DNA of 64,000 nucleotides from contig NZ_JAUYQD010000108.1 of assembly GCF_030697375.1 (NCBI RefSeq), positions 1 through 64,000 of the forward strand, given 5' to 3'. Positions 1 to 64,000 of the stretch are shown piece by piece. The notes beneath the pieces were generated by a model, which saw only the letters and a program-made list of their open reading frames with translations, was not told the origin of the DNA and searched no databases. The position numbers were made by a program, and so were the translations under genes. The DNA is from Rhodoferax sp. (GTDB taxonomy: Bacteria > Pseudomonadota > Gammaproteobacteria > Burkholderiales > Burkholderiaceae_C). Every line of letters starts with the position of its first letter. Positions within the stretch are counted from its first letter, which is position 1.

Positions 1-1
1 G

Positions 2-55
2 ACCGAAAAGTATGTTGGTGACTTCTATTTGGCACGCATGACGAAGCGGCTATGA
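2..55 (+). CDS. C-terminal fragment of an unknown protein (cut by window edge)
   Basis: An open frame enters from the left edge and stops with TGA at 53-55, giving 17 residues (TEKYVGDFYLARMTKRL). It is followed within 10 bases by a GAGGG ribosome-binding site and the next ATG, which is typical of an operon. The fragment is too short to assign to a family. Confidence 0.35.
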   Translation, partial: TEKYVGDFYLARMTKRL

Positions 56-63
56 GGGATAAC

Positions 64-427
64 ATGTCAATCGACACGGATCCACAACAGCAGGAGGCGG
101 CTTCGCCGCAAGGTGTTGTGGCCCGGTCATCTTCACGTTAACCCTCGAAACCACCCATTGCGATACGCCATAGCCTCAGGCCTGTTGTGCACCCACGTGG
201 CGCTCGCCGCGTTTGCGGGTGCGCTCCTCGACACGATAGCAGCCGCAGTCGCCGGAACGATCTACGTCCCTCTCTGGCTTTTCAATGTTATCGGGCTTCC
301 CGTCTTCCAGGCCAGCCCGTCCGGGGAGTGGGCGGCACTCTCAATGCTCGGTTGGGTCTTGTCCACCGCCGTCTGGGCCCTGGTCTGGTGGAAACTGGTC
401 GCTGCCGTAGCCAAGGCACAACTATGA
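64..427 (+). CDS. Small hydrophobic membrane protein, possibly frameshifted near its start
   Basis: The long open frame (113-427, GTG start, 104 aa) encodes a protein with about three hydrophobic segments, ending in a run of Trp, Val and Ala. An ATG at 64 with a well-placed GAGGG site opens a different frame that stops at 141 after 25 residues and overlaps the long frame. Either the 104-aa frame starts at GTG 113, where an AGGAGG lies rather far upstream, or one base change split a single gene starting at 64. I do not recognise the family. It sits between an operon-like upstream fragment and another tiny ORF. Confidence 0.4.
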
Positions 428-436
428 GGACAGGTT

Positions 437-583
437 ATGCAAGAAGAATCTCTCGGAATCGTGATCGGCACTGTCACTGAATGCGAGCGGGTGCCTGGAG
501 AGAAGCGGCTTTATAGACGGGTGATGCGGTTGTATAGGGCGCTGTGCCCAACCGGGTGGATGTGGATTCCAAAGGCAAGCTGA
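437..583 (+). CDS. Possible 48-aa ORF of unknown function
   Basis: ATG at 437 is preceded by AGGACAGG and reads 48 codons to TGA at 583. The product is basic with several Trp and Arg residues near the end and no recognisable domain. It lies 9 bases after the upstream membrane ORF, so the two could be co-transcribed. It is short and without homology evidence, so it may be chance. Confidence 0.25.
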   Translation: MQEESLGIVIGTVTECERVPGEKRLYRRVMRLYRALCPTGWMWIPKAS

Positions 584-616
584 GCCCATGCACATGGCAG
601 GGCGTTCGCACCACCC

Positions 617-1492
617 TCATTCAAACAGCGCGTCGAACCCGCCCAGTGGTTCAAAGCGCTTATTGCGGTAAACCACCCGGCTGGGGCCCGGCAGTGCGCG
701 GGTGCTTACGGAGTGCAGCGGGTCGCCGGGGTAGCAGATGATCCGCGTGCCCTGATCGTCAAAAGTTTCGGGAAGGATCAGCGGTGGTGGTGCCAGGCTT
801 GCCGCAGCCATCACGCTGCCCACGCTGGCATGGCGGGCCAAGTGGGCCAGGCTCATGATTTGTGGCGGCGCCAGTTCGATCTGTCCGTCCCAGTACTGCT
901 CCAGTGCTTGGCGTGGTTTGAGCCAGATGCTTTCTGTGGTTTCAAAATTGTCGTGGCGTGCGTGCTGCCCCTCGGGTACGGCGGCCACAAAAAATCGCGT
1001 GTCGAATCGCTTGTTGGTGACCGAGGGCCGGTGCGGGGTAATCCAGCGGGACCAGGGCCGCAAGGCACTGGTTTGCAGGCGCAGCCCCAGGTTTTGCAGC
1101 ATCTGGTTGAACGCAACACCTTGCGCCTGCATCTGGGCGGCATGGGCCAGCTGCGCGGCACTGGCGTCCTGGGTGAACAACACGCCGGACTCTTCAAAGG
1201 CCTCACGCAGCGCGGCGACATACAGACCTGTGGCGGTGGTGAGGTCCGTTTCAGGTTCCCCCAGGGCCGAATGCAAGTGGGCGGCGTCCTGGTCCAGATG
1301 CATTGGCGGCGATAGCAAAGCGTCACTGTTGTCCAACTTGCCCCCCGGGAACACATAGGCACCGCCCAGCACATCGGACAAACCATGGCGCTTCATCAGG
1401 AAAACCTCCAGCCCGTGGGCTGTGTCGCGCAACATGACGACGGTGGCGGCTTGGCGCGGGACCGAGGTGACAACTTCGGAATTCAATTCCAT
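617..1492 (-). CDS. Nudix hydrolase, NUDT19/RP2-like family
   Basis: Hydrolyses nucleoside-diphosphate-linked compounds. Long Nudix proteins of this kind resemble the acyl-CoA diphosphatase NUDT19. The protein opens with a beta strand carrying VVMLRD, a glycine-rich GGAYVFPGGK segment, and a Nudix box ending REAFEESGVLF, which supplies the metal-binding glutamates. I start at the ATG at 1492 (MELNSEVVTS). The frame stays open to 1579, but the extra 29 residues are proline-rich and family members begin near the first strand. About 291 aa. It is divergent from gshA, sharing the region 1493-1669. Confidence 0.8.
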   Translation of the reverse strand: MELNSEVVTSVPRQAATVVMLRDTAHGLEVFLMKRHGLSDVLGGAYVFPGGKLDNSDALLSPPMHLDQDAAHLHSALGEPETDLTTATGLYVAALREAFEESGVLFTQDASAAQLAHAAQMQAQGVAFNQMLQNLGLRLQTSALRPWSRWITPHRPSVTNKRFDTRFFVAAVPEGQHARHDNFETTESIWLKPRQALEQYWDGQIELAPPQIMSLAHLARHASVGSVMAAASLAPPPLILPETFDDQGTRIICYPGDPLHSVSTRALPGPSRVVYRNKRFEPLGGFDALFE

Positions 1493-1669
1493 GGCAAAGG
1501 GCTCTGGTGGGTGGAGGGGCGGACGTGGTTGGCCATTGTGACGGATGCAGGCTATTGAAATTGGGAAATTGGCTGCCATCTGGCTTGGACTGCGTCAAGG
1601 GCACAGTCCTGCAAATATGCGCAGCCTGTGTTACCTTGCGCCCCATGAAAAATTTTAAGGCTCACAGGC

Positions 1670-3199
1670 ATGAATAAGAAGACAGAGGCCCTGGGTGCGT
1701 TGACACCCGAACGTCTCCAAGGCATTCGCCGGGGAATAGAAAAAGAAAGCTTGCGCGCACTGCCCAGCGGTATGGTTGCCATGACACCGCACCCTGCAGC
1801 GCTGGGGTCTGCGCTGACACACCCGCACATCACCACGGACTTCAGTGAATCGCAGGTGGAACTCATCACCGGTGTGCATGCCGGTGTGCAGTCTTGTCTG
1901 GACGAGCTGACCCAGGTGCAGCAGTTCACCACCCAGGCTTTGGGGGAAGAGATGTTGTGGGTGTCCAGCATGCCCAGCTGCTTGCCTGCGGACGATGCCA
2001 TTCCCATTGGGCAGTACGGTTCCTCCAACGTGGGGCGCGCCAAAAGTGTGTACCGCACGGGTCTGGGCCACCGCTATGGCCGCCGTATGCAAACCATTTC
2101 GGGAATTCACTACAACTGGTCCTTGCCCGATGTGTCCAGCAAAGACTATTTTGGGCTGATTCGCAATTTTCGGCGTCACGCCTTTTTGCTGCTGTACCTG
2201 TTTGGCGCCTCTCCCGCAGTGTGCGCCAGCTTCGTAGCCGGACGCCAGCACCAGTTGAAGCCGCTCAGCCCCCAGACTTTGTATTTGCCCTACGCCACTT
2301 CGCTGAGGATGGGGCGCCTGGGCTACCAGAGTGATGCGCAGACTTCGCTGGCCGTGAGCTACAACTGTTTGCAGGGCTATGGCGACTCCTTGCACGATGC
2401 TTTGACCCGGCCTTATCCGGCGTACGAAACCATTGGTGTGCGTGGATCCAATGGCGAATACCGCCAATTGGCCACCAGCTTGCTGCAGATCGAAAACGAG
2501 TTTTACGGAACGATCCGCCCCAAGCGGGTGATTTTTCCGGGGGAGCGTCCCTTGCATGCGCTGCGTGAACGCGGCGTGGAATATGTCGAAGTCCGGTTGA
2601 TGGACCTGGACCCGTTCGAGGTGGTGGGTATCAACAGCCAGACCATGCGGTTTCTGGATGTGTTCTTGCTGCACTGCCTGCAGACCGAGAGCCCGCGTGA
2701 CACGCCGGAAGAAATTGCCGCACTGGGGCGCAACCAGCAAAACGTGGCGGAGCGTGGTCGCGAACCCGGCTTGTTGCTCGAACGGGGCAGCAGCACGGTC
2801 ACGCTGACCGATTGGGGGCTGGAGCTGGTGCGCGCCATGGCGCCTGTGGCCAGTCAGTTGGACGCCAGTCACGGCGGCACGGAGTACGCAGCGGCCGTAG
2901 CAGCGGCTGAGCACGCATTGGCGAATCCCGAGACGACACCGTCGGCACGGGTGCTGCGCGAAATCTCGCAAAGCCATGATGGCTCGTTCGTGGCCTTTGT
3001 GCGTGCGCAATCGATTCGCACCAAACAAGCCATGCTGGATGCCCCGCTGGCACCCAGTGCTCAGCAGCACTTTGAACAACTGGCGCAGACTTCATGGGAA
3101 GACCAGCGCCAAGTGGAGCAGGGCGACACCATGCCTTTTGACATCTACCTTCAAGAGTACCTGTCGCCCCGGCGCCTGGGTGAGGCCGCACAAGGTTAG
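1670..3199 (+). CDS. gshA: Glutamate-cysteine ligase (type 1)
   Basis: Catalyses ATP-dependent joining of L-glutamate and L-cysteine, the first and rate-limiting step of glutathione synthesis in the cytoplasm. At 509 aa it has the usual length of the proteobacterial type 1 enzyme. Family signatures are visible: RRGIEKESLR near residue 20, the TTDFSESQVELIT segment near 60, the QTISGIHYNWS motif near 145, and the EVRLMDLDPFEVVGI motif around 310. The start at 1670 gives MNKKTEALGALTPERL, a normal N-terminus. A terminator hairpin follows at 3209-3239. gshB is not in the window. Confidence 0.93.
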   Translation: MNKKTEALGALTPERLQGIRRGIEKESLRALPSGMVAMTPHPAALGSALTHPHITTDFSESQVELITGVHAGVQSCLDELTQVQQFTTQALGEEMLWVSSMPSCLPADDAIPIGQYGSSNVGRAKSVYRTGLGHRYGRRMQTISGIHYNWSLPDVSSKDYFGLIRNFRRHAFLLLYLFGASPAVCASFVAGRQHQLKPLSPQTLYLPYATSLRMGRLGYQSDAQTSLAVSYNCLQGYGDSLHDALTRPYPAYETIGVRGSNGEYRQLATSLLQIENEFYGTIRPKRVIFPGERPLHALRERGVEYVEVRLMDLDPFEVVGINSQTMRFLDVFLLHCLQTESPRDTPEEIAALGRNQQNVAERGREPGLLLERGSSTVTLTDWGLELVRAMAPVASQLDASHGGTEYAAAVAAAEHALANPETTPSARVLREISQSHDGSFVAFVRAQSIRTKQAMLDAPLAPSAQQHFEQLAQTSWEDQRQVEQGDTMPFDIYLQEYLSPRRLGEAAQG

Positions 3200-3208
3200 G
3201 GCCAAAGA

Positions 3209-3239
3209 AAAGCGCCCACTGTTTGCACAGGGGCGCTTG
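3209..3239 (-). terminator. Hairpin terminator between gshA and the 3286-3882 gene
   Basis: AAGCGCCC (3210-3217) and GGGCGCTT (3231-3238) form a perfect 8-bp stem with a 13-base loop. Read on the minus strand the stem is followed by a TTTTCTTT tract, so it best terminates the minus-strand gene. It can also act weakly on gshA. Confidence 0.7.
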
Positions 3240-3285
3240 GGTCACTTCCGCACGGCCAAGGGCTGTGCGGGTGGGGTGAATGCAG

Positions 3286-3882
3286 TTACTCAGCTGCAGC
3301 GGGTGCTACTGCGGCGGCAGCTTTGGTCGCTGTTTTAGTCACTGTTTTTGTCACGGGTTTAGCAACGCGGCTTGCCTTTTTTGCCACAGTGCGTTTCACC
3401 GTTGCAACTTTGACCTTGGCTTTGGAGCCTGCGATTTTGTTGGCCAAGGCGCCGGATTGGGCTTCCAGCTTGGCAGCAACCTTGGTCACCGCTTCGGCAG
3501 CGGGCACGGCAGCCACAGCCAGATTCTTGAGGGTGACCACGCCGGTGGCTTTCTCAAAGCGGCTGGCGTTGGCAGCGACTTGCTCTACGCCTTTGCCGGC
3601 CAATTCAACTGCCTTGTTGACGGCAACGTCAGCACCGTCGGATGTCAAGGTCACGCCTTGTGCATACACGGCAGAGATTTTCTTTTGGGCTGCAATGGCG
3701 TTGCCACGCACTTCGGCGCTCAGGCGGGCGCCGGTCTTCTTCACGGCAGCGGCCCAGCTTTGGTCCACATAGCTCACAGCGCGCTCGTTGCCAACGCGGT
3801 AGGCGTTGATCACGTTCTTGGCGGTGTTGCCGTAGGATTCGATCAATTCGTTGGTGACGGTGGCGAGGTTCTTGGTGGTCAT
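3286..3882 (-). CDS. Alanine/lysine-rich phasin-like protein with histone H1-like tail
   Basis: A 198-aa protein. Residues 1-130 are predicted helical and amphipathic and resemble phasins, which coat polyhydroxyalkanoate granules. Residues about 135-198 are a Lys/Ala/Val/Thr repeat (KTVTKTATKAAAAV type) like bacterial histone H1-like tails. The tail suggests nucleic-acid binding, possibly linking granules to the nucleoid as PhaM-type proteins do; that role is inference. The gene is monocistronic, with a terminator at its 3-prime end. The 220 bases between it and metY (3883-4102) contain a GCCTGC-CTAA-GCAGGC hairpin at 3987-4002 and promoters I cannot define. Confidence 0.65.
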   Translation of the reverse strand: MTTKNLATVTNELIESYGNTAKNVINAYRVGNERAVSYVDQSWAAAVKKTGARLSAEVRGNAIAAQKKISAVYAQGVTLTSDGADVAVNKAVELAGKGVEQVAANASRFEKATGVVTLKNLAVAAVPAAEAVTKVAAKLEAQSGALANKIAGSKAKVKVATVKRTVAKKASRVAKPVTKTVTKTATKAAAAVAPAAAE

Positions 3883-4102
3883 GTGAATTTCCTAGGGTAA
3901 ATAAGGGAATGGGTTTTGCGCTAAGTTGAATTTTCCCAATTCGCCCTAGTACAGGCACCTTAATTCTGTGGAATTTCCTAGGGGCGCCTGCCTAAGCAGG
4001 CTGTATTGCACAAACTGCCTGACAATCACGGCTTCCCCGAGTGGCATTTTTGTGTTTGCAGGCCGGGAAAACACCCCGATTGAATCCAAGGAGACTCCTT
4101 AA

Positions 4103-5380
4103 ATGAAGATGGAAACACTGGCTGTTCATGGCGGCTACACGCCGGACCCGACCACCAAAGCGGTGGCTGTGCCGATTTACCAGACCGTGGCCTACGCCTT
4201 TGACGACACCCAGCATGGCGCCGATTTGTTCGACCTGAAGGTGGCGGGCAACATCTACAGCCGCATCATGAACCCGACCAACGGTGTTTTGGAAGCCCGC
4301 GTGGCGGCCATGGAAGGCGGTATTGGCGCGCTGGCGGTGGCCTCCGGTATGGCTGCTATTTCCTATGCAATCCAGACCATTGCCGAGACGGGCGACAACA
4401 TCATCTCGACTTCCACCTTGTACGGTGGCACCTACAACCTGTTTGCCCACACCTTTCCCCAGATGGGTATCGAGGTGCGCTTTGCCGATGCCAAAGACCC
4501 GGCCTCGTTTGCCAAACTGATCGACGCACGCACCAAGGCGGTGTACTGCGAATCGGTGGGCAACCCCCTGGGCAATGTGACCGACTTGGCGGCGCTGGCC
4601 GCAGTGGCCCATGCGCACGGCGTGCCCTTGATTGTGGACAACACGGTGCCCAGCCCCTACCTGTGCCGTCCTTTCGAGCACGGTGCCGACATCGTGGTGC
4701 ACTCGCTGACCAAATACCTGGGCGGCCACGGCACCACCATTGGCGGCGCGATTGTGGACTCGGGCAAGTTCCCCTGGGCTGAGCACATAGAGCGGTTCAA
4801 GCGCCTGAACGAACCCGATGTGAGCTACCACGGCGTGGTCTACACCGAAGCGTTGGGCGCAGCAGCCTACATTGGCCGCGCCCGCGTGGTGCCCTTGCGC
4901 AACATGGGCGCGGCCCTGAGCCCCATGAATGCGTTCCAGATTTTGCAAGGCATCGAGACCCTGGCCTTGCGCATGGACCGTATTTGCGAAAACGCCTTGA
5001 AGGTGGCTCGCCATTTGCAGTCGCACCCCAAGGTGGGCTGGTTGAACTACGCTGGTTTGGAAGAGCATGCCGACCACGGTCTGGTGAAGAAATACATGGG
5101 CGGCCGCGCCTCGGGCTTGATCAGTTTTGGCATCCAAGGCGAAGACAGCCTGAAGGCTGGAGCCCGCTTCCAGGACGCACTCAAGCTATTTACCCGTTTG
5201 GTGAACATTGGCGACGCCAAGTCCTTGGCCTGCCACCCCGCCACCACCACCCACCGCCAGCTCAATGCGGCGGAGTTGGCCAAGGCCGGTGTCAAGCCCG
5301 ACATGGTGCGCTTGTCCATCGGCATCGAGCACATTGACGACCTGCTTGCGGACCTGGACCAGGCGCTGGCAGCAGTTTGA
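4103..5380 (+). CDS. metY: O-acetylhomoserine sulfhydrylase (aminocarboxypropyltransferase)
   Basis: PLP enzyme of the Cys/Met metabolism family that makes homocysteine from O-acetylhomoserine and sulfide. At 425 aa it matches MetY, which is longer than MetB or MetC. Visible signatures are the [13 protein letters not shown] substrate loop near residue 52, the ASGMAAI segment, and the PLP lysine in [13 protein letters not shown] (near residue 206). The start at 4103 has an AGGAG site upstream (CCAAGGAGACTCC). No known riboswitch was recognised upstream. It is followed closely by ylqF with a separate RBS. Confidence 0.9.
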
Positions 5381-5403
5381 TTATTTAAAGAAAGAACGAC
5401 GGC

Positions 5404-6381
5404 ATGGCCATTCAGTGGTTCCCAGGGCATATGCACCTGACCCGAAAAGCGATTCAAGAGCGCATCAAGGAAATTGATGTGGTGATTGAACTGCTGGATG
5501 CGCGCTTGCCGGGCTCCAGCGCCAACCCCATGTTGGCCGAGATCACGGCCGCCAAGCCCGCGCTGAAGGTGCTGAACAAGCAGGACCTGGCCGACCCCGA
5601 GCGCACCGCCCTCTGGCTGGAGCACTACAACCGCCAGCCTGGCACCCGTGCGCTGGGGCTGGACGCCAGCATGGCCACACCGGCCAAGGCGCTGGTGGCG
5701 GCCTGCCACGAGCTGGCGCCCAAACGCGGTGGCATGACCAAGCCCATGCGGGTGCTGATTTGCGGCATTCCCAATGTGGGCAAGTCCACGCTGATCAACA
5801 CGCTCAAAGGCAAACGTGCGGCCAAGACGGGGGATGAGGCCGGTGTGACCAAGCTGGAGCAGCGCATCACCATTGCCGACGACTTTTATTTGTACGACAC
5901 GCCCGGCGTGCTGTGGCCGCGCATCATCGTGGCCAAGAGCGGCTACAACCTGGCCGCCAGCGGCGCCATTGGCCGCAATGCCTTTGATGAGCAAGAGGTG
6001 GCGCTGGAACTGCTGGACTACCTGCGCCAGCACTACCCGACCACCTTGGAAGAGCGTTACAAGATCAGCGGAGCCGCCAGCCTGACCGACGAACAATTGC
6101 TGGACGCCATTGGTCGCAAGCGCGGTGGCCTGTTATCCGGCGGCAAGATCAATCTGCAAAAGGCGGCCGAAGTGGCCATCTACGATTTCCGCCAGAGCAG
6201 CCTGGGGCGCATCACCCTGGAAACCCCCGATGAATTCGCCCAGTGGCTGGCGGTGGGGCAGAAAATAGACGCCGAGCGCCAGATCAAAAAAGACGCCATT
6301 GAAATGGCCCGGCTGATCAAGTTCAAGAAGGTGCCCCGGCCACCCCGGGTGCCAGAAGACAACGCAGAAAACTCCGATTGA
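5404..6381 (+). CDS. ylqF: Ribosome biogenesis GTPase YlqF/RbgA
   Basis: Circularly permuted GTPase that assists late assembly of the large ribosomal subunit. The order of G motifs is permuted as expected: NKQD (G4) near residue 58, then GIPNVGKST (G1) near 122, then DTPGVLWP (G3) near 165. The N-terminal IQWFPGHMHLTRKAI block is characteristic. 325 aa. It lies 23 bases after metY, and its stop overlaps the start of the DHH protein by 4 bases, so translation is probably coupled. Confidence 0.92.
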   Translation: MAIQWFPGHMHLTRKAIQERIKEIDVVIELLDARLPGSSANPMLAEITAAKPALKVLNKQDLADPERTALWLEHYNRQPGTRALGLDASMATPAKALVAACHELAPKRGGMTKPMRVLICGIPNVGKSTLINTLKGKRAAKTGDEAGVTKLEQRITIADDFYLYDTPGVLWPRIIVAKSGYNLAASGAIGRNAFDEQEVALELLDYLRQHYPTTLEERYKISGAASLTDEQLLDAIGRKRGGLLSGGKINLQKAAEVAIYDFRQSSLGRITLETPDEFAQWLAVGQKIDAERQIKKDAIEMARLIKFKKVPRPPRVPEDNAENSD

Positions 6382-7316
6382 AAGTGCTTGCGCAAGTGAA
6401 AACCATCCTCCCTTTAAGCCTGCTGGTCAGCCCCGAAAAAAACGACCCCCAACCGCTGGTGATCTACCACGGGCGCGATTGCCCGGACGGTTTTGCCGCC
6501 GCCTTGGCCGCCTGGCTCTTTTATGAAGGCCAGGCCGAGTTTTTGGGGCTGGACCACGGGGACACCAAGACGGTGGCGGATTTGCCCGCGCTGGAAGGGC
6601 GTGCTGTCTACATTCTCGATTTCTCGTTTTCGCCGGAGATCATGCGGGATATCGAGGCGCGCGCCGCCAAGCTGGTGATGCTGGACCACCACAAAAGCGC
6701 GGCGGACAAGCTGGAAGGTTTTGTCTGCCGCTGCGGTGTGGTGCATTTCGACATGAAAAAGTCGGGCTCGCGGCTGGCCTGGGAGTTTTTTCAGCGCGAA
6801 AAGCCTGTGCCCGACCTGGTGCGCTACGTCGAAGACCGCGATATCTGGGTGTGGCAATACCCCGAGAGCGCCGGTTTTCTGGCCGCGCTGGACATGGAGC
6901 CCTGCGAGTTTGCGCGCTGGAAGGAGATTGCCGAGTTCAGCCCCGAGCAGTTGGCCATCTTCATGGAACGCGGCCGCGCCATGGACGAAAAATTCAGCCG
7001 CTTGGCCGCAGGCATGGCCGAGGCGGCCCGGCCCATCACCTTCAATGGCGTGGCGGGCCTGATGGTTAACGCGCCCGGTGTTTTTCACAGCCTGGTGGGG
7101 GACATGCTGTGCAAGCAAAGCGGTACTTTTGCCCTGATGTGGAGCGTGGACAAGAACGGTGTGGTCAAAGCCGGTTTGCGTTCACAAGCGGGCTTTAACT
7201 GCATTCCTCTGGCCGAAAGCATGCGCGGTGGGGGCCACGCGCAGGCCTGCGGTTTCAAGATGGGAGCAGATCGGCTGCCGGAGCTGTTGAGCGGGCAGTT
7301 TGTGGCGACTCCGTAA
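6378..7316 (+). CDS. DHH-family phosphoesterase
   Basis: Phosphohydrolase of the DHH/DHHA1 superfamily. Motifs in order are HGRDCPDG near residue 30 (motif I), LDFSF near 75, LDHHKSA near 99 (the DHH motif), and a C-terminal glycine/His block [12 protein letters not shown] near 290 (DHHA1 type). The best start is TTG at 6378, overlapping the ylqF stop; GTG at 6384 or 6396 is possible. The substrate is unknown; relatives act on short oligonucleotides or cyclic dinucleotides. Its last 62 bases overlap the convergent 3-prime end of cbbM. Confidence 0.8.
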
Positions 7317-8715
7317 GCCGGGCCGTCCGCGCCGCTGCTGGCTGCACCCCCAGTTTCTGGCGCCAGCCGGGAAATAGCCGGTCGGCATCGCCGGGGAAGG
7401 ACTCAAACGCCCGGGCAAACTCGCGGTGCTCCCTGGCAAACTCCAGCGGGTCGGCGCCGGATTTCCAGCATGTGTAGGCCTGGCGCAAAGAAATCGCGCC
7501 CGCCGCCGGGCTGTCCAGATGGCCATAGGCGCCGCCACCGGCGGTATTGACCACATTGCCGTGGCCCAGGTTCTGGAAGAAGCCCGGCAGGCGCAGCGCG
7601 TTCATGCCGCCCGAGATGATGGGGGTGGTGGGCTTCATGCCGTACCACTTCTGGAAGTAGATGGGGCCCTGGCATTCGTCGCGCTCAATCATGTAGGCAA
7701 TCATGCGGTCGTCGCCTTCGCCCTCCATCTTGCCGTAGCCCATGGTGCCGACGTGGATGCCCGAGGCCCCTTGCAAGCGGCTCATCTTCGCCAGCACAAA
7801 GGCGGTGTAGCCGCGTTTGGCCGACGGCGAGGTGATCATGCCGTGGCCGGCGCGGTGGTAGTGCAGGTACTGGTTGGGGTACTGGCGCCGGGCGGTGGTG
7901 ACCATGCCGGGGCCACCGACGAAGCCATCCACCAAAAAGGCCAGCTTGTCCGCATCCGGGCCAAAAGTTTCCAGCGCAAAGTCGGCCCGGGCCAGCATTT
8001 CGTAGTGGTCGTCGGCGGTGATGTTCATGGAAAACAGCTTGGCCTGGCCGGTCTCGTCCTGGGCGCGTTTCAAGGCGTCGTAGACCAAAGGAATGGTTTT
8101 CTTGAGCGGCGCGAAGACCTGGTTGCCCTGCGGTTCGTCGTTCTTGATGAAGTCGCCACCCAGCCAGAACTGGTAGGCCGCTTGCGCAAAAGGCTCGGGG
8201 CGCAGGCCCAGCTTGGGCTTGATGATGGTGCCCACGATGAAGCCGCCGTCCTTGACCGGGCGCCCCAAAATGCGCCACAGGTCGGAAATGTCCTTGGACG
8301 GGCCGTCAAACATCTGGATGGCGCGCTCGGGCACATAGAAGTCGATCATCTTGCCGTGCGCAATGTCGCCCATGCCCTGGTTGTTGCCGATCACCAGCGT
8401 CAAGAAGGACACCAGCATGAAGCGGCCATCGGTGACGTTGCGGTCAAACAGGTCCAGCGGGTAGGCGATGCGCATGTCCTCGGTGGCCTCGTCGATGTGG
8501 TACACCAGCGCGTCCACGCCCCGGGTGAAGTCGTCGGTGGTGCAGACATCCACGTTGGTGCCGGTGGAGGATTCGGCGGCAAAGTGGGCGGCGGCCTCCA
8601 GGTAGCCATGGCCCGGCTTGGGCCGCATCTGGTAGGCCACCAGGATATGTTGGCCATTTTTGATGAGTTCGGCCTCGGTGAGGCTCAGGTCGGCGTAACG
8701 GTTGGATTGGTCCAT
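7255..8715 (-). CDS. cbbM: Ribulose-bisphosphate carboxylase, form II
   Basis: CO2-fixing enzyme of the Calvin-Benson-Bassham cycle, form II (large subunits only, typically dimers). From [10 protein letters not shown] the numbering matches Rhodospirillum rubrum RuBisCO: catalytic K166 in TIIKPKLGL; carbamylated K191 with metal ligands D193 and E194 in [10 protein letters not shown]; and a loop 6 lysine in [12 protein letters not shown] start at ATG 8715, since the 21 extra upstream residues are not conserved. The 486-aa product has a low-complexity Ala/Thr/Pro tail about 25 residues longer than usual. The 3-prime end overlaps the DHH gene by 62 bases. No cbbQ/cbbO activase genes follow in the window. 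CbbR is encoded just upstream on the same strand. Confidence 0.95.
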
Positions 8716-8777
8716 GGGGGGCTTTCGGTGGGGGTGGGTGGTGGGATGGATGGCCGGACTATAGGCAGATGAATTCA

Positions 8778-8818
8778 TAATTAAAATTCAAATAAATTAT
8801 TTATTTAATCAGCTTTTA
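8778..8818 (-). promoter_or_regulatory. AT-rich cbbM promoter region with two candidate CbbR half-site motifs
   Basis: The 141 bases between cbbM and cbbR are strikingly AT-rich. They hold two matches to the TNA-N7-TNA pattern recognised by CbbR: TAA-N7-TCA at 8778-8790 and TAA-N7-TTA at 8806-8818. The matches lie 63-103 bases upstream of the cbbM ATG. The motif is loose, so in AT-rich DNA chance matches are possible. Confidence 0.45.
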
Positions 8819-8856
8819 ATGATGAATGTGGCCTTGCACGCCTCCCCACGCAGGCG

Positions 8857-9768
8857 TTAACTCCAGGAATCCGTCAGCGGCCCCCCTTGCTCGATCAAAA
8901 AGGCCTTGAAGGCCTTGGCGGCCGGGGACAGCTTTTTGTGGCTCAGGTGCGTCACATACCAGTGGCCCACCAGCGGCATGCCGTTGATGTCCACCAGGGC
9001 CAGGTGGCCGGCGGCCAGTTCGTGGCGCACGGTGCGCAGGGACAAAAAGCTCAGGCCCATGCCTGCCATCACGGCTTGTTTGATGGTTTCATTGCTGGGC
9101 ATTTCCATGGCCACCTTGGGGCTGATTTCGTGCTGTCCGAACAGGCGTTCCATGGCGGCGCGGGTGCCGGAGCCTTTCTCGCGCACCACAAAACTGAACT
9201 CCTTGAGCATCTCGAACTGCACCCGCTTGCGCCGGGACAAGGGGTGGTCGGGTGCACACACAATGCCCATGGGGTTGGTGGCAAAGGGAATGGCCTCGCA
9301 GTCCAGGGTGTTGGGCGCGCGGCCCATCACCACCAGATCGACCTCGTTGCGCGAGAGCATGCCCAGAATGTTCTCGCGATTGTCAATCCGCAAGGTCACG
9401 TCGATGCCGGGGAGTAACTTGCCAAAGCGCACCAGCAGCATGGGGACGAAGTATTTGGCAGTGCTGACGACGGCAAGCTCAATGTGGCCTTTGCGCACCC
9501 CCACATGCTCCGCCATCAGTGCTTCCAGGTCCTTGAGCTGGGCCATGGCGGCGATGGCGTGGGTCAAAAACTCCTGGCCCGCGCCGGTGAGCTGGATGTT
9601 GCGCCCAATGGGTTCAATGAGGGGGAGGCCAAAAGCGTCTTCCAGTTGGCGGATTTGCATGGAAACGGCCGGCTGCGTCACAAACAGGCGCTCGGCGGCT
9701 TTGGAGACGGATTTATCTCGCGCAACTTCGATGAAGGTCTGGATTTGCTTGAGGGTGTAGTTGCGCAT
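8857..9768 (-). CDS. cbbR: LysR-type regulator of CO2 fixation genes
   Basis: 303-aa LysR-family activator. The N-terminal winged helix (LKQIQTFIEVARDKSVSKAAERLFVTQPAVSMQIRQLE region, residues 5-45) is followed by a periplasmic-binding-protein-like effector domain. It is placed between cbbM (downstream, same strand) and the divergent cbbY-F-P-T-Z operon, the standard location of CbbR, which senses metabolites such as RuBP or NADPH. The assignment as CbbR rests on this context plus the family match. Confidence 0.88.
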   Translation of the reverse strand: MRNYTLKQIQTFIEVARDKSVSKAAERLFVTQPAVSMQIRQLEDAFGLPLIEPIGRNIQLTGAGQEFLTHAIAAMAQLKDLEALMAEHVGVRKGHIELAVVSTAKYFVPMLLVRFGKLLPGIDVTLRIDNRENILGMLSRNEVDLVVMGRAPNTLDCEAIPFATNPMGIVCAPDHPLSRRKRVQFEMLKEFSFVVREKGSGTRAAMERLFGQHEISPKVAMEMPSNETIKQAVMAGMGLSFLSLRTVRHELAAGHLALVDINGMPLVGHWYVTHLSHKKLSPAAKAFKAFLIEQGGPLTDSWS

Positions 9769-9786
9769 GGGTGGTCCCTTTACGAA

Positions 9787-9800
9787 TCAGTTTAAGCTGA
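9787..9800. promoter_or_regulatory. Inverted repeat in the cbbR-cbbY divergent promoter region
   Basis: TCAG-TTTAAG-CTGA is an interrupted palindrome 19 bases upstream of the cbbR start and about 110 bases upstream of cbbY. LysR regulators usually bind such dyads in the shared promoter region. The surrounding 9769-9909 segment is AT-rich. It is a candidate CbbR site by position only. Confidence 0.35.
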
Positions 9801-9909
9801 TGAGTATTGTAATAAATGTGATTTGTAGTGATGTGTGTGGCGCGGTACAGTGATCCTGAGCTCGGCCCATTGAGGCGCTATTCCCTTTATTTCACGAGGA
9901 GTCCCCTGC

Positions 9910-10668
9910 ATGTTGCACGCCCTGATTTTTGATGTGGACGGTACGCTGGCCGATACCGAAACGGCCCACCTGGCAGCGTTCAACCATGCCTTTGCCGAAT
10001 TTGGCCTGGACTGGCATTGGGATGAGGCGCTGTACACCGAGTTGCTGCACACCTCGGGCGGCAAGGAGCGCATCCTGCGCTACTGGAAAACCCGCCAGCC
10101 AGACTTGAAGGAACTGGAAGCCATGGCATTGACGGAGACCGTCAACCGCCTGCACGAACTCAAAACGGCGGCTTATGAAGGCGCCGTCAATAGTGGTGCC
10201 GTGGAGCTGCGCCCGGGCGTGCTGCCCCTGATCCATGCGGCCCTGGAGCAGGGGCTGCAACTCGCCATTGCCACCACCACCTCGCCGGTGAATGTGGCGG
10301 CGCTCCTGCGCCGGGCCATGGGCAGCGACTGGCGCACCCACTTTGCCGCCATAGGCGACGCCTCCACCGCACCCCTCAAGAAACCGCACCCCCAGGTCTA
10401 CCGGCACATGCTGCAGGCGCTGGACCTGGACGCGGCGCAGTGCCTGGCCTTTGAAGACTCCAGCAACGGCCTGCGTTCCGCTGTGGCAGCGGGGCTGGCC
10501 ACCGTGATCACACCCACGCAATTCACCGCCGACCATGACTTTTCCGCCGCACTGCGGGTGCTGCCGGACCTGGGCGCGGTGGACTTGGCCCAGTTGCGGC
10601 ACTGGCACGTCCAAGGCCAGCCCAGCCAGCCCGGCCGACCCAGGCGGGCACTCAGCCCCGCCCACTGA
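9910..10668 (+). CDS. cbbY: HAD phosphatase CbbY (xylulose-1,5-bisphosphate phosphatase)
   Basis: HAD-superfamily hydrolase, 252 aa, with motif I FDVDGTLADTE at residues 7-17, motif II ATTTS near 122, a lysine in LKKPHP near 157, and motif IV EDSSNG near 183. CbbY proteins in Calvin operons remove xylulose-1,5-bisphosphate, a misfire product that inhibits RuBisCO. It is the first gene of the divergent cbb operon, preceded by CACGAGGAG as RBS. The C-terminal 20 residues are Pro/Arg-rich and probably disordered. Confidence 0.85.
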   Translation: MLHALIFDVDGTLADTETAHLAAFNHAFAEFGLDWHWDEALYTELLHTSGGKERILRYWKTRQPDLKELEAMALTETVNRLHELKTAAYEGAVNSGAVELRPGVLPLIHAALEQGLQLAIATTTSPVNVAALLRRAMGSDWRTHFAAIGDASTAPLKKPHPQVYRHMLQALDLDAAQCLAFEDSSNGLRSAVAAGLATVITPTQFTADHDFSAALRVLPDLGAVDLAQLRHWHVQGQPSQPGRPRRALSPAH

Positions 10669-10704
10669 AGCTCCCAACGAACGCCCCTCCACGAGACATT
10701 CACC

Positions 10705-11817
10705 ATGCCCTTAACCCACCGCTCCACCCTGACCCAGTTCCTGATCGAGGAGCGCCGCCGCTTTCCCAGTGCCAGTGGCGACTTCAACGCCCTGATCCTG
10801 GACGTGGCCATTGCCTGCAAGGCCATTGCCCGGGCTGTGGCCTTTGGGGAATTGGGCGGCGTCATGGGCAACCATGCGGCAGAGGAGGGCGGTTGCATCA
10901 ACGTGCAGGGCGAGACGCAAAAAAAGCTCGACGTGCTGAGCAACGAGGTCTTCATCCGCCGCACCGAGTGGGCCGGCAACCTGGCGGGCATGGCGTCGGA
11001 GGAGATGGAGCTGCCTTACCAGATTCCGGGGCAGTACCCGCGTGGCAAGTACCTGCTGGTGTTCGACCCGCTGGACGGCTCCAGCAACATCGACGTGAAC
11101 GTGTCGGTGGGCAGCATTTTTTCGGTGCTGCGCGCCCACCCCGAGGTGGAGACCAGCGGCCGTGATGTGACCGAGGCCGATTTTTTGCAAGCGGGCCACC
11201 GCCAGGTGGCGGCGGGCTACGCCCTGTACGGCCCCACCACCATGCTGGTGCTCACGGTGGGCGACGGCGTGAACGGCTTCACGCTGGACCCCAACCTGGG
11301 CGAATTCATGCTCACGCACCCGCTGATGCAGATTCCCCCCGACACCCAGGAGTTCGCCATCAACGCCTCCAACAGCCGCTTCTGGGAGGCGCCGGTCAAG
11401 CGCTACGTGGACGAATGCCTGGCCGGCAAAACCGGCCCCCGTGGCAAGGACTTCAACACCCGCTGGATTGCCAGCATGGTGGCCGAGGCGCACCGCATCC
11501 TGATGCGCGGCGGCGTGTTTTTGTACCCGCGCGACAGCAAAGACGCCTCCAAACCCGGGCGCCTGCGCCTGCTCTACGAGGCCAACCCCGTCGGTTTCAT
11601 CATGGAGCAGGCCGGGGGGCGTGCCTCCACCGGCCACACACCCATGCTGGACGTGCAGCCCACCGCGCTGCACCAACGCATCGGGCTGGTGTTTGGCTCC
11701 AAAAACGAGGTCGAGCGCATTGAGCGCTACCACGCCGAGCCCCAGCGCGTGGAGCTGGACAACCCCCTGTTTGCCGAGCGCAGCCTGTTTCGGGCGACGG
11801 CGGGGGCATTGATGTGA
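10705..11817 (+). CDS. cbbF: Fructose-1,6-bisphosphatase class I
   Basis: Hydrolyses fructose-1,6-bisphosphate, and often sedoheptulose-1,7-bisphosphate in CBB operons, to regenerate RuBP precursors. The 370-aa product shows the FBPase metal site [17 protein letters not shown] near residue 118, NASNSRFWE near 220, and a C-terminal [16 protein letters not shown] segment near 290. It lies 36 bases after cbbY. A copy of the interspersed repeat (11823-11880) separates it from cbbP. Confidence 0.94.
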
Positions 11818-11822
11818 ATACT

Positions 11823-11880
11823 TTTGCTATGAATTTAATAGCTGCTTGCGCACATTCCATAAGGGCTAGAGGCCTTTTTT
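11823..11880 (+). repeat. Interspersed intergenic repeat, copy A
   Basis: Contains the family core GCTATGAATTTAATAGC followed by TGCTTGCGCA and a tail GGGCTAGAGGCC with a T6 run. The GCTAT/ATAGC arms are an inverted repeat. The tail can fold AAGG/CCTT ahead of the T tract, so this copy may terminate or attenuate transcription between cbbF and cbbP. Related copies lie at 15508, 20720, 22645, 24917, 42943, 52609 and 62572. Confidence 0.75.
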
Positions 11881-11910
11881 GCTTAAATATTTGTTCTATG
11901 GAGATTGCCC

Positions 11911-12786
11911 GTGTCTGAACGCCACCCCATCATTGCCATCACCGGTTCCAGCGGCGCGGGCACCACGTCGGTCACCAACACCTTTGAGAACATCTTTCGC
12001 CGCGAGGGCGTGAACGCCGCCATCATCGAAGGCGACAGTTTCCACCGCTACGACCGCTTGGAGATGAAACGCAAGCTGGCGGAGGCCGAGAAAGACGGTA
12101 ACAAAAACTTCAGCCACTTCGGCCCCGAGAACAACCTGTTCCCCGAGCTGGAAACTCTGTTCCGCGACTACGCCACCACCGGCGTGGGCACACGCCGCAA
12201 ATACCTGCACGACCCGCAAGAGGCCGCGCCATACCAGCAGCAGCCCGGCACCTTCACCCCCTGGGAGGAACTGCCCGCTGGCACCGACCTGCTGTTTTAC
12301 GAAGGCCTGCATGGCGCCGTGGTCACGCCCGAGGTCAACATCGCCCAGCACCCCGACCTGCTGATTGGTGTGGTGCCGGTGATCAACCTGGAGTGGATCC
12401 AAAAACTCTGGCGCGACAAGTCCAAACGCGGCTACAGCACCGAAGCGGTCACCGACACCATTCTGCGGCGCATGCCCGACTACGTGAACTACATCTGCCC
12501 GCAGTTCATGCACACCCATGTCAACTTTCAGCGCGTGCCCATGGTGGACACCTCCAACCCCTTTATTGCGCGCGACATTCCCAGCCCGGACGAAAGCATG
12601 GTGGTGATCCGCTTTGCCAAACCCAAGGGCATCGACTTCCAGTACCTGCGCAGCATGATCGACGGCAGCTTCATGAGCCGCGCCAACACCATCGTGGTGC
12701 CCGGCGGCAAGATGGAGCTGGCCATGCAACTCATCTTCACGCCTTTTATTTGGCGCATGGTCGAGCGAAAAAAGAGAGTCTCCTGA
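11911..12786 (+). CDS. cbbP: Phosphoribulokinase
   Basis: Phosphorylates ribulose-5-phosphate to RuBP, the CBB-specific step. P-loop [11 protein letters not shown] lies at residues 11-21. The substrate-binding segment [10 protein letters not shown] follows near 42, and the Walker B-like LLFYEGLHG near 127. The frame could start at TTG 11905, but GTG 11911 ([12 protein letters not shown]) has GGAGA six bases upstream and matches known N-termini. 291 aa. The stop overlaps the cbbT ATG (TGATGA), so translation is probably coupled. Confidence 0.94.
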
Positions 12787-14855
12787 TGAACACATCCTCC
12801 CCCGAACTCGACCGGAAGGTCGCCGCAGACCTGCCGCGCCAGATGGCCAATGCCATCCGTATGCTGGCCGTGGACGCGGTGGAAAAAGCCAAGTCCGGCC
12901 ACCCCGGCGCGCCAATGGGCATGGCCGACATCGCCGAGGTGCTGTGGCACCGCCACCTCAAACACAACCCCGCCAACCCTCATTGGCCAGACCGCGACCG
13001 CTTTGTGCTCTCCAACGGCCACGGCTCCATGCTGATCTATGCGCTCTTGCACCTCACGGGCTACGACCTGCCCCTGGCCGAGCTGCAAAACTTCCGCCAG
13101 TTGCACAGCAAAACCGCTGGCCACCCCGAAGTGGGCGTCACCCCCGGCGTGGAGACCACCACCGGCCCGCTGGGGCAGGGCCTGGCCAACGCCGTGGGCA
13201 TGGCGCTGGCCGAGAAACTGCTCGCCGACGAGTTCAACCGCGATGACGAAGAAACCAGCCACACCGTTGTGGACCACTTCACCTACGTCTTTTTGGGCGA
13301 CGGCTGCCTGATGGAGGGCATCAGCCACGAAGTCTGCTCGCTGGCCGGCACGCTGCGCCTGCCCAAGCTGGTGGCGTTTTACGACGACAACGGCATCTCC
13401 ATCGACGGCCATGTGCAAGGCTGGTTCACCGACGACACCCCCCAACGCTTTGAAGCCTATGGCTGGAACGTCATCCCCGCCGTGAACGGGCACGACCCCC
13501 AGGCCGTGGACGCTGCCGTGCGCGCCGCCAAAGCCCAGGCGGCTTTGCCCGAGGGCAAACCGACGCTGATTTGCTGCAAAACCGTGATCGGCATGGGCTC
13601 GCCCAACAAGGCGGGAACACACGACGTGCATGGCGCCGCCCTGGGCGTGGCCGAGGTGACCGCCACCCGCGCCGCACTGGGCTGGACCGCGCCGCCGTTT
13701 GAGGTGCCGGCCGACATTGCCAAGGCCTGGAACGCGGTGGAGCGCGGCACGGCGGCCGAGCGGGCGTGGCGTGTGCGCTTCGAGGCCTACCGCACGCAGT
13801 ACCCGCTGGAAGCCGCCGAGTTCGAGCGTCGCGTGGCGGGCGATCTGCTGCCCAATTTTGCCGACGCGCTGCCCGAACTGCTGGCCGCCATTGCCGCCAA
13901 ACCGGACGCCGTGGCCACGCGCAAAGCCAGCCAGAACGCGCTGGATGCGCTGAGCCGCCAAGTGCCCGAATTCTTCGGCGGCAGTGCCGACCTGACCGGC
14001 TCCAACCTCACCAACTTCAAAGGCAGCGTCAAGTGCGGCCGCGACCACTGGGGCAACCACCTGAGCTACGGCGTGCGCGAGTTCGGCATGGCCGCCATCA
14101 TGAATGGGCTGGCCCTGCATGGCGGCTACATCCCCTATGGCGGCACGTTTTTAACCTTCAGCGACTACAGCCGCAACGCCATCCGCATGGCCGCACTGAT
14201 GAAGCTACGCGTCATCCACGTCTTCACCCACGACAGCATTGGTCTGGGGGAGGACGGCCCCACGCACCAGAGCGTGGAGCATGTCCCCTCGCTGCGCATC
14301 ATCCCCAACCTGGATGTCTGGCGTCCGGCCGACGGACTGGAAACCGCCGTGGCCTGGGCCTGCGCCCTGGAGCGCAGGGACGGCCCCAGCGCCCTGTGCC
14401 TGTCCCGCCAAAACCTGCCGCGCCTCACGGGGGATGCCGACACGGCCGCCGCCATGGCGCAGCGCATCCGCCAGGGCGGCTATGTGCTGTCCGACACGGA
14501 CGGTGCCCAGGCCGTGATCGTGTCCACCGGCTCGGAGCTGGAGCTGGCCATGGCGGCGCAGGCGGCCTTGCAGAAAGTGGGCATCGCCACCCGCGTGGTG
14601 TCCATGCCCAGCACCTCGGTGTTTGACCGCCAGAGCGCCGCCTACCAGGAACAGGTGCTGCCGCTGGCCCTGCCCACCGTGGCGGTGGAAGCCGCCCACC
14701 CGGACTTCTGGCGCAAATACGTGGGCCGCACCGGGCGCGTGGTGGGCATCGCCAGCTTTGGCGAATCCGCCCCCGCGAAAGACTTGTATGCCCACTTTGG
14801 TATCACCAGCCAAAGCGTGGTGGAGGCCGTGCAGGCCTTGGTGGGGCGCCCATGA
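12786..14855 (+). CDS. cbbT: Transketolase
   Basis: TPP-dependent two-carbon transfer between CBB and pentose-phosphate sugars. 689 aa from the ATG at 12786 ([13 protein letters not shown]). Visible are the N-terminal [17 protein letters not shown] block, the TPP-binding [12 protein letters not shown] segment near residue 177, and the [18 protein letters not shown] motif near 490. The frame is open upstream to 12393, inside cbbP, but this part is a shadow of cbbP. The stop overlaps the cbbZ start (ATGA). Confidence 0.94.
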
Positions 14856-15523
14856 GCCCCTCCTTCGACCTGGTGATGTTCGACCTGGACGGCACGCTGG
14901 TGCAGACCGCGCCCGAAATCTGCGACGCCGTCAACGACACCCTGCGCCACTTTGACCTGCCCGAGGTCACCCAGGCGCAGGTGGCCGACTGGATAGGCCA
15001 CGGCACACGCGAACTGCTGATCCAGGCCCTGAGCCACAGCGGCCAAGGCAGCGTCGCCGAGGTGCGCGCCAGCGACAGCCTGGGCCGGATTGCCGCCGAG
15101 TTCGACACCCACTACCAGCGCCGCTGCGGCACCCGCAGCGCGCTGTACCCCCAAGTGCGCGAGAGCCTGGCGGCTTTGCGTGCGCGCGGCGTCAAGCTGG
15201 CCGTGGTGACCAACAAGGAGGGCCGCTTCACCACCACCGTGCTCAATGCCCACCAGCTCCTGCCCCTGCTGGACTGCGTGGTCAGCGGCGACACCCTGCC
15301 CACCAAAAAGCCCGACCCGGCCGGCATCCACCAGTGCCTGGCCGCGTTTGGCGTGCCGCCCACGCGGGCCCTGTTTGTGGGCGACTCCAGCATCGACGTG
15401 GCCGCCGCACGCAATGCTGGGGTGGCGGTTTGGGTGCTGCCCTATGGCTACAACATGGGTCAGCCGATTGCGGCCTGCGGCCCAGATCGGGTGATTGATG
15501 ATTGTTCGTTGCTACTGAATTGA
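14852..15523 (+). CDS. cbbZ: Phosphoglycolate phosphatase
   Basis: HAD hydrolase that removes 2-phosphoglycolate, the product of the RuBisCO oxygenase reaction. 223 aa with motif [12 protein letters not shown] at residues 9-19, VVTNKEGR near 117, KKPDP near 151 and [14 protein letters not shown] near 173. It overlaps cbbT by 4 bases and is last in the operon. Its last codons and stop (LLLN, TGA at 15521) lie inside copy B of the interspersed repeat, so the repeat insertion appears to have redefined the C-terminus. Confidence 0.9.
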
Positions 15524-15563
15524 TAGCTGCTTGCGCAGTGTTTTAGGGGGCTGGAGGGCGATT
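15508..15563 (+). repeat. Interspersed repeat copy B, left boundary of the CRISPR cassette
   Basis: 56-bp element with core GCTACTGAATTGATAGC, then TGCTTGCGCAGTG, and tail GGGGGCTGGAGGGCGATT. It is nearly identical to copy D at 22645-22700 and close to copies C and E. It carries two small inverted repeats (GCTA/TAGC and CTGC/GCAG). It marks the junction between the Calvin operon and the accessory island. Confidence 0.8.
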
Positions 15564-15738
15564 CCGTTATGAAAATCAATGAAGTTGTCCAAGAGGCGCT
15601 GCGACGGCTGGCATCGGTCCGCGCCGGCTGCAGTCAGCGGGCGCACATGCTGCGCAATGCCACCGATCTTTCCACTACGCGCCTCAGAACATTGCACTCT
15701 GTGCGAATGCCGGCAGGATGTGCCAGTGGAGCCGGTAG

Positions 15739-16002
15739 CTAATAACCATCATCCTTCCAGCGCTTGGTATTGAACAGCGCATTCATGACAGGTGTGGAAC
15801 AGCGTTCCCAATTGGCGGCTTCTCCGTTGCCACATGCGAACTCACCTTGAAGTGAAATCGGAGCCATCGATCTTCTCAAAAGCCGGTCATCAACGCTGAT
15901 CCTATACAGGGGCATCAGAGCGTTCGCATCCACGAGTGGTGACATTGCAGACCAAGATTGTTCTTTGCTAAAGTGGGCAGCGTAGTCCAAGCGCATTGCC
16001 AT
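15739..16002 (-). CDS. Hypothetical ORF at the left of the CRISPR cassette
   Basis: A minus-strand frame reads from ATG 16002 (MAMRLDYAAHFSKEQ) to TAG at 15739, 87 aa; the frame stays open to 16083. Amino-acid composition looks protein-like, with scattered Trp and Cys, but no good RBS is visible and no family is recognised. It is divergent from cas6. The rest of 15564-16038 holds only a 57-codon plus-strand frame from ATG 15570 (MKINEVVQEALRRLASV), also without support. The stretch may be promoter or leader DNA with a gene remnant. Confidence 0.3.
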   Translation of the reverse strand: MAMRLDYAAHFSKEQSWSAMSPLVDANALMPLYRISVDDRLLRRSMAPISLQGEFACGNGEAANWERCSTPVMNALFNTKRWKDDGY

Positions 16003-16038
16003 AGAAGATGCGTATGGATCGAACAGTCCGCACCGGCT

Positions 16039-16060
16039 GTTTTTGTCAAAAACAAGGAGG
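16039..16060 (+). promoter_or_regulatory. Palindrome plus strong RBS ahead of cas6
   Basis: GTTTTTG-T-CAAAAAC (16039-16053) is a perfect 7-bp-arm palindrome immediately followed by AAGGAGG (16054-16060) and the cas6 ATG at 16067. It could be an operator or an mRNA hairpin next to the ribosome-binding site. It decides the cas6 start, since the upstream in-frame start at 16043 lies inside the palindrome. Confidence 0.5.
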
Positions 16061-16066
16061 GAGCCA

Positions 16067-16531
16067 ATGGAATACACAATCACAAAGCCACCGAAAGTTG
16101 ACGGCTATGCTGTCCATCGCATGGTTGCCGGGCTATCGGATGGCGCACCGGCGCTGCATGTTGATGAGGGCGAAAAATTAACGATTCGAACCGAAGCGCC
16201 CATGCCCAGTGGGCATATTTTGGGGTTTTCGTTGCGGGCCTGCGTCGCGGTGAAAAACAAGGGGCGCCATCGCTACTTTCCTACCGACGATTGGCGATCG
16301 CGCCACGCTTGGCTCGCACGAAAGGGCTTGCAGCACGGGTTTGAAATCATCACGGTGCATTGCACCGCCAAGCACTTTGTCGTAGAGAAGCGTCCGGGCA
16401 CATTCACCATCGATGACACCCAATTTACAGGTGTCTTGAAAATCGTAGACCAAGAAAAATTTGCAGCCGCCTTGGTCTCAGGCATCGGAAACACAGCGCG
16501 TACCTTTGGGTTCGGCATGCTGGTCATCTAA
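16067..16531 (+). CDS. cas6: Cas6-type CRISPR RNA endonuclease (Csf5/Cas6e-like)
   Basis: Processes the precursor crRNA of the adjacent array. 154 aa from ATG 16067, chosen for its AAGGAGG site. Two features point to the Cas6e-type RAMP fold. One is a Tyr-x-x-His pair, Y14 and H17 in GYAVHRMV, at the position of the catalytic Tyr/His of Cas6e. The other is the C-terminal glycine-rich GIGNTARTFGFGMLVI loop typical of Cas6 proteins. It is first in a tight operon of cas6, csf2, csf3 and a csf1-position gene, then the array and dinG-HNH. Type IV-A loci carry Csf5 or a Cas6e-like protein in this role. Short for Cas6e (about 200 aa). Confidence 0.8.
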   Translation: MEYTITKPPKVDGYAVHRMVAGLSDGAPALHVDEGEKLTIRTEAPMPSGHILGFSLRACVAVKNKGRHRYFPTDDWRSRHAWLARKGLQHGFEIITVHCTAKHFVVEKRPGTFTIDDTQFTGVLKIVDQEKFAAALVSGIGNTARTFGFGMLVI

Positions 16532-16549
16532 TTTTTAACAGGGAAAGCC

Positions 16550-17530
16550 ATGAAAAAACAAAACATCATCATTGAAGCGGTCATCACCACCAAAGGCCCG
16601 CTGTCCATTGCCATGCCGGTTGCCCAAGGCGGACGCGCAAACGAATACAACAACTTTCCGCTCATGGCTCGTGGGCAAGACGAAGAAGGCAAGTTAATGC
16701 AGACGGCCTACCTGCCTGCCAGTACCGTGCGCGGCTTTCTGCGCCGTGCGTCTGGCCTCGCGGCAATGGAAAAACGTGGCATCGGCAAGACCACGTTGCA
16801 GCAGGCCTACTCGGACATCCTGGGTCAATCTGCCGACGCCAAAGAAGAGGTGGATCTGGTCAAACTGAATGCCTTGCGCGATGGCGACCCGATCCTCGAC
16901 CTCTTTGGATCCTGGTCGATCAAGTCGCGGCTGCTCGTGAGCAACTTTCTGCCCAAGGCCAACGTTCTGCCCCAGGCGGTTACCGGCGTTAGAAAAGACT
17001 TGGAAGATACCGATGGCGTGCTGGAAGGTTTGAGCGAGTCTGACCGACAGGCGTACCACAACCGCAGCGACATCAATAGTCAGCGTGCAGCAGCGGATGC
17101 GGTCGTCAAAGGAATCAAACGTGAGATTGCCAAGGCCAAGAAAGAGAGCAAACCGATGGCTGACCTTGACGCTGCGCTGGCGATTGCTGAATCCAAGGCT
17201 GCTGGGCTCAAGTCCGAAATGGGCGACATGGCCAACTCGTCACGCACCATTACCGAGTTCTTTGCTATGCCGGTCGATGTTGCCCTCCATGGGCGCATGG
17301 TGATCGAGCAGGCCAAGGAACGCGACCTCGGCCTGCTCCTGCAAGCGCTGGACGCACTCTCCACACGTCCGATCCTGGGTGCTCAAGTTGCCCGGGGTTG
17401 CGGCGAAATCGCTGGGCATTTCACCATCAAGGTGGATGGCATGGTGGTGAAAACCGTAGCCACTGGTGGCTGGGAGCCTTCACGCGTCGAAGACTTCGTG
17501 GCCGTGGAATCAGAACAAGCCGCTGCCTAG
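16550..17530 (+). CDS. csf2: Csf2 (Cas7-type backbone subunit of type IV effector)
   Basis: RAMP-superfamily backbone protein expected to polymerise along the crRNA. 326 aa. N-terminal strand IIIEAVITTKGPLSIA is followed by the AYLPASTVRGFLRRAS helix (residues 57-72), a Cas7-like signature. The C-terminal part RPILGAQVARGCGEIAGHF (near 280-298) is the usual Csf2/Csm3-like glycine motif. A long charged helical insertion, about residues 160-230 and rich in Ala, Lys and Glu, is likely the thumb or an added coiled coil. RBS AGGGAAAG; 18 bases after cas6. Confidence 0.82.
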   Translation: MKKQNIIIEAVITTKGPLSIAMPVAQGGRANEYNNFPLMARGQDEEGKLMQTAYLPASTVRGFLRRASGLAAMEKRGIGKTTLQQAYSDILGQSADAKEEVDLVKLNALRDGDPILDLFGSWSIKSRLLVSNFLPKANVLPQAVTGVRKDLEDTDGVLEGLSESDRQAYHNRSDINSQRAAADAVVKGIKREIAKAKKESKPMADLDAALAIAESKAAGLKSEMGDMANSSRTITEFFAMPVDVALHGRMVIEQAKERDLGLLLQALDALSTRPILGAQVARGCGEIAGHFTIKVDGMVVKTVATGGWEPSRVEDFVAVESEQAAA

Positions 17531-17536
17531 TTCGTC

Positions 17537-18154
17537 ATGGACAAGCTGCAAATCACGGCCACCTTGAGCGACCGCTTCATCACTGGCGGCGGCTACCTGA
17601 CGTTTGACGCCCTCCTGGCGTCAGCGGTCTACAGCCTGACCCAAGACGTGGATCAGGCGCACAACCAGTTGCCCATCAAACAGGTGGACGGCCTGTACTA
17701 CGCCAGCGCGGCCATTTATGAATCGGTGGCCACTGGCACGGTAACCATCGTCCAGTCCATGCGACCTGACGATGTGTGGCTCGACCACCAATGGCTCAAG
17801 AAAAACAAGCGCGGCGCAGTCCACACCAAGTTCAGCAACCTAAGCGACAACGTCATGAGCAGCTACAAGACCATTGCAGCACCGACCATGACGTGGTACT
17901 GCGAGGGCGATGCCGACCGGATACGAGCACTGCTGGCGCATTTGCCCATGATTGGCAAAAAGCGAACGTGCTCAGTGACGCGGTGGGATGTTGATGAAGG
18001 CGAACTCGATGGCGTTCAAGGCTACGCCGACGAACCCCTGCGTCCTGTGCCTGTGAAAATGTGGCGCGGTGATACGCCCGGCCCCGTAGTTGACGCCGCG
18101 TGGCGCCCTGCCTACTGGGACGCCGCTGGTCGCACCGCCTGTTTTGTACCTTGA
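17537..18154 (+). CDS. csf3: Csf3 (Cas5-type subunit of type IV effector)
   Basis: 205-aa protein that begins LQITATLSDRFITGGGYLTFDALLASAVYS, a strand-loop-helix arrangement typical of Csf3/Cas5-like RAMP proteins, which cap the 5-prime handle of crRNA. It ends with a Pro/Trp-rich segment (PVVDAAWRPAYWDAAGRTACFVP). It starts 6 bases after csf2, and the order csf2-csf3 matches type IV-A operons. Assignment rests on N-terminal pattern and synteny rather than on a catalytic motif, since none is expected. Confidence 0.75.
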   Translation: MDKLQITATLSDRFITGGGYLTFDALLASAVYSLTQDVDQAHNQLPIKQVDGLYYASAAIYESVATGTVTIVQSMRPDDVWLDHQWLKKNKRGAVHTKFSNLSDNVMSSYKTIAAPTMTWYCEGDADRIRALLAHLPMIGKKRTCSVTRWDVDEGELDGVQGYADEPLRPVPVKMWRGDTPGPVVDAAWRPAYWDAAGRTACFVP

Positions 18155-18163
18155 GATGCTGCC

Positions 18164-18649
18164 ATGACCACACTGGAGTTTTTCAACAACTACTTTGGTC
18201 GCCACCTAGTGGCGCAAACCGGCAACGCCGTGGCCGACGCAACGCGCGCCTTGTCAACGGGGCACAGAATGGCCAAAGGCGGTGATCCCCAACGCATCGC
18301 ATCGGGCTGGGCGGTGATCTCTGAGGAGGTGAGTACCATCCAATTCAAACTGGCCGCCACGGGGTTGCGCTATAGCGATCAGACGCGCTATGAAGCGTGG
18401 CTGGATGCGCTGGAATCGTTCAGCGGCAAGCCCCTGATGCTGGTCGAGTTTGACAAGAAACCCGTGCCCGTTGCCAATCTGTTCAGGACACATGATTTGC
18501 GTGCTGTCCAAGTGTGTTCGCCGGGCGGCGTGGAACTCTTTGACTTTACGAAAGAACCAACGCTTTTGAGCGGAAAAGCGCATAAAGTTTTGTGGAAACT
18601 TAAACTGGAAAGACAGAAAAATTCTTTCAAATCAAACACTTCCGCGTGA
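18164..18649 (+). CDS. Protein in the csf1 position; candidate divergent large or small effector subunit
   Basis: 161 aa, last protein gene before the array, 9 bases after csf3. In type IV-A operons this slot is usually near csf1 (Cas8-like, with a Cys4 zinc finger). This protein has a single Cys (VQVCSPG) and therefore no zinc finger. Residues 1-50 look helical; 95-160 are strand-rich, ending in a Lys-rich tail (HKVLWKLKLERQKNSF). It could be a minimal Csf1, a Cas11-like small subunit, or a new component of the DinG-HNH variant. Function is inferred from the operon only. Confidence 0.55.
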   Translation: MTTLEFFNNYFGRHLVAQTGNAVADATRALSTGHRMAKGGDPQRIASGWAVISEEVSTIQFKLAATGLRYSDQTRYEAWLDALESFSGKPLMLVEFDKKPVPVANLFRTHDLRAVQVCSPGGVELFDFTKEPTLLSGKAHKVLWKLKLERQKNSFKSNTSA

Positions 18650-18652
18650 TCG

Positions 18653-19084
18653 GATCAAGCCACCCTGAAAATGGGTGGTTACTGGAACTTGTCCCCTTTC
18701 TTTGTGAACACCAGCACGGATCAAGCCACCCTGAAAATGGGTGGTTACTGGAACTGGGATAACTACAAGGCGAGCAGGCTGGCTGATCAAGCCACCCTGA
18801 AAATGGGTGGTTACTGGAACATGTCAGCCTGACGCCAAATAACCGCAATGGATCAAGCCACCCTGAAAATGGGTGGCTACTGGAACAGTTGCTTGGTTGA
18901 GCAATTCTTGGCCTCCGATCAAGCCACCCTGAAAATGGGTGGTTACTGGAACAACAACGCCATCAACGCCTTGCGCGCCACAGATGAAGCCACCCTGAAA
19001 ATGGGTGGTTACTGGAACAACAACGCCATCAACGCCTTGCGCGCCACAGATGAAGCCACCCTGAAAATGGGTGGTTACTGCAAT
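18653..19084 (+). CRISPR. CRISPR array, seven 36-bp repeats, six 30-bp spacers (type IV)
   Basis: Repeats start at 18653, 18719, 18785, 18851, 18917, 18983 and 19049 with a strict 66-bp period. The repeat holds CCACCC-TGAAAAT-GGGTGG, a 6-bp hairpin with a 7-base loop, then TTACTGGAAC. If Cas6 cuts at the hairpin base as usual, the 8-base 5-prime handle would be ACTGGAAC. Repeat 4 has one change (GGCTAC). Repeats 6 and 7 begin GATGAAGCC instead of GATCAAGCC. Repeat 7 ends TGCAAT rather than TGGAAC, so decay marks the dinG side as the old end and the csf side as the leader. Spacers 5 and 6 (18953-18982, 19019-19048) are identical. No cas1 or cas2 is present. Confidence 0.95.
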
Positions 19085-19099
19085 TTTTGGAGATTAACC

Positions 19100-20617
19100 A
19101 TGTTTCGTTCGCACGAACAGCAGCATTTCAGTGATGTGCTGCGCAAGCACCTGCAGCACCCCGACGCGCCGCTTTTACTGGAGGGTGGGGTTGGCCTGGG
19201 GAAGACCCGCGCCTATCTGGCGGCACTGGCCAACACCGATCACACGGTCGCGCTGGTGCTGCCCACGCATCAACTGATCGACCAGCTGCTGGCCAGCGCT
19301 GATCTGGCCGCCATTGCCCTACCGCTGGCCGTTTTTAGACCAGCCAGGATGTTTGAAACACAGGCGTTGTACCTGGCGCAGCGGCAGGCTGCACGGGACT
19401 CCCGGGTGATGCTCTGCACCGCTGCCAGCGTGGTCATCGACCGGCGGCTCAAGGGGGAATACAACGGCGCAACCGAGCGCGATGTCATTTTGTTCGATGA
19501 GGCGGATCAGTTGCCCGATATGACCGCATTGCAAAGCGATTTCGTCATTGACGCCACTCTCTTGCAGGGGCAAGCGCTGCCGGTTGCGCTGGAGCGCATC
19601 AGCACCACCCGGTCGCATGGAGTCGAGGCCGAACAAAAGGCGGCAGCACGGGTGATGTTGGAAATTCTGGCGGAGCCGGTTGGCTATGCCTCGGTCGGTC
19701 TGGACGATTGCGGCCATGCGCGCTTGCATCACCGCTTGCCTGGGCGCTTGCTGAAGAAGGTCAGCAACCGGGCCAGTACGGTGTTCATCTCCGCAACGCT
19801 GTCCCATAACGGCAAGTTTGACAATTTCAAATACGCAATGGGGCTGGAGTCCATCAGCCGTCTATCCGGCAGCATTGAGCCGGAACGCCACGGCACCCTC
19901 GATTTCGTGCTGCATGCGCATGAAATGGAAACGGATGAATGGTTTGCCGCCACCGTTCAATCTATTCAGAACTCTCGGCGCCCCACGCTGGTGGTCACGC
20001 CCAGCCACGCTCTTACCGAGCGTCTGATGGCGGCCGTGGGCGAACAGCAAGACTTGCTGATTCGCGCAGGCGCATGGGCGGGGCTGGATACACCCACCCG
20101 CTGGCGAACAGTCGTGATTCCGCGCGTGCCGTTTGGCGCACCTGTCGTCGTGGACGGGGAGGCGGTCACGTCTTACCTGGACGCGAAAGTTACCGCCAGT
20201 CGGCGCATGCGACAAGCCATTGGCCGTGGGCTCAGAACGCCCGATGCCGTGTGCACCGTGGTCGTTCTGGATGCTCGGGCAGACAGGCTGGGCAGTTTTG
20301 TGCCCGAGCGCTTTGCTGCAAATTGGTTGGAACGCAAGGTTTTTGAGGAGGGTGCCCGGCAGGAGTTGCTGCTATCAAAAGCCGAGCGTGACCCGGCCTT
20401 GCGAAATGCGGCACTTAAACACTACGGAGCCAAATGCCAACACCCTGCTTGCGAGGTAGGCCAGGCGCACCTGCTGGACGTGCATCACCTTGACCCGGTG
20501 AGCGAGGGTGTGCGGCGCACGACTCTGAAGGATGTGACGGTGCTGTGTGCGAATCATCACCGTCAGGCGCACTTTGAGATGAAGATGGCCATTCCTGATA
20601 GCGGACATTGGCGGTGA
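19100..20617 (+). CDS. dinG: DinG-family helicase fused to a C-terminal HNH nuclease (CasDinG/Csf4 variant)
   Basis: 505 aa from ATG 19100 (MFRSHEQQHF, RBS TTGGAGA). Superfamily 2 XPD/DinG helicase: Walker A GGVGLGKT at 29-36, DEAD at 133-136 in ILFDEADQLPD, motif VI QAIGRGLR at 372-379. The four Fe-S cysteines of canonical DinG are absent; only C106 lies between motifs I and II. The last 60 residues are an HNH domain: C446-x4-C451, then H462-H463 in LDVHHLDP, then C483-A-N-H-H487, with H491. Type IV-A DinG unwinds DNA at crRNA targets; the added HNH should allow cutting. The frame is open through the array to 18848, but that part is repeat sequence. The nearest repeat ends 15 bases before the ATG. 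Confidence 0.9.
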   Translation: MFRSHEQQHFSDVLRKHLQHPDAPLLLEGGVGLGKTRAYLAALANTDHTVALVLPTHQLIDQLLASADLAAIALPLAVFRPARMFETQALYLAQRQAARDSRVMLCTAASVVIDRRLKGEYNGATERDVILFDEADQLPDMTALQSDFVIDATLLQGQALPVALERISTTRSHGVEAEQKAAARVMLEILAEPVGYASVGLDDCGHARLHHRLPGRLLKKVSNRASTVFISATLSHNGKFDNFKYAMGLESISRLSGSIEPERHGTLDFVLHAHEMETDEWFAATVQSIQNSRRPTLVVTPSHALTERLMAAVGEQQDLLIRAGAWAGLDTPTRWRTVVIPRVPFGAPVVVDGEAVTSYLDAKVTASRRMRQAIGRGLRTPDAVCTVVVLDARADRLGSFVPERFAANWLERKVFEEGARQELLLSKAERDPALRNAALKHYGAKCQHPACEVGQAHLLDVHHLDPVSEGVRRTTLKDVTVLCANHHRQAHFEMKMAIPDSGHWR

Positions 20618-20719
20618 GTTTGGTCTGGTGTGTGGGTGGCAAACTGTCGGCAAGGGGAGGCGTCAAAAATGGCTGATCTACAGGCATAGCGCCCCCGATC
20701 GCGTCATTCCAGAATGTTG

Positions 20720-20770
20720 GTTGCTACTGAATTAATAGCTGCTTGCGCAGTGTTCTAGGGGGCTGGAGCC
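20720..20770 (+). repeat. Interspersed repeat copy C, right boundary of the CRISPR cassette
   Basis: Core GCTACTGAATTAATAGC plus TGCTTGCGCAGTG and GGGGGCTGGAGCC. Homology to copy D extends about 25 bases upstream (both contain ATCGCGTCATT). Together with copy B it encloses the type IV locus in direct orientation. The 100 bases between the dinG stop and this repeat contain no gene. Confidence 0.8.
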
Positions 20771-20825
20771 GTATTTCAAACGAGGTCTTGATTCACTTGG
20801 CGTGCCCGCGTTGGATCGATGATCT

Positions 20826-21093
20826 TCAGGCGCGTAGCGTGGTCAGCAGCGTGACCAGTTCGTGCAGGGCGGTGAAGGGCTCGGGGGCGGTGTGGGCATT
20901 GAACTTCGCTGCCAGTGCCAGTGCCAGTGCCTGCGCCTGTCAGCTGATGCGCGGCGCGGATCTCTTCCAGATACAACGGTTCGGTTTTGCTGCCTTCGGT
21001 GACGATCAGGATGCGGGCGTAGCTGGCGCGCCGCACATCCTTGGCTGCTTTGCGGCGCAACTGCCGGTCTTTGGCCTGGTTGTCGCGCCCCAT
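20826..21093 (-). pseudogene. Truncated and frameshifted rloB-like gene (AbiL partner)
   Basis: The N-terminal 51 residues, including ARILIVTEGSKTEPLYLEEIR, match the start of RloB proteins (normally about 200 aa). The frame then runs through three GCCAGT hexamers (20910-20930 region) and, one frame over, continues as FNAHTAPEPFTALHELVTLL to a TGA at 20828, which resembles the RloB C-terminus. The central part, with the expected catalytic core, has been deleted. The start overlaps the stop of the upstream ATPase gene. The unshifted frame runs on to 20776. I judge it non-functional. Confidence 0.7.
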
Positions 21094-22364
21094 CAGTGCT
21101 TCACTCCCAGGGCCTGGTTGCGCAGCAAGGGCAGTGCACCATAGCGCCCTTGAAGGTAACCACGCTCCAGCGCTTCATTCTTGCGCGGACTGAAGTCGAG
21201 CAGTGGATACAGCGATGAGCTTTGATCCGGGCGCTTTTCGACAAACCAGACTTGATCGCGCCGGAGCAGGCCGTACGCATCGAGCAGCGAGGTGTCGTGC
21301 GTGGTAAAGATCAGCTGCGCGCCGCCGGTGTTGACTTCAGGCCGGTGGAACAAGCGCACCAGAGCCTGCACCAGCAGCGTGTGCAGGCTGGTATCCAGTT
21401 CATCCACCACCAGCGTTTGCCCCTTGCCCAGGATGTCCAAGATAGGCCCGGTCAGGAACAACAGGTTGCGGGTGCCGCTGGATTCGTCCATCAGGTCGAA
21501 AACCGCCTTGCCGTGCTCGGTGATGTGGTGAAACTTCACTTCGTCCACCGCCTGCTCACTGGCTGTCTCCTCGCGTTTGCCGGTCGCAAGGTCGAAATGG
21601 ATGGTGTGCACCATGGCGTGCTTGGTGGCCACTTCAATGTCGGAAATGCTGATGTCGGCGGCACGCAGAAACTCACAAATGGCTTTGCGCTGCGCCTCTT
21701 GCTTGAGCATTTGCACCGAAAACTGCGGAGACAGCGGCGACTGCTCGTTGAAGATCACCAGCCGGTTGGCAAACCAGTCAAACACGGGGCGCAATGCCCC
21801 GCTGTTGAGTTGCACAGCCACTGACAGGAACAAGGCATTGGATCGGGTCGCACCCTCCCACAGGTTCTTGGCACCCTTCAGGCTGGGGCCGAACTCATAC
21901 ACATCCTTGCCGCTTTCGGCATCGAAGTGGCGCTCGAACCAGCGTTGCGGCTTGAAGGCCTTGTAGACCAGAAGTTGCTCACTGACGATGCGTTGCGCGT
22001 TCATGGCAAAACCATACTGGTAGCGCACGCCGTCGAGGATGAAGGTGACCTCGAACTCCGTGGGCTGGCTGCCCGATGTGGCGTCCAGCTTGAAAGGTTG
22101 GAGCCGGTCAAAGGTCTGGCCCGGCTGCAAAGCGGCCGATTCCAGCACCACGCCACGCATGTACTGCAGGGCCTTGATGAGGTTGGACTTGCCGCTGGCG
22201 TTGGCGCCATATACCACCGCGCTCTTGAGCAAATGCGGGGCCGCCTTCAGCCCGGTATCCAGGGCATGGGTGTCCAGCAAGGTCTTGTCGGAGGACGCAA
22301 CCAGGCTGAACACCTGCTCGTCGCGCAGGCTGCGGAAGTTCTTGACGCGGAACTCGACCAGCAT
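21093..22364 (-). CDS. AAA15/AAA_21-type ATPase, RloA/AbiLi-like
   Basis: 423-aa ABC/SMC-like ATPase starting MLVEFRVKNFRSLRDEQ (ATG 22364 with AGGTG upstream). Walker A VVYGANASGKSNL is near residue 50. The signature region SSGTRNLLFLTGPIL is near 295. Walker B TLVVDELDTSLH is near 318, and the H-loop-like FTTHDTSLLD near 350. Such ATPases pair with RloB in AbiL phage-abortive systems; here the partner rloB overlaps the stop codon but is broken. The ATPase reads intact. The 280 bases upstream (22365-22644) are AT-rich near the start and otherwise empty, apart from a short gene-like frame on the minus strand (22548 inward, MRETTVKTQFLRVVKDAG) that decays after about 35 codons. Confidence 0.8.
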   Translation of the reverse strand: MLVEFRVKNFRSLRDEQVFSLVASSDKTLLDTHALDTGLKAAPHLLKSAVVYGANASGKSNLIKALQYMRGVVLESAALQPGQTFDRLQPFKLDATSGSQPTEFEVTFILDGVRYQYGFAMNAQRIVSEQLLVYKAFKPQRWFERHFDAESGKDVYEFGPSLKGAKNLWEGATRSNALFLSVAVQLNSGALRPVFDWFANRLVIFNEQSPLSPQFSVQMLKQEAQRKAICEFLRAADISISDIEVATKHAMVHTIHFDLATGKREETASEQAVDEVKFHHITEHGKAVFDLMDESSGTRNLLFLTGPILDILGKGQTLVVDELDTSLHTLLVQALVRLFHRPEVNTGGAQLIFTTHDTSLLDAYGLLRRDQVWFVEKRPDQSSSLYPLLDFSPRKNEALERGYLQGRYGALPLLRNQALGVKH

Positions 22365-22644
22365 TGCATTCACCTATTGAGTAAAAAATATATCGATATT
22401 GTGCACATGAAAAGCAATTTATTGAAATATTTTGCGTTGCACATGAGTTTTTGATAAGGCAGGCAAGCTGATCAAAGTCTGTCGGAACACGGAGCCCCGC
22501 ATCTTTGACTACACGCAGGAATTGGGTTTTGACCGTGGTTTCGCGCATCTATGCCTATGCCTGATGCAGGTTCGACAGGTCGCAGATCAAGCCAGCAGAT
22601 TGGGCCTAAACCATCTCCCCACATCGCGTCATTTTCGAATGCTA

Positions 22645-22700
22645 GTTGCTATTGAATTGATAGCTGCTTGCGCAGTGTTTTAGGGGGCTGGAGGGCGATT
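22645..22700 (+). repeat. Interspersed repeat copy D
   Basis: 56 bp, core GCTATTGAATTGATAGC with TGCTTGCGCAGTG and GGGGGCTGGAGGGCGATT. It differs from copy B at one position by eye. It separates the AbiL-like cassette from the antitoxin/AlbA cassette. Confidence 0.8.
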
Positions 22701-22741
22701 TCATTGATTTTTTGACAGCGCCATTGAGGTGCGTATGACGG

Positions 22742-22753
22742 ACAAAATTTTGT
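22742..22753. promoter_or_regulatory. Perfect palindrome upstream of antitoxin gene
   Basis: ACAAAATTTTGT is a 12-bp perfect palindrome 29 bases before the antitoxin ATG at 22782. Phd/YefM antitoxins repress their own promoters through short palindromes, so this is a likely operator. That role is inference from position. Confidence 0.45.
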
Positions 22754-22781
22754 ACATCAACCGAGCGCAATGGAGGCCACC

Positions 22782-23099
22782 ATGGCTTTTTCAGCAAGTG
22801 ACGTGATTCCGCTTTTGCAGGCCCGTGCCAATTTCTCCGAACTGGCCGACCAGGTGAAGGTCGGCACCGAGAAGATCATCACCAAAGACGGCGAGAGCTA
22901 CGTTGCCATCATCGACGCGCAGCGGCTGGACTACTACCACCAACTGGAAGATGCGGAAGCATTCCTGATCCAAGCCCAAGCGCCAAAGGCGTTCGACGCA
23001 CTGCTGGACGAGTTGACCGACACCGTCATCCCCAACCTCATTACCTGCTGCTCTAAGCGCGGCTTTCCTTATTTCGAATTCTCCAAAACGCGCCAGTGA
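22782..23099 (+). CDS. Phd/YefM-family antitoxin without a toxin gene
   Basis: 105 aa from ATG 22782 (MAFSASDVIPLLQARANF); an ATG at 22770 is also possible. The N-terminal half (ANFSELADQVKVGTEKIITKDGESYVAIID) is the Phd/YefM DNA-binding fold. Residues 60-80 form the helix that normally binds a RelE or Doc toxin. No toxin follows: the C-terminus (ITCCSKRGFPYFEFSKTRQ) runs into the convergent AlbA_2 gene, overlapping it by 31 bases. It is probably an orphan whose toxin was lost or replaced. Confidence 0.75.
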   Translation: MAFSASDVIPLLQARANFSELADQVKVGTEKIITKDGESYVAIIDAQRLDYYHQLEDAEAFLIQAQAPKAFDALLDELTDTVIPNLITCCSKRGFPYFEFSKTRQ

Positions 23100-24433
23100 C
23101 CGCTTCTGGCAGAGCCAATACGCTGTAATGCACCTTTGGCTTTTAATCGCTTGATGGTTTTTTCAACCGCTGTGGTGCTGATGTTCAAGTGTTGACTCAT
23201 CTCGGCAATGCTGATCATCGGCTTGGCGCGAATGAGTTGGAGCAAGCGCGACTGAGGTGAATCACCCAACCCTTCACCCAACCCTTCACCCAACCCTTCA
23301 TCTGATTTTTTCGGTGGCGCAACAGCTGCCAACGCCGGAAACGCAAACTCCACCCAAAACCCCGCGCTATCGCAGTCAAAGCGCGGTGCCGGGCTGCCAT
23401 AGTCAAGGCAAGTGTTGCGAATCAGGTCAATACCGCGCCCCCAGGATTCAATCTTGCCCGCCAGAAACAAGGCTCTGGCAATGTCCGGGTTGGCCGGTTG
23501 GGACGAATGTTTGGCCATCAAACGCGCCAAAGACCAATCGGGCGGCAACTGGCCCGCATTCCAGATCAGCAGCTTGTGGTCATACACGCTGATTTGAATC
23601 GGGATCAGCGCGCCATAGTCCTTGTGCGCAATGGCATTGATCAGAGCCTCACGCAAGGCGGCCTCGGGCACGGGGAAACGCTCCAGCCGTTGCGTGCCCT
23701 GGTATGAAATGCCGGCCCGCAAGTACTTGGTCAGCAGCAGGTCCAGCGTTTTCTCCACCTGCGTGAACAAGTCGCCTTCAATCACGTCGTGGTAGAGCAA
23801 ATCGGAATCGGTGCGAAAAAAACCGATCTTCACACAGGCGCCGGTGGTGAACTTCTCGGGGTCGGCGTGAAACAGCAGCGTGGCTGCCCGTTTGAGAAAG
23901 CGTCCTTCGGTCAAGTGCAGTTTTTCAACCAGCACGGCATCGCTCTCGGCCAAAGACTCCGTGCCCAAGCGGCCACTTTTACCCGCCAGCTTGCGAAACG
24001 ACTGAATGGCACGCGGCTCCAGATCGGCCATGGTCACATACGGCACCGGTACGCCATCCCAATGGCGGCCCAGTTTGCGCAGCAGAAAACGGTCCAACGC
24101 TGCGCCGCGCAGTTCCTGCTTGGTGCTGCCGCTGCGCAGGTGGTATTCGCCCTTGTAGCTGATGGGGCTGGGGTAGGCCTCGACCACGATTTCCAGCCAG
24201 TCAAGACCCGCCTGCGTGTGCAGGTTGACCGCCACCACGATGCCCAAAATGTCGCGCACCTTGTTCGGGATGTCCTCCAGAAGCCGGACGGCGTTGGCCA
24301 GGCCCACCACCTCGCCCTGGTCGTTCTTGCCAATCATCAGCGTGCCGCCATCGGCATTGGCAAAGCCGCAGATCCATTTCAGGTACTCATCGCGCCAAGA
24401 CTGCTTCCACTCGGTGTTCTGGCTTTCAATCAT
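23069..24433 (-). CDS. AlbA_2/Schlafen-domain ATP-binding protein with C-terminal winged helix
   Basis: 454 aa. Residues 1-110 form an AlbA_2 (Schlafen-type) domain: ESQNTEWKQSW, GFANADGGTLMIG and GSTKQELRG are its three conserved blocks. Residues about 230-370 form a HATPase_c_4-like domain (REALINAIAHKDY, then SWGRGIDLIRNTC). Residues 385-454 form a winged helix (MISIAEMSQHLNISTTAVEKTIKRL). A hinge made of three copies of GLGE reflects a 12-bp tandem repeat at about 23264-23300. These proteins are putative regulators common in defence islands; function unproven. Confidence 0.8.
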   Translation of the reverse strand: MIESQNTEWKQSWRDEYLKWICGFANADGGTLMIGKNDQGEVVGLANAVRLLEDIPNKVRDILGIVVAVNLHTQAGLDWLEIVVEAYPSPISYKGEYHLRSGSTKQELRGAALDRFLLRKLGRHWDGVPVPYVTMADLEPRAIQSFRKLAGKSGRLGTESLAESDAVLVEKLHLTEGRFLKRAATLLFHADPEKFTTGACVKIGFFRTDSDLLYHDVIEGDLFTQVEKTLDLLLTKYLRAGISYQGTQRLERFPVPEAALREALINAIAHKDYGALIPIQISVYDHKLLIWNAGQLPPDWSLARLMAKHSSQPANPDIARALFLAGKIESWGRGIDLIRNTCLDYGSPAPRFDCDSAGFWVEFAFPALAAVAPPKKSDEGLGEGLGEGLGDSPQSRLLQLIRAKPMISIAEMSQHLNISTTAVEKTIKRLKAKGALQRIGSARSGHWRVLENSK

Positions 24434-24504
24434 AAATTTATATGTGTTTTAGGGCTGCAGCCGGCGTGTGGTATGCGTGAGTAGCTATTAAATCAGGAGC
24501 ATGC

Positions 24505-24910
24505 CTAAAGCAGCTTGGCCAGCGCCTGCTCGGTTTTCTCCGACACGATGCCCTCCAGTCGCAGTTCGTCGGACAGAACCGTCATGATACGTGTCGCCTG
24601 GCCAATATATGTGCTCGGGTCAGGGGCCAGTTCAAAACGGTTTTCCAAAAAACCGGCGGACCAAAGCCTGTTCCGGGTTCTGCTCTGAGCCCAGGGGCAA
24701 GGCTTGGCATACGCGTTGACACAACTGTGGCATTTGCCGCGCATCGACAATCCGCTCCAGGGGATTGCCCACGGTGCCAGTGTCCACGCGCTGAACCGGC
24801 AGCACCAGAAGCTGGCCGATGACGGATGTACTCAGTACAACACCAGCCTTGTTCAATGATGCGGGTAGACCGCCCCACACGCACAGCACCCCTGACCGGT
24901 TGACTCCCAA
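24505..24910 (-). pseudogene. Decayed, frameshifted ORF remnant of unknown function
   Basis: Two overlapping minus-strand frames share protein-like composition. One (24632-24910) reads from MGVNRSGVLCVWGG to VRRFFGKPF. The other continues past 24632 as RFELAPDPSTYIGQATRIM and ends at 24505 with EKTEQALAKLL. Joining them by one frameshift gives about 130 aa. I recognise no family. The 24434-24504 gap contains a degenerate interspersed-repeat-like piece (TAGCTATTAAAT, GGGCTGCAGCC). It lies within the last repeat-bounded cassette. Confidence 0.4.
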
Positions 24911-24916
24911 CTGCTA

Positions 24917-24972
24917 GTTGCTACTAAATTAATAGCTGCTCCCGCAATGTTCTAGAGGGCTGCAGCCAGATT
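24917..24972 (+). repeat. Interspersed repeat copy E, right end of the accessory island
   Basis: Core GCTACTAAATTAATAGC, then TGCTCCCGCAATG and GAGGGCTGCAGCC. More diverged than B to D but in the same orientation. Beyond it ordinary chromosomal genes resume. Confidence 0.7.
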
Positions 24973-25045
24973 CGACCACTAGGCTTCATAAAAACCCCCG
25001 CCGTTGTACGATCCACCTCCTTCGTCAACCACCAGGATGCCCTCC

Positions 25046-26041
25046 ATGAAAGCCGACTTGCGCCCCAGCACCCAATGGCAAGAACAAGTCGCCGCCGACG
25101 AAGCCGAGCGCTTCGCCGGGTATGGCAAGGCCTTTGCCGCCATCCAGGCGCGCAAGTCCAAAAAATACGGCCAGGGCAGGGCGCTGCACCGCAAGCAACT
25201 CACGGCGGCCAGCGGCACGCTGGAGGTCTTGGGCGACTTGCCGGAGTTTACCCGCCAGGGTCTGTTTGCCTTGCCGGGCTTTTTTGACGTGTGGGTGCGC
25301 CTGTCCAACGGGGGCATGGACAAGACCTCGGACCGCACCCCCGACATCCGGGGCTATTCCCTGCGGGTGCTGGGTGTGCAGGGCGATTCCGCTTTGGGCA
25401 TAGGCCCGGCCAAGAGCCAGGACTTCACGCTGATCAACCAGGAACAGTTCGCCTTCCCCAAAAGCGACGAGTTTGTCGAATTTGTGGTGGCTGCCGCCAG
25501 TGGCGGTGGCGCCTTGCTCAAGCATCTGGTTCGCCGCTACGGCCTGCTGGCGGGCCCGGCGCGTATGCTGAAGATGCTGAAAACCGTGACCAAGCCCTTT
25601 GGTGGTTTTGCCACCGAGACCGTGTTCAGCGCGGTGCCCATCGCCTGCGGACCCTATGCGGTGCGTGTGCGGCTGGTGCCCGCCGCCGCCAACGGCGCGC
25701 CCACGCCCGGTGCTAACCAGGACTGGGGTGCGGACTTTTCCGCCCGTCTGGGCCGGCAGCGCCTGGAATGGGATTTGCAGTTGCAGCCCTTTGTCAGCGA
25801 GGCGCTCACCCCCATCGAAGACGCCTCCGTCAACTGGACCACGCCCTACACCACGGTGGCGCGGCTTACCTTGCCCCAACAAGACACCGCCAGCGCGTCC
25901 GGCCAGGCGCTGCTGCAGCAGACCGAAGCGGCCGTGTTCGACCCCTGGCAGGCGCTGGCCACGCACCGCCCCCTGGGCGATGTGCAGCGCGCCCGCAAGG
26001 TGGTGTACTTTGAAAGCCAGAAGGGGCGCGGGGCGGTTTAA
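25046..26041 (+). CDS. Catalase-family (heme peroxidase-like) protein
   Basis: 331 aa from ATG 25046 (MKADLRPSTQWQEQ). The middle shows the catalase-like core LPEFTRQGLFALPGFFDVWVRLSNG (near residue 65-90) and DIRGYSLRVLGV, followed by SQDFTLINQEQFAFP. These match the catalase-related group that has no N-terminal catalase arm. The usual distal His is not in the standard context, so true catalase activity is uncertain; members are often lipid-peroxide or unknown heme proteins. Monocistronic. Confidence 0.7.
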   Translation: MKADLRPSTQWQEQVAADEAERFAGYGKAFAAIQARKSKKYGQGRALHRKQLTAASGTLEVLGDLPEFTRQGLFALPGFFDVWVRLSNGGMDKTSDRTPDIRGYSLRVLGVQGDSALGIGPAKSQDFTLINQEQFAFPKSDEFVEFVVAAASGGGALLKHLVRRYGLLAGPARMLKMLKTVTKPFGGFATETVFSAVPIACGPYAVRVRLVPAAANGAPTPGANQDWGADFSARLGRQRLEWDLQLQPFVSEALTPIEDASVNWTTPYTTVARLTLPQQDTASASGQALLQQTEAAVFDPWQALATHRPLGDVQRARKVVYFESQKGRGAV

Positions 26042-26058
26042 CCCTGCGGTGTCGGAAA

Positions 26059-26667
26059 TCAGACGGCCCGGATGTGGAACACCGCGTCGTCCCAGGCGTG
26101 CTCCAGCAGGATGCGCTGCACGCGGGCTTGCCAGAGCTGGCCAAACGCGGTGCGTTCGGCTGCGCTGGCGGCACCGGTGAGGCAGAGCTGCATCAGCGGG
26201 CGGGTTTGCGGGTCACCGGGAACGCTGTGCACCTGCGCCTGGGCCAGCACGGCCTGTCCGGTGTCGGTGCGGGTGAAACGCAGCTCGGTGTCGATGTCGG
26301 CATTGAAGCGCAGCAGGCCCCGGCGCACATACTGGCTGCCCAGGCCCGCAAAACCGCCGTCGCCCGCAGCACCCGTCAGCAGGCCCAGCACACTGGCCAC
26401 CACGCCGGTGGTGCCGGCCTCAAAGGCATCGCGCACATCCACCGCCACGTGGCCGCGCACCGGCATGGCGTCGCCATACAAAGCCTGGATGGCGCGCACG
26501 CCCAGCCAGTAGGCGCTGGCCACGGTGGGGCAGGAATGCCCGGCCAGCCGCACGGCGTCGGCGTAGCCGTAGTGCATCAATCCACCTTCGGCCGAGCCCA
26601 GCAGCTCCGCCAGCGGGTCGCGCAGGGTGATGCCCGGCACCTGGTCGAAAAAAGCAGGAAAGCGCAT
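26059..26667 (-). CDS. FmdE-family protein
   Basis: 202 aa from ATG 26667 (MRFPAFFDQVPG); the longer open frame upstream is Arg/Pro-rich shadow. The GHSCPTVASAYWLGVRAI motif (near residue 45) is the FmdE signature with its metal-binding His and Cys. FmdE domains occur with molybdenum enzymes, but in proteobacteria single-domain versions are often linked to nitrosative-stress genes. It lies 8 bases downstream of the DUF2249 gene, so both are likely one transcript controlled by the NsrR-type box at 26957. Confidence 0.75.
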   Translation of the reverse strand: MRFPAFFDQVPGITLRDPLAELLGSAEGGLMHYGYADAVRLAGHSCPTVASAYWLGVRAIQALYGDAMPVRGHVAVDVRDAFEAGTTGVVASVLGLLTGAAGDGGFAGLGSQYVRRGLLRFNADIDTELRFTRTDTGQAVLAQAQVHSVPGDPQTRPLMQLCLTGAASAAERTAFGQLWQARVQRILLEHAWDDAVFHIRAV

Positions 26668-26675
26668 GCTGGGGA

Positions 26676-26936
26676 TCAAAGGCAGACGAAGTCGATCACG
26701 ATGGCGCCGGGTTCTCTTTGCAGGTACTGGATGGAGACGGCCGTGCCATAGCGGGCGTTGAGCTGGTGCAGCAGGGGAATGGGGTCGTGGTCGTTGCAAA
26801 AGCGCATGGTCTCGCCGGGTTGCAGTGCATCCAGCGCGCCAAAAATGGCCGCATGGCGAAAACGCTTGGCAACGCCGCGTGCGTCGAAGGGATAAATGGC
26901 TTCAGGGGTGACGTGGCCGGTGGCGCAAGAACTCAT
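26676..26936 (-). CDS. DUF2249 domain protein
   Basis: 86 aa from ATG 26936, with AAAGGA as RBS. The AIYPFDARGVAKRFRHAAIFGALDAL and GETMRFCNDHDPIPLLHQL blocks are typical of DUF2249, a SirA-like alpha/beta fold. Such genes are recurrently controlled by NO-responsive regulators. It precedes the FmdE-type gene on the same strand. The NsrR-type box lies 21-43 bases upstream of the ATG. Confidence 0.85.
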   Translation of the reverse strand: MSSCATGHVTPEAIYPFDARGVAKRFRHAAIFGALDALQPGETMRFCNDHDPIPLLHQLNARYGTAVSIQYLQREPGAIVIDFVCL

Positions 26937-26956
26937 GGCAATCCTTTGGTAAATTA

Positions 26957-26979
26957 AAGATGCATCATAAATGAATCTT
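26957..26979. promoter_or_regulatory. NsrR-type nitric-oxide-response operator
   Basis: AAGATGCAT-N5-ATGAATCTT forms the 11-1-11 dyad that NsrR recognises (two AAGATGYAT-like half-sites in 23 bp). One base breaks perfect symmetry. It sits just upstream of the DUF2249 ATG at 26936 on the minus strand and 52 bases before the YcaO gene on the plus strand, so it may control both. Confidence 0.7.
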
Positions 26980-27030
26980 TGAAAAATCCACGCAATGCCC
27001 TGACGGAGCCCTGGGTTATGCTGCACCCAT

Positions 27031-28761
27031 ATGCACAACGCCAACTTCATCCCCGGCAAAGACGCCTCCCTCGAATCCACCATCAACACCCTGCAAGCCA
27101 AGCTGCAAGCCCGTGGTTTCCATATAGAAGAAAAATCCTGGCTCAATCCGGTGGAGGGCATTTGGTCGGTGCACATCCGTGACCGCGATTGCCCGCTGCT
27201 GTTCACCAACGGCAAGGGCGCCACCCGCCTGGCCTGCCTGGCCAGTGCCCTGGGCGAGTTTGTGGAGCGCCTGTCCACCAACTATTTCTGGACCCACTAT
27301 TACCTGGGCCCCCACATTGCCGACCGCCACCATGTGCACTACCCGCAAGAGCGCTGGTTCGAGCCCGGCGAAGACGGCAGTTGGCCCGCCGGGCTGCTGA
27401 ATCCGCCCTTGCACGACTTCTACAACCCCGAGGGCAGCATCGACGCCCGCAACCTGGTGGAGTTCAATTCCGGCAACGTGGAGCGTGGCATTTGCGCCAT
27501 TCCCTACGCCCGCCTGCGCGACGGTGCCGTGACCTACATTCCGGTCAACATCATCGGCAACCTGTACGTGAGCAACGGCATGTCGGCGGGCAACACCCAG
27601 GCCGAAGCACGCACCCAGGCCTTGTCCGAGATTTTTGAGCGCCATATCAAGGCCCGCATCATCAGCGAAGGCATTTGCCTGCCCGATGTGCCGGAGGCCG
27701 TGATTGCCCGCTACCCGCGCATTGCCGCCGGCATCCAGGCCTTGCGTGCCGCCGGTTTTGGCATCCTGGTGAAAGACGCTTCTTTGGGGGGCCAGTATCC
27801 GGTGATGAATGTCACGCTACTGCACCCCGAGGACCAGGGCTGCTTTGCCAGCTTTGGTGCGCACCCGCGGTTTGAGATTGCGCTGGAACGCGCCTTGACC
27901 GAGTTGTTGCAGGGCAGGGCGCTGGACTCGCTGGCGGGCTTTCCGGCCCCCTGCTTCGATCTGGAAGAAACCGCCAGCTCCACCAACATCGAAATCCATT
28001 TTGTGGACAGCAGCGGTGTCATCCACTGGAAGTTTTTGAGCGAAGCACCCGACTACGTGTTTTGCGACTGGAACTTCAGCAACACCACCGCCGAAGACTA
28101 TGCCTGGGCGGTGGACCGCATCCACCAGGACGGCTTCGACATCTATGTGGCCGACTTCACCCATCTGGGCGCCTATGCCTGCCGCATCCTGGTGCCCGGC
28201 ATGTCCGAAATCTACCCGGTGGACGATCTGGAGTATGAAAACAACAGCGTGGGCAACAGCATCCGCGAAGCGATTCTGAACCTCACCGATCTGGACGACG
28301 AAGAGTGCTTCGATTTGCTGGACACGCTGAACGGGTCCGCCTTGGCCGACCAGCGCCCGGTGGCGGCGGTGGTTGGCATGGCCGCCGATGCGGGTTCGTT
28401 TTGGGCCGATTTGCGCGTGGGCGAACTCAAAACCCTGCTGGCCCTGGCCATTGGGGACGAGGAAGCCACGCTGGAAGGCTGCGAGTGGATCAAACATTTT
28501 GACCAGCTCAACCCCCAGCGCCGCAAGGTGTACGCCTGCATCGAGAGCCTGATCAAGCTGGCCGATATGGGCGATACCGGCCCTTACCTGACCGCCTTGC
28601 GCCAGCTTTATGGCGCCGGTGCCGTGGAGCAGGCCCATGCGCTCATCATGCAAACCGACCGCTTCATGGGGCTGTCCGCGCCGGGCCTGATGATGCAGGG
28701 GTGCGAAATGCACCAGAAACTGCTGCAGGCCTACGACAAGGTGCACGCCCGGGTGACCTAA
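27031..28761 (+). CDS. ycaO: YcaO-domain protein (E. coli YcaO type)
   Basis: 576-aa ATP-dependent cyclodehydratase-fold protein. The NGKGATRLACLASALGEFVERLSTNYFW block (residue 60-88) is the YcaO ATP-binding signature, and SAGNTQAEARTQALSEIFERHIK (near 190) supplies further Mg/ATP glutamates. The C-terminal 170 residues are TPR-like, as in the E. coli protein, which has been linked to methylthiolation of ribosomal protein S12 with RimO. The start at 27031 has no clear Shine-Dalgarno. It is convergent with the exporter operon, only 5 bases apart. Confidence 0.85.
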   Translation: MHNANFIPGKDASLESTINTLQAKLQARGFHIEEKSWLNPVEGIWSVHIRDRDCPLLFTNGKGATRLACLASALGEFVERLSTNYFWTHYYLGPHIADRHHVHYPQERWFEPGEDGSWPAGLLNPPLHDFYNPEGSIDARNLVEFNSGNVERGICAIPYARLRDGAVTYIPVNIIGNLYVSNGMSAGNTQAEARTQALSEIFERHIKARIISEGICLPDVPEAVIARYPRIAAGIQALRAAGFGILVKDASLGGQYPVMNVTLLHPEDQGCFASFGAHPRFEIALERALTELLQGRALDSLAGFPAPCFDLEETASSTNIEIHFVDSSGVIHWKFLSEAPDYVFCDWNFSNTTAEDYAWAVDRIHQDGFDIYVADFTHLGAYACRILVPGMSEIYPVDDLEYENNSVGNSIREAILNLTDLDDEECFDLLDTLNGSALADQRPVAAVVGMAADAGSFWADLRVGELKTLLALAIGDEEATLEGCEWIKHFDQLNPQRRKVYACIESLIKLADMGDTGPYLTALRQLYGAGAVEQAHALIMQTDRFMGLSAPGLMMQGCEMHQKLLQAYDKVHARVT

Positions 28762-28766
28762 AGGCG

Positions 28767-29936
28767 TTAGCGTTCGCCTGATCCTGTCCGACCCATTGGG
28801 ACACCTGCCACCGCACCAGGCCGCGGGCGCCCCGCCACCACCACCCACAGCCCCAGGCTGAGAGCCATTCCCGCAAGAACCAGGAGTGGAAAGGCCACCG
28901 CAGCGAACGGGGCGCCCATCTGATTCAGGAGCAGCGAAGCTTGAATCGCCGATGTGCTGGGAATCAACCACCGCAGCACCTGCAGCACATCGGGCAGGGC
29001 TTCCACCGGCCAGGAAAACCCGGACAAAAAAGCCATGGGCAAAGCCGTGAGCAGCAAGACCTGCAAGGAGCGCTCGCGGTCCTTGAACCACAGGCCCAGC
29101 AAAGTGCCCAGCGCACTGACCGCCAGCGCATACACCCCCAGCATGCCGACCGCAACGAAGGGGTTGCCGCCGCGCGGGTAGTCCTGCCAGACAAACACCC
29201 AGCCGATGTAGAACAGGCCTGACAAAAAGCCCAGGCTCGCAAAGGCCAGCAAGCGGCCTAGCCAGACGGTCGCCTGCGCACGGTGCTCTCCGCGCTCCAC
29301 CCAGGTGCCCACCAGCATGGCCACCCCCATCAGCAAGGTCTGCTGAATGATGAGAATGGCCACCGCAGGCACCACGTAGCTGCCATAGCCTTCGGTGGGG
29401 TTGAACAGGGGCACCAGTTGCACATTCACCGGGCTGCGGCTGGCTGCGGCTTGCACTGCACTTTGTCCTGCAGCGCGCAGTTTTTTGATTTCAATGCCTG
29501 CGGACACCGTGCCCACGGCCTCCGCAAAGCCATACAGCACGGCTTTGTTCAAGAGCGCAAAAGCCCCATCGCCTTCCACCGTGACCACCGCCGGGGTGCC
29601 GCGTACTACATTGCGTTTGAGGTTGGCGGGGAGAATGGCAAAGCCCTCAATCTCGCCACGCCAGAGGGCTTCTTGGGCTTCGCGCACATCACCGCCGATC
29701 CAGCGCACGTCCATACGCGGGTTGGCCATGGCAAAGCGGGTGATCTGCCGCGACAGACTGCTGTGGTCCAAATCCACCACCGCAACCGGCACGCGGGTGA
29801 CGGCTTGTTCGGCGTAGGGCCAGGGGTAAAAGAATGCGTAGACCACCGGCGCCAGGACCAGCAGCATCCAGACACCGGTGTCCTGCGCAATGCTGCGCAA
29901 GGTGTCCAGCCAGGATTGGGCCACACTGCGTAGCAT
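28767..29936 (-). CDS. ABC-2 type exporter permease (second of pair)
   Basis: 389 aa from ATG 29936 (MLRSVAQSWLDTLRS). One N-terminal membrane segment (WMLLVLAPVVYAFFY) is followed by a large extracytoplasmic domain (residues 45-180, VAVVDLDHSSLSRQITRF) and five or six C-terminal membrane segments, the YhhJ/YbhR-type ABC2 layout. The start overlaps the stop of the upstream permease (TGATG). It is the last gene of the tolC-hlyD-permease-permease operon. The proline/arginine-rich tail is unusual. Confidence 0.85.
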   Translation of the reverse strand: MLRSVAQSWLDTLRSIAQDTGVWMLLVLAPVVYAFFYPWPYAEQAVTRVPVAVVDLDHSSLSRQITRFAMANPRMDVRWIGGDVREAQEALWRGEIEGFAILPANLKRNVVRGTPAVVTVEGDGAFALLNKAVLYGFAEAVGTVSAGIEIKKLRAAGQSAVQAAASRSPVNVQLVPLFNPTEGYGSYVVPAVAILIIQQTLLMGVAMLVGTWVERGEHRAQATVWLGRLLAFASLGFLSGLFYIGWVFVWQDYPRGGNPFVAVGMLGVYALAVSALGTLLGLWFKDRERSLQVLLLTALPMAFLSGFSWPVEALPDVLQVLRWLIPSTSAIQASLLLNQMGAPFAAVAFPLLVLAGMALSLGLWVVVAGRPRPGAVAGVPMGRTGSGER

Positions 29937-31108
29937 CAGCGTTGGCCCCAGGTGGCGGGCTGGGCGGCGGCGCGGCCCAGCGCCCAGGCGCTCAATGCCA
30001 GCAAGGCGGCGCACGCCAGCAGCATACAGAGGGGTGTTCGCAGGGAATACTCCACCGGGGCGCCCATTTGCAGTTGTTCCATTTGCACGCGGATGTAGTG
30101 GGTGTAGGGCAGGGCTTTGGCCCACAGCTGCGCCCCCCAGGGCATGGCCACCAGCGGAAAGCCCACGCCGCTGAAGGCAAAAGCCGGCGCCGTGATAAAG
30201 CCGGTGGCCGAGAGCGCGGTGCGCAGGGACCGGGTGATGGCCGCCGCTGCCGCCCCCATGCTGATGGAGAGGGCCAAAAAGACCCACAGCGCCACCAAGG
30301 TCCACACGACGGAGCCTGGCGGGTGCCAGCCACGTCCCCAGGTGATCCAGAGCATGGCCAGGGTGCCGACACTGCCCAGGCTCGCCCATGCCCACACCAA
30401 CTTGCCGCCCAGCGCCGCCAGCGTCTGGCCAGCACGGGGGGCGCTTCCCAGCCACTGGCCCAGGGTGGCGTCGCGCAACTCACGCCCCACGCTCCAGGCG
30501 CCCGCCGTCATGGCCAGGATATGCAGCAGCGCCGGAAGCAGCGCAGCGGCCAAAAACTGTTCATAGTCCAGCGAGGCGTTGAACAGGGTGATCAGATCCG
30601 TGCGCAACGGCTCCATGGCCACCCGCACCGTTTGGGCGGGCTCGCCGCGTTTGTGGCGTCCGGCCATTTCAATGCCCGCCGAGAGCGTGCCCACCACGGT
30701 GCGCACGTCGCGCTGGATCAGGCCTGAATGGGTGCCCAGCTGCGCGTTGTGCAGCAAAGTGAGCTGTGCCGCGCGGCCCTGTTTTACGTCGCGGGCGAAG
30801 TCCGAGGGAATGGTCACCACGCCATACACCTGCGCGCTGCGCAGCGCTTGCTCGGCTTGCGCCACATTGCTGTACTGCTGGTCGATGTGCAGGCCGGGTG
30901 TGGCGTTCAAAAAGCGGGTCAGTTGGCGCGACAACGCGGTGTGGTCCGTATCCACCAGTCCGATGGGCAGTGCACGGGGCTGCCCGGCGGAAAAAATCCA
31001 CCACAGCAGGGCTGCCGCCAGCAGCGGCACCCAGGTGAGCAGGGCCAGGTCCCACGGGCGCTGGCGCAGCAGCGTGCGCTCGCGCCGCGCGCTGTTGGTC
31101 CACACCAT
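29936..31108 (-). CDS. ABC-2 type exporter permease (first of pair)
   Basis: 390 aa, ABC2_membrane_3 architecture: a membrane segment near 22-40 (LALLTWVPLLAAALLWWIF), a periplasmic domain starting LPIGLVDTDHTALSRQLTRF, then five hydrophobic segments from residue 190 on. A paralogue of the following permease, and probably its heterodimer partner. It starts 2 bases after the hlyD-like stop. No ATP-binding subunit is encoded in the operon, which is unusual for this transporter type. Confidence 0.85.
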   Translation of the reverse strand: MVWTNSARRERTLLRQRPWDLALLTWVPLLAAALLWWIFSAGQPRALPIGLVDTDHTALSRQLTRFLNATPGLHIDQQYSNVAQAEQALRSAQVYGVVTIPSDFARDVKQGRAAQLTLLHNAQLGTHSGLIQRDVRTVVGTLSAGIEMAGRHKRGEPAQTVRVAMEPLRTDLITLFNASLDYEQFLAAALLPALLHILAMTAGAWSVGRELRDATLGQWLGSAPRAGQTLAALGGKLVWAWASLGSVGTLAMLWITWGRGWHPPGSVVWTLVALWVFLALSISMGAAAAAITRSLRTALSATGFITAPAFAFSGVGFPLVAMPWGAQLWAKALPYTHYIRVQMEQLQMGAPVEYSLRTPLCMLLACAALLALSAWALGRAAAQPATWGQR

Positions 31109-31110
31109 GT

Positions 31111-32106
31111 TTATTGCACCAGTACGCTCATGCCGGGACGCGCACTCTTGATCGGGGCCAGCGGACGTGCGCGCACCTCAAAGGTTCGCGCATCGAAACC
31201 CTGGCCGCCGCGGGTGGCGCGCCAGGTGGCAAAGTCCGGCAGCGCGGCGCTGTGGAACACCTTGAAGCGCACCGCTTTGGCGGCATCGCCCTGGGCACTG
31301 CCGCCGGACAAGGCAGGCAGCATGGCGTCAAACTCCGCGCCGATCGCAAACCGCGGCAACCGGTCTTCCCGGACATGGAGCACCACCCATTGGTCGCTCA
31401 GGTCCACCAGGCTGACCACCGCCACCCCGGTGGGGCTGAGTTCGCCCACTCTGGCCAGCACCTTGGCCACTTCGCCCGCAACCGGGCTTTTGAGTTCGGT
31501 TTCCGCCTTGGCGGCCTCCACCTCGGCCACTACGCCGGCCACTTGGCGGGCCTGGGCATTGGCGGCCGCCTTGTCTTCTGAGCGTGCACCTGTGCGTGCC
31601 ATGTCATATTGCGCTTTGGCGGCGATGGCGCCGTCGCGCGAGGCCTTGTAGTTGGCCTCGGCTTCGTCGCGTTTTTGGGTGGCCACCAGACCGTCCTTGG
31701 CCAAACTGTCCACACGTTGGAACGACACTGCCGCCAGCTCGGCAGCGGCTTTGGCGCGCTGCCAGTTCATGCGGGCCATCTCCACTTCTTGTGGGCGGGC
31801 GCCGTGCTCTGCTTTGTTCGCCACCGCCTGGGCGGCGTCCTGGGCTGCGCTGGCCTGCGCCAGCTTGGCATTGACCTCGGGGCTGTCCATGCGAATGAGG
31901 GGCGCACCGATAGCTACTTTGTCGCCTTCTTTCACCAGGATTTCGGCAATGCGCCCCGGCACCTTGGGGGCGATGTCGGTTTCACGGGCTTCCATCTGGC
32001 CCTGAAACACCTCCGGGGCGGGCTGGGATGCACGCCACACGCCGTAGCCCAAAAAGGTGACCAGCCCTACACCGGCCAAACCACCCACGATTGCTTTGAT
32101 ATTCAT
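31111..32106 (-). CDS. HlyD/EmrA-type membrane fusion protein
   Basis: Periplasmic adaptor linking an inner-membrane exporter to TolC. 331 aa from ATG 32106 (MNIKAIVGGLAGVGLVTF, a membrane anchor). The biotinyl-lipoyl half-motifs flank a long Ala/Glu/Lys-rich coiled coil (about residues 75-200); the second half is TELKSPVAGEVAKVLARVGE. The extra 21 residues upstream in the frame are not needed. It starts 2 bases after the tolC-like stop. Confidence 0.87.
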   Translation of the reverse strand: MNIKAIVGGLAGVGLVTFLGYGVWRASQPAPEVFQGQMEARETDIAPKVPGRIAEILVKEGDKVAIGAPLIRMDSPEVNAKLAQASAAQDAAQAVANKAEHGARPQEVEMARMNWQRAKAAAELAAVSFQRVDSLAKDGLVATQKRDEAEANYKASRDGAIAAKAQYDMARTGARSEDKAAANAQARQVAGVVAEVEAAKAETELKSPVAGEVAKVLARVGELSPTGVAVVSLVDLSDQWVVLHVREDRLPRFAIGAEFDAMLPALSGGSAQGDAAKAVRFKVFHSAALPDFATWRATRGGQGFDARTFEVRARPLAPIKSARPGMSVLVQ

Positions 32107-32108
32107 AG

Positions 32109-33527
32109 TTATTGCACCCACACGTCTGCACGGGCCACATAGGCCCCGTATTCCTCGGACAAACCGCACGATTCCAGCAAATGGGCCAAAGCCAATGTGT
32201 ATTCGTAGGCGGCCTGCGCACGCTCGGTTTGTACTTTGGCCGAATTGGTTTCGGCGTCCATCAGTTCCAGGGTTGTGCTCGTACCTTGTTTCAAACCTGC
32301 AGTGCGCAAACGCAGCAGTTCCTGCGCCAAATCCACGGCGGTTTGCACGCTCAAGAACTGCCGCCGTGCCTGCTCCAGCACCTTCCAGTTGCGCTCAACC
32401 AGCAAGGCGATGTCGCTGCGGGCCTGCAAGTCGCTGTGCTCGGCTTGCCGAATTTGCCGCTCGGAGGCTGCGGACAGTTTGTCGCGTCCCAGGGAGTCAT
32501 ACAGGGTCCAATTCACACCAATCCCCGCGGCCCAGTCCGGGTTTTTGTCTTTGATCTGGTGCTGGCCGAAGGCAAAAACCTGGGGTTTGCGCGCAGCCTC
32601 CCCGCCTTCATGCCGCCTTTCCGCCTGGGCCTTCTTGGCGGCCACCTTGGCCAGGCCAGGGTGGTGGATCAAGGCTGCTTCGGTGAAATACGCCAGCCCC
32701 TGCAGCGGCTGGGTCAGCACAAACAAGGCAGTCTGTGGTGTCACAGCTCCATCGGTATGCACGGTGCGCGCCAGGGCCACCGATGCCAATTCAGCATCGT
32801 CACGGGCTTTCAGGGCGTTGCGGCGCGCGTCTTCAAACGCCGCGCGCACCTGTAGGCGCTCCACGCGGGAGATCACCCCGGCGGTCAGCATTTTTTCGGC
32901 AGCCTGGTCATGCTGCTCCACGTTGCGCACCGCTGCCTCGCGCAGGCTGGCGGCCTTGGCGGCGAGTTGCGCGCCAAAGTAGCGCTGGGCCAGTTGGGTG
33001 GCCAGCTCATGGCCGGTGCGCTGTACGTCGGCCAGTGCCTCGTCGGCTTGGGCTCCCACCAAACCCCGCGCGGCATCGGCCGCTCCACCTTGGTAGATAG
33101 GCCATACAGCGGACAGGGAGGCCGTGGCTGCGGTGTCCTCCTTTTTGTAGCTGTACATGGATGGAAACTGGGGCATCGGCAGGGGAATGGGCAGGTTTTC
33201 CAGCGGGATCGGCAAGCGTTGCGAAATCTGAGTCAAGCGTTGATTTATCGGGTCCAGACTCACGTCCAGATTGGCGCTGTAGGCGAATGCGGCGCCACTG
33301 ACGCTGACACTGAGGCCACCCAAGCCCTGGAGGCCTTCGCTTTGCAAGGTTTTGTGGTCCATGGCCGCTTGCGCCGCCGCGAGTTTTTCAGAGGTGTCTT
33401 TGACGCGATTCCACGCCGCATCGAAACTGAGTTTTTGCGGCTCGCTGGATTGGGCCAGTGCGGACAACAGAGGGGCGCTGGCCAGGCACAGCGCCAGATA
33501 CTTGCACAAAGCCGATAACTTGTTCAT
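32109..33527 (-). CDS. TolC-family outer membrane efflux protein
   Basis: 472 aa from ATG 33527 (MNKLSALCKYLALCLASAPLLSALA signal peptide). Two TolC/OEP repeats of long amphipathic helices are seen, with TASLSAVWPIYQGGAADAARG and its pseudo-repeat GVNWTLYDSLGRDKLSAA marking the beta-barrel strands. First gene of the exporter operon. A candidate FNR box lies 43 bases upstream (33570-33583). Confidence 0.87.
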   Translation of the reverse strand: MNKLSALCKYLALCLASAPLLSALAQSSEPQKLSFDAAWNRVKDTSEKLAAAQAAMDHKTLQSEGLQGLGGLSVSVSGAAFAYSANLDVSLDPINQRLTQISQRLPIPLENLPIPLPMPQFPSMYSYKKEDTAATASLSAVWPIYQGGAADAARGLVGAQADEALADVQRTGHELATQLAQRYFGAQLAAKAASLREAAVRNVEQHDQAAEKMLTAGVISRVERLQVRAAFEDARRNALKARDDAELASVALARTVHTDGAVTPQTALFVLTQPLQGLAYFTEAALIHHPGLAKVAAKKAQAERRHEGGEAARKPQVFAFGQHQIKDKNPDWAAGIGVNWTLYDSLGRDKLSAASERQIRQAEHSDLQARSDIALLVERNWKVLEQARRQFLSVQTAVDLAQELLRLRTAGLKQGTSTTLELMDAETNSAKVQTERAQAAYEYTLALAHLLESCGLSEEYGAYVARADVWVQ

Positions 33528-33569
33528 GGGGCATAGATTTGAGAAGGGAGCGATTGTCTCCCAACTTAT

Positions 33570-33583
33570 TTGAGCCTCATCAA
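33570..33583. promoter_or_regulatory. FNR/Anr-like box upstream of tolC operon
   Basis: TTGAG-CCTC-ATCAA differs from the FNR consensus TTGAT-N4-ATCAA at one position. It is 43-56 bases upstream of the tolC-like start codon, a sensible place for an oxygen-responsive promoter element. Confidence 0.45.
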
Positions 33584-33687
33584 ACAAATGCAAGTCAGTG
33601 GACTGGAAATTTAGCTAAAGCAGTCTAAAGCTGTTCGCAGCCCCACGACGGCGCGTGCGTCTTTAAAGTAACCTGGGTATAGCCAAG

Positions 33688-34108
33688 TCAGCCCAGGTGG
33701 CTGCGCGCCCAGCGCACGATGTCGGCGGCGCCCATGGCGCCTGGCTGGCGGGCCAGCTCACGTCCGCCCGAGAACAGCGCCAGCGTCGGGATGCTGCGGA
33801 TGTTGAACCGTGCGCCCAAATTAGGCACGGCTTCGGTATCGACCTTGGCCAAACGCATGTGTGGCTCCAATTGGGCGCACGCCTGCTCAAAGGCAGGCGC
33901 CGCACCAAGGTGCCCAGAAATCCACCAGGATCGGAATGTGGCTGCGACCGATATGTTTGTCAAACGCGGCTTCGTCCAGCGCCACCGGTTGCGCATTGAA
34001 CAAGGCACGTTTGCAATGGCCGCAGTCGGGCGCACTTCCCAACTGTTGCGTGCGGACGCGGTTGGTGGTGTGGCAGTGCGGGCAGACGATGTGAAGTGAG
34101 TCGTTCAT
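33688..34108 (-). pseudogene. trxC: Broken thioredoxin 2 gene (trxC), active site deleted
   Basis: Starts at ATG 34108 (MNDSLHIVCPHCHTTNRVR) with the TrxC zinc-ribbon (CPHC and CGHC pairs), and reads into ILVDFWAPWCGACL, then a stop near 33887. The rest of thioredoxin resumes in another frame (APAFEQACAQLEPHMRLAKVDTEAVPNLG to ARSHLG at 33688). Compared with the family sequence WCGPCRMMAPAFEQ, about 17 bases are missing right at the CGPC site. Both the reading frame and the second active-site cysteine are lost, so the enzyme should be dead. Confidence 0.85.
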
Positions 34109-34192
34109 ACCCAAAATCTGGGGGCCTTCCGCGGCATTGCAAGTAACATCTGTGTGTGCTGTCCAATCGTGTCTGTAGTTACCACAGATTAT

Positions 34193-34206
34193 TTGACTTG
34201 CATCAA
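34193..34206. promoter_or_regulatory. FNR/Anr-type box upstream of universal stress protein
   Basis: TTGAC-TTGC-ATCAA matches the FNR dyad with one difference and ends 60 bases before the usp start. Universal stress protein genes in related bacteria are known to be induced by Anr or FNR under low oxygen. Confidence 0.6.
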
Positions 34207-34266
34207 GGATCGGAAGCCGCCCACAAGGCAGCATCTGGGTTTTCAAATTTTATAGACGAGGTATTC

Positions 34267-34707
34267 ATGTTCAAACACATCCTGCTGGCTACCGACGGTT
34301 CTGCTGCATCGGACCATGCGGTCGCGCTGGCCGTGGGCCTGGCACGCACCCACGGCGCCAAATTGACGGCGCTGTACGCGGTAGACCCGTACCCTTACCT
34401 GGGCTTGGGGGAAGTCAACCCCGTGGGATTCCAATCCTATATGTCGGCCGCCCAAGAGCATGCGGCGGCGGCCCATGCCAAGGTGGCAGCCGTGTGCGCC
34501 GAAGGCGGCGCCGCAGTGGATTTGCAAGCCCGTATGGTGGAAGAAGTGGCCGTTGCCAGCGGCATCGTGCGCACTGCGCAGGTGGAAGAGGCCGACCTCA
34601 TTGTGGTGGGTTCCCATGGCCGCACCGGCATCTCCCGCTTGATGCTGGGAAGCGTCGCGGCCAAGGTGGTCGCTGAGTCCCCCGTACCCGTACTGGTTGC
34701 CCGCTAA
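34267..34707 (+). CDS. Universal stress protein, UspA family
   Basis: 146 aa from ATG 34267 (MFKHILLATDGSAASDHAV), with GAGG as RBS. The C-terminal ATP-binding signature VVGSHGRTGISRLMLGSVAAKVVAESPVPVLV shows the G-2x-G-9x-G(S) pattern of ATP-binding Usp proteins. Cytoplasmic stress protein. The upstream FNR-like box suggests oxygen control. Convergent with the GST gene. Confidence 0.9.
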   Translation: MFKHILLATDGSAASDHAVALAVGLARTHGAKLTALYAVDPYPYLGLGEVNPVGFQSYMSAAQEHAAAAHAKVAAVCAEGGAAVDLQARMVEEVAVASGIVRTAQVEEADLIVVGSHGRTGISRLMLGSVAAKVVAESPVPVLVAR

Positions 34708-34722
34708 AGGGCTGGGCGTCGT

Positions 34723-35364
34723 CTACACCTTGGCGGACGCCGCCTTGCGGTCTGCGGCTACTTTCTGTGCCGTGGGCCGCTCGCCAATGAATTTGATGTA
34801 GGGCTTGTAGTCCACTCCCGCCGCCAGCAGCAGGTCTTCACCATAGATGGCACGGCTGGCCATGCCCACCAGGGGCAGGTTATTGAAGGCGACACAATCT
34901 GCCAGTGTGAAGGTATCTCCCGCCACATACGGCGCAAATTTCACCAGGCGCTTGAAACCGGCAATATTTTTTTCCAGTTGCTTGCGAACCCGGCTTTGGC
35001 TGGATTCGCTGACCGTGCCGCCAAAAAAGGCCTGGGCATACAACTCGCGCGCCACCAGCTCCAGGTGCAGGTCGATAAAGGTAATCAATTCGCGCACCTT
35101 GGCGGCAGCATAGGTATCCGTGGGCAGTAGGGCAGGGCGGGGATGGGCTGCTTCCAGGTACTCCAAAATGGCATGGCTCTCGCACAAACTGCCTTGCGGT
35201 GTGCGGATAAAAGGAATCTTACCCAGCGGCGAATGACTCAGAACCGCTTCCTCGGTGCTTTTGGTTGGCACGTACTCTTCAACAAAAGGGATGTCTTTTT
35301 CAAGCAAAGCGAGCTTGACGACGTTGTAGTAGTTGGAAATGGCAAAGCCGCAGAGTGTGATCAT
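34723..35364 (-). CDS. Glutathione S-transferase
   Basis: 213 aa from ATG 35364 (MITLCGFAISNYYNVVKLALLEK). N-terminal thioredoxin-like domain with SPLGKIPFI and ESHAILEYLE (the glutathione gamma-glutamyl binding E-S pair), then an all-helical C-terminal domain ending at the TLADCVAFNNLP N-capping box. The catalytic residue is probably Ser10 or Tyr14 in the first helix. The open frame extends to 35535 but the extra part lacks GST features. Its substrate is unknown. Confidence 0.88.
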   Translation of the reverse strand: MITLCGFAISNYYNVVKLALLEKDIPFVEEYVPTKSTEEAVLSHSPLGKIPFIRTPQGSLCESHAILEYLEAAHPRPALLPTDTYAAAKVRELITFIDLHLELVARELYAQAFFGGTVSESSQSRVRKQLEKNIAGFKRLVKFAPYVAGDTFTLADCVAFNNLPLVGMASRAIYGEDLLLAAGVDYKPYIKFIGERPTAQKVAADRKAASAKV

Positions 35365-35407
35365 GGGTCGGGTCGGGTCGCGTCCGTGTTGTGTGGGTGC
35401 CCGGTAC

Positions 35408-36580
35408 TTACTCTGGTGCCTTGGATGGAGCCTGTGGCGCTGGGATATCCAGGTCAAGGTCCAGGTCCAATTCACCGGTGGGCGGTGTTTTGGGTTGGGC
35501 ACTGTGCCATAGAGCCGGATCGTTTTGCGGCACACGCCGCCGCCAAAGCAACGCCAGAGCGGTCAGCATGGTCAACAGCAATGCGCTTAACACGTAGACC
35601 AGCCAATTGGCATAACGTTCGGCTTCGGCTTTTTGAAGCCGAGCCTCCAAGTCGGCCAAGCCGCGTTGGTTTTGGGTCGTCAGAGTTTTCAGCGTATCCA
35701 CTTCGGACGCCATCTGCTGCACCCGAGCCGCTTGCCGCAAGACCTCTTCTGGAGATGCGTTCAAGGCGCGCCACAAGGCAGCCGCTTCCGCCCGGATTTG
35801 CAGGTTGTCGGTTGGCAGAATAGACAGTTCCGCAGAGGATTTGAGTGCGGGATCCCGCTCCTCCACCAAGTCCAGAAGGTCCAGTTTGAGTCGCGATTTT
35901 CCAGAAGCACGGGCAAACTGGGTGCTCGCCGGAGCGGTAACTCTTTGGGTGCTCTGAACCGACTCCGCTGCCTTGTATGCAACCTTGTCGGCTTTTTGTA
36001 TTTGTTCCTGATCGCTGGCTGGCCGGGACTTGCGTTCCGGGCGAGGCGATGGAGGGATGGGTTTGCTGGTTACTGCGGCTGACGATACGGTGTGGGCAGG
36101 AGCATCGGTTCGCGGTGCCAAGGGCAAGGCTGTTACCCGGCTGGGGAGGGCGACCGACGTGGGTATAGCCACGTCGCTGGGCAATTCCGCCAGAAGCACA
36201 TAGCGTCTGGAACTCTTCTGAAGGCAGCCTGCGCGTAAATAAACCGTTACGACGGGTTCATCCACGGGGATGGAGGAGGTAATTCGCACCACCCCGACCT
36301 GGGCTTGCGCTCCCGGTTCCACAGCGATATGGATTCGGCTGGTGTCCAGCCGTGCATCGGCATGAAAAACATCCGCCTCCACACACGCCGAGGAGACGTT
36401 CTCTTCGTCTGAAAATTGCACCTGAACGGCGAGGTTCAGCGGACTGCCGATCCACACAGTTCCTTGGGCGCGCCCCAGCGTGGCTGCCGCACAGCCAAAC
36501 GCAAGGCCTAATAGACCAATCCCTGAAATTATTTTTTTGTGTAGTAACACGGCAATTTTTTGTTGGCGCGATTCTCGCAC
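35408..36580 (-). CDS. FimV N-terminal-domain protein (periplasmic, membrane-anchored)
   Basis: 390 aa. Signal peptide to about residue 38 (GIGLLGLAFGCAAATLGRAQG), then a FimV-type periplasmic domain (VWIGSPLNLAVQVQFSDEE, SSIPVDEPVVTVYLRAGCLQKSSRRYVLLAEL; two Cys). A Pro/Ser/Thr-rich linker leads to a coiled coil (residues 275-320), one membrane helix (LVYVLSALLLTMLTALALLW) and a short acidic tail with LDLDLDLD. FimV supports type IV pilus assembly and polar localisation. It is divergent from the gene at 36727, which supplies the cytoplasmic FimV-like half. Confidence 0.65.
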   Translation of the reverse strand: MRESRQQKIAVLLHKKIISGIGLLGLAFGCAAATLGRAQGTVWIGSPLNLAVQVQFSDEENVSSACVEADVFHADARLDTSRIHIAVEPGAQAQVGVVRITSSIPVDEPVVTVYLRAGCLQKSSRRYVLLAELPSDVAIPTSVALPSRVTALPLAPRTDAPAHTVSSAAVTSKPIPPSPRPERKSRPASDQEQIQKADKVAYKAAESVQSTQRVTAPASTQFARASGKSRLKLDLLDLVEERDPALKSSAELSILPTDNLQIRAEAAALWRALNASPEEVLRQAARVQQMASEVDTLKTLTTQNQRGLADLEARLQKAEAERYANWLVYVLSALLLTMLTALALLWRRRVPQNDPALWHSAQPKTPPTGELDLDLDLDIPAPQAPSKAPE

Positions 36581-36726
36581 GGCTTGGAAGCAGGCTGGGA
36601 GTTGGTGAAAGTACCTATGGTCATAGCCACAATCGCATGCGTCTCAGGTTCTAAACCATAGTCGGGTGCAAAGTCTCTAGGGTGAGTCATCGCTTTGATG
36701 AATAATACGCCCCAAAGGATGGAGGC

Positions 36727-38211
36727 ATGAAAGCGCGAACCCATGGGGAGTGGACGCCAAACCTGGCCTCATCCAATGGCTTGCTCAATGGGAATATCTT
36801 GCTTTCCACGTCTTCACTGTCCGAATCCTCTGTCCAAACCGCCCCTGTTCAAGCGCAGAACATGGGTGGAGGGGCGCAACAGTTGGATCAGTTGGAGTCG
36901 CAGATCAAGGCGCTGCACCAACAGGCGCTTGGCACGCAAACCACGCTCCAGCAACTCCAAACCCAGAATGCCAAAAATTTGCCATTTGGCATTGCGTCCG
37001 ATGCGTCTTGGGTTTTGGGTGCGGAGGGGCTTGTTCTGGGCTTAGGTGCCCTGGTTCTGGGGGGCGTTTTGGGGTGGTATGCCTGGCGCCGTCCCGTCGC
37101 CAAGTCAGCTATGGTGGAGGCGGATTTTGCCGACAGCCGTATTTACCTCAAGGAGGAAGGCCAAGAACCGCAGCCTGGCGTTTTCAAAACACCCGAAGTG
37201 CAAGTAGCTGCCAGCGCGCCTGCGCATGCATTCACGCGGAACTTTCCTGAAGAGGCGGATTTTGCGCAGTCTGCCCCAATCGCTGAATCGGAGTCGGTGC
37301 TGAATTTGTTTTGGGATGATGCGCCCCCTGCGCAGTCCGAAACGGTGGAAGACATGCTGGAGCCCATGCGCAGTGCAGACCCCAGTCCATTTGCGCCGCC
37401 TTCCCCGTCTCTGGAGTTTGATCCCGAGGTGGCGGCAAGTGAGGTGGAGCGGGTGCGCAAGTCATTGGCAGACAAACGCGATGCCCGAGCCAGGCAGCGT
37501 ATGTATGACGATTGGCCGCGCGACTCCCTGCACCCTGCACCTACTCACGCAGACATACCGGAACATGACATTGAACCTGCTGGAGCCGAGACGCACTTGG
37601 AGGGCCCTGATGTTGCTCCATCGTTCACGGTGCTGGACGCGCAGCAAGCCCTTCCTCCCAGTGATGAGGTCGATCTGGCGCTCGACTTGGATTTGGATTT
37701 GGACTTGGGCGCTGATTCTGAGGACGAACCTGAGCCCGTGCCCGTGCCCGATTTGATGGCCCAGGCCATGAAGGATTTGGGCAATCACTCCCTGGAGCCT
37801 CCAGTGGATGTAATGCCCCATTCGGATGCACCCGAGCCCGAACTGCCGATGGACAGTTCTGCCGCTGCGCAGGAGGTCTGGCATGAAGATGAACCCATGG
37901 TCGAATTCGAATTCATGCCCCGGGCTGAAACGCAAGACACGGTGCCGAACCTGGCCCTGTTGGAGCCCATTCAGGCCATGGACACAGAGGCGGATGCCCA
38001 CGTCGCGCCCAACCCGACGGTGCAGTTGGAGCTGGCCCATGAATTTCTGGCCCTGGATTTGCTCCAGGGAGCCCGTGAACTGGCTTTGGAAGTGTTGGAA
38101 TGCGGTGACACCGCCCTCCAATCACAAGCACAAGCACTTATTGACCAGCTCGACACCATGGAGACCGCGCAGCGCGTAGGTGCCCTGATCGACTCACCTG
38201 CTGTGATCTAG
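36727..38211 (+). CDS. FimV C-terminal-like protein (membrane helix, acidic region, TPR motif)
   Basis: 494 aa. A Gln-rich coiled coil at residues 50-85 precedes one membrane helix at 98-120 and a long acidic, Pro-rich cytoplasmic region with LDLDLDLD near 320. The last 60 residues (VQLELAHEFLALDLLQGARELALEVLECGD) are the FimV C-terminal TPR-like motif. No signal peptide is visible before the membrane helix. With the divergent FimV N-domain gene this looks like one FimV split over two proteins. Function inferred: polar scaffold for pili or motility. Confidence 0.6.
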   Translation: MKARTHGEWTPNLASSNGLLNGNILLSTSSLSESSVQTAPVQAQNMGGGAQQLDQLESQIKALHQQALGTQTTLQQLQTQNAKNLPFGIASDASWVLGAEGLVLGLGALVLGGVLGWYAWRRPVAKSAMVEADFADSRIYLKEEGQEPQPGVFKTPEVQVAASAPAHAFTRNFPEEADFAQSAPIAESESVLNLFWDDAPPAQSETVEDMLEPMRSADPSPFAPPSPSLEFDPEVAASEVERVRKSLADKRDARARQRMYDDWPRDSLHPAPTHADIPEHDIEPAGAETHLEGPDVAPSFTVLDAQQALPPSDEVDLALDLDLDLDLGADSEDEPEPVPVPDLMAQAMKDLGNHSLEPPVDVMPHSDAPEPELPMDSSAAAQEVWHEDEPMVEFEFMPRAETQDTVPNLALLEPIQAMDTEADAHVAPNPTVQLELAHEFLALDLLQGARELALEVLECGDTALQSQAQALIDQLDTMETAQRVGALIDSPAVI

Positions 38212-39483
38212 TCAAGCCATGGTGCGTGGGCGCAACACAAAATAAGACAGCAAGCCCAACACAATGCCCCAGCAGGCTGAGCCCAAACCCAGCAAGGTGA
38301 CGTTGGAGGCGGTGACGATAAAAGTGACCAGTGCCGCCTCGCGCTCGGACGGTTCGGCCATCGCGTTCACCATGCCACCTTGGATCGCGCCCAGCAAGGC
38401 CAAGCCCGCCACCGTGGTCACCAAGGCTGGTGGCAAATGGGAGAAGGTGTAGGTGATGGAGCCCGCAAAACTGCCGATGAGCAGATAAAACGCGCCGCAG
38501 GCCACGCCTGCCACCCAACGCTTGTCCATGCGCTGGTGCGCCTCTGGTCCGGTGCAAATGGCGGCGGTGATGGCCGCCAAGTTGACTCCGTGCGAACCAA
38601 ACGGCGCCAGCAACAGGCTGGCCCAGCCGGTGCCGGTCACCAGTTTGCTGGTAGGTACCTGGTAATTGGCCGCGCGCAGCACGGCCACGCCGGGAACCTG
38701 CTGCCCGGTCAGGCACAGCACCGCCAAAGGCAGGCCCAAACTCACAATGGCTTGCAGCGAAAACGCGGGGGTGGTCCAGACTGGAGCGGTCAGGCCAAAA
38801 ACGGCGGTGCCGGTGGTGGATGCATCCTGCAGGTTCTCCAGCGCGCCCCAGCCCAGCAATGCCCACAAGGCGATGCCTAGCAACAAGGTGAGTGCGATGG
38901 CATACCGCGCGGAATAACGTTTAAAAAGCAAATACCCCACAAACATGGAGCCCACCAGCCAGGGCGCTCCGCTGATCTGGCTGCGCGCTGCGGAAAACGC
39001 ATCCACCCCAAAACGCATCAAAATGCCCGCCAGCATGGCCGCGCACAGGCTTTTGGGGATGATGGCCATCAGCCGCTCAAAGATACCGGTCATGCCGATC
39101 AACACCAGGGCCGCCGCCGCCACGATGTAGGCGCCTATGGCCTGGTTGTAGGGCAGGGTGGCCAGCCCGCCCACCAGCAGGGCCGCACCAGGGGTGTTCC
39201 AGGCACAGACCACGGGGATTTTGTGCCGCCAGCTCATCCACACGCTGCACACGCCCGCACCGATGGAGATGGCCCATACCCAGGAGGCGAGTTGCCCTTG
39301 GGTCAGGTGGGCGGCTTGTGCCGCCTGCAAAACCAGCAAAAAAGGGCCGGCATAGGAGATGAGCACCGCAATCAGCCCCGCCAGCACGGCGGGAAACAGG
39401 TCGTGGGCCAAGCGCAGCAGGTTGTTGCCCTGGGCTGCGTTGGGGCCGGTCGCGGGAATAGGGTGGAGTTGGGGTGTAGTCAT
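38212..39483 (-). CDS. benE: BenE-family transporter
   Basis: 423-aa inner-membrane protein with about 12 hydrophobic segments. The VVCAWNTPGAALL motif near residue 95 and the C-terminal FGSHGVNLAAITAAICTGPEAH segment near 300 are characteristic of BenE, a proton-coupled benzoate permease family. The start chosen is ATG 39483 (MTTPQLHP); ATG 39492 is also in frame. Divergent from a MocR-type regulator over 88 bases with a clear inverted repeat. No benzoate catabolic genes lie nearby, so the substrate is uncertain. Confidence 0.85.
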   Translation of the reverse strand: MTTPQLHPIPATGPNAAQGNNLLRLAHDLFPAVLAGLIAVLISYAGPFLLVLQAAQAAHLTQGQLASWVWAISIGAGVCSVWMSWRHKIPVVCAWNTPGAALLVGGLATLPYNQAIGAYIVAAAALVLIGMTGIFERLMAIIPKSLCAAMLAGILMRFGVDAFSAARSQISGAPWLVGSMFVGYLLFKRYSARYAIALTLLLGIALWALLGWGALENLQDASTTGTAVFGLTAPVWTTPAFSLQAIVSLGLPLAVLCLTGQQVPGVAVLRAANYQVPTSKLVTGTGWASLLLAPFGSHGVNLAAITAAICTGPEAHQRMDKRWVAGVACGAFYLLIGSFAGSITYTFSHLPPALVTTVAGLALLGAIQGGMVNAMAEPSEREAALVTFIVTASNVTLLGLGSACWGIVLGLLSYFVLRPRTMA

Positions 39484-39545
39484 GGCAACCATGGTGCCCG
39501 TAGATCGGCGGAATTTGCCGCCAGACGGCGCATGCCTTATGCTGT

Positions 39546-39570
39546 ACAGATGCCAAAAAACACCATCTGT
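39546..39570. promoter_or_regulatory. Inverted-repeat operator between benE and the MocR gene
   Basis: ACAGATG (39546-39552) and CATCTGT (39564-39570) are perfect reverse complements separated by 11 bases. They end one base before the MocR ATG. The position suggests autoregulation and joint control of benE. Confidence 0.55.
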
Positions 39571-39571
39571 G

Positions 39572-41032
39572 ATGCAGCACAGTTACCTTGAGCTGGCCGA
39601 ACGCCTGGTGCAAGACATCCAGGCCGACCGTTATCGGATGGGTGAGCGCCTGCCCTCCGTGCGCCAGTATGCGGCGGCGCAGGGGGTGAGTGTGTCCACC
39701 ACCACACGCTGCTATCGCCATCTGGAGACCCTGGGCTTTGTGCACGCCCGCTCCAAATCCGGCATGTTTGTGGCCGACTGGAAGGCGCAGCAGGCCAGTC
39801 GGCGCGCAGCCGTGCAAACCAGCGGTGCCGCAGACAGCCAGAGGCCGGTGGAGTATGACAAGCTGGTGTCCTTGCAGCACCGCATGACCCAGCTGTATTC
39901 CCTGACCGCACAGCCCTTGCATTTGCCCCTGCATTTGGCCAATGCGGCGTCCGAGTGGTACCCCTGTGAGGCGCTGGCGCGTATCGGCCAGCGGGTGCTG
40001 CGCAACAACCCTGCGGCCATAGGCGCCTATCCCACCGGCACCGGTTTGCCGGCCTTGAAGGCGGAGTTGATCCAGGGCCTGGCCCGCTGCGGGGTGGACC
40101 TGCAAGCGCAAGATATCTTGGTGACCAACGGCAGCACCGAGGCGCTCAACGTGGCCCTGCGCGCCGTGGCGCAACCGGGAGACGCGGTCATCGTGGAGTC
40201 ACCCGTGTATTTTGGGCTGCTACAGATGATCGAAAACCTGGGTCTCAAGGCCGTGGAGGTGCCTTGTGTGCCCGGTGCGGGCATCAGTCTGGAGGCGCTG
40301 GAGTACGCGCTGGAGCACCACAGCGGCGTGCGTGCGGTGGTGGCCATGCCCAACTTCCAAAACCCGCTGGGTTGCGCCATGACGGAGAAAAACAAGCGGC
40401 GCCTGCTTAAATTGGTGGAGCAGCATGACATCGCCTTGATCGAAGACGATGTATTTGGTGAACTGTCCCACGCGCAAGAGAATGAACACGAGCGTCCCCA
40501 GCCCGTGAAAGCCTGGGACCGCCAAGGCAGGGTCATTTACTGTGGCTCGTGCAGCAAGAGCGTGGCCCCCGCGTTCCGTTTGGGCTGGATAGCCGGGGGC
40601 CGCTACCAGGCGCGTATTGAATCCCTCAAGCTCAGCCACTCGCTGGTAACCCCCTTGTTTGAACAGAGGGTGTTGGCCGAGTTCATGAAGGGCGGTGGCA
40701 TGCCGTCGCACCTGCGCAAACTGCGCGAGCGGCTGGGCGCCAACGTGCCCCTGGCGCTGGAGGCGGTGCGCCAGCATTTCCCGGCAGGTACCCAGGTGGT
40801 GAGCCCGGCCGGAGGCTGGTGGCTGTGGATCGAGTTGCCCAGCCACATCGACACCCTGGCCCTGCTGCGCCAGTCGGTCGGCTTGGGCATTGCGTTCACA
40901 CCGGGGGTGCTGTTTTCAGCAACGCCCAAGTTTTCGAACCACATGCGGCTCAATATTGGGCGCCCTTGGGGGCGGGAGATGGAGCAGGGCATCAAAAGCC
41001 TGGGCTTGCTGGCCTGCCAGCAACGGGGTTGA
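39572..41032 (+). CDS. MocR-type GntR regulator with aminotransferase domain
   Basis: 486 aa from ATG 39572 (MQHSYLELAERLVQDI). Residues 1-75 form a GntR winged helix (YRMGERLPSVRQYAAAQGVSVSTTTRCYRHLE). The rest is a fold-type I aminotransferase-like domain with TNGSTEALN, AMPNFQNPLG, and the PLP lysine in CGSCSKSVAPAFRLGW. MocR proteins sense PLP-linked ligands. The frame is open upstream, but the earlier part overlaps benE and has no domain. Likely regulates divergent benE. Confidence 0.88.
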   Translation: MQHSYLELAERLVQDIQADRYRMGERLPSVRQYAAAQGVSVSTTTRCYRHLETLGFVHARSKSGMFVADWKAQQASRRAAVQTSGAADSQRPVEYDKLVSLQHRMTQLYSLTAQPLHLPLHLANAASEWYPCEALARIGQRVLRNNPAAIGAYPTGTGLPALKAELIQGLARCGVDLQAQDILVTNGSTEALNVALRAVAQPGDAVIVESPVYFGLLQMIENLGLKAVEVPCVPGAGISLEALEYALEHHSGVRAVVAMPNFQNPLGCAMTEKNKRRLLKLVEQHDIALIEDDVFGELSHAQENEHERPQPVKAWDRQGRVIYCGSCSKSVAPAFRLGWIAGGRYQARIESLKLSHSLVTPLFEQRVLAEFMKGGGMPSHLRKLRERLGANVPLALEAVRQHFPAGTQVVSPAGGWWLWIELPSHIDTLALLRQSVGLGIAFTPGVLFSATPKFSNHMRLNIGRPWGREMEQGIKSLGLLACQQRG

Positions 41033-41150
41033 TTAGTTCTTTCGGATATTCAGTCTATTTTTTGTTTGTAACCTCGTGCAAAATCAGCCGCTGTCTTGAT
41101 GGCGGGCAATTTTGGTTGCCGACCCTTCCTCCAATCACACTGGGCACTAC

Positions 41151-42038
41151 ATGAGTATTTTTGATCGCTTCTGGGGCGCATCCAAGAAGACCGTGGCACC
41201 GCAGGCCAAGGCGGTCGGGGCTGCGCAGCCGGAAGTCGGCGGGTTGGGCCCGGATGCGGTGGAACGTAGAAACCGCAAGCGCAAAAATGCGCATCGGGGT
41301 GCCAAGGCACTCATCATTGACGACTCGGCCACGGTGGTGGCCGTATTGCGCAAGATCCTGCGTTCCGCCGGATACGCCACCCGGGAAGCGCCGGATGCGG
41401 AAAAAGGCTTGGCCATGATCGCCGAGGACAAGCCGGATTTGGTATTTCTCGATATTGTGTTGCCGGGCATGAACGGTTTTGGTGCCTTGCGGGTGATCCG
41501 CAAAGACCCGACCACCCAGCATATCCCGGTCATCATGATCAGTGGCAATGAACACGCCACCGAACAGTTCTATGCCAACCGCATCGGGGCAGACGACTTC
41601 ATGAAAAAACCGTTTTCCCGCTTTGAGGTGTTCGCCCACATCGAAACCTTGCTCGATGAAAACCGGGTACCGCGCAGAAAAACCGACCCTAGAGCCGCAC
41701 TGAAGCCAGTTGACGCCACCGTTGCCGCACCATCGGGTGCAGCGGGACCGGTGTCCGAGAAAGCGCCAGCGCCCGCAGCCCCGGTGTTTTGGTCTTCGTT
41801 GGATGCGCGCAAGGAGCTCACCGCCATGGGCTTGCAGTACTTCAACCCGGCGCAGTTTTTTGCCGCCATCCGCCGTGGTGACCAGTTGGCGGTGGAATTG
41901 TTCATCGCCAGTGGCGGCATTACGGTGGACCAAGCTTTTGAAAACGAAACCGCGCTGAGTGTTGCCCAAAAAGCCGCTTCGCCCGCCATGGTGACGCTGC
42001 TGCAAGGCCACGCCGACGGGCCCCATTCTGGACAGTAA
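41151..42038 (+). CDS. Response regulator (REC) with C-terminal extension
   Basis: 295 aa. A basic N-terminal linker (residues 1-50, RRNRKRKNAHRG) precedes a REC domain: acidic pair D57/D58, phosphoacceptor D101 in LVFLDIVLPGMNG, Lys in DDFMKKPFS. After an Ala/Pro linker the C-terminal 75 residues (FFAAIRRGDQLAVELFIASGGITVDQAFENETALSVAQ) look like ankyrin-type repeats, so the output is probably protein binding rather than DNA binding. Its partner kinase is not adjacent. There is no obvious RBS. Confidence 0.8.
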   Translation: MSIFDRFWGASKKTVAPQAKAVGAAQPEVGGLGPDAVERRNRKRKNAHRGAKALIIDDSATVVAVLRKILRSAGYATREAPDAEKGLAMIAEDKPDLVFLDIVLPGMNGFGALRVIRKDPTTQHIPVIMISGNEHATEQFYANRIGADDFMKKPFSRFEVFAHIETLLDENRVPRRKTDPRAALKPVDATVAAPSGAAGPVSEKAPAPAAPVFWSSLDARKELTAMGLQYFNPAQFFAAIRRGDQLAVELFIASGGITVDQAFENETALSVAQKAASPAMVTLLQGHADGPHSGQ

Positions 42039-42079
42039 TACCGCCTCCCTTTTCATCAACGTACAACTCAGGGTGAACC

Positions 42080-42940
42080 ATGCGATTTTCAGAAGACAAA
42101 CTGGCCTCATTGCAATGCAGCGATCAGGTCAAACGCCCGATCCATATCTGGGCACCTGAACGCCCCCGCGCCGTCATCTTGGCCATCCACGGTGGCATGG
42201 CGCATGCGGGTGACTTCGTCACGCCGGCCCTGTTTTTCCGCGAACATGGCTTTGCCACGGTCAGTTTTGACATGTGTGGGCACGATGGCCAAAAGCGCGT
42301 CGATATTCCCGGCTTTGACAGCTTTTTAAGCGACGCCGAGCTGTTTTTGAAGTGGGTCAAAGCCACTTACCCCGGTCTGCCGATTTTTGTCATGGGGCAC
42401 TCCATGGGGGCTTTGATTGCCAGCCATCTGGAACTGGGACGCTTTGCCAAAGACCGCGATATTAAAGGCTTTGTCCTGTCCTCGCCGTACTACGTCAATG
42501 CCGTCAAGGTGCCCAAAGTTCTGGTGTGGTTTTCTGATTCGCTGGCCAAGGCCTTTCCGAAGATGAAAGTGCCACTGGAGTCCCTGACCCGTTTCCTGAC
42601 CCACGACCCGGCCATCACCGCACGGCACTTTGCCGACGAAAAAGACCATATCCGGGCCACCGAAGTGACATTCCGCTTTGCCGCCGCTTTGCTGGGTGCG
42701 CAATCGGCGCTGGTGGGCAAGCTCTCCGCATGGACCCATCCCGTGTTCGCCGTGGTGGCAGGGGACGACAAACTGGCGGACGCACAAGCCGGGCAGGCCA
42801 TGCTCAAAACCATTCCGCAAAAGTTGCTGGAGATGCACCTCTACCCGCAAAACTTCCACGAAAACTTCAACGAACTCAATCGCACCCAGATCTTTGGCGA
42901 TATTCTGGGCTGGCTGAATAAGCGATTGTTAGTGGCCTAA
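42080..42940 (+). CDS. Alpha/beta hydrolase, monoacylglycerol-lipase-like
   Basis: 286 aa serine hydrolase (Hydrolase_4 type). The oxyanion segment is AIHGGMAHAGDF near residue 36; the nucleophile S108 lies in GHSMGA. The acid is probably the Asp in VAGDDKLAD, and the catalytic His lies in NFHENFNE near the C-terminus. These are the lysophospholipase/MGL family hallmarks. It is cytoplasmic, with no signal peptide. Followed by an inverted pair of interspersed repeats. Confidence 0.85.
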   Translation: MRFSEDKLASLQCSDQVKRPIHIWAPERPRAVILAIHGGMAHAGDFVTPALFFREHGFATVSFDMCGHDGQKRVDIPGFDSFLSDAELFLKWVKATYPGLPIFVMGHSMGALIASHLELGRFAKDRDIKGFVLSSPYYVNAVKVPKVLVWFSDSLAKAFPKMKVPLESLTRFLTHDPAITARHFADEKDHIRATEVTFRFAAALLGAQSALVGKLSAWTHPVFAVVAGDDKLADAQAGQAMLKTIPQKLLEMHLYPQNFHENFNELNRTQIFGDILGWLNKRLLVA

Positions 42941-42942
42941 AG

Positions 42943-43022
42943 TGCCTCCAGCCCTTATGCAGTAAGCGTAAGCAGCTATAAAAAATATAGCGATAGCTTG
43001 CGCTTGTTACATAGGGCTATCG
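42943..43022. repeat. Interspersed repeat copy F, inverted dimer
   Basis: The left part is a reverse-orientation copy (reverse complement core GCTATATTTTTTATAGC, then TGCTTACGC and AAGGGCTGGAGGC). The right part repeats GATAGCTTGCGC and AGGGCTA in plus orientation. The head-to-head arrangement lies between two convergent genes and may act as a bidirectional terminator. Confidence 0.65.
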
Positions 43023-43028
43023 GATAAC

Positions 43029-43616
43029 TCAGGGCTGATCAATCCCCAAAAACTCCGCCAGCGCGGGCGTGCTCAAGGCGCCGTTGTTGCTCACCACCTG
43101 GCCGGTGCGTGTATTGCGGGCCAGGATATAGGGCACGGAATCGACGCCCAGGCTGTTGAACAACTGGGTATTTTTCTTAATGGCCTGCTCCAACTCGGCC
43201 GGTATATTGGCCGATGCGGCAATGCCCCCGGTGCCCGCCAAGACCGATTTTTCGTGTTCAGCCATCAGTTCCGCCGGGTTGGCCGCGGCCAGCAAGGCGG
43301 CGCCCTGGGGGGTGCTTTTGCCACCCATGATGGCCACCGGTATCCACACAAACTTCACTTTTTTGAGCAGTGGAACCGAGGCTTCCCACAGGTGGCCGCA
43401 GTGCGGGCATTGGGGGTCAAACAGCACATACACGGTGTTGGCACTCATCACCGCTCCTACGGTAAACCCCTTGCCCTGGGCTGCCACGGCCTCGTAGGGT
43501 TGGGCCGGTTTGCTGGTGGGTGCGGTGGCGGAGTCCGTGGAAGATTGCTGTGAACAGCCGCCCATGACCAGGGTGAGTGCGGCGAAGAGGGCAAGGGCCA
43601 GTGGTGGGGTTTTCAA
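43029..43616 (-). CDS. DsbC/DsbG-like thioredoxin-fold lipoprotein
   Basis: 195 aa. The signal peptide ends in a lipobox (LVMGGC, Cys21), so it should be lipid-anchored in the periplasm. After a Ser/Thr/Pro linker comes a thioredoxin fold with CPHC in FDPQCPHCGHLW and a cis-Pro loop near DSVPYIL. No N-terminal DsbC dimerisation domain is present. Likely a periplasmic disulfide oxidoreductase; partner unknown. Confidence 0.8.
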   Translation of the reverse strand: MKTPPLALALFAALTLVMGGCSQQSSTDSATAPTSKPAQPYEAVAAQGKGFTVGAVMSANTVYVLFDPQCPHCGHLWEASVPLLKKVKFVWIPVAIMGGKSTPQGAALLAAANPAELMAEHEKSVLAGTGGIAASANIPAELEQAIKKNTQLFNSLGVDSVPYILARNTRTGQVVSNNGALSTPALAEFLGIDQP

Positions 43617-43785
43617 GTGAATTCCTTTGGTGCTTCAGAAAATTGCGGACTGGTGGTGGAGCTTACACGGCGGCCAAAGGTTCCCGGCGCACCCCGCCGG
43701 GTCTGAAGGGTGCGTTTGCGGTGCATCAACGCGGCTTGCAGCGCAGCGTGTCAGCATGGGCGGTTCCATTGCACGGAGGTACACC

Positions 43786-44376
43786 ATGGACATCAAGCGT
43801 GTGTTGCTCATTCAAGGGCACCCCGACGCGTTGCTTCCCCACCTCTGCCATGCGCTGGCCGATGCCTACGCCCAAGGTGCCGAGGAGGCGGGTATTGAAG
43901 TGCGCCGGGTGGATCTGGCCCGGCTGGATTTTCCCCTGCTGCGCAGCCAGGCCGATTGGGAGACGGGCAGCCTGCCCCCCAGTTTGCAGGCCGCGCAGGA
44001 CAACATCGCCTGGGCGCAGCACATCGTGCTGTTCTTCCCGCTGTGGTTGGGCGATATGCCGGCGCTGCTCAAAGGCTTTTTGGAGCAGGTGGCGCGGCCC
44101 AATTTTGCTTTTCGCTCCGAAGGCGGTAACCCGTTTGGGCGCAAGGGGCTGTCGGGGCGTAGCGCCCGCGTGGTGGTCACCATGGGCATGCCCGCGCTGG
44201 TGTACCGCTGGTATTACCGCGCCCACAGCCTCAAGTCCCTGGAGCGCAACGTGCTGGGCTTTGTGGGCATGGCCCCCGTCCATGAGACCTTGATTGGCAT
44301 GGTGGACAAACTCGACGAGGCCGCCGCCAGCCAATGGCTGGCCAAGATGCGCAGCCTGGAGAGCAAGGGTGCATAA
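43786..44376 (+). CDS. NAD(P)H-dependent oxidoreductase, flavodoxin_2 family
   Basis: 196 aa from ATG 43786 with GGAGG upstream. The N-terminus is a flavodoxin-like fold (RVLLIQGHPDALLPHLCHALADAYAQGA, FMN phosphate loop). FPLWLGDMPALLKGFLEQV near residue 85 is the quinone-reductase/MdaB-type active-site loop. Probably an FMN or FAD quinone reductase. It is divergent from the DsbG-like gene. The open frame before the ATG is shadow. Confidence 0.82.
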   Translation: MDIKRVLLIQGHPDALLPHLCHALADAYAQGAEEAGIEVRRVDLARLDFPLLRSQADWETGSLPPSLQAAQDNIAWAQHIVLFFPLWLGDMPALLKGFLEQVARPNFAFRSEGGNPFGRKGLSGRSARVVVTMGMPALVYRWYYRAHSLKSLERNVLGFVGMAPVHETLIGMVDKLDEAAASQWLAKMRSLESKGA

Positions 44377-44396
44377 GGGGGCCTAAGGCCACGGCA

Positions 44397-44813
44397 CTAC
44401 CAGCGCAACTGAATGCAGGCAAACGTCCACCGGATTTCTCCCAGTGTTCCGGGTGCAATGCTGAGCCAGTGTTCGTCCGGGTCCGGGTTGCCTGCGAGCT
44501 GAATCAATGCGCCACTGCCCATATTGCCCCGGTGGAAGGATGCATACAGCCAGCGCGTCTCCTCCTGCTCGCAGTCAAACTCCGATTGCGTTTGCATCGA
44601 CAAATAGGGGCTGAGGCCTGCGGTGATGCGGGTTTCCTTGTAGTCAATCAAGTCGGAAAGTTTCACCCTGGCGCCCACTCGGCGGGCGGAGTTGGGGTCA
44701 ACGTAGTAGGTCAATGTGGAGTCCGCATAGACCCGAAACCACGCCGCCCAGAGCTCACCACCGGTGCACAGCAGGGCCGTGGCCAGGACGATGAGCCCCC
44801 TGATTTTTTTCAC
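44397..44813 (-). CDS. Small secreted protein, surface-adhesin E-like fold
   Basis: 138 aa from GTG 44813 (MKKIRGLIVLATALLCTGGELWA signal peptide, AAGGA upstream). The mature part (YYVDPNSARRVGARVKLSDLIDYKETR, then SEFDCEQEETRWLYASFH, with paired Cys) matches the short SURF/adhesin E-like proteins common in Comamonadaceae. The role is unknown. The frame is open to 44873 but the extra residues would bury the signal peptide. Confidence 0.65.
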   Translation of the reverse strand: MKKIRGLIVLATALLCTGGELWAAWFRVYADSTLTYYVDPNSARRVGARVKLSDLIDYKETRITAGLSPYLSMQTQSEFDCEQEETRWLYASFHRGNMGSGALIQLAGNPDPDEHWLSIAPGTLGEIRWTFACIQLRW

Positions 44814-44898
44814 TGCGGTGGTTCCTTGTGTGCTGTGGCTGTGCATTTTGAAATCGCCGCACCGCCAAGGCATTGCGAAATTTCAAGCGCACCAGCCC

Positions 44899-45873
44899 TC
44901 ACTGAAACTGCTTGCGGTAGGCCGAAGGCGTGGTGCCAAACGCCGCCATGAAGTGTTGGCGTAGCGAGGTGGCTGCGCCCACCCCGGCGCGCTGGGCCAC
45001 GGCGTCGATCGACAAATCGGTGGTTTCCAGCAGGCTTTGGGCCAAGGCCAGGCGCTGGTTCAGCAGCCACTGGCCCACGGTGGCGCCGGTGATCTGGCGA
45101 AAGTGCCGGGTAAAGGTGCGCCGCCCCATGGCCGCGCGCTCGGCCAGCGAGTCCAGGCTGTGGGCCTGCTCCAGATGGGCATTCACCCACTCCAGCACCT
45201 GGGACAGGCGGTGGTTGGCGCCCGTGGTGGGCAAGGCGCGTTCGATGTACTGCGCCTGCCCGCCCTGGCGGTGCGGCGCCAGCACCATGCGCCGCGCCAC
45301 GCGGTTGGCCACCTCGGCACCCCAGTCGGTGCGCAGCAGGTGCAGGCAGCAGTCCAGCCCGGCGGCGGTGCCTGCCGAAGTCACCACGCTGCCATCGTCC
45401 ACGTACAGCACCTCGGGGTTGACGGCGATGGTGGGGAAGGCCTGGGCAAACTGGTCGGCCAGTTGCCAATGGGTGGTGGCCGGGCGGGCGTCCAGCAAAC
45501 CGGCGTGCGCCAGCACAAAAGCCCCCAGGCACAGGCCCACCATGCGCGCACCGTTGGCATGGGCTTGGCGCAGCGCCTGCAACACAGCCTCGTTGGGTCG
45601 TTCGGCAGGGTCGCGCCAGGACGGAACAATCACCGTCCCCGCACCCTGCAAGCCGTCCAGGCCAAACGGGGCCTGCACATGCACCCCGGCGGTGCTGCGC
45701 AGCGGGCCAGGCTCAGCCGCGCACACCCGCACCTCAAACAAGGGCACTCCGGCATCGCTGCGGTCCTCGGCAAACACCAGGCAGGGCACCGACAGGTGGA
45801 ACAGGCTGATCTGGTCAAACGCCAGCACGGCAATGGTGTGCGGCGCCAATGGGGTGGGGTCAGGTGTGGACAT
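44899..45873 (-). CDS. GlxA/FtrA-type AraC regulator
   Basis: 324 aa. Residues 1-190 form a DJ-1/PfpI-like domain (IAVLAFDQISLFHLSVPCLVFAED; GLCLGAFVLAHAGLLDARPATTHW with the nucleophile-elbow Cys). Residues 225-324 form an AraC double helix-turn-helix (LERAAMGRRTFTRHFRQITGATVGQWL and AVAQRAGVGAATSLRQHF). It is divergent from the isochorismatase-like gene, which it may control. Confidence 0.87.
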   Translation of the reverse strand: MSTPDPTPLAPHTIAVLAFDQISLFHLSVPCLVFAEDRSDAGVPLFEVRVCAAEPGPLRSTAGVHVQAPFGLDGLQGAGTVIVPSWRDPAERPNEAVLQALRQAHANGARMVGLCLGAFVLAHAGLLDARPATTHWQLADQFAQAFPTIAVNPEVLYVDDGSVVTSAGTAAGLDCCLHLLRTDWGAEVANRVARRMVLAPHRQGGQAQYIERALPTTGANHRLSQVLEWVNAHLEQAHSLDSLAERAAMGRRTFTRHFRQITGATVGQWLLNQRLALAQSLLETTDLSIDAVAQRAGVGAATSLRQHFMAAFGTTPSAYRKQFQ

Positions 45874-45988
45874 GGCCCGATTCTATCGAAGATCGTCATT
45901 CGGGCCACTGTTGCAAGGGCACTGAAAACCAAACAATACCTGCCATGGACGGCACGTTGCCGTCCCCAACCCCAAAGGAAAAATCACC

Positions 45989-46606
45989 ATGTCCACCACC
46001 CCCCGCCGCGCCTTGCTGGTTATCGATGTGCAAGAGGCCTATGTCACCGGCAGCTTGCGTATTGAGCACCCGCCCATTGAGCAGTCTTTGCACAACATCG
46101 GCCTGGCCATGGACGCGGCCCGCGCCCACGGCATCCCCGTGGTGGTGGTGCAGCACACCGGCTTTGGTGTGGACAGCCCCAATTGGCCCTTGCATGCGGT
46201 GGTGGCCAGCCGCCCTAAAGACCACCACATCGACAAAACGCTGCCCAGCGTGTTCGCCCAAACCGACCTGGCCGACTGGATGGCACAGCAGGGCATCAAC
46301 ACCCTGACCGTGGTGGGCTATATGACCCAAAACTGCAATGCCTCCACCGTGTACGAAGCCCACCACAGGGGCGTGAACGTGGAATATTTGTCCGACGCCA
46401 CCGGCGCCGTGCCCTACGCCAACCGCGCCGGCCGCGCCAGCGCCGAGGAAATCCACCGCGTGCTCAGCGTGATCTTCGAATCCAACTTTGGCGCAGTGCT
46501 CAGCACGCAGGAGTGGATGGCTGCCCTGGAAAGTGGGCAAGTGCCGCAGCGTGACAACGTGATGGCCTCGAATCAGCGGGCGCTATCGCACAACACCCCT
46601 ACGTAA
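45989..46606 (+). CDS. Cysteine hydrolase, isochorismatase family
   Basis: 205 aa. Catalytic triad pieces: Asp13 in LLVIDVQEAY, Lys in HHIDKTLPSVF, and Cys in VVGYMTQNCNAST. Such proteins act as amidases (nicotinamidase-, ureidoacrylate- or N-carbamoyl-type). A good RBS (AAAGGAAAA) precedes ATG 45989. It is divergent from an AraC/GlxA-type regulator, a pairing often seen with these hydrolases. Its true substrate is not evident. Confidence 0.83.
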   Translation: MSTTPRRALLVIDVQEAYVTGSLRIEHPPIEQSLHNIGLAMDAARAHGIPVVVVQHTGFGVDSPNWPLHAVVASRPKDHHIDKTLPSVFAQTDLADWMAQQGINTLTVVGYMTQNCNASTVYEAHHRGVNVEYLSDATGAVPYANRAGRASAEEIHRVLSVIFESNFGAVLSTQEWMAALESGQVPQRDNVMASNQRALSHNTPT

Positions 46607-46661
46607 GCGCCCGCGATGGCCGATATGTAAGGAGACAACAGGCCAAAATGAGGAGCACGCC

Positions 46662-46790
46662 ATGAGCAACAAAGCATTGATCTCGATAGTGTGGGTGATC
46701 GGTGTGGCCGTGGTGGTGTCTGCGGCCTATGCGGTGGCGGATGTGCTGCGGTGGTTGGCGCGCTGGGGGCGTGGGGGGATGGCGTCTTAG
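46662..46790 (+). CDS. Small single-pass membrane protein (42 aa)
   Basis: ATG 46662 follows AGGAG at the correct distance. The 42-aa product has one hydrophobic helix (LISIVWVIGVAVVVSAAYAVA) and a basic Gly/Arg tail (RWLARWGRGG). This fits a genuine small membrane protein with positive-inside orientation. It lies 56 bases after the isochorismatase-like gene. Function unknown. Confidence 0.5.
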   Translation: MSNKALISIVWVIGVAVVVSAAYAVADVLRWLARWGRGGMAS

Positions 46791-46874
46791 CGCTGGGTAG
46801 ACGCGGTCGGGTTAAGACTGTTTCCAGACATTCAGATTTGTCGATTGCAGACGCTCAAATATTGACGCACGCCG

Positions 46875-47588
46875 CTAATTGATCGTGGTCGCTTCACGTA
46901 TCCAAGTTTGCGTTTGATTTCGAATCCACTCGGAGTCTGCGGCAGAGCGCAATGGTGAATATGCAAAAAATAATACAAGCTTCCCCTTGATATTTGCAAG
47001 TGTCATTCCGACCAGCATATGCGAATCACGTCTCGCTTGCCCAGTGTTCAATGCCATATTTCCTATTGCCAGCTCACTGATAGCATTTGGTTCGTCATAG
47101 AAAATCCCCAGGGATTTTGTCTCGCCAAGTTTCAAAGATAAGTCCGCAGAATCAGTATTTTCACCCAATTTCTTGGCGATATTGTCCAGTTGACTTTGAA
47201 TCTCACCTTGTAATTTTTCATCGACAAGAGTTCTGCTTCCGCGTACCTTAGATTTGAAATGAGAAAATTCGGCAACTGATACTGTCTTTTTTTCTGTCGC
47301 TCGCAATGCTTGCACCAGAAAGTATCGTTTCATTCTCACTGAAATACCTTGCATAGCAAGTTGAAAATCTGAGTCCTCGACATAGAGCGCAAGAAGTCTA
47401 TGGGGGGGACCAGTGAAGAGTTCGGCGAATTTTCGTAATTCAGGCAATGCGGCTAAAGGTTCGGTAAAGCCGATTGGCTGCGGTAGTGCCAATGTTTCTT
47501 CGCCGACAACAGCGGTAAAGCTAGCGACCTGTGCGTGCCCATAAACGAACTGAAGTGCGACGATTAGTCCAACTAGAAACTTGCGCAT
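46875..47588 (-). CDS. Hypothetical secreted protein, AT-rich gene
   Basis: 237 aa from ATG 47588 (MRKFLVGLIVALQFVYGHAQ, a signal peptide). The mature part has no recognised domain; it is mixed alpha/beta with a GKLVLFFAYSPLRSAADSEWIRNQTQTWI ending that resembles periplasmic proteins monitoring stress or toxicity. Base composition is clearly more AT-rich than its neighbours, suggesting recent transfer. Monocistronic; 47589-47757 holds no gene. Confidence 0.6.
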   Translation of the reverse strand: MRKFLVGLIVALQFVYGHAQVASFTAVVGEETLALPQPIGFTEPLAALPELRKFAELFTGPPHRLLALYVEDSDFQLAMQGISVRMKRYFLVQALRATEKKTVSVAEFSHFKSKVRGSRTLVDEKLQGEIQSQLDNIAKKLGENTDSADLSLKLGETKSLGIFYDEPNAISELAIGNMALNTGQARRDSHMLVGMTLANIKGKLVLFFAYSPLRSAADSEWIRNQTQTWIREATTIN

Positions 47589-47757
47589 TAACAACCCTTT
47601 TTATCAATTAATCTGATTGGACACGCACACCCGTGGAAGTTTGGTTTGCGATACGGTCCATTGGCGGATAGAGAAGTCTGGTTGATAACCTAAGTGAATT
47701 TGGCAGTAAGTGGGTGAGCACTTAGATCGTTTTCCCCTGCTGCCTTTCCACCAGCTA

Positions 47758-47898
47758 TCAACCCAGTATGCGAACCAATCCATAAAGCGAAAGTATTCCG
47801 ATCACCACCAGCAGTACGGTCTTGGTGGAGCGGGAACCGATCAGTGTTCCGATCAGGCTGCAGGCGAGTATGGCGGCGAGGATGTAGCTTGTTTTCAT
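47758..47898 (-). CDS. Small two-helix membrane protein (46 aa)
   Basis: Starts at ATG 47898 (MKTSYILAAILACSLIGTLIGS) and carries a second helix (TVLLVVIGILSLYGLVRIL). A helical hairpin with a basic turn (RSTKT), the shape of small membrane stress proteins. The longer frame up to 48042 is Cys/Arg-rich and unlikely to be translated. Function unknown. Confidence 0.45.
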   Translation of the reverse strand: MKTSYILAAILACSLIGTLIGSRSTKTVLLVVIGILSLYGLVRILG

Positions 47899-48000
47899 GC
47901 CCCGATGGTAAGGCCTGGCTTGGTTTGCAAGATGGCACATCGGAGTGAAATCAATCGATGCAAAAACGCAACACCAGAAGCGGGTGCGTGGACGAATCGT

Positions 48001-48029
48001 TTGACACTGCAAATGTGCCACCGCACAAT
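48001..48029 (+). promoter_or_regulatory. Sigma70-type promoter of the rtcB leader RNA
   Basis: TTGACA (48001-48006, perfect -35), a 17-base spacer, then CACAAT (48024-48029, four of six -10 matches). Transcription would start near 48036, just ahead of the structured RNA. Confidence 0.6.
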
Positions 48030-48035
48030 CGCGCC

Positions 48036-48225
48036 TCATCAATTCCGATTAACCCATTTTTTCCAATGAAAGGAACGACCATGCCCCGTACGGCTATCTG
48101 TATTTTGAAAACTACATAGCCCCGCGCATGACTGCTCGGGGTTACGGCACCTGTTGCCGACCCGAGCCGGTCGTTCCACGTATTGAACCCCGGTGAGGAA
48201 ACTCGCCGGGGTTTTTGTTTTTTTT
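48036..48225 (+). ncRNA. Structured RNA of unknown class upstream of rtcB
   Basis: A perfect 9-bp closing stem, GGAACGACC (48072-48080) with GGTCGTTCC (48169-48177), encloses two arms. Arm 1: ATGC (48081-48084) with GCAT (48126-48129), then GGCTA/TAGCC and TGTA/TACA (48092-48121). Arm 2: CTCGGG/CCCGAG (48135-48166) with inner CGGCA/TGCCG. CAAT/ATTG (48064-48067, 48182-48185) may extend the base. A Rho-independent terminator follows directly. It has no tRNA T-loop, and the frame from ATG 48081 is only a few codons. The fold recalls Y RNAs, which co-occur with rtcB in other bacteria; that link is inference. Confidence 0.65.
48186..48225 (+). terminator. Rho-independent terminator of the structured RNA
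   Basis: AACCCCGG (48186-48193) pairs with CCGGGGTT (48206-48213), followed by T5-G-T8. It lies 65 bases before the rtcB start, so rtcB expression needs read-through or its own promoter. Confidence 0.9.
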
Positions 48226-48289
48226 GGGCCTGACATGGATCGGCCTGCGCAAACACCTCGGCATAACAAACAACCATGAAGAAAATGTT

Positions 48290-49498
48290 ATGCCCATCAA
48301 GCAAACCTTGCACAAGGGACTGGTCCCTGTGCATATTTTTACCGACGATATTCAGCACGAAGCGATTCAACAATTAATCAATATCGCCAACCTGCCTATC
48401 GTCCATCCCCACATCGCGGCCATGCCCGATGTACATGCCGGTATCGGCGCCACGGTGGGCAGTGTGATTCCGACACGCTCGGCCATCATTCCTGCTGCCG
48501 TGGGTGTTGATATCGGTTGCGGCATGAATGCGGTGCGCACCACGCTCACGGCAAGCCAGCTGCCCGACAGCCTGGCGCGCTTGCGCAGTGCCATAGAAGC
48601 CTCGATCCCCGTTGGCTTTGAACAGCACGATTGGGACAAGGTGCGTGGCTCGGCCCACGGACGTGTGGGGCGCCCGCTCAATGACCGCTTGGACCGGATT
48701 GTTGCGAAGCACCAAGGCATCATGAAGATGCAGCGCAAGTTTGCGCAGACCTGGATCTGCCAGATTGGGACGCTGGGCGGCGGCAACCATTTCATCGAGA
48801 TTTGTCTCGATGAAGACCAGCGCGTGTGGGTCATGCTGCATTCCGGTTCGCGCGGCATCGGCAACGTGATTGGCCGCTACTTCATTGCGGCGGCCAAGAA
48901 AGATATGGCACGCCACCACCTCCATGTGCCGGACAAGGACTTGTCCTATTTCAGCGAAGGGTCGCAGTGGTTCGACGACTACGTGGAGGCCGTGGAATGG
49001 GCGCAGGACTATGCACTGATCAACCGCAGTGAAATGCTGCGCCGCACGCTCGATGTATTGGCGCAGCACCTGCCCGCTTTCAAGCTGGACGGTGAAGCGA
49101 TCATCTGCCACCACAACTATGTGGCACGCGAAACACATGGCAATGAACTGCTGTATGTCACCCGCAAGGGCGCGATCTCGGCGCGTGCAGGCGAGCTTGG
49201 CATCATCCCCGGCAGCATGGGGGCCACAAGCTACATCGTGCGTGGCAAGGGCAATCCGGAATCGTTCTGCTCGTGTTCCCACGGTGCGGGCCGGCGCATG
49301 AGCCGAACCGAGGCCAAGCGACGTTTCGACCGATTCGATCTGGCGGACCAGACAGACGGCATTGAGTGCCGAAAAGATGCGGGTGTCATTGATGAAATTC
49401 CCGCAGCCTACAAAGACATCGATGCAGTGATGGCGCACCAGAGTGATCTGGTCGAGGTGGTGCACACGTTGCGCCAAGTCATTTGCGTGAAGGGATAG
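48290..49498 (+). CDS. rtcB: RNA-splicing/repair ligase RtcB
   Basis: GTP- and Mn-dependent ligase that joins RNA 2-prime,3-prime-cyclic phosphate or 3-prime-phosphate ends to 5-prime-OH ends. 402 aa from ATG 48290 (MPIKQTLHKGLVPVHIFTDDI). Signature blocks in order: MPDVHAGIGATVGSVIPT, VGVDIGCGMNA (Mn-binding Cys), GTLGGGNHFIE, MLHSGSRGIGN, and the guanylated His in SFCSCSHGAGRRMSR. It ends YTLRQV-like (HTLRQVICVKG), as in E. coli. Neither rtcA nor the rtcR regulator is nearby. It heads a four-gene operon with a MoxR/VWA pair. Confidence 0.95.
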   Translation: MPIKQTLHKGLVPVHIFTDDIQHEAIQQLINIANLPIVHPHIAAMPDVHAGIGATVGSVIPTRSAIIPAAVGVDIGCGMNAVRTTLTASQLPDSLARLRSAIEASIPVGFEQHDWDKVRGSAHGRVGRPLNDRLDRIVAKHQGIMKMQRKFAQTWICQIGTLGGGNHFIEICLDEDQRVWVMLHSGSRGIGNVIGRYFIAAAKKDMARHHLHVPDKDLSYFSEGSQWFDDYVEAVEWAQDYALINRSEMLRRTLDVLAQHLPAFKLDGEAIICHHNYVARETHGNELLYVTRKGAISARAGELGIIPGSMGATSYIVRGKGNPESFCSCSHGAGRRMSRTEAKRRFDRFDLADQTDGIECRKDAGVIDEIPAAYKDIDAVMAHQSDLVEVVHTLRQVICVKG

Positions 49499-49501
49499 GC
49501 C

Positions 49502-49678
49502 ATGAAGATCACGATCAAAGTACCCAAGCCACGCAACCCGCTCTTTCTGCTGGCCCGAACCCGGCAGGCGGGTGCTCACGAGCCCAAGAACCCGCAGCGC
49601 AGCGAACGCCGCGCCGAAAAACAAGCGCTGCGCCAAATGCTGTCAGGGCGCAAAACCGGAGGTGCCGACGATGTGTAA
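49502..49678 (+). CDS. 58-aa basic protein between rtcB and the MoxR gene
   Basis: ATG 49502 is 3 bases after the rtcB stop, with AAGGGATAGG upstream. The product begins MKITIKVPKPRNPLFLLARTRQAG and becomes highly basic and helical (SERRAEKQALRQMLSGRK). Position and RBS support translation. Basic charge suggests nucleic-acid binding, but no family is recognised. Confidence 0.6.
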   Translation: MKITIKVPKPRNPLFLLARTRQAGAHEPKNPQRSERRAEKQALRQMLSGRKTGGADDV

Positions 49679-49696
49679 GCACCGCTGGAAAACCCC

Positions 49697-50803
49697 ATGC
49701 CATCCAAAAACAAAACCAAGAAAAAAACCATGCAATCCGCTATTCAATTGAACCAAACCCAGGCCATTGATTTCCTGCTCCATGTCGCCGTTGTTCGCCC
49801 CGTGTTCATGTGGGGGCCGCCGGGCATCGGCAAAAGTGCACTGGTGCGGCGCTTTGCCGATGCCGTGGGCATGGAGTGTGTGTCCCTGCTGGGGAGCCAG
49901 CTTGCGCCGGAAGATTTATTGGGCATCCCTAAAATCGACGGTGAGTGTTCACGTTTTTACCCGCCTGCCAATATCGTTCGTCACCAGCCTTTCGTGCTCT
50001 TTCTGGACGAGCTCAACGCCTCGTCGCATGAAATACAAAAGGCGTTCTATTCCCTGATCCTGGAGCAGCGCGTGGGCGAATACCAATTGCCCCAGGGAAC
50101 CATCGTCATCGGTGCCGGCAACCGGGCGAAAGACGCGGCCATTGTCAAACCCATGCCGTCCGCGTTGATCAACCGCCTGGTGCACATTCACCTGCGCACC
50201 GACCACCGGCAATGGCTGGAGTGGGCCATCAACGAAGGCAGCATCCACCCGTGGGTAGTTGAATACATTCAGCTGCGTCCCGACCATTTGTGGAGTGAGC
50301 CACCCAAGCACGAGGAAGCCTTTTCCACACCGCGCAGCTGGCACATGCTGTCGGACGCACTGCATTCGTTTGGGGACCGCATTGGTGATGAAATGGTGGA
50401 GGCGCTGGCCTTTGGGTTGCTGTCGCCCTCCCACGCCGCCCACTTCAAGGCCTATCTCAAGCAAATCCACCAAAAGCACACCTTGCACGCCATCATCAAG
50501 GGCGATGCGTATTGGCCCACCGGCCCCGAGGACCGCGATGTGCTGTATTTCCTGGCGCAGTCCTTCCGCGCGCGCTTGCGCAAGGAGTTGCCCGCCGATG
50601 AGGCATCGGTACGCGGTGTGCACACGGCGCTGGGGATTCGGGCCAAAGACATGCTGCGTGACCTGGCTCGTATCAGCGTGGAAATTGCCCAATCCGTCAT
50701 GGGCGAGGACGAGGCGGGCCAACGCCTGCCGGCCTGGTTTTTGATCGAGGTGGCGCGTGATCTCCCGCGCCTGGCCGGACGCGACAACAAGGTGAACGCG
50801 TGA
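49697..50803 (+). CDS. MoxR-type AAA+ ATPase
   Basis: 368 aa. Walker A WGPPGIGKSALV near residue 39; Walker B VLFLDELNASSHEIQ near 98; sensor GAGNRAKDAA near 140; arginine finger region SALINRLVHIHL near 157. MoxR ATPases act as chaperones that activate a VWA-domain partner, here the next gene, whose GTG start overlaps this stop by 4 bases. Start at ATG 49697 or the internal ATG 49730 (MQSAIQLNQT). Association with rtcB suggests a role in RNA-damage response. Confidence 0.87.
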   Translation: MPSKNKTKKKTMQSAIQLNQTQAIDFLLHVAVVRPVFMWGPPGIGKSALVRRFADAVGMECVSLLGSQLAPEDLLGIPKIDGECSRFYPPANIVRHQPFVLFLDELNASSHEIQKAFYSLILEQRVGEYQLPQGTIVIGAGNRAKDAAIVKPMPSALINRLVHIHLRTDHRQWLEWAINEGSIHPWVVEYIQLRPDHLWSEPPKHEEAFSTPRSWHMLSDALHSFGDRIGDEMVEALAFGLLSPSHAAHFKAYLKQIHQKHTLHAIIKGDAYWPTGPEDRDVLYFLAQSFRARLRKELPADEASVRGVHTALGIRAKDMLRDLARISVEIAQSVMGEDEAGQRLPAWFLIEVARDLPRLAGRDNKVNA

Positions 50804-52605
50804 GCCGCAATCCACAACAGGGCGCGGCTGCCGAGGCCCGCACGGCTGCGCTGCAGTGCCTCAAAGCGCATCCGGTGTTGGCCCCCCTGATGGAATCGAC
50901 CACCTTCATGGTCGATACGCGCCACAGATTCGTATCCGCCCATGGCTGGCTGGCAGTTTCGCCCGCTGGCACGGTCTGGCTGCACGGCAAACGCCGTGCC
51001 GAAGCCTCCGCCTGGACCCGTGTGATGGCGATGGCAGTGGTCTGCCTGGGGTTTGGTTTGGTGCGCAGGCAGGAGCCGCACGCATTGTGGGAGACCGCCA
51101 GTTGCCTGATTGCCAACAGGTTTTGCGATGAACTCAAACTGGGCCAGTTGCCAGAGGACTTGCAGTACGCCGCAGCGGACTTTCCGAACGGTGGCACAGA
51201 GGCCTTGCTGCGCCAGTTTTGCGGGGACGGCTGCGCGCCGATGCTGCAGGAGTGGTTCCAATCCCTGTCAGGGGGCGTGACTTTTTTCTGCAATTTTGAG
51301 GAGACAGTCCCGGCATGGCGGCGCAAGCCCCGATGGCAGGACCTGCTGGCCGATGGCATCGCCCGTGGGGTGGGCCAAGCGCTGCAGATTGCTGCGGGGA
51401 CGACGGCCCCCAGCGGGGCCGTCAAACCCCTGACCCGGGCTCTGCGTGCCAAGCGCCGTTTGATTGACCATTACCCCTTGCTCGGCGCACTGGCCGCCAG
51501 TTTCGACATTGAAGAGGATGTGCGCCTGTGCCAGCAATACGACATACGGGTGGCGGCCATCGACGTCGGTGCGCGTCGCATCTGGATGAACCCGGCTGCA
51601 GGTTTGTCTGAAGACGAATGCCTGTTCGTCTTTGCCCATGAACTGCTGCACGCCGGTCTCAACCACGCATCGCGCCGACGTGGCCGCGACCCCTTGCTGT
51701 GGAATATCGCGTGCGACTTCGTGATCAACGGCTGGCTGGTGGAAATGGCGCTGGGCGCCGCGCCCCATATGGGTTTGCTGCATGACGCGGCCTTCACGGG
51801 GCATTCTGCGGAAGAGGTGTACGACACCCTGGCCCAAGACATGCGCCGTGCACGCAAACTGGCCACCCTGCGTGGTGCCGGAGCGCAGGACCTGATGGGA
51901 GAGGACGAAGGCAAGTTGTTCACCGACGCGGAAAGTTATTGCCGCCGTGCGCTGGCGCAGGGCATGGACCGCTACACCCACTGCAGCACGCGTGGCCTGC
52001 TTCCCGCCGGTTTGGTGGAGGAGATCCGTAGCCTGAGCCAGCCGCCGATTCCCTGGGATGTCCGACTGGCCGAGTGGTTTGACGCACGTTTCCCGCCGCC
52101 AGAGCTGCGGCGCAGCTACGCCCGGCCGTCGCGTCGGCAAAGCGCCACACCGAATATTGCACGTCCGTCCACCGTCAAACCCACCGAGGAGGAGCGCAAA
52201 AGCCGGGTGTTTGGGGTGGTGCTGGATACCTCAGGCTCCATGGAGCCCCAGCTATTGGGCAAAGCGCTGGGTGCGATTGCGAGCTACGCCATGGCACGGG
52301 ATGTGGTGGCCGTGCGCCTGGTCTGCTGCGATGCGCAGGCCTACGACAGCGGTTGGGTCGAGCCGGAACGCTTGCTGGACCGGTTCAGTTTGCGCGGCAG
52401 GGGAGGCACGGTTCTCCAGCCGGGCCTGGACCGCTTGCGCGACCTCGCAGTGCAAGGGGATTTCCCGAAAAACGGCCCCCTGCTCGTCATCACCGATGGC
52501 TATTGTGAAAGCCAGCTCAGCACCTCCATGGACCACGCCTACCTTTTGCCTGCCGGGCGCCGGCTGCCGTTTCTTGCGCGTGGCGAGGTGTTTGGGGTGA
52601 AATGA
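50800..52605 (+). CDS. VWA-like domain protein with HExxH metallopeptidase motif (DUF2201 type)
   Basis: 601 aa, GTG start. Two segments are visible. A zincin-like motif FAHELLHAGLNHASRR lies near residue 278. The C-terminal VWA-like domain (residues 465-600) has an intact MIDAS in VVLDTSGSMEP and a TDG motif (LVITDGYCES). This is the DUF2201/VWA_2 family that accompanies MoxR ATPases. Translation is coupled to the MoxR gene. Whether HELLH is a working protease is unknown. Confidence 0.85.
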   Translation: MSRNPQQGAAAEARTAALQCLKAHPVLAPLMESTTFMVDTRHRFVSAHGWLAVSPAGTVWLHGKRRAEASAWTRVMAMAVVCLGFGLVRRQEPHALWETASCLIANRFCDELKLGQLPEDLQYAAADFPNGGTEALLRQFCGDGCAPMLQEWFQSLSGGVTFFCNFEETVPAWRRKPRWQDLLADGIARGVGQALQIAAGTTAPSGAVKPLTRALRAKRRLIDHYPLLGALAASFDIEEDVRLCQQYDIRVAAIDVGARRIWMNPAAGLSEDECLFVFAHELLHAGLNHASRRRGRDPLLWNIACDFVINGWLVEMALGAAPHMGLLHDAAFTGHSAEEVYDTLAQDMRRARKLATLRGAGAQDLMGEDEGKLFTDAESYCRRALAQGMDRYTHCSTRGLLPAGLVEEIRSLSQPPIPWDVRLAEWFDARFPPPELRRSYARPSRRQSATPNIARPSTVKPTEEERKSRVFGVVLDTSGSMEPQLLGKALGAIASYAMARDVVAVRLVCCDAQAYDSGWVEPERLLDRFSLRGRGGTVLQPGLDRLRDLAVQGDFPKNGPLLVITDGYCESQLSTSMDHAYLLPAGRRLPFLARGEVFGVK

Positions 52606-52608
52606 TAA

Positions 52609-52660
52609 GTGCTACATTTTTTATAGCTTATTGCCCATACTCGACGGGGGCTACAGCCTG
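52609..52660 (+). repeat. Interspersed repeat copy G (degenerate)
   Basis: GTGCTACATTTTTTATAGC then TTATTGCCCATA and GGGGGCTACAGCC. It keeps the GCTA-N9-TAGC core and the GGGCT tail, directly after the VWA gene. Confidence 0.5.
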
Positions 52661-52697
52661 AAATGGCACTTTTTCTTGGCAATCCTCCCTGAATAGT

Positions 52698-52723
52698 ATG
52701 TTTGTAGAGTAATATACAAACAT
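52698..52723. promoter_or_regulatory. ChrB-type operator overlapping the chrB start codon
   Basis: ATGTTTGTA (52698-52706) and TACAAACAT (52715-52723) are perfect 9-bp inverted arms with an 8-base AT-rich spacer. The right arm covers the chrB ATG at 52722. ChrB is a chromate-sensing regulator that binds its own promoter, so this is a strong autoregulatory operator candidate. Confidence 0.65.
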
Positions 52724-53660
52724 GTTGTGGACTCTACTAATTATTTCCATGCCCACCGAAAACACCACGGCGCGTATGCGGGCGTGGCGGGGGCTCAAGG
52801 GGTCGGGGGCAGCGGTGCTGCGCGATGGGGTGTACCTGATTCCTGCCACGCCCGACACGCAGGCGCGGCTGGCTGAGATTGCCGAGGACGTGTTGGCCAA
52901 CGGCGGCAGCGCCTACCAGCTGGGGCTGGAGTCGGTGGCGCCGTATGACTTTGTGCCGCTGTTTGACCGCAGTGCCGACTTTGCCGGTGTGCTGGCCGAC
53001 ATTGCCGCTTGCCGTGTGCAACTGCGGCCCGACACGGCCGCTGAGTCCATCAAACAGGCGCGCAAATTGCGCAAGGCCTTCAGCCAATGGGTGGCGCTGG
53101 ACTTCTTCCCCGGCGAAGCACAAAAGCAAACCGCCCACGCGCTGGCCGAGTTGGAGGCGCAGGTCCACCAGGCCCTGTCCCCCGACGAGTCCCGCGCCTT
53201 GCCGGCCGGTGCGATGGCCCGGCTGCAGGTGGCTGACTACCAGGGCCGCGTCTGGGCGACGCGCAGCCGCCCTTGGGCGGACCGCTTGGCCTGCGCCTGG
53301 CTGGTGCGCCGCCATATCGACCCCCAGGCGCAGTTGTTGTGGCTGGCCGATCCGGCCGACTGTCCGCCGGACGCACTGGGTTTCGACTTTGACGGCGCGC
53401 GGTTTTCGCATGTGGGCGCCAAGGTCAGCTTCGAGGTGATGCTGGCCAGTTTCGGCCTGGAGACCCCGGCTCTGCTGCGCCTGGGCGCGCTGGTGCATTT
53501 TCTGGATGTGGGCGGCATCGAGCCGACCGAGGCCAGCGGGGTGGAGCGGGTGCTGGCCGGCATGTGCGCCGCCATGGCCGACGACGACACCCTGTTAACC
53601 CTGGCAAGTGCCGTGTTTGATGGCCTGCTAGCCGCCTTTGAGAAAGACCACCAGCCATGA
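52722..53660 (+). CDS. chrB: Chromate resistance regulator ChrB
   Basis: 312 aa. Typical ChrB N-terminus LLIISMPTENTTARMRAWRGLKGSGAAVLRDGVYLIPATP, and a C-terminal domain with RPWADRLACAWLVRRHIDPQAQLLWL followed by GFDFDGARFSHVGAKVSFEVML. The family's N-terminus supports ATG 52722 rather than 52749. There is almost no leader, because the operator overlaps the start. First gene of chrB-chrA-chrC/E; its stop overlaps the chrA ATG. Confidence 0.9.
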   Translation: MLWTLLIISMPTENTTARMRAWRGLKGSGAAVLRDGVYLIPATPDTQARLAEIAEDVLANGGSAYQLGLESVAPYDFVPLFDRSADFAGVLADIAACRVQLRPDTAAESIKQARKLRKAFSQWVALDFFPGEAQKQTAHALAELEAQVHQALSPDESRALPAGAMARLQVADYQGRVWATRSRPWADRLACAWLVRRHIDPQAQLLWLADPADCPPDALGFDFDGARFSHVGAKVSFEVMLASFGLETPALLRLGALVHFLDVGGIEPTEASGVERVLAGMCAAMADDDTLLTLASAVFDGLLAAFEKDHQP

Positions 53661-55021
53661 ACCCCACCACCCCTGCCGACACCCTGGCTCCGCCCGCGCC
53701 CGTGGGCTTTATGCAGGCCTTCTGGTTCTGGCTGAAGCTGGGTTTCATCAGTTTTGGCGGCCCGGCCGGGCAAATCGCCATCATGCACACCGAACTGGTG
53801 GAGCGGCGCCGCTGGATCAGCGAGAAGCGCTTTTTGCATGCGCTGAACTACTGCATGGTGTTGCCCGGCCCCGAGGCGCAGCAGCTCGCCACCTACATTG
53901 GCTGGCTGATGCACCGGTCGTGGGGTGGGCTGGTGGCGGGGGGCTTGTTTGTGCTGCCTTCGCTGTTCATTCTGGTGGCGCTCTCGTGGGTCTACGTGGC
54001 GTTTGGATCGCTGCCGCTGGTGGCGGGCATTTTCTTTGGACTGAAACCGGCGGTGACGGCGCTGGTGCTGCATGCGGCGCACCGCATTGGCACCCGCGCT
54101 TTGAAGAATGGCTGGCTGTGGGGCATTGCGGCGGCAGCCTTTGTGGCCATCTTTGCGCTGAATCTGCCGTTTCCGCTCATCGTGCTGATGGCGGCCCTGG
54201 TGGGGCATTTCGGGGGGCGCTGGGCACCGCAGGTGTTCGTGGTGGGCGGTGGCCACGGGGCCGCAAGCCAAGGCTATGGCCCGGCGCTGATCGATGACCA
54301 CACACCCACGCCTGCCCATGCCCTGTTCTCGCGCCGCCGATTGTTCGCCGTGCTGGCCTGCGGCCTGGGCCTGTGGTTGCTGGCCATAGCGGTGCTGGTG
54401 GCGTGCAACGGCGTGCAAGGTGCGTTTACCCAGATGGGCTGGTTCTTCACCAAGGCCGCGCTTTTGACCTTTGGCGGCGCCTACGCGGTGCTGCCCTATG
54501 TGTACCAGGGCGCAGTAGAGCAGCACCACTGGTTGACGGCCACCCAGATGATCGACGGCCTGGCCTTGGGCGAAACCACGCCGGGGCCGCTGATCATGGT
54601 GGTGGCCTTTGTCGGTTTTGTGGGCGGCTGGGTCCAGGCGGTGCTGGGGCCGGATGCGCTGTTTTGGAGCGGTGCCGTCGCGGCCACGGTGGTGACCTTT
54701 TTTACCTTTTTGCCCTCCTTCGTTTTTGTTCTGGCGGGTGGCCCGTTGATTGAATCGACCCACGGCAACCTGAAGTTCACCGCACCGCTGACCGCCATCA
54801 CCGCCGCCGTGGTGGGGGTGATTCTGAACTTGGCCTTGTTCTTTGCCTACCACGTGTTGTGGAGCCAAGGCTTTGCCGGCCCGTTCGACGGGGTCTCGGC
54901 CCTGATGGTGGTGGGCGCAGCGGTGGCTTTGTTTCGTTTCAAGCTCGGGGTGATGCCTCTGCTTGCCGTGTGTGCAGTCATCGGCCTGCTGGTCAAGTGG
55001 CTGCCTTCGCAGATTGTTTAA
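53657..55021 (+). CDS. chrA: Chromate efflux transporter ChrA
   Basis: Inner-membrane CHR-family exporter of chromate. 454 aa with two homologous halves. The N-half has FWFWLKLGFISFGGPAGQIAIMH and LPGPEAQQLATYIGWL; the C-half repeats the pattern with FFTKAALLTFGGAYAVLPYV and LGETTPGPLIMVVAFVGFVGG. Long bidomain form with about ten hydrophobic segments. Translationally coupled to chrB. Confidence 0.93.
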   Translation: MNPTTPADTLAPPAPVGFMQAFWFWLKLGFISFGGPAGQIAIMHTELVERRRWISEKRFLHALNYCMVLPGPEAQQLATYIGWLMHRSWGGLVAGGLFVLPSLFILVALSWVYVAFGSLPLVAGIFFGLKPAVTALVLHAAHRIGTRALKNGWLWGIAAAAFVAIFALNLPFPLIVLMAALVGHFGGRWAPQVFVVGGGHGAASQGYGPALIDDHTPTPAHALFSRRRLFAVLACGLGLWLLAIAVLVACNGVQGAFTQMGWFFTKAALLTFGGAYAVLPYVYQGAVEQHHWLTATQMIDGLALGETTPGPLIMVVAFVGFVGGWVQAVLGPDALFWSGAVAATVVTFFTFLPSFVFVLAGGPLIESTHGNLKFTAPLTAITAAVVGVILNLALFFAYHVLWSQGFAGPFDGVSALMVVGAAVALFRFKLGVMPLLAVCAVIGLLVKWLPSQIV

Positions 55022-55030
55022 GGAGATTTT

Positions 55031-55726
55031 ATGAACATCGCTATCAACCCCGCTTCCCTGAACGCTCTGTATGCGGACACCCTGGGCGGTGCGGGCCACA
55101 CCATGGTTCCGGCCATGGACCTGGCCTTGGCCGCCAGCTTTGGCAGCGTGGCGCTTTGGCGCGCGCAGTTTGTAGCCCTGGGCGAGGCCTGGGGTGCGGG
55201 CCCAGGCTGGGTGGCTTTGACCTTTTTGCCGGACGAAGGCCGCCTGGTCAACCAAAGTGTGCCGGGCGCCTTGGAGGCGTCGGCCCAGGGGGAGCCTATT
55301 CTGGCGCTGGACATGGCGGCGCAGACGGCTGCCGGACCCGAGGCTTTCCTGGCCGACATTGACTGGGACAAGGTCTATGCACGCTACCAGCATGCGGTGC
55401 ACGCCGTGGGCGACGCCTTGGCGGCCGACCCAGAGCGTTTGAATCAAGCGATGCTGCTGGATGTACGCCGCGCCGGTGTGTTTGAGCAGGCCACCATCGT
55501 GATGCCGGGTGCCTCCTGGCGCGACCCGGCCAAGGTGGGGGAGTGGGCCACGGAGTTACCAGCCGACCAAGAGGTCATCGTCTATTGCGTCTATGGCCAC
55601 GAAGTGGGCCGCACCACGGCCATGCAGCTCAAAGCCCGGGGCGTGAACGCACGGTTTCTGGCTGGCGGCATCGATGCCTGGCAGAAGGCGGGCCATCCGG
55701 TGCAAGCCAAAGGAGAGCCCACATGA
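55031..55726 (+). CDS. Degenerate SOD (ChrC-like) fused to rhodanese (ChrE-like)
   Basis: 231 aa. Residues 1-125 resemble the C-terminal half of Fe/Mn superoxide dismutase (ASFGSVALWRAQFVALGEAWGAGPGWVALT), but the metal-binding DxWEHAYY segment reads DMAAQTAA, so ligands are lost. Residues 140-231 form a rhodanese domain with the active Cys in VIVYCVYGHEVGRTTAMQL. In Cupriavidus chr operons ChrC (SOD) and ChrE (rhodanese) are separate genes; here they are one protein. RBS AAGGAGA; 9 bases after chrA. Confidence 0.8.
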   Translation: MNIAINPASLNALYADTLGGAGHTMVPAMDLALAASFGSVALWRAQFVALGEAWGAGPGWVALTFLPDEGRLVNQSVPGALEASAQGEPILALDMAAQTAAGPEAFLADIDWDKVYARYQHAVHAVGDALAADPERLNQAMLLDVRRAGVFEQATIVMPGASWRDPAKVGEWATELPADQEVIVYCVYGHEVGRTTAMQLKARGVNARFLAGGIDAWQKAGHPVQAKGEPT

Positions 55727-55751
55727 AATGGACTAGCCGGGGGGCGGTTCG

Positions 55752-57584
55752 ATGAGGTTTTTTGTTTTGTTTCTGGGGGCTGCTGCCCTGGTGGCCGGTT
55801 GTGCCAACCCCGGCACGCCTGCGCTGAATTACACCGTGCCCTTGCAGCCGGAGGGGGCATCCGCTTACGTCGAAAAACCAGGTTGGGCCACCCAACGCTT
55901 TGCCGTGGCCGCTGCCAACCCCTTGGCCACCGATGCGGGCTACCAGATTCTCAAAGCGGGTGGCAGCGCAACCGATGCGGCCATTGCGGTGCAAATGGTG
56001 CTGGCGCTGGTGGAGCCGCAAAGCAGTGGCATTGGCGGCGGGGCCTTCTTGCTGCACTACAACGGCCGGGTGGTGGATGCCTTTGATGGCCGCGAAACCG
56101 CGCCTGCCGGGGCCACCGAAAACCTGTTTCTGGACGCTGAGGGCAAACTGCTGGCCTTTTTTCCGGCCGCTGTGGTGGGGGGCCGCGCGGTCGGTACGCC
56201 GGGCACCGTGCGCATGCTGGAGATGGCGCACCGGCAGCACGGCAAATTGCCCTGGGCCACGCTTTTTGAGCCCACCATTGCCTTGGCGCAAGGGGGCTTT
56301 CGGGTGAGCGCACGCTTGAATGCCTTGTTGAAGACGGAAACCGAGTTGCAAAAAGACCCGGTCGCGGCCGCCTACTTTTACCAAGCCGATGGCGCGCCCC
56401 TGCCGGTCGGCCATGTGCTGCGCAACCCGGCCTTGGCCGAGGTGTTGAAAAGAATTGCCAGCCAGGGGGGCCAGGCCCTGATGGAGGGTGAGGTGGCGCA
56501 GGCGATGGTGGACAAAGTGCAACAGCACCCCAGCAACCCCGGCACCTTGGCGCTGACGGATCTGGCCCGCTACCAACCCCTTCGGCGCGAGGCCCTGTGC
56601 CATGACTACCGGGCCCGGGCGCGTGATTTTCGGGTGTGCGGCTTTCCGCCGCCGAGCTCTGGCGCAATTGCGGTAGGGCAGATTCTGGGCATGCTCAACG
56701 CCACCCAGGCGGCCGCATTGCCGCTGGAAAATGGCGTGCCTGGTGCCGACTGGCTGCACCTGTACACCGAGGCCTCCCGCCTGGCCTTTGCCGACCGCGC
56801 CCAGTACGTGGCGGACCCCGCCTTTGTCAGTGCACCCGCGGGCCGCTGGGACAGTTTGCTGGCGCCCACCTACCTGGCCGAGCGCGCCGCCTTGATAGGG
56901 CAGGGCCCGGATGCACGCCGCAGGGAAACCGCCCCACCCGGCACACCGGGCGGTGAGCAGTCGGCCTACGCCCCCATGGCCGACCAGCGGGAGTACGGCA
57001 CCTCGCACATTTCCATTGTGGATGGGGATGGCAACGCCCTTGCCATGACCACCACCATTGAAGCGGCCTTTGGCGCGCGCCAAATGGTGAATGTCTGGCC
57101 CGGCCTGGCGGGTGGTTTTTTGCTGAACAACGAGCTCACCGATTTCAGCTTTGCCCCCACGGATGCCCGTGGCACGCCGATTGCCAACCGGGTGCAAGCG
57201 GGCAAGCGTCCCCGCTCATCCATGGCGCCCACGCTGGTGTTTGACAAAACCAGTGGTGCTTTGCTGATGAGCGGCGGGAGCCCCGGTGGGGCGCTCATCA
57301 TCCACTTCACTGCCAAAACCCTGTACGGCGTGTTGAACTGGGGCCTGGCACCGCAGCAGGCCATCAACCTGCCCAACTTCGCCTCGCTCAACGGCCCGAC
57401 CTTGCTGGAGGAAAAGCGTTTTCCCGCCAGCACCGTAGAGGCCCTGAAAGCGCGGGGCCATGCGGTGCGTGAACTGGAGCTCACCAGTGGTTTGCAAGCC
57501 ATTACCCGTAGCGAAGCCTCGGGCAAAGTGCAATGGTTGGGCGGTGCCGACCCCCGGCGCGAGGGCGTGGTGATGGGGGATTGA
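55752..57584 (+). CDS. ggt: Gamma-glutamyltransferase
   Basis: 610-aa lipoprotein-type GGT (signal with AALVAGC lipobox, Cys17). It cleaves gamma-glutamyl bonds of glutathione in the periplasm. The autoprocessing nucleophile Thr is in REYGTSHISIVDGDGNALAMTTT (near residue 418), so the precursor should split into large and small subunits there. GSATDAAIAVQMVLALVEPQSSGIGGG near 75 and MSGGSPGG near 510 are conserved. Starts 25 bases after the chrC/E stop, so it may be co-transcribed. Confidence 0.93.
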   Translation: MRFFVLFLGAAALVAGCANPGTPALNYTVPLQPEGASAYVEKPGWATQRFAVAAANPLATDAGYQILKAGGSATDAAIAVQMVLALVEPQSSGIGGGAFLLHYNGRVVDAFDGRETAPAGATENLFLDAEGKLLAFFPAAVVGGRAVGTPGTVRMLEMAHRQHGKLPWATLFEPTIALAQGGFRVSARLNALLKTETELQKDPVAAAYFYQADGAPLPVGHVLRNPALAEVLKRIASQGGQALMEGEVAQAMVDKVQQHPSNPGTLALTDLARYQPLRREALCHDYRARARDFRVCGFPPPSSGAIAVGQILGMLNATQAAALPLENGVPGADWLHLYTEASRLAFADRAQYVADPAFVSAPAGRWDSLLAPTYLAERAALIGQGPDARRRETAPPGTPGGEQSAYAPMADQREYGTSHISIVDGDGNALAMTTTIEAAFGARQMVNVWPGLAGGFLLNNELTDFSFAPTDARGTPIANRVQAGKRPRSSMAPTLVFDKTSGALLMSGGSPGGALIIHFTAKTLYGVLNWGLAPQQAINLPNFASLNGPTLLEEKRFPASTVEALKARGHAVRELELTSGLQAITRSEASGKVQWLGGADPRREGVVMGD

Positions 57585-57591
57585 CGGCGTT

Positions 57592-58131
57592 TTAGAAGGA
57601 CGAGCCGGGCTGCTCTAAAAACACCTGCTCTTGCACGGTGGACGCCCGACCCAAAATTGCGTTGCGGTGCGGGTAGCGCCCAAACTGCGCAATGATGGCC
57701 TTGTGGCGCAGCTCAAAAGCCAGTGTGCCTTCCATGCCCGGCTGCGAGAACAGATGCACCGCCTGTTCGTGGATGGCCAGCGACTCGCTGTGCATATAGG
57801 GCATGTAAGCAAAGCTGCGCTGCTCCAGCGGCAGGGTCATGTCCTGGCCACTGGCGACCAACTCCTGCGCCAGCAAAAGCGCTTGCGGGTCTTGGGCAAA
57901 TGCGGCCGGTGTGCCCCGGTAAATATTGCGGGAGAACTGGTCCAGCACCAAAATTTCGGCCAAGCGCCCGCGCGCGGTGCTGCGCCACTCAAACAGCTCG
58001 CCCTGCGCAGCGGCCTGCACGGTGGCGCCAAAGCGCACCCGCATGGCGGCATCCAGCGCCTCGTCTTTGGCAAAGCGCTGCTTGTCGGTCAGCTCTTCAA
58101 ACCAGAAGTGGATGATGTCTTTTGTTTGCAT
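57592..58131 (-). CDS. DUF924 family protein
   Basis: 179 aa. It begins DIIHFWFEELTDKQRFAKDEALDAAMRVRFG, followed by GRLAEILVLDQFSRNIYRGTPAAFAQD and RSFAYMPYMHSESLAIHEQAVHLF, the DUF924 signature of TPR-like helices. Cytoplasmic, function unknown. Convergent with ggt, 7 bases apart. Confidence 0.88.
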   Translation of the reverse strand: MQTKDIIHFWFEELTDKQRFAKDEALDAAMRVRFGATVQAAAQGELFEWRSTARGRLAEILVLDQFSRNIYRGTPAAFAQDPQALLLAQELVASGQDMTLPLEQRSFAYMPYMHSESLAIHEQAVHLFSQPGMEGTLAFELRHKAIIAQFGRYPHRNAILGRASTVQEQVFLEQPGSSF

Positions 58132-58158
58132 GCGGGCCTCGCGGTAGGTGGGGGTACT

Positions 58159-58452
58159 TTAATAGCCTTGGCTGAGCACAAGGTCGGAGCAGGGGAAGGC
58201 CACGCAGGGCAGCACATAACCTTCAGCCTTTTCTTCGGCGCTCAGGCCCGGCCATTCCATCTCGTAGCGCACCTGTCCGCTTTTGAGCTGGCCGATGCAG
58301 GTGCGGCAGGTGCCGTTGCGGCAGGAGCTGGGCCAGTCGCTGCCGCCCATTTCCAGGGAAATCAGCAAGGGCTCGTTGGACCAGGCGTCCACTTGCAGGC
58401 CGTCGGGCTCGGTGCGGGCGGTAAAGAGGGTGGGGGTGTCAGGGGCAGTCAT
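58159..58452 (-). CDS. 2Fe-2S ferredoxin
   Basis: 97 aa plant-type ferredoxin. Cluster ligands are visible as C-x4-C-x2-C in SSCRNGTCRTCIGQL and the fourth Cys in VLPCVAFPCSDLVL. It probably donates electrons to an unlinked oxygenase or reductase. It precedes the DUF924 gene on the minus strand and is divergent from the SRAP gene. Confidence 0.87.
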   Translation of the reverse strand: MTAPDTPTLFTARTEPDGLQVDAWSNEPLLISLEMGGSDWPSSCRNGTCRTCIGQLKSGQVRYEMEWPGLSAEEKAEGYVLPCVAFPCSDLVLSQGY

Positions 58453-58516
58453 CGGCGTAAAAGCGAAAAAAACGGGTCAATGGTAAGGGCAATGCAGGTG
58501 GCGCGACAATGCCGCC

Positions 58517-59236
58517 ATGTGCACCAACTACATCCCCAACGCCAACCCCCGCTTTTGGGGGGACAGGCTGGGCGTGGCGCAACTGCCGCCAGAGCCTTGG
58601 CCGGACGAGATTTTTCCGGGTTACGCTGCGCCCATTGTGGTGCTGGGCGACGGGGGGCAAGGGCCGGGCGCTGCACCGCAGGGCGTGGTGGCCCGCTTTG
58701 GTCTGGTGCCCCGCTGGTGCAAAGACGCCGCGCAGGCCAAAGACATGGGCCGACGCACCTACAACGCCCGCAGCGAAACAGCGGCCACCAAGCCCAGCTT
58801 TCGTGCTCCCTGGCGCGACCGGCAATGGGCGCTGGCCCCCATGGACCACTTTTATGAGCCCTGCTGGGAAGACGCGGCGCAGCACGGCGGCCACTCGGTG
58901 CGCTGGCGCATTGCCCGCGCCGACGCTCAGCCCTTTGCAGCCGCAGGCCTGTGGGAACACTGGGTAGACCCCGGCAGCGGTGAAATCAGCACCAGCTTCA
59001 CCCTGCTCACCGTCAACGCCGACGGCCACCCGCTGATGGGGCGCATGCACCGCCCCGGCGATGAAAAACGCATGCCCGTCATCATTGCGCCCGACCAGTA
59101 CCAGACTTGGCTACACGCCACCCCCGATGAAGCCCACCGCATGGTGCGCGCCACCCCGGCGAGTGCGTTGGTGGGTGCGCCCGCACCCCGCGCTGTGGCC
59201 GCGTCGGCACAGTCCCTGAAACCCGGCTTGCTGTAG
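58517..59236 (+). CDS. SRAP-domain protein (HMCES/YedK-type abasic-site shield)
   Basis: 239 aa. The active Cys2 follows Met1 (MCTNYIP) and would form the thiazolidine crosslink to abasic sites in single-stranded DNA. Asn and Glu in RRTYNARSETA, LAPMDHFYEPCW, and the His in GRMHRPGDEKRMPVII complete the SRAP site. Protects stalled forks. Divergent from the ferredoxin gene. The start is fixed by the need for Cys2. Confidence 0.92.
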   Translation: MCTNYIPNANPRFWGDRLGVAQLPPEPWPDEIFPGYAAPIVVLGDGGQGPGAAPQGVVARFGLVPRWCKDAAQAKDMGRRTYNARSETAATKPSFRAPWRDRQWALAPMDHFYEPCWEDAAQHGGHSVRWRIARADAQPFAAAGLWEHWVDPGSGEISTSFTLLTVNADGHPLMGRMHRPGDEKRMPVIIAPDQYQTWLHATPDEAHRMVRATPASALVGAPAPRAVAASAQSLKPGLL

Positions 59237-59289
59237 GGGGCGGTTGGCCAAACCGCCGGGGCAGACGGTGACTATTTCAGAGGCACCCC

Positions 59290-59596
59290 TGGCAAACCCA
59301 GCATTGGCGCGGGTTTTGCCGCTTATGAACATAGTTATCCACAAACTAGCGCACACCTTGGGTGGGTAACTTTCAGGGCGTTGGAGGTGCGTTTTTGCTG
59401 GCCATCATTGGTCTCTATGTGCTAGCACAAATCTCCCCTTCATTTGCAGACCGGCCACGTGTGCCCACCTTGCATGCCCATGGTGATGCTTTTTAAGGCA
59501 CCGTGTGGAGAGCCCCGTCTGGCGCGGCTTGCGCCGCTTGTCCCCGTGCTTATCCACAAGGTGGCCCACAGTAAGTTGGGGTAAGTTTTTTTTCAA
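59290..59596. repeat. Direct repeat DR1 with two DnaA boxes
   Basis: About 300 bp with perfect TTATCCACA boxes at 59335-59343 and 59550-59558. The right-hand part (from GGCACCGTGTGG at 59497 to the T tract near 59592) matches DR2 with four differences in 97 bases by eye. It includes a GGCGC/GCGCC hairpin. The left part matches more loosely (TTGGCGCGGGTTTTGCCGC, TTATGAACATAG). The 59237-59644 gap holds no convincing gene. Confidence 0.85.
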
Positions 59597-59644
59597 AAAA
59601 TGCGCACGGCTATAGTTTCGGCTTAGCTCAGCGGGCCCGCGACC

Positions 59645-60190
59645 ATGAATTTCTCAGAACTTATCAAAACCTTCAACCAGGCCTCCGCCTTTGACCTGTA
59701 CCGCATGCGTGCGGCCATTGACCGGGTGCTGGACGAGCCCCGGTGGCAGCAGGCGGTGCAAGCCCGACTGCAAGTGGGGCAGTTGGTGCAGTATTTTGAT
59801 TTACGGGCCAATGCGCTCAAACGGGGCCAAGTGTTTGAACTGCGCCGAAAGCAGGCGGTGCTTCTGGAACTGGACATTGGCAAGCAATGGCTTGTTCCCT
59901 ACGCCGCCATCAACCTGGATGGGGCGGATGTGCACATTCGGGAGCACAAGCCGCAAGGGTTGGGGCGCAATGAAGTCGCCATCGGCGATGTGGTGGGCTT
60001 TTTGGACCGTGACCAACAGCAACGCACGGGCCAGGTGATTCGGCTGAACGACAAAACGGTGACCTTGCAATGCGGGCCGGGCCAGTGGCGCGTGGGCTAC
60101 AGCCATTTGCATCGGGTGGTGGACGCCGAGGGCGCGATGCAAGGCGTGATCGAACTGGACGCCAGGCCTTTGCCAACTTTGCCGCGTTAA
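59645..60190 (+). CDS. Protein with duplicated beta-barrel-like domain between DnaA-box repeats
   Basis: 181 aa. An N-terminal helical part (NFSELIKTFNQASAFDLYRMRAAIDRVL) precedes two copies of a small beta domain: VGQLVQYFD..RGQVFEL..KQAVLLEL..WLVPYAAI (residues 44-95) and IGDVVGFLD..TGQVIRL..KTVTLQC..WRVGYSHL (residues 113-160), shaped like SH3/KOW barrels. No family recognised. Flanked on both sides by homologous 300-bp repeats with DnaA boxes. RBS weak (CGACC before ATG). Confidence 0.7.
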   Translation: MNFSELIKTFNQASAFDLYRMRAAIDRVLDEPRWQQAVQARLQVGQLVQYFDLRANALKRGQVFELRRKQAVLLELDIGKQWLVPYAAINLDGADVHIREHKPQGLGRNEVAIGDVVGFLDRDQQQRTGQVIRLNDKTVTLQCGPGQWRVGYSHLHRVVDAEGAMQGVIELDARPLPTLPR

Positions 60191-60249
60191 TCCAGGCGCA
60201 GCCAGCGTAACCCACGCGCGGGGCATGGTCATTTCGCAGGCAATCTGTT

Positions 60250-60551
60250 CAAAACCAGTGTTGGCGCGGGTTTGGCCGCTGGTAGACAGGGTTATGAACA
60301 AAGTTATCCACAGTTTGCGGGGGTAACTTGGAGGGGCAAGAACACGCCCTGTGGGGTGTCATTGTTTGTTCATATTGGCTAGCACAGATTTTCGCTTCAT
60401 TGGCGAAGTTGAACTGTGCTTTGGCCCAGGTGCCGGTTTTGATGAAATATTGGGCACCGTGTGGAGAGCCCCTATTGGCGCGGCTTGCGCCGCTTGTACC
60501 CGTGCTTATCCACAAGGTGGCCCACAGTAAGTTGGGGTAAGTTTTTTTTTT
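60250..60551. repeat. Direct repeat DR2 with two DnaA boxes
   Basis: Second copy of the element, same orientation, offset about 960 bp from DR1. DnaA boxes TTATCCACA lie at 60304-60312 and 60506-60514. It ends in GTAAG followed by a T10 tract, where the 60550-60765 gene begins on the other strand. The 60191-60549 stretch holds no convincing gene. Confidence 0.85.
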
Positions 60552-60765
60552 AGGCGGCCAGCGCCGCCAGCGCGTCTTCACGCCAAAAAGTCGCCGCGTC
60601 CAGGTAACTCTCCCACACGCAGCCGTTGCAACCGCGCCCGCAACAGGTGCTGGGCTCGGGTGGTGGCTGGCGCAGGGCGATGCCCTGTGCAGCAGCCTGG
60701 GCCTGCAAGGCGCTGAATACCTGCAGGGCGGATTCGCGGGTGAGGGGACCGTGGGCGATGGTCAC
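60550..60765 (-). CDS. Oxidoreductase-like Cys-rich small protein
   Basis: 71 aa with CCGRGCNGCVWESYLD, the Cys cluster of the oxidoreductase-like (Oxidored-like) family. The four Cys probably bind a metal or cluster. The start (ATG 60765) overlaps the stop of the DUF3079 gene by 4 bases, so both are co-translated. Confidence 0.75.
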   Translation of the reverse strand: MTIAHGPLTRESALQVFSALQAQAAAQGIALRQPPPEPSTCCGRGCNGCVWESYLDAATFWREDALAALAA

Positions 60766-60989
60766 GCGGGGGTGTTGTCTGGAGGCTCTGGAGGTGCCTC
60801 AGGCGTGGGGCCAGTTTGCGGCGCTGCGTCTATGCCCCAGGCCTGCCAGTCGTCGCCAAACAGCTCCGCCGGGTGTGGGGTGCGCTCGGAGCCGTTGCCG
60901 CAGTGCATGCCGTCCACGGGGCAGTATTTGTCGCAGCCCCAGCAGATGCGCTCGGGGTGGCTGGGGGCAACGGGGAACTTTTTGGCCAT
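60762..60989 (-). CDS. DUF3079 family protein
   Basis: 75 aa from ATG 60989. MAKKFPVAPSHPERICWGCDKYCPVDGMHCGNGSERTPHP is the DUF3079 signature, with four Cys in a likely metal-binding site, then ELFGDDWQAWG. A Pro/Glu tail follows. The longer frame to 61136 is shadow of the upstream gene. Confidence 0.85.
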   Translation of the reverse strand: MAKKFPVAPSHPERICWGCDKYCPVDGMHCGNGSERTPHPAELFGDDWQAWGIDAAPQTGPTPEAPPEPPDNTPA

Positions 60990-60999
60990 GGCAGAGCGC

Positions 61000-61422
61000 C
61001 TATTTTGCCCGCAGCCCTTGCACCAGCGCCCCCAGCGCAATACCGGCCAGCGCCCACAGCAGATCGAAGTTGCCGGTGCCCAGGGCCGCAATGGCCGGGC
61101 CGGGGCACACGCCGCACAAGCCCCAACCCACGCCAAACAGGGCTGCGCCCACGGCGGTGTCGCGGTTCCAGACGCTGGGGTGGGTGTGAAAGTGGTCGTC
61201 CAGCAGGGGGCGTTTCAGCAGCCGGGGGGCCAGTTGGTAGGCCAGCAGCACCACCAGGACCGCGCCGCCCATCACCAGCATCAGGCCGAAGTCCTGAAAC
61301 CGCAAAAAGCCCAGAACCACCTCGGGGCGGACCATGGTGGAGAGGGACAGGCCAAAGCCAAACAGCGCACCCGCCGCCAGCGTGGCCAGGCTGCGGGGAA
61401 TATTCATGCGGGGTGTGGTCAT
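61000..61422 (-). CDS. YeeE/YedE-type transporter half (DUF6691-like)
   Basis: 140-aa membrane protein from ATG 61422 (MTTPRMNIPRSLATLAAGALFGFGLSLSTMVRPEVVLGFL). It has four hydrophobic segments and a C-terminal GVGWGLCGVCPGPAIAALG motif with two cysteines, typical of the PmpB half of YeeE-like thiosulfate/sulfur-compound transporters. It overlaps the next upstream gene by 4 bases; together they make a full unit. Confidence 0.82.
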   Translation of the reverse strand: MTTPRMNIPRSLATLAAGALFGFGLSLSTMVRPEVVLGFLRFQDFGLMLVMGGAVLVVLLAYQLAPRLLKRPLLDDHFHTHPSVWNRDTAVGAALFGVGWGLCGVCPGPAIAALGTGNFDLLWALAGIALGALVQGLRAK

Positions 61423-61892
61423 GCCAGCCACCGTGCTGCCAGATGGGCGGTGAGGAAGGCCGTGGCCATGAAGGTCAGCACCGCCATGAGCGAGGGCAGT
61501 TGCAGCGAACCCAGCCCACAAATGCCGTGGCCCGAGGTGCAGCCATTGCCCAGGCGCGCGCCGTAGCCCACCAAAAAACCACCCACCAGCAGTTGCCACG
61601 CCGGTACGGCAGTGGACTGCGGCGCGCCGCCTGCCAAGCCCAGCCACCAGACCAGCGCACCCAAAATCAGCCCCGCCGCGTAGACCAGCCGCCAGCCGCG
61701 TGACTCAACAAAGCGCGCCTGCTGAAAAAAGGGCTGTTGCACCACATAGGACCAGGTGCTGGAAAACACCGTGCTCATGCCGCCAATGCGGCCCGTCAAC
61801 ACAAACAGCAGCGCCGCACCCGCGCCAATGAGCAGACCGCCCAGCAGGTAGTGCTGCCAGCCCAGGGGGAAGAGGGAGTTCAAAAGGTTCAT
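61419..61892 (-). CDS. YeeE/YedE-type transporter half
   Basis: 157 aa, about four membrane segments. It begins MNLLNSLFPLGWQHYLLGGLLIGAGAALLFVLTGRIGGMS, and the conserved GYGARLGNGCTSGHGICGLGSLQLPSLMAVLTFM motif carries the Cys residues used by YeeE for sulfur-compound uptake. This is the PmpA-like half. Its start overlaps the stop of the upstream methyltransferase gene by 4 bases. Confidence 0.85.
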   Translation of the reverse strand: MNLLNSLFPLGWQHYLLGGLLIGAGAALLFVLTGRIGGMSTVFSSTWSYVVQQPFFQQARFVESRGWRLVYAAGLILGALVWWLGLAGGAPQSTAVPAWQLLVGGFLVGYGARLGNGCTSGHGICGLGSLQLPSLMAVLTFMATAFLTAHLAARWLA

Positions 61893-62530
61893 GGGGCTTG
61901 ATTATCCGCAAGGGCTGCAAACACCAGCAGCAGGTTGTTGGCCGGCATGGCGTGGCGCGCTACCAGGTGCAGGCCAGCGGCGGTGGCTTCGCGCTGCACG
62001 TCCTCCAGGGCGCGGATGCCCCAGCTGGCGTCGTGTGCGCGCAGGCTGTGGTCAAACTCCACATTGCTGGGGGCTGCCACCACGCCGTTTTCAAAATACG
62101 GGCCGTAGGTGACGAGTTTGCCGCCCGGCGCCAGGTGCCGCGCGGCGCCGCGCATCAGGGCGGGGCAGGCCTCCCAGGGGGCGATGTGCAGCATGTTGGC
62201 GCAAAAAATCAGGTCGAACGCGGGCGGTGCATGGGTCAACGGGTCCGCTGGAAACCAGGGCTCGGTGCGCACATCCAGCTGCACGGCGTCCAGCACATTG
62301 GCCAGCTCGGCCTGCGCCACGCGCACCTCGATGTTGTAGAGCGCACCACGGTGCACCTCCGTGGGCTGCCAGGTCCAGCCGGGCAGCTGCGTGGCAAACC
62401 ACGCCACATGCTGGCCGGTGCCGGAGGCAATCTCCAGGGCGGTGCCTTGGGTGGGTAAAAATTGCAGCAACACGTCCAGAATGGGCTGCTTGTTGCGCTC
62501 GGCAGAGGGGCTGAAGTCGGGTTGGGCCAT
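61889..62530 (-). CDS. DUF938 SAM-dependent methyltransferase
   Basis: 213 aa from ATG 62530 (MAQPDFSPSAERNKQPILDVL). ALEIASGTGQHVAWFA (residues 32-47) is the SAM-binding motif I; FDLIFCANMLHIAPWEACPALMRGAARHLAPGGKLVTYGPY follows. This is the DUF938 family; its substrate is unknown. First gene of a four-base-overlap operon with the two YeeE halves. Confidence 0.88.
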   Translation of the reverse strand: MAQPDFSPSAERNKQPILDVLLQFLPTQGTALEIASGTGQHVAWFATQLPGWTWQPTEVHRGALYNIEVRVAQAELANVLDAVQLDVRTEPWFPADPLTHAPPAFDLIFCANMLHIAPWEACPALMRGAARHLAPGGKLVTYGPYFENGVVAAPSNVEFDHSLRAHDASWGIRALEDVQREATAAGLHLVARHAMPANNLLLVFAALADNQAP

Positions 62531-62571
62531 GGGGCGATGATACCTGTGCCGGTTTAAGCACGAAATAGGGC

Positions 62572-62621
62572 CTTTCGGCATATGGGGTATGCGCAAGCAG
62601 CTATCAAAAGTGTAGCAAAAG
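62572..62621 (-). repeat. Interspersed repeat copy H (reverse orientation)
   Basis: Reverse complement reads GCTACACTTTTGATAGC then TGCTTGCGCATACCCCATA, matching the family core. It lies between the methyltransferase promoter and the VOC gene. Confidence 0.6.
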
Positions 62622-62723
62622 TCCGATTGGAGGCGTCACCTGCGGGTGGGTTTTGCAGCGGCAACACCATCCCCCTGTCGGATTTATGCAAGACACAGGC
62701 GGCTCCCGCCGCTATCTTCGGGG

Positions 62724-62735
62724 GATCAATTGATC
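62724..62735. promoter_or_regulatory. Palindrome upstream of the VOC gene
   Basis: GATCAATTGATC is a perfect 12-bp palindrome just before AAGGAG and the ATG at 62752. Possible operator; the regulator is unknown. Confidence 0.35.
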
Positions 62736-62751
62736 AACCCAAGGAGCCTTT

Positions 62752-63135
62752 ATGCAATTCGGATACACCATTCTTTATGTACAAGATGTCAAAAGCAGCC
62801 TCGATTTTTATGAAAAAGCCTTTGGTTTCAAAACCAAGTTTTTGCACGAGGGCGGCGACTTTGGCGAGCTGGACACGGGTGCCACTTCACTGGCATTTTG
62901 TTCACACACCCTGCTGACGCAGCTGGGCAAAAACCCCGCTGCCCCCAGCGCCAAGTCGCCCTGTTTTGAGGTCGCCTTCACCACGCCGGATGTGCCTGCC
63001 GCCGTGGCGCGGGCGGTGGCCGCTGGCGCACCGTTGGTTCAAGCGCCCGAAGACATGCCCTGGGGCCAAACCGTGGCCTATGTGGCGGATCTGAACGGGT
63101 TTCTGGTGGAAATCTGCACGCCCATGGGCGGCTGA
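62752..63135 (+). CDS. VOC/glyoxalase-bleomycin resistance family protein
   Basis: 127 aa. It begins MQFGYTILYVQDVKSSLDFYEKAFGFKTKFLHEGGDFGEL (first beta-alpha-beta-beta-beta unit) and ends AYVADLNGFLVEICTP (second unit with a metal-ligand Glu). The first-strand ligand is not the usual His, so metal binding may be partial. Clear AAGGAG RBS. Confidence 0.85.
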   Translation: MQFGYTILYVQDVKSSLDFYEKAFGFKTKFLHEGGDFGELDTGATSLAFCSHTLLTQLGKNPAAPSAKSPCFEVAFTTPDVPAAVARAVAAGAPLVQAPEDMPWGQTVAYVADLNGFLVEICTPMGG

Positions 63136-63162
63136 CCGGGGCGAGGGCACCAGAGGCCGAGG

Positions 63163-63741
63163 TTATTTGCCTTCGCGCGCCAGCTGTTGCAACTGCGCGG
63201 GTGTACCCGACCACACTTCAAAGAAACCATCCGCTTTTTTGGTTTGCAGCCAGGTCTCCCAGCGGGTGTCGGCCAAGGGTGATGCGGTGACCGCCAAAGC
63301 GTCCTGCTCCACGCCCACGCCCAGGCTGCCGCCGCTCTTGTAGTTGGGGTTGGCCTTGGCTTGGCGCACGGTGGCTTGTATGCGCTGCAGCTCTGCTTGG
63401 GTGGCGGCAGGCAGGCTGTAGATCAACCAGCGCCGCCCCAAGGGCGGTGCCGCCAGACCCAGGGTGGCGGCGGACGCCACGGACAACTGCAGGGGCAGCT
63501 TTTTGTTCACCGCCTCAAACGCAGCCGGGTCGCGCGGCGTGAGCTCAATCGCGAGCATAGGCACCGCGCCCGGCGGGGGCACCAGCCGCGCATCCACCTG
63601 CAGCGCCACCATGAATTCGGCGGGACTGGCGTCCAGCAGTTGCCCTGGCATTTGCATCAGGCGGGGCAGCGAACGCAAGGGCACGCCTGAACAGGCGGCC
63701 AGCGCGGCGCAAACAAAAAGGATGGAGAGCAGGCGTTTCAT
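63163..63741 (-). CDS. Hypothetical lipoprotein
   Basis: 192 aa from ATG 63741 (MKRLLSILFVCAALAACSG, lipobox LAAC with Cys17). The mature part (FMVALQVDARLVPPPGAVPMLAIELTPRDPAAFEAVNKKLPLQL) has no recognised domain but is a coherent coding sequence. Divergent from the DUF2975 gene over an AT-rich spacer. Function unknown. Confidence 0.7.
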   Translation of the reverse strand: MKRLLSILFVCAALAACSGVPLRSLPRLMQMPGQLLDASPAEFMVALQVDARLVPPPGAVPMLAIELTPRDPAAFEAVNKKLPLQLSVASAATLGLAAPPLGRRWLIYSLPAATQAELQRIQATVRQAKANPNYKSGGSLGVGVEQDALAVTASPLADTRWETWLQTKKADGFFEVWSGTPAQLQQLAREGK

Positions 63742-63833
63742 GGTGGGTTGACAGTGCTTGTGGTGTGGTAAATTATTATCATAAAACAATAAAATATTGT
63801 CAATTAACAATTATTTATCGGAGAAATGCACCC

Positions 63834-64000
63834 ATGCCCGCAAACCCCATGCCCAACGCCGCCGACCACCTGCAACGCATACGCCGCATCAGCCGCCAGA
63901 TGGTGTGGGCCTGCCTGGGGCTGATGGGGGTGCTGCCGGTGGCCCTGGTCTTTTTCTGGGCCACCACCAGCGCGCCCGAGTTGGCGCAGCAAGGCAATCT
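63834..64000 (+). CDS. DUF2975-like membrane protein, N-terminal part (cut by window edge)
   Basis: The ATG at 63834 opens a frame that runs off the window (55 codons): MPANPMPNAADHLQRIRRISRQMVWACLGLMG, then a membrane segment. The RIRRISR-x-hydrophobic start is typical of DUF2975 proteins, usually followed by an XRE regulator gene. GGAG lies 10 bases upstream. The preceding 63742-63833 spacer is AT-rich and has an ATTGT-N6-ACAAT dyad. Confidence 0.6.
   Translation, partial: MPANPMPNAADHLQRIRRISRQMVWACLGLMGVLPVALVFFWATTSAPELAQQGN

Follow-up and report, generated by a model that had tools for sequence, protein, structure and literature searches.

A compact CRISPR-Cas locus of probable type IV-A2 with a CasDinG-HNH putative helicase-nuclease in Rhodoferax sp.

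Organization of the locus

The analysed window, a 64,000-nucleotide stretch of Rhodoferax sp. DNA, contains a compact plus-strand run of cas6, csf2, csf3, a fifth small gene, a seven-repeat CRISPR array and dinG-HNH. The first gene, cas6 (16067..16531), codes for a Cas6e-like crRNA endoribonuclease (PADLOC typeIV_Cas6, 2.3e-22; Pfam CRISPR_assoc, 4e-17). It is followed by csf2, encoding the Cas7 backbone (16550..17530; PADLOC Csf2_0_IV, 1e-34), csf3, encoding Cas5 (17537..18154; PADLOC Csf3_0_IV, 9e-38), a gene in the csf1/cas8 position for a 161-aa putative effector protein, whose function is suggested by position only (18164..18649), the array (18653..19084) and casDinG-HNH (19100..20617; PADLOC Csf4_2_IVA1, 1.3e-58). 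These positions agree with those given in the first-pass annotation, with a small correction to the start of cas6, which was set at 16067 from homologues. The whole system is small, i.e. five genes and about 4.6 kb including the array.

The type IV profiles of PADLOC cover four of the five genes (cas6, csf2, csf3 and the helicase gene). In profile searches of the PDB, Cas6 matched Cas6e/Cse3 structures (about 1e-3), Csf2 matched the Csf2 protein of the type IV-A3 complex 8RC2 (3e-13), and Csf3 matched Csf3 of 8RC3 and 7XFZ (about 1e-4). Csf2 and Csf3 of type IV are therefore present according to PADLOC and the PDB profiles, while their NCBIfam matches lie under the curated cut-offs of that library. 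In type I-E systems Cas6e is accompanied by Cas3, Cas8e and Cas11. None of these partners is encoded in the operon, which consists entirely of the five listed genes and whose I-E-like component is Cas6 only.

The locus is located downstream of Calvin-cycle genes on a 134-kb contig. Two direct repeats lie on either side of it: the left copy (15481..15568, plus strand) comprises the 3' end of gph (cbbZ) and an interspersed repeat, and the right copy of this gph tail (20693..20780, plus strand), placed immediately after dinG-HNH, is 80% identical to it. Since betaproteobacteria account for four of the five named homologous loci, and given the Calvin-cycle genes and the length of the contig, the earlier description of the locus as betaproteobacterial and chromosomal is likely to be right.

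The fifth protein is kept in four other loci (42-63% identity). Searches of Pfam, NCBIfam, PADLOC and the PDB gave no significant match for it (the best Pfam hit was YrpD with E 0.05, below the cut-off, and the best PDB hit had E 1.6), and its fold model was too poor to be interpreted (mean pLDDT 47.5). Comparison with two IV-A Csf1 proteins using hhalign, for which the profiles were very thin, indicated no relation (probability 0.5 on the percentage scale). The gene assigned earlier to the csf1 position is thus present, conserved and part of the operon, but the name Csf1 is unsupported, as the protein bears no recognisable similarity to Csf1. Its role is unproven, since no significant similarity was found to Csf1 or to the other families searched.

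The CasDinG-HNH protein

The product of the last gene combines an SF2 helicase (residues ~1-400) with a C-terminal HNH domain (~431-493). All motifs on which the fusion had been proposed are present: the HNH region (residues 446-491) contains C446-x4-C451, H462-H463 and C483-x2-H486-H487, and the helicase part contains K35 (Walker A) and D133-E134 (Walker B). Residues K35, D133, E134, C446, H462, H463, D478, C483, H487 and H491 are invariant in all six homologues; C451 and H486 vary. Both Walker motifs are intact, and the identity of the Csf4/DinG helicase is backed by PADLOC and Foldseek.

In the profile check suggested in the first-pass annotation, the Csf4/DinG profile matched (see above), but Pfam HNH was not called on the window protein by itself, though it was called in two of the six homologues. 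The DinG alignment profile matched both CasDinG 8S35 (3.6e-12) and the HNH domain of McrA (PDB 6GHC, 4e-4). The structural model, which is of moderate confidence (mean pLDDT 64.8, pTM 0.44), overlaps loosely with CasDinG (TM 0.39 by query length, Foldseek) and shows a beta-beta-alpha arrangement in the HNH part. This predicted arrangement, the McrA match and the invariant residues H462/H463, D478 and H487 support a C-terminal HNH domain with its H-D-H triad. Moreover, D514, H523 and H527 of the Sulfitobacter homologue, compared by their published residue numbers, have the same spacing as D478, H487 and H491 of the window protein.

In the comparison with the nearest homologue, from Rhodoferax, the helicase part had a pN/pS of 0.20 and the HNH part one of 0.17; values of 0.2-0.25 were obtained for Rubrivivax versus Pelomonas and 0.4-0.5 for the window versus Pelomonas, all of them rough because synonymous sites are near saturation. 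These ratios point to purifying selection on both the helicase and the HNH part.

The CRISPR array and its targets

The array is composed of seven 36-nt repeats at an exact 66-nt period and six 30-nt spacers, five of them distinct, since spacers 5 and 6 are identical. In the last repeat the 3' end has degenerated. The repeat forms a hairpin (-13.9 kcal/mol, z -3.5), which together with 8 nt is presumed to correspond to the 5' handle. Covariation provides weak evidence for this hairpin: one of eight pairs was changed on both sides and one of 56 cells was unpaired, a result reached by 69 of 500 shuffles.

The only natural target identified is that of spacer 1 (18689..18718), which matches a phage DNA methyltransferase gene in 29 of 30 bases; when up to three mismatches were allowed, the host genome contained no match to this spacer other than the array itself. 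The protospacer is preceded by GCG at its 5' flank, where C at -2 fits the YCN motif published for the Sulfitobacter system (see below), but G at -3 does not. The PAM may differ between IV-A2 members. The natural phage protospacer offers a ready test target and shows that the memory of this variant includes phage, whereas the arrays of ordinary type IV-A systems are mainly known to target plasmids.

Matches of 18-20 nt between viral contigs and spacers 2, 4 and 5 were rejected, as the rest of each spacer was mismatched (20-23 of 30 bases matching), and so was a viral-contig match of one Rhodoferax spacer (21/31 only); spacer 3 had no 18-nt match in the viral contigs. These scans required an exact stretch of 18-20 nt, so that targets mismatched within it would be missed. 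No convincing target of the five spacers was found in the phage collection (best E 0.2 among the matches listed). The plasmid search yielded 23 weak matches for spacer 5 (best E 0.1 among the eight listed) and none at E 1 for the other four spacers. The other arrays comprised 44 spacers from four loci, with two Gallionella spacers cut to 24 nt, and one of the 44 was searched in a collection.

Relationship to known systems

A DinG-HNH type IV system, mentioned in the first-pass annotation, was indeed reported by Altae-Tran et al. 2023 (PMC10910872). According to this source, the Sulfitobacter system shows PAM-dependent interference (PAM YCN) with directional double-strand degradation, uses 30-nt crRNA guides, and requires each of the five proteins as well as Walker B and the HNH triad. 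In the 2025 classification (PMC12669027), the DinG-HNH variant received the name IV-A2 and counts as the first variant of type IV for which target cutting was demonstrated. Two organisms are named for it in the sources consulted (PMC10910872, PMC11981726).

The locus shares with the system of Sulfitobacter sp. JL08, compared by its published description, a CasDinG with a C-terminal HNH domain, five effector proteins, 30-nt guides (corresponding to 30-nt spacers in the window) and an array within the locus. It differs in gene order (cas6-cas7-cas5-fifth gene versus cas5-cas8-cas6-cas7, as given in the review PMC11981726), apparently in bacterial class, and in its one natural PAM, GCG versus YCN. 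With types IV-A1 and IV-A3 (PDB 7XG3, 8S35) it has the Csf2, Csf3 and DinG fold families and Cas6 in common, yet it carries an added C-terminal HNH domain, has no recognisable zinc-finger Csf1, and its helicase is shorter, i.e. 505 aa including HNH versus 624 aa (8S35 chain M). In sequence it is very distant from both, and a search of the plasmid collection gave no match at 1e-5. Recruitment of HNH to a class 1 complex is also described for types I-E2 and I-F4 (Cas5-HNH, Cas8-HNH; PMC12669027), where the domain resides on Cascade subunits, whereas in the window it resides on the helicase.

Judged by its sequence, the locus belongs to a known kind, type IV-A2 (CasDinG-HNH), to which it adds a betaproteobacterial branch, a different architecture and a phage target.

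Proposed mode of action and alternative explanations

Based on our observations, we suggest that the locus very probably represents a CRISPR-Cas system of type IV-A2 (CasDinG-HNH) on the chromosome, which would unwind and cut its target DNA. The transcript, the Cas6 cut site, complex assembly, direction and cleavage are proposed mostly by analogy with the Sulfitobacter system. One operon transcript probably extends from cas6 through csf2, csf3, the gene of the fifth subunit and the array to dinG-HNH. Cas6 would cut every repeat at the 3' base of its hairpin, so that each crRNA keeps the handle ACUGGAAC of 8 nt and a guide of 30 nt, and Csf2, Csf3, Cas6 and the fifth protein would form with the crRNA a complex opening the target DNA. 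DinG-HNH would load on the displaced strand and unwind in the 5'-3' direction, with the HNH domain cutting both strands.

A more far-reaching reading, which is speculative and rather doubtful, joins two further suggestions. The last repeat has its hairpin a short distance ahead of the dinG-HNH start codon, and where an array directly precedes this gene, as in the window, it might act as an in-operon processing switch, in which Cas6 cleavage frees the nuclease mRNA and ties nuclease synthesis to guide maturation. The fifth subunit, in turn, might represent a new family in place of Csf1, with changed PAM reading. If true, this would define a phage-directed branch of IV-A2.

The locus might instead be a decayed or silenced relic devoid of interference activity. 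Its array is short, with five distinct spacers, one of them duplicated; a scan of 15400-21200 for sigma-70-like promoters gave none, against a chance expectation of 1.8; and cas1, noted earlier as absent from the window, was not found in the whole host genome (99.99% complete) either, in a search positive in nine of 14 control genomes. However, none of the five genes is disrupted, the catalytic residues have been conserved, and the low pN/pS of both parts of DinG-HNH relative to the nearest homologue argues against decay. Adaptation genes such as cas1 are normally absent from type IV loci, and Benz 2024 reportedly describes the gain of spacers in trans. We consider a relic unlikely.

Still less probable is that DinG blocks transcription of the target without cutting it, the HNH domain serving another purpose, for instance DNA binding or rare nicking. 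Ordinary IV-A is indeed described as interfering without cleavage (PMC11519345; PMC12669027), but the key HNH residues are kept in all six homologues, and in the homologue from Sulfitobacter interference was lost upon HNH substitution (PMC10910872). Finally, the idea that there is no CRISPR array and that the direct repeats belong to the dinG coding sequence as an in-frame repetition, to which the period (66 = 3 x 22) and an ORF spanning the last four repeats into dinG (18848-20617) lend themselves, deserves hardly any credence and is refuted by the homologues, which begin at the codon equivalent to 19100, have the dinG frame closed by a stop in the array-dinG gap or within the array (Rhodoferax, Gallionella and an alphaproteobacterium), and in four other loci share the 66-nt period with different spacers, while in the window spacer 3 contains a stop codon and the repeat forms a hairpin.

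Relatives of the locus

The type IV-A2 locus of the window falls into a small betaproteobacterial branch with Rhodoferax, Rubrivivax and Gallionella MAGs and Pelomonas (53-78% identity), in which gene blocks are reshuffled and array spacing is near-constant at 66 bp. IV-A2 was rare in this analysis, and the window with its four betaproteobacterial relatives constitutes a second branch in which PAM, subunits and architecture can be compared. Two DinG matches from the class draw were left out of the relatives, because they come from ordinary IV-A-like loci without HNH. The relative search also returned two weak matches (E ~1e-13) in another class. In Pelomonas the array precedes csf3, not dinG, and this locus would be an exception to the processing switch.

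Composition and assignment of the locus

The window carries, on its plus strand, cas6 (16067-16531; PADLOC type IV Cas6, 2e-22), csf2 (16550-17530; PADLOC, 1e-34), csf3 (17537-18154; PADLOC, 9e-38), a fifth gene encoding 161 aa (18164-18649), an array of seven 36-nt repeats (18653-19084) and dinG-HNH (19100-20617; PADLOC Csf4_2_IVA1, 1e-58), all spaced by 3 to 18 nt. These positions and type IV assignments bear out the tight plus-strand run of cas6, csf2, csf3 and DinG described in the first-pass annotation, and the profile match identifies 19100-20617 as Csf4/DinG. Despite a frame open as far upstream as 18848 in the window ORF scan, alignment with homologues places the dinG start at 19100.

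Pfam recognised cas6 as CRISPR_assoc, csf2 as RAMP and dinG as DEAD/Helicase_C_2, and gave nothing useful for csf3. NCBIfam named Cse3, Csf2, Csf3 and Csf4, all under curated cut-offs, and the window proteins are therefore divergent members of their families. Homologue-built profiles matched solved type IV-A complexes for Csf2 (8RC2, 3e-13), Csf3 (8RC3 and 7XFZ, about 1e-4) and DinG (8S35, 3.6e-12), and that of Cas6 matched Cas6e (about 1e-3). The fifth protein had no significant match in Pfam, NCBIfam, PADLOC or homologue-profile searches. The gene suggested earlier at the csf1 position is in place, but no relation was found between its product and two ordinary IV-A Csf1 proteins.

A DinG-HNH system with function was reported in 2023 (PMC10910872), as the first-pass annotation had stated. 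Such systems were reviewed under the name CasDinG-HNH in Sulfitobacter and Nordella (PMC11981726) and named IV-A2 in 2025 (PMC12669027). The window locus belongs to this already described kind, and for it we infer target cutting, complex assembly and the PAM. In the accessible portions of the open IV-A2 literature we met neither a betaproteobacterial branch, block shuffling or a phage protospacer, nor a fifth subunit without family assignment. Among the listed open papers dealing with type IV CRISPR in connection with betaproteobacteria, phage, spacers or DinG, none is about DinG-HNH by its title or the opening of its abstract, and 'type IV-A2' with HNH had no full-text match in open papers.

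The HNH domain

Pfam makes no HNH call on the window protein alone, but does so in 2 of 6 homologues, and the six-member profile matches the McrA HNH (6GHC, 4e-4) and, weakly, that of an IscB (0.08). C446, H462, H463, D478, C483, H487 and H491 are invariant in all six. The proposed motifs C-x4-C, HH and C-x2-HH are complete in the window protein; C451 and H486 vary among the homologues. The spacing of D478, H487 and H491 equals that of D514, H523 and H527 in the Sulfitobacter protein (PMC10910872 and PMC11981726). An AlphaFold2 model built from six sequences (mean pLDDT 64.8) has strands 459-463 and 479-483 and helix 484-496, a beta-beta-alpha layout that agrees with the HNH fold expected at the C-terminus. 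The top Foldseek hit was CasDinG from the IV-A3 complex (E 8e-15), with a TM of only 0.39 by query length. Between the window and Rhodoferax, pN/pS was 0.20 in the helicase part and 0.17 in the HNH part; against the more distant Pelomonas, with synonymous sites near saturation, it was 0.46 and 0.41.

Repeat array and spacer targets

The 66-nt period is exact over the seven window repeats, giving six 30-nt spacers. Spacers 5 and 6 share one sequence, and the seventh repeat has a degenerate end facing dinG. The four other arrays keep this period, save two 65-nt steps (alphaproteobacterium) and two 60-nt steps (Gallionella). Rhodoferax and the alphaproteobacterium have a constant part of 35 nt and mostly 31-nt spacers. 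In the Gallionella locus (L021, 8791-8946) the final two repeats, where the period is 60 nt, have lost the hairpin loop. In the window, the repeat folds into a hairpin of 8 pairs with 8 nt after it (z -3.5), the layout of a Cas6e-type site. In the four loci with the array start present, the first repeat lies 3 to 51 nt past a cas gene, and there is therefore no long leader.

Thirteen short exact matches were examined (12 from window spacers, 1 from Rhodoferax), and only that of spacer 1 extends, to 29/30 bases of IMG/VR contig 3300048691_000094, the final base being the mismatch; by our own arithmetic the chance of this is about 2 in a million per match. The protospacer lies inside a DNA methyltransferase ORF, and since the contig also encodes NinB, dUTPase, Sak4-like annealing, O-like replication and helicase proteins, it represents the replication region of a phage. 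At this one protospacer the 5' flank, GCG, agrees with the published YCN at C only. Spacer 1 has no target in the host genome at up to 3 mismatches, and the other four window spacers had none among the extended short exact matches.

Relatives and gene order

The family (protein query, E 1e-20; 399 genomes), phylum (family profile, E 1e-25; 398) and order (alignment query, E 1e-30; 345) draws, which overlap in genomes, each returned the window's own genome as sole match. The class draw (E 1e-25) gave 3 of 369: besides the window, two loci that resemble ordinary IV-A and lack HNH. Another class, judged alphaproteobacterial, gave 1 of 385 (E 1e-22), with HNH present. A scan with two peptide patterns across the species-genome collection yielded 44 stretches, and five of these encode relatives, a lower bound given the method: Rhodoferax (78%), Rubrivivax (59%), Gallionella (53%) and alphaproteobacterial (50%, judged the same record as in the other class) MAGs, and Pelomonas sp. 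UHG3 (59%). No relative was found in viral contigs by peptide pattern or in plasmids by tblastn.

The gene blocks are shuffled among these loci. The window order is cas6-csf2, csf3-fifth gene, array, dinG; in Pelomonas the array stands between the two blocks, with dinG last. Gallionella and the alphaproteobacterium have csf3-fifth gene, cas6-csf2, array, dinG, the order reported for CasDinG-HNH loci in PMC11981726. Contig ends leave visible the fifth gene then dinG in Rubrivivax, and array then dinG in Rhodoferax.

Genomic setting

No cas1 was found across the 99.99% complete host genome. The operon is preceded by gph (cbbZ), with fructose-bisphosphatase, phosphoribulokinase and transketolase genes upstream. 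An 88-nt stretch, the gph end plus an interspersed repeat, occurs three times: before the CRISPR cassette (15481-15568), behind it (20693-20780, 80% identical) and once more (22618-22705, 86%) beyond the defence-like cassette that comes next. Among the 41 genome copies listed (40 of 276 candidates were scored), only these three reach the gph part proper, the first 23 bases. The gph-tail copies bracket both cassettes, and the arrangement looks like stepwise insertion at the gph end. Inspection of ORFs at this island brought no integrase to light.

In 3/9 same-genus gph loci (L024, L025, L027) the next gene is Calvin-cycle-like, by eye GAPDH-, phosphoglycerate kinase- and aldolase-like, and these proteins have no tblastn match in the window, which suggests that the island may occupy the site where the cbb operon would continue. 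The Gallionella locus is also chromosomal, since gyrB, dnaN and dnaA lie nearby. In Pelomonas (L020), a phage-integrase-family gene (14486-16177, minus) lies about 4 kb downstream of the IV-A2 locus.

The minus strand at 20776-22373 carries an AbiL/RloA-like ATPase gene (PADLOC AbiLi, 1e-103) and, beside it, a short RloB-like ORF; the latter fits just the start of its family, under cut-off, and is perhaps a truncated partner. At 22770-24433 the defence-like island continues with a Phd/YefM-like antitoxin ORF, which scores under its family's cut-off, and with a gene whose product has AlbA_2 and RecG-C-terminal-like domains.
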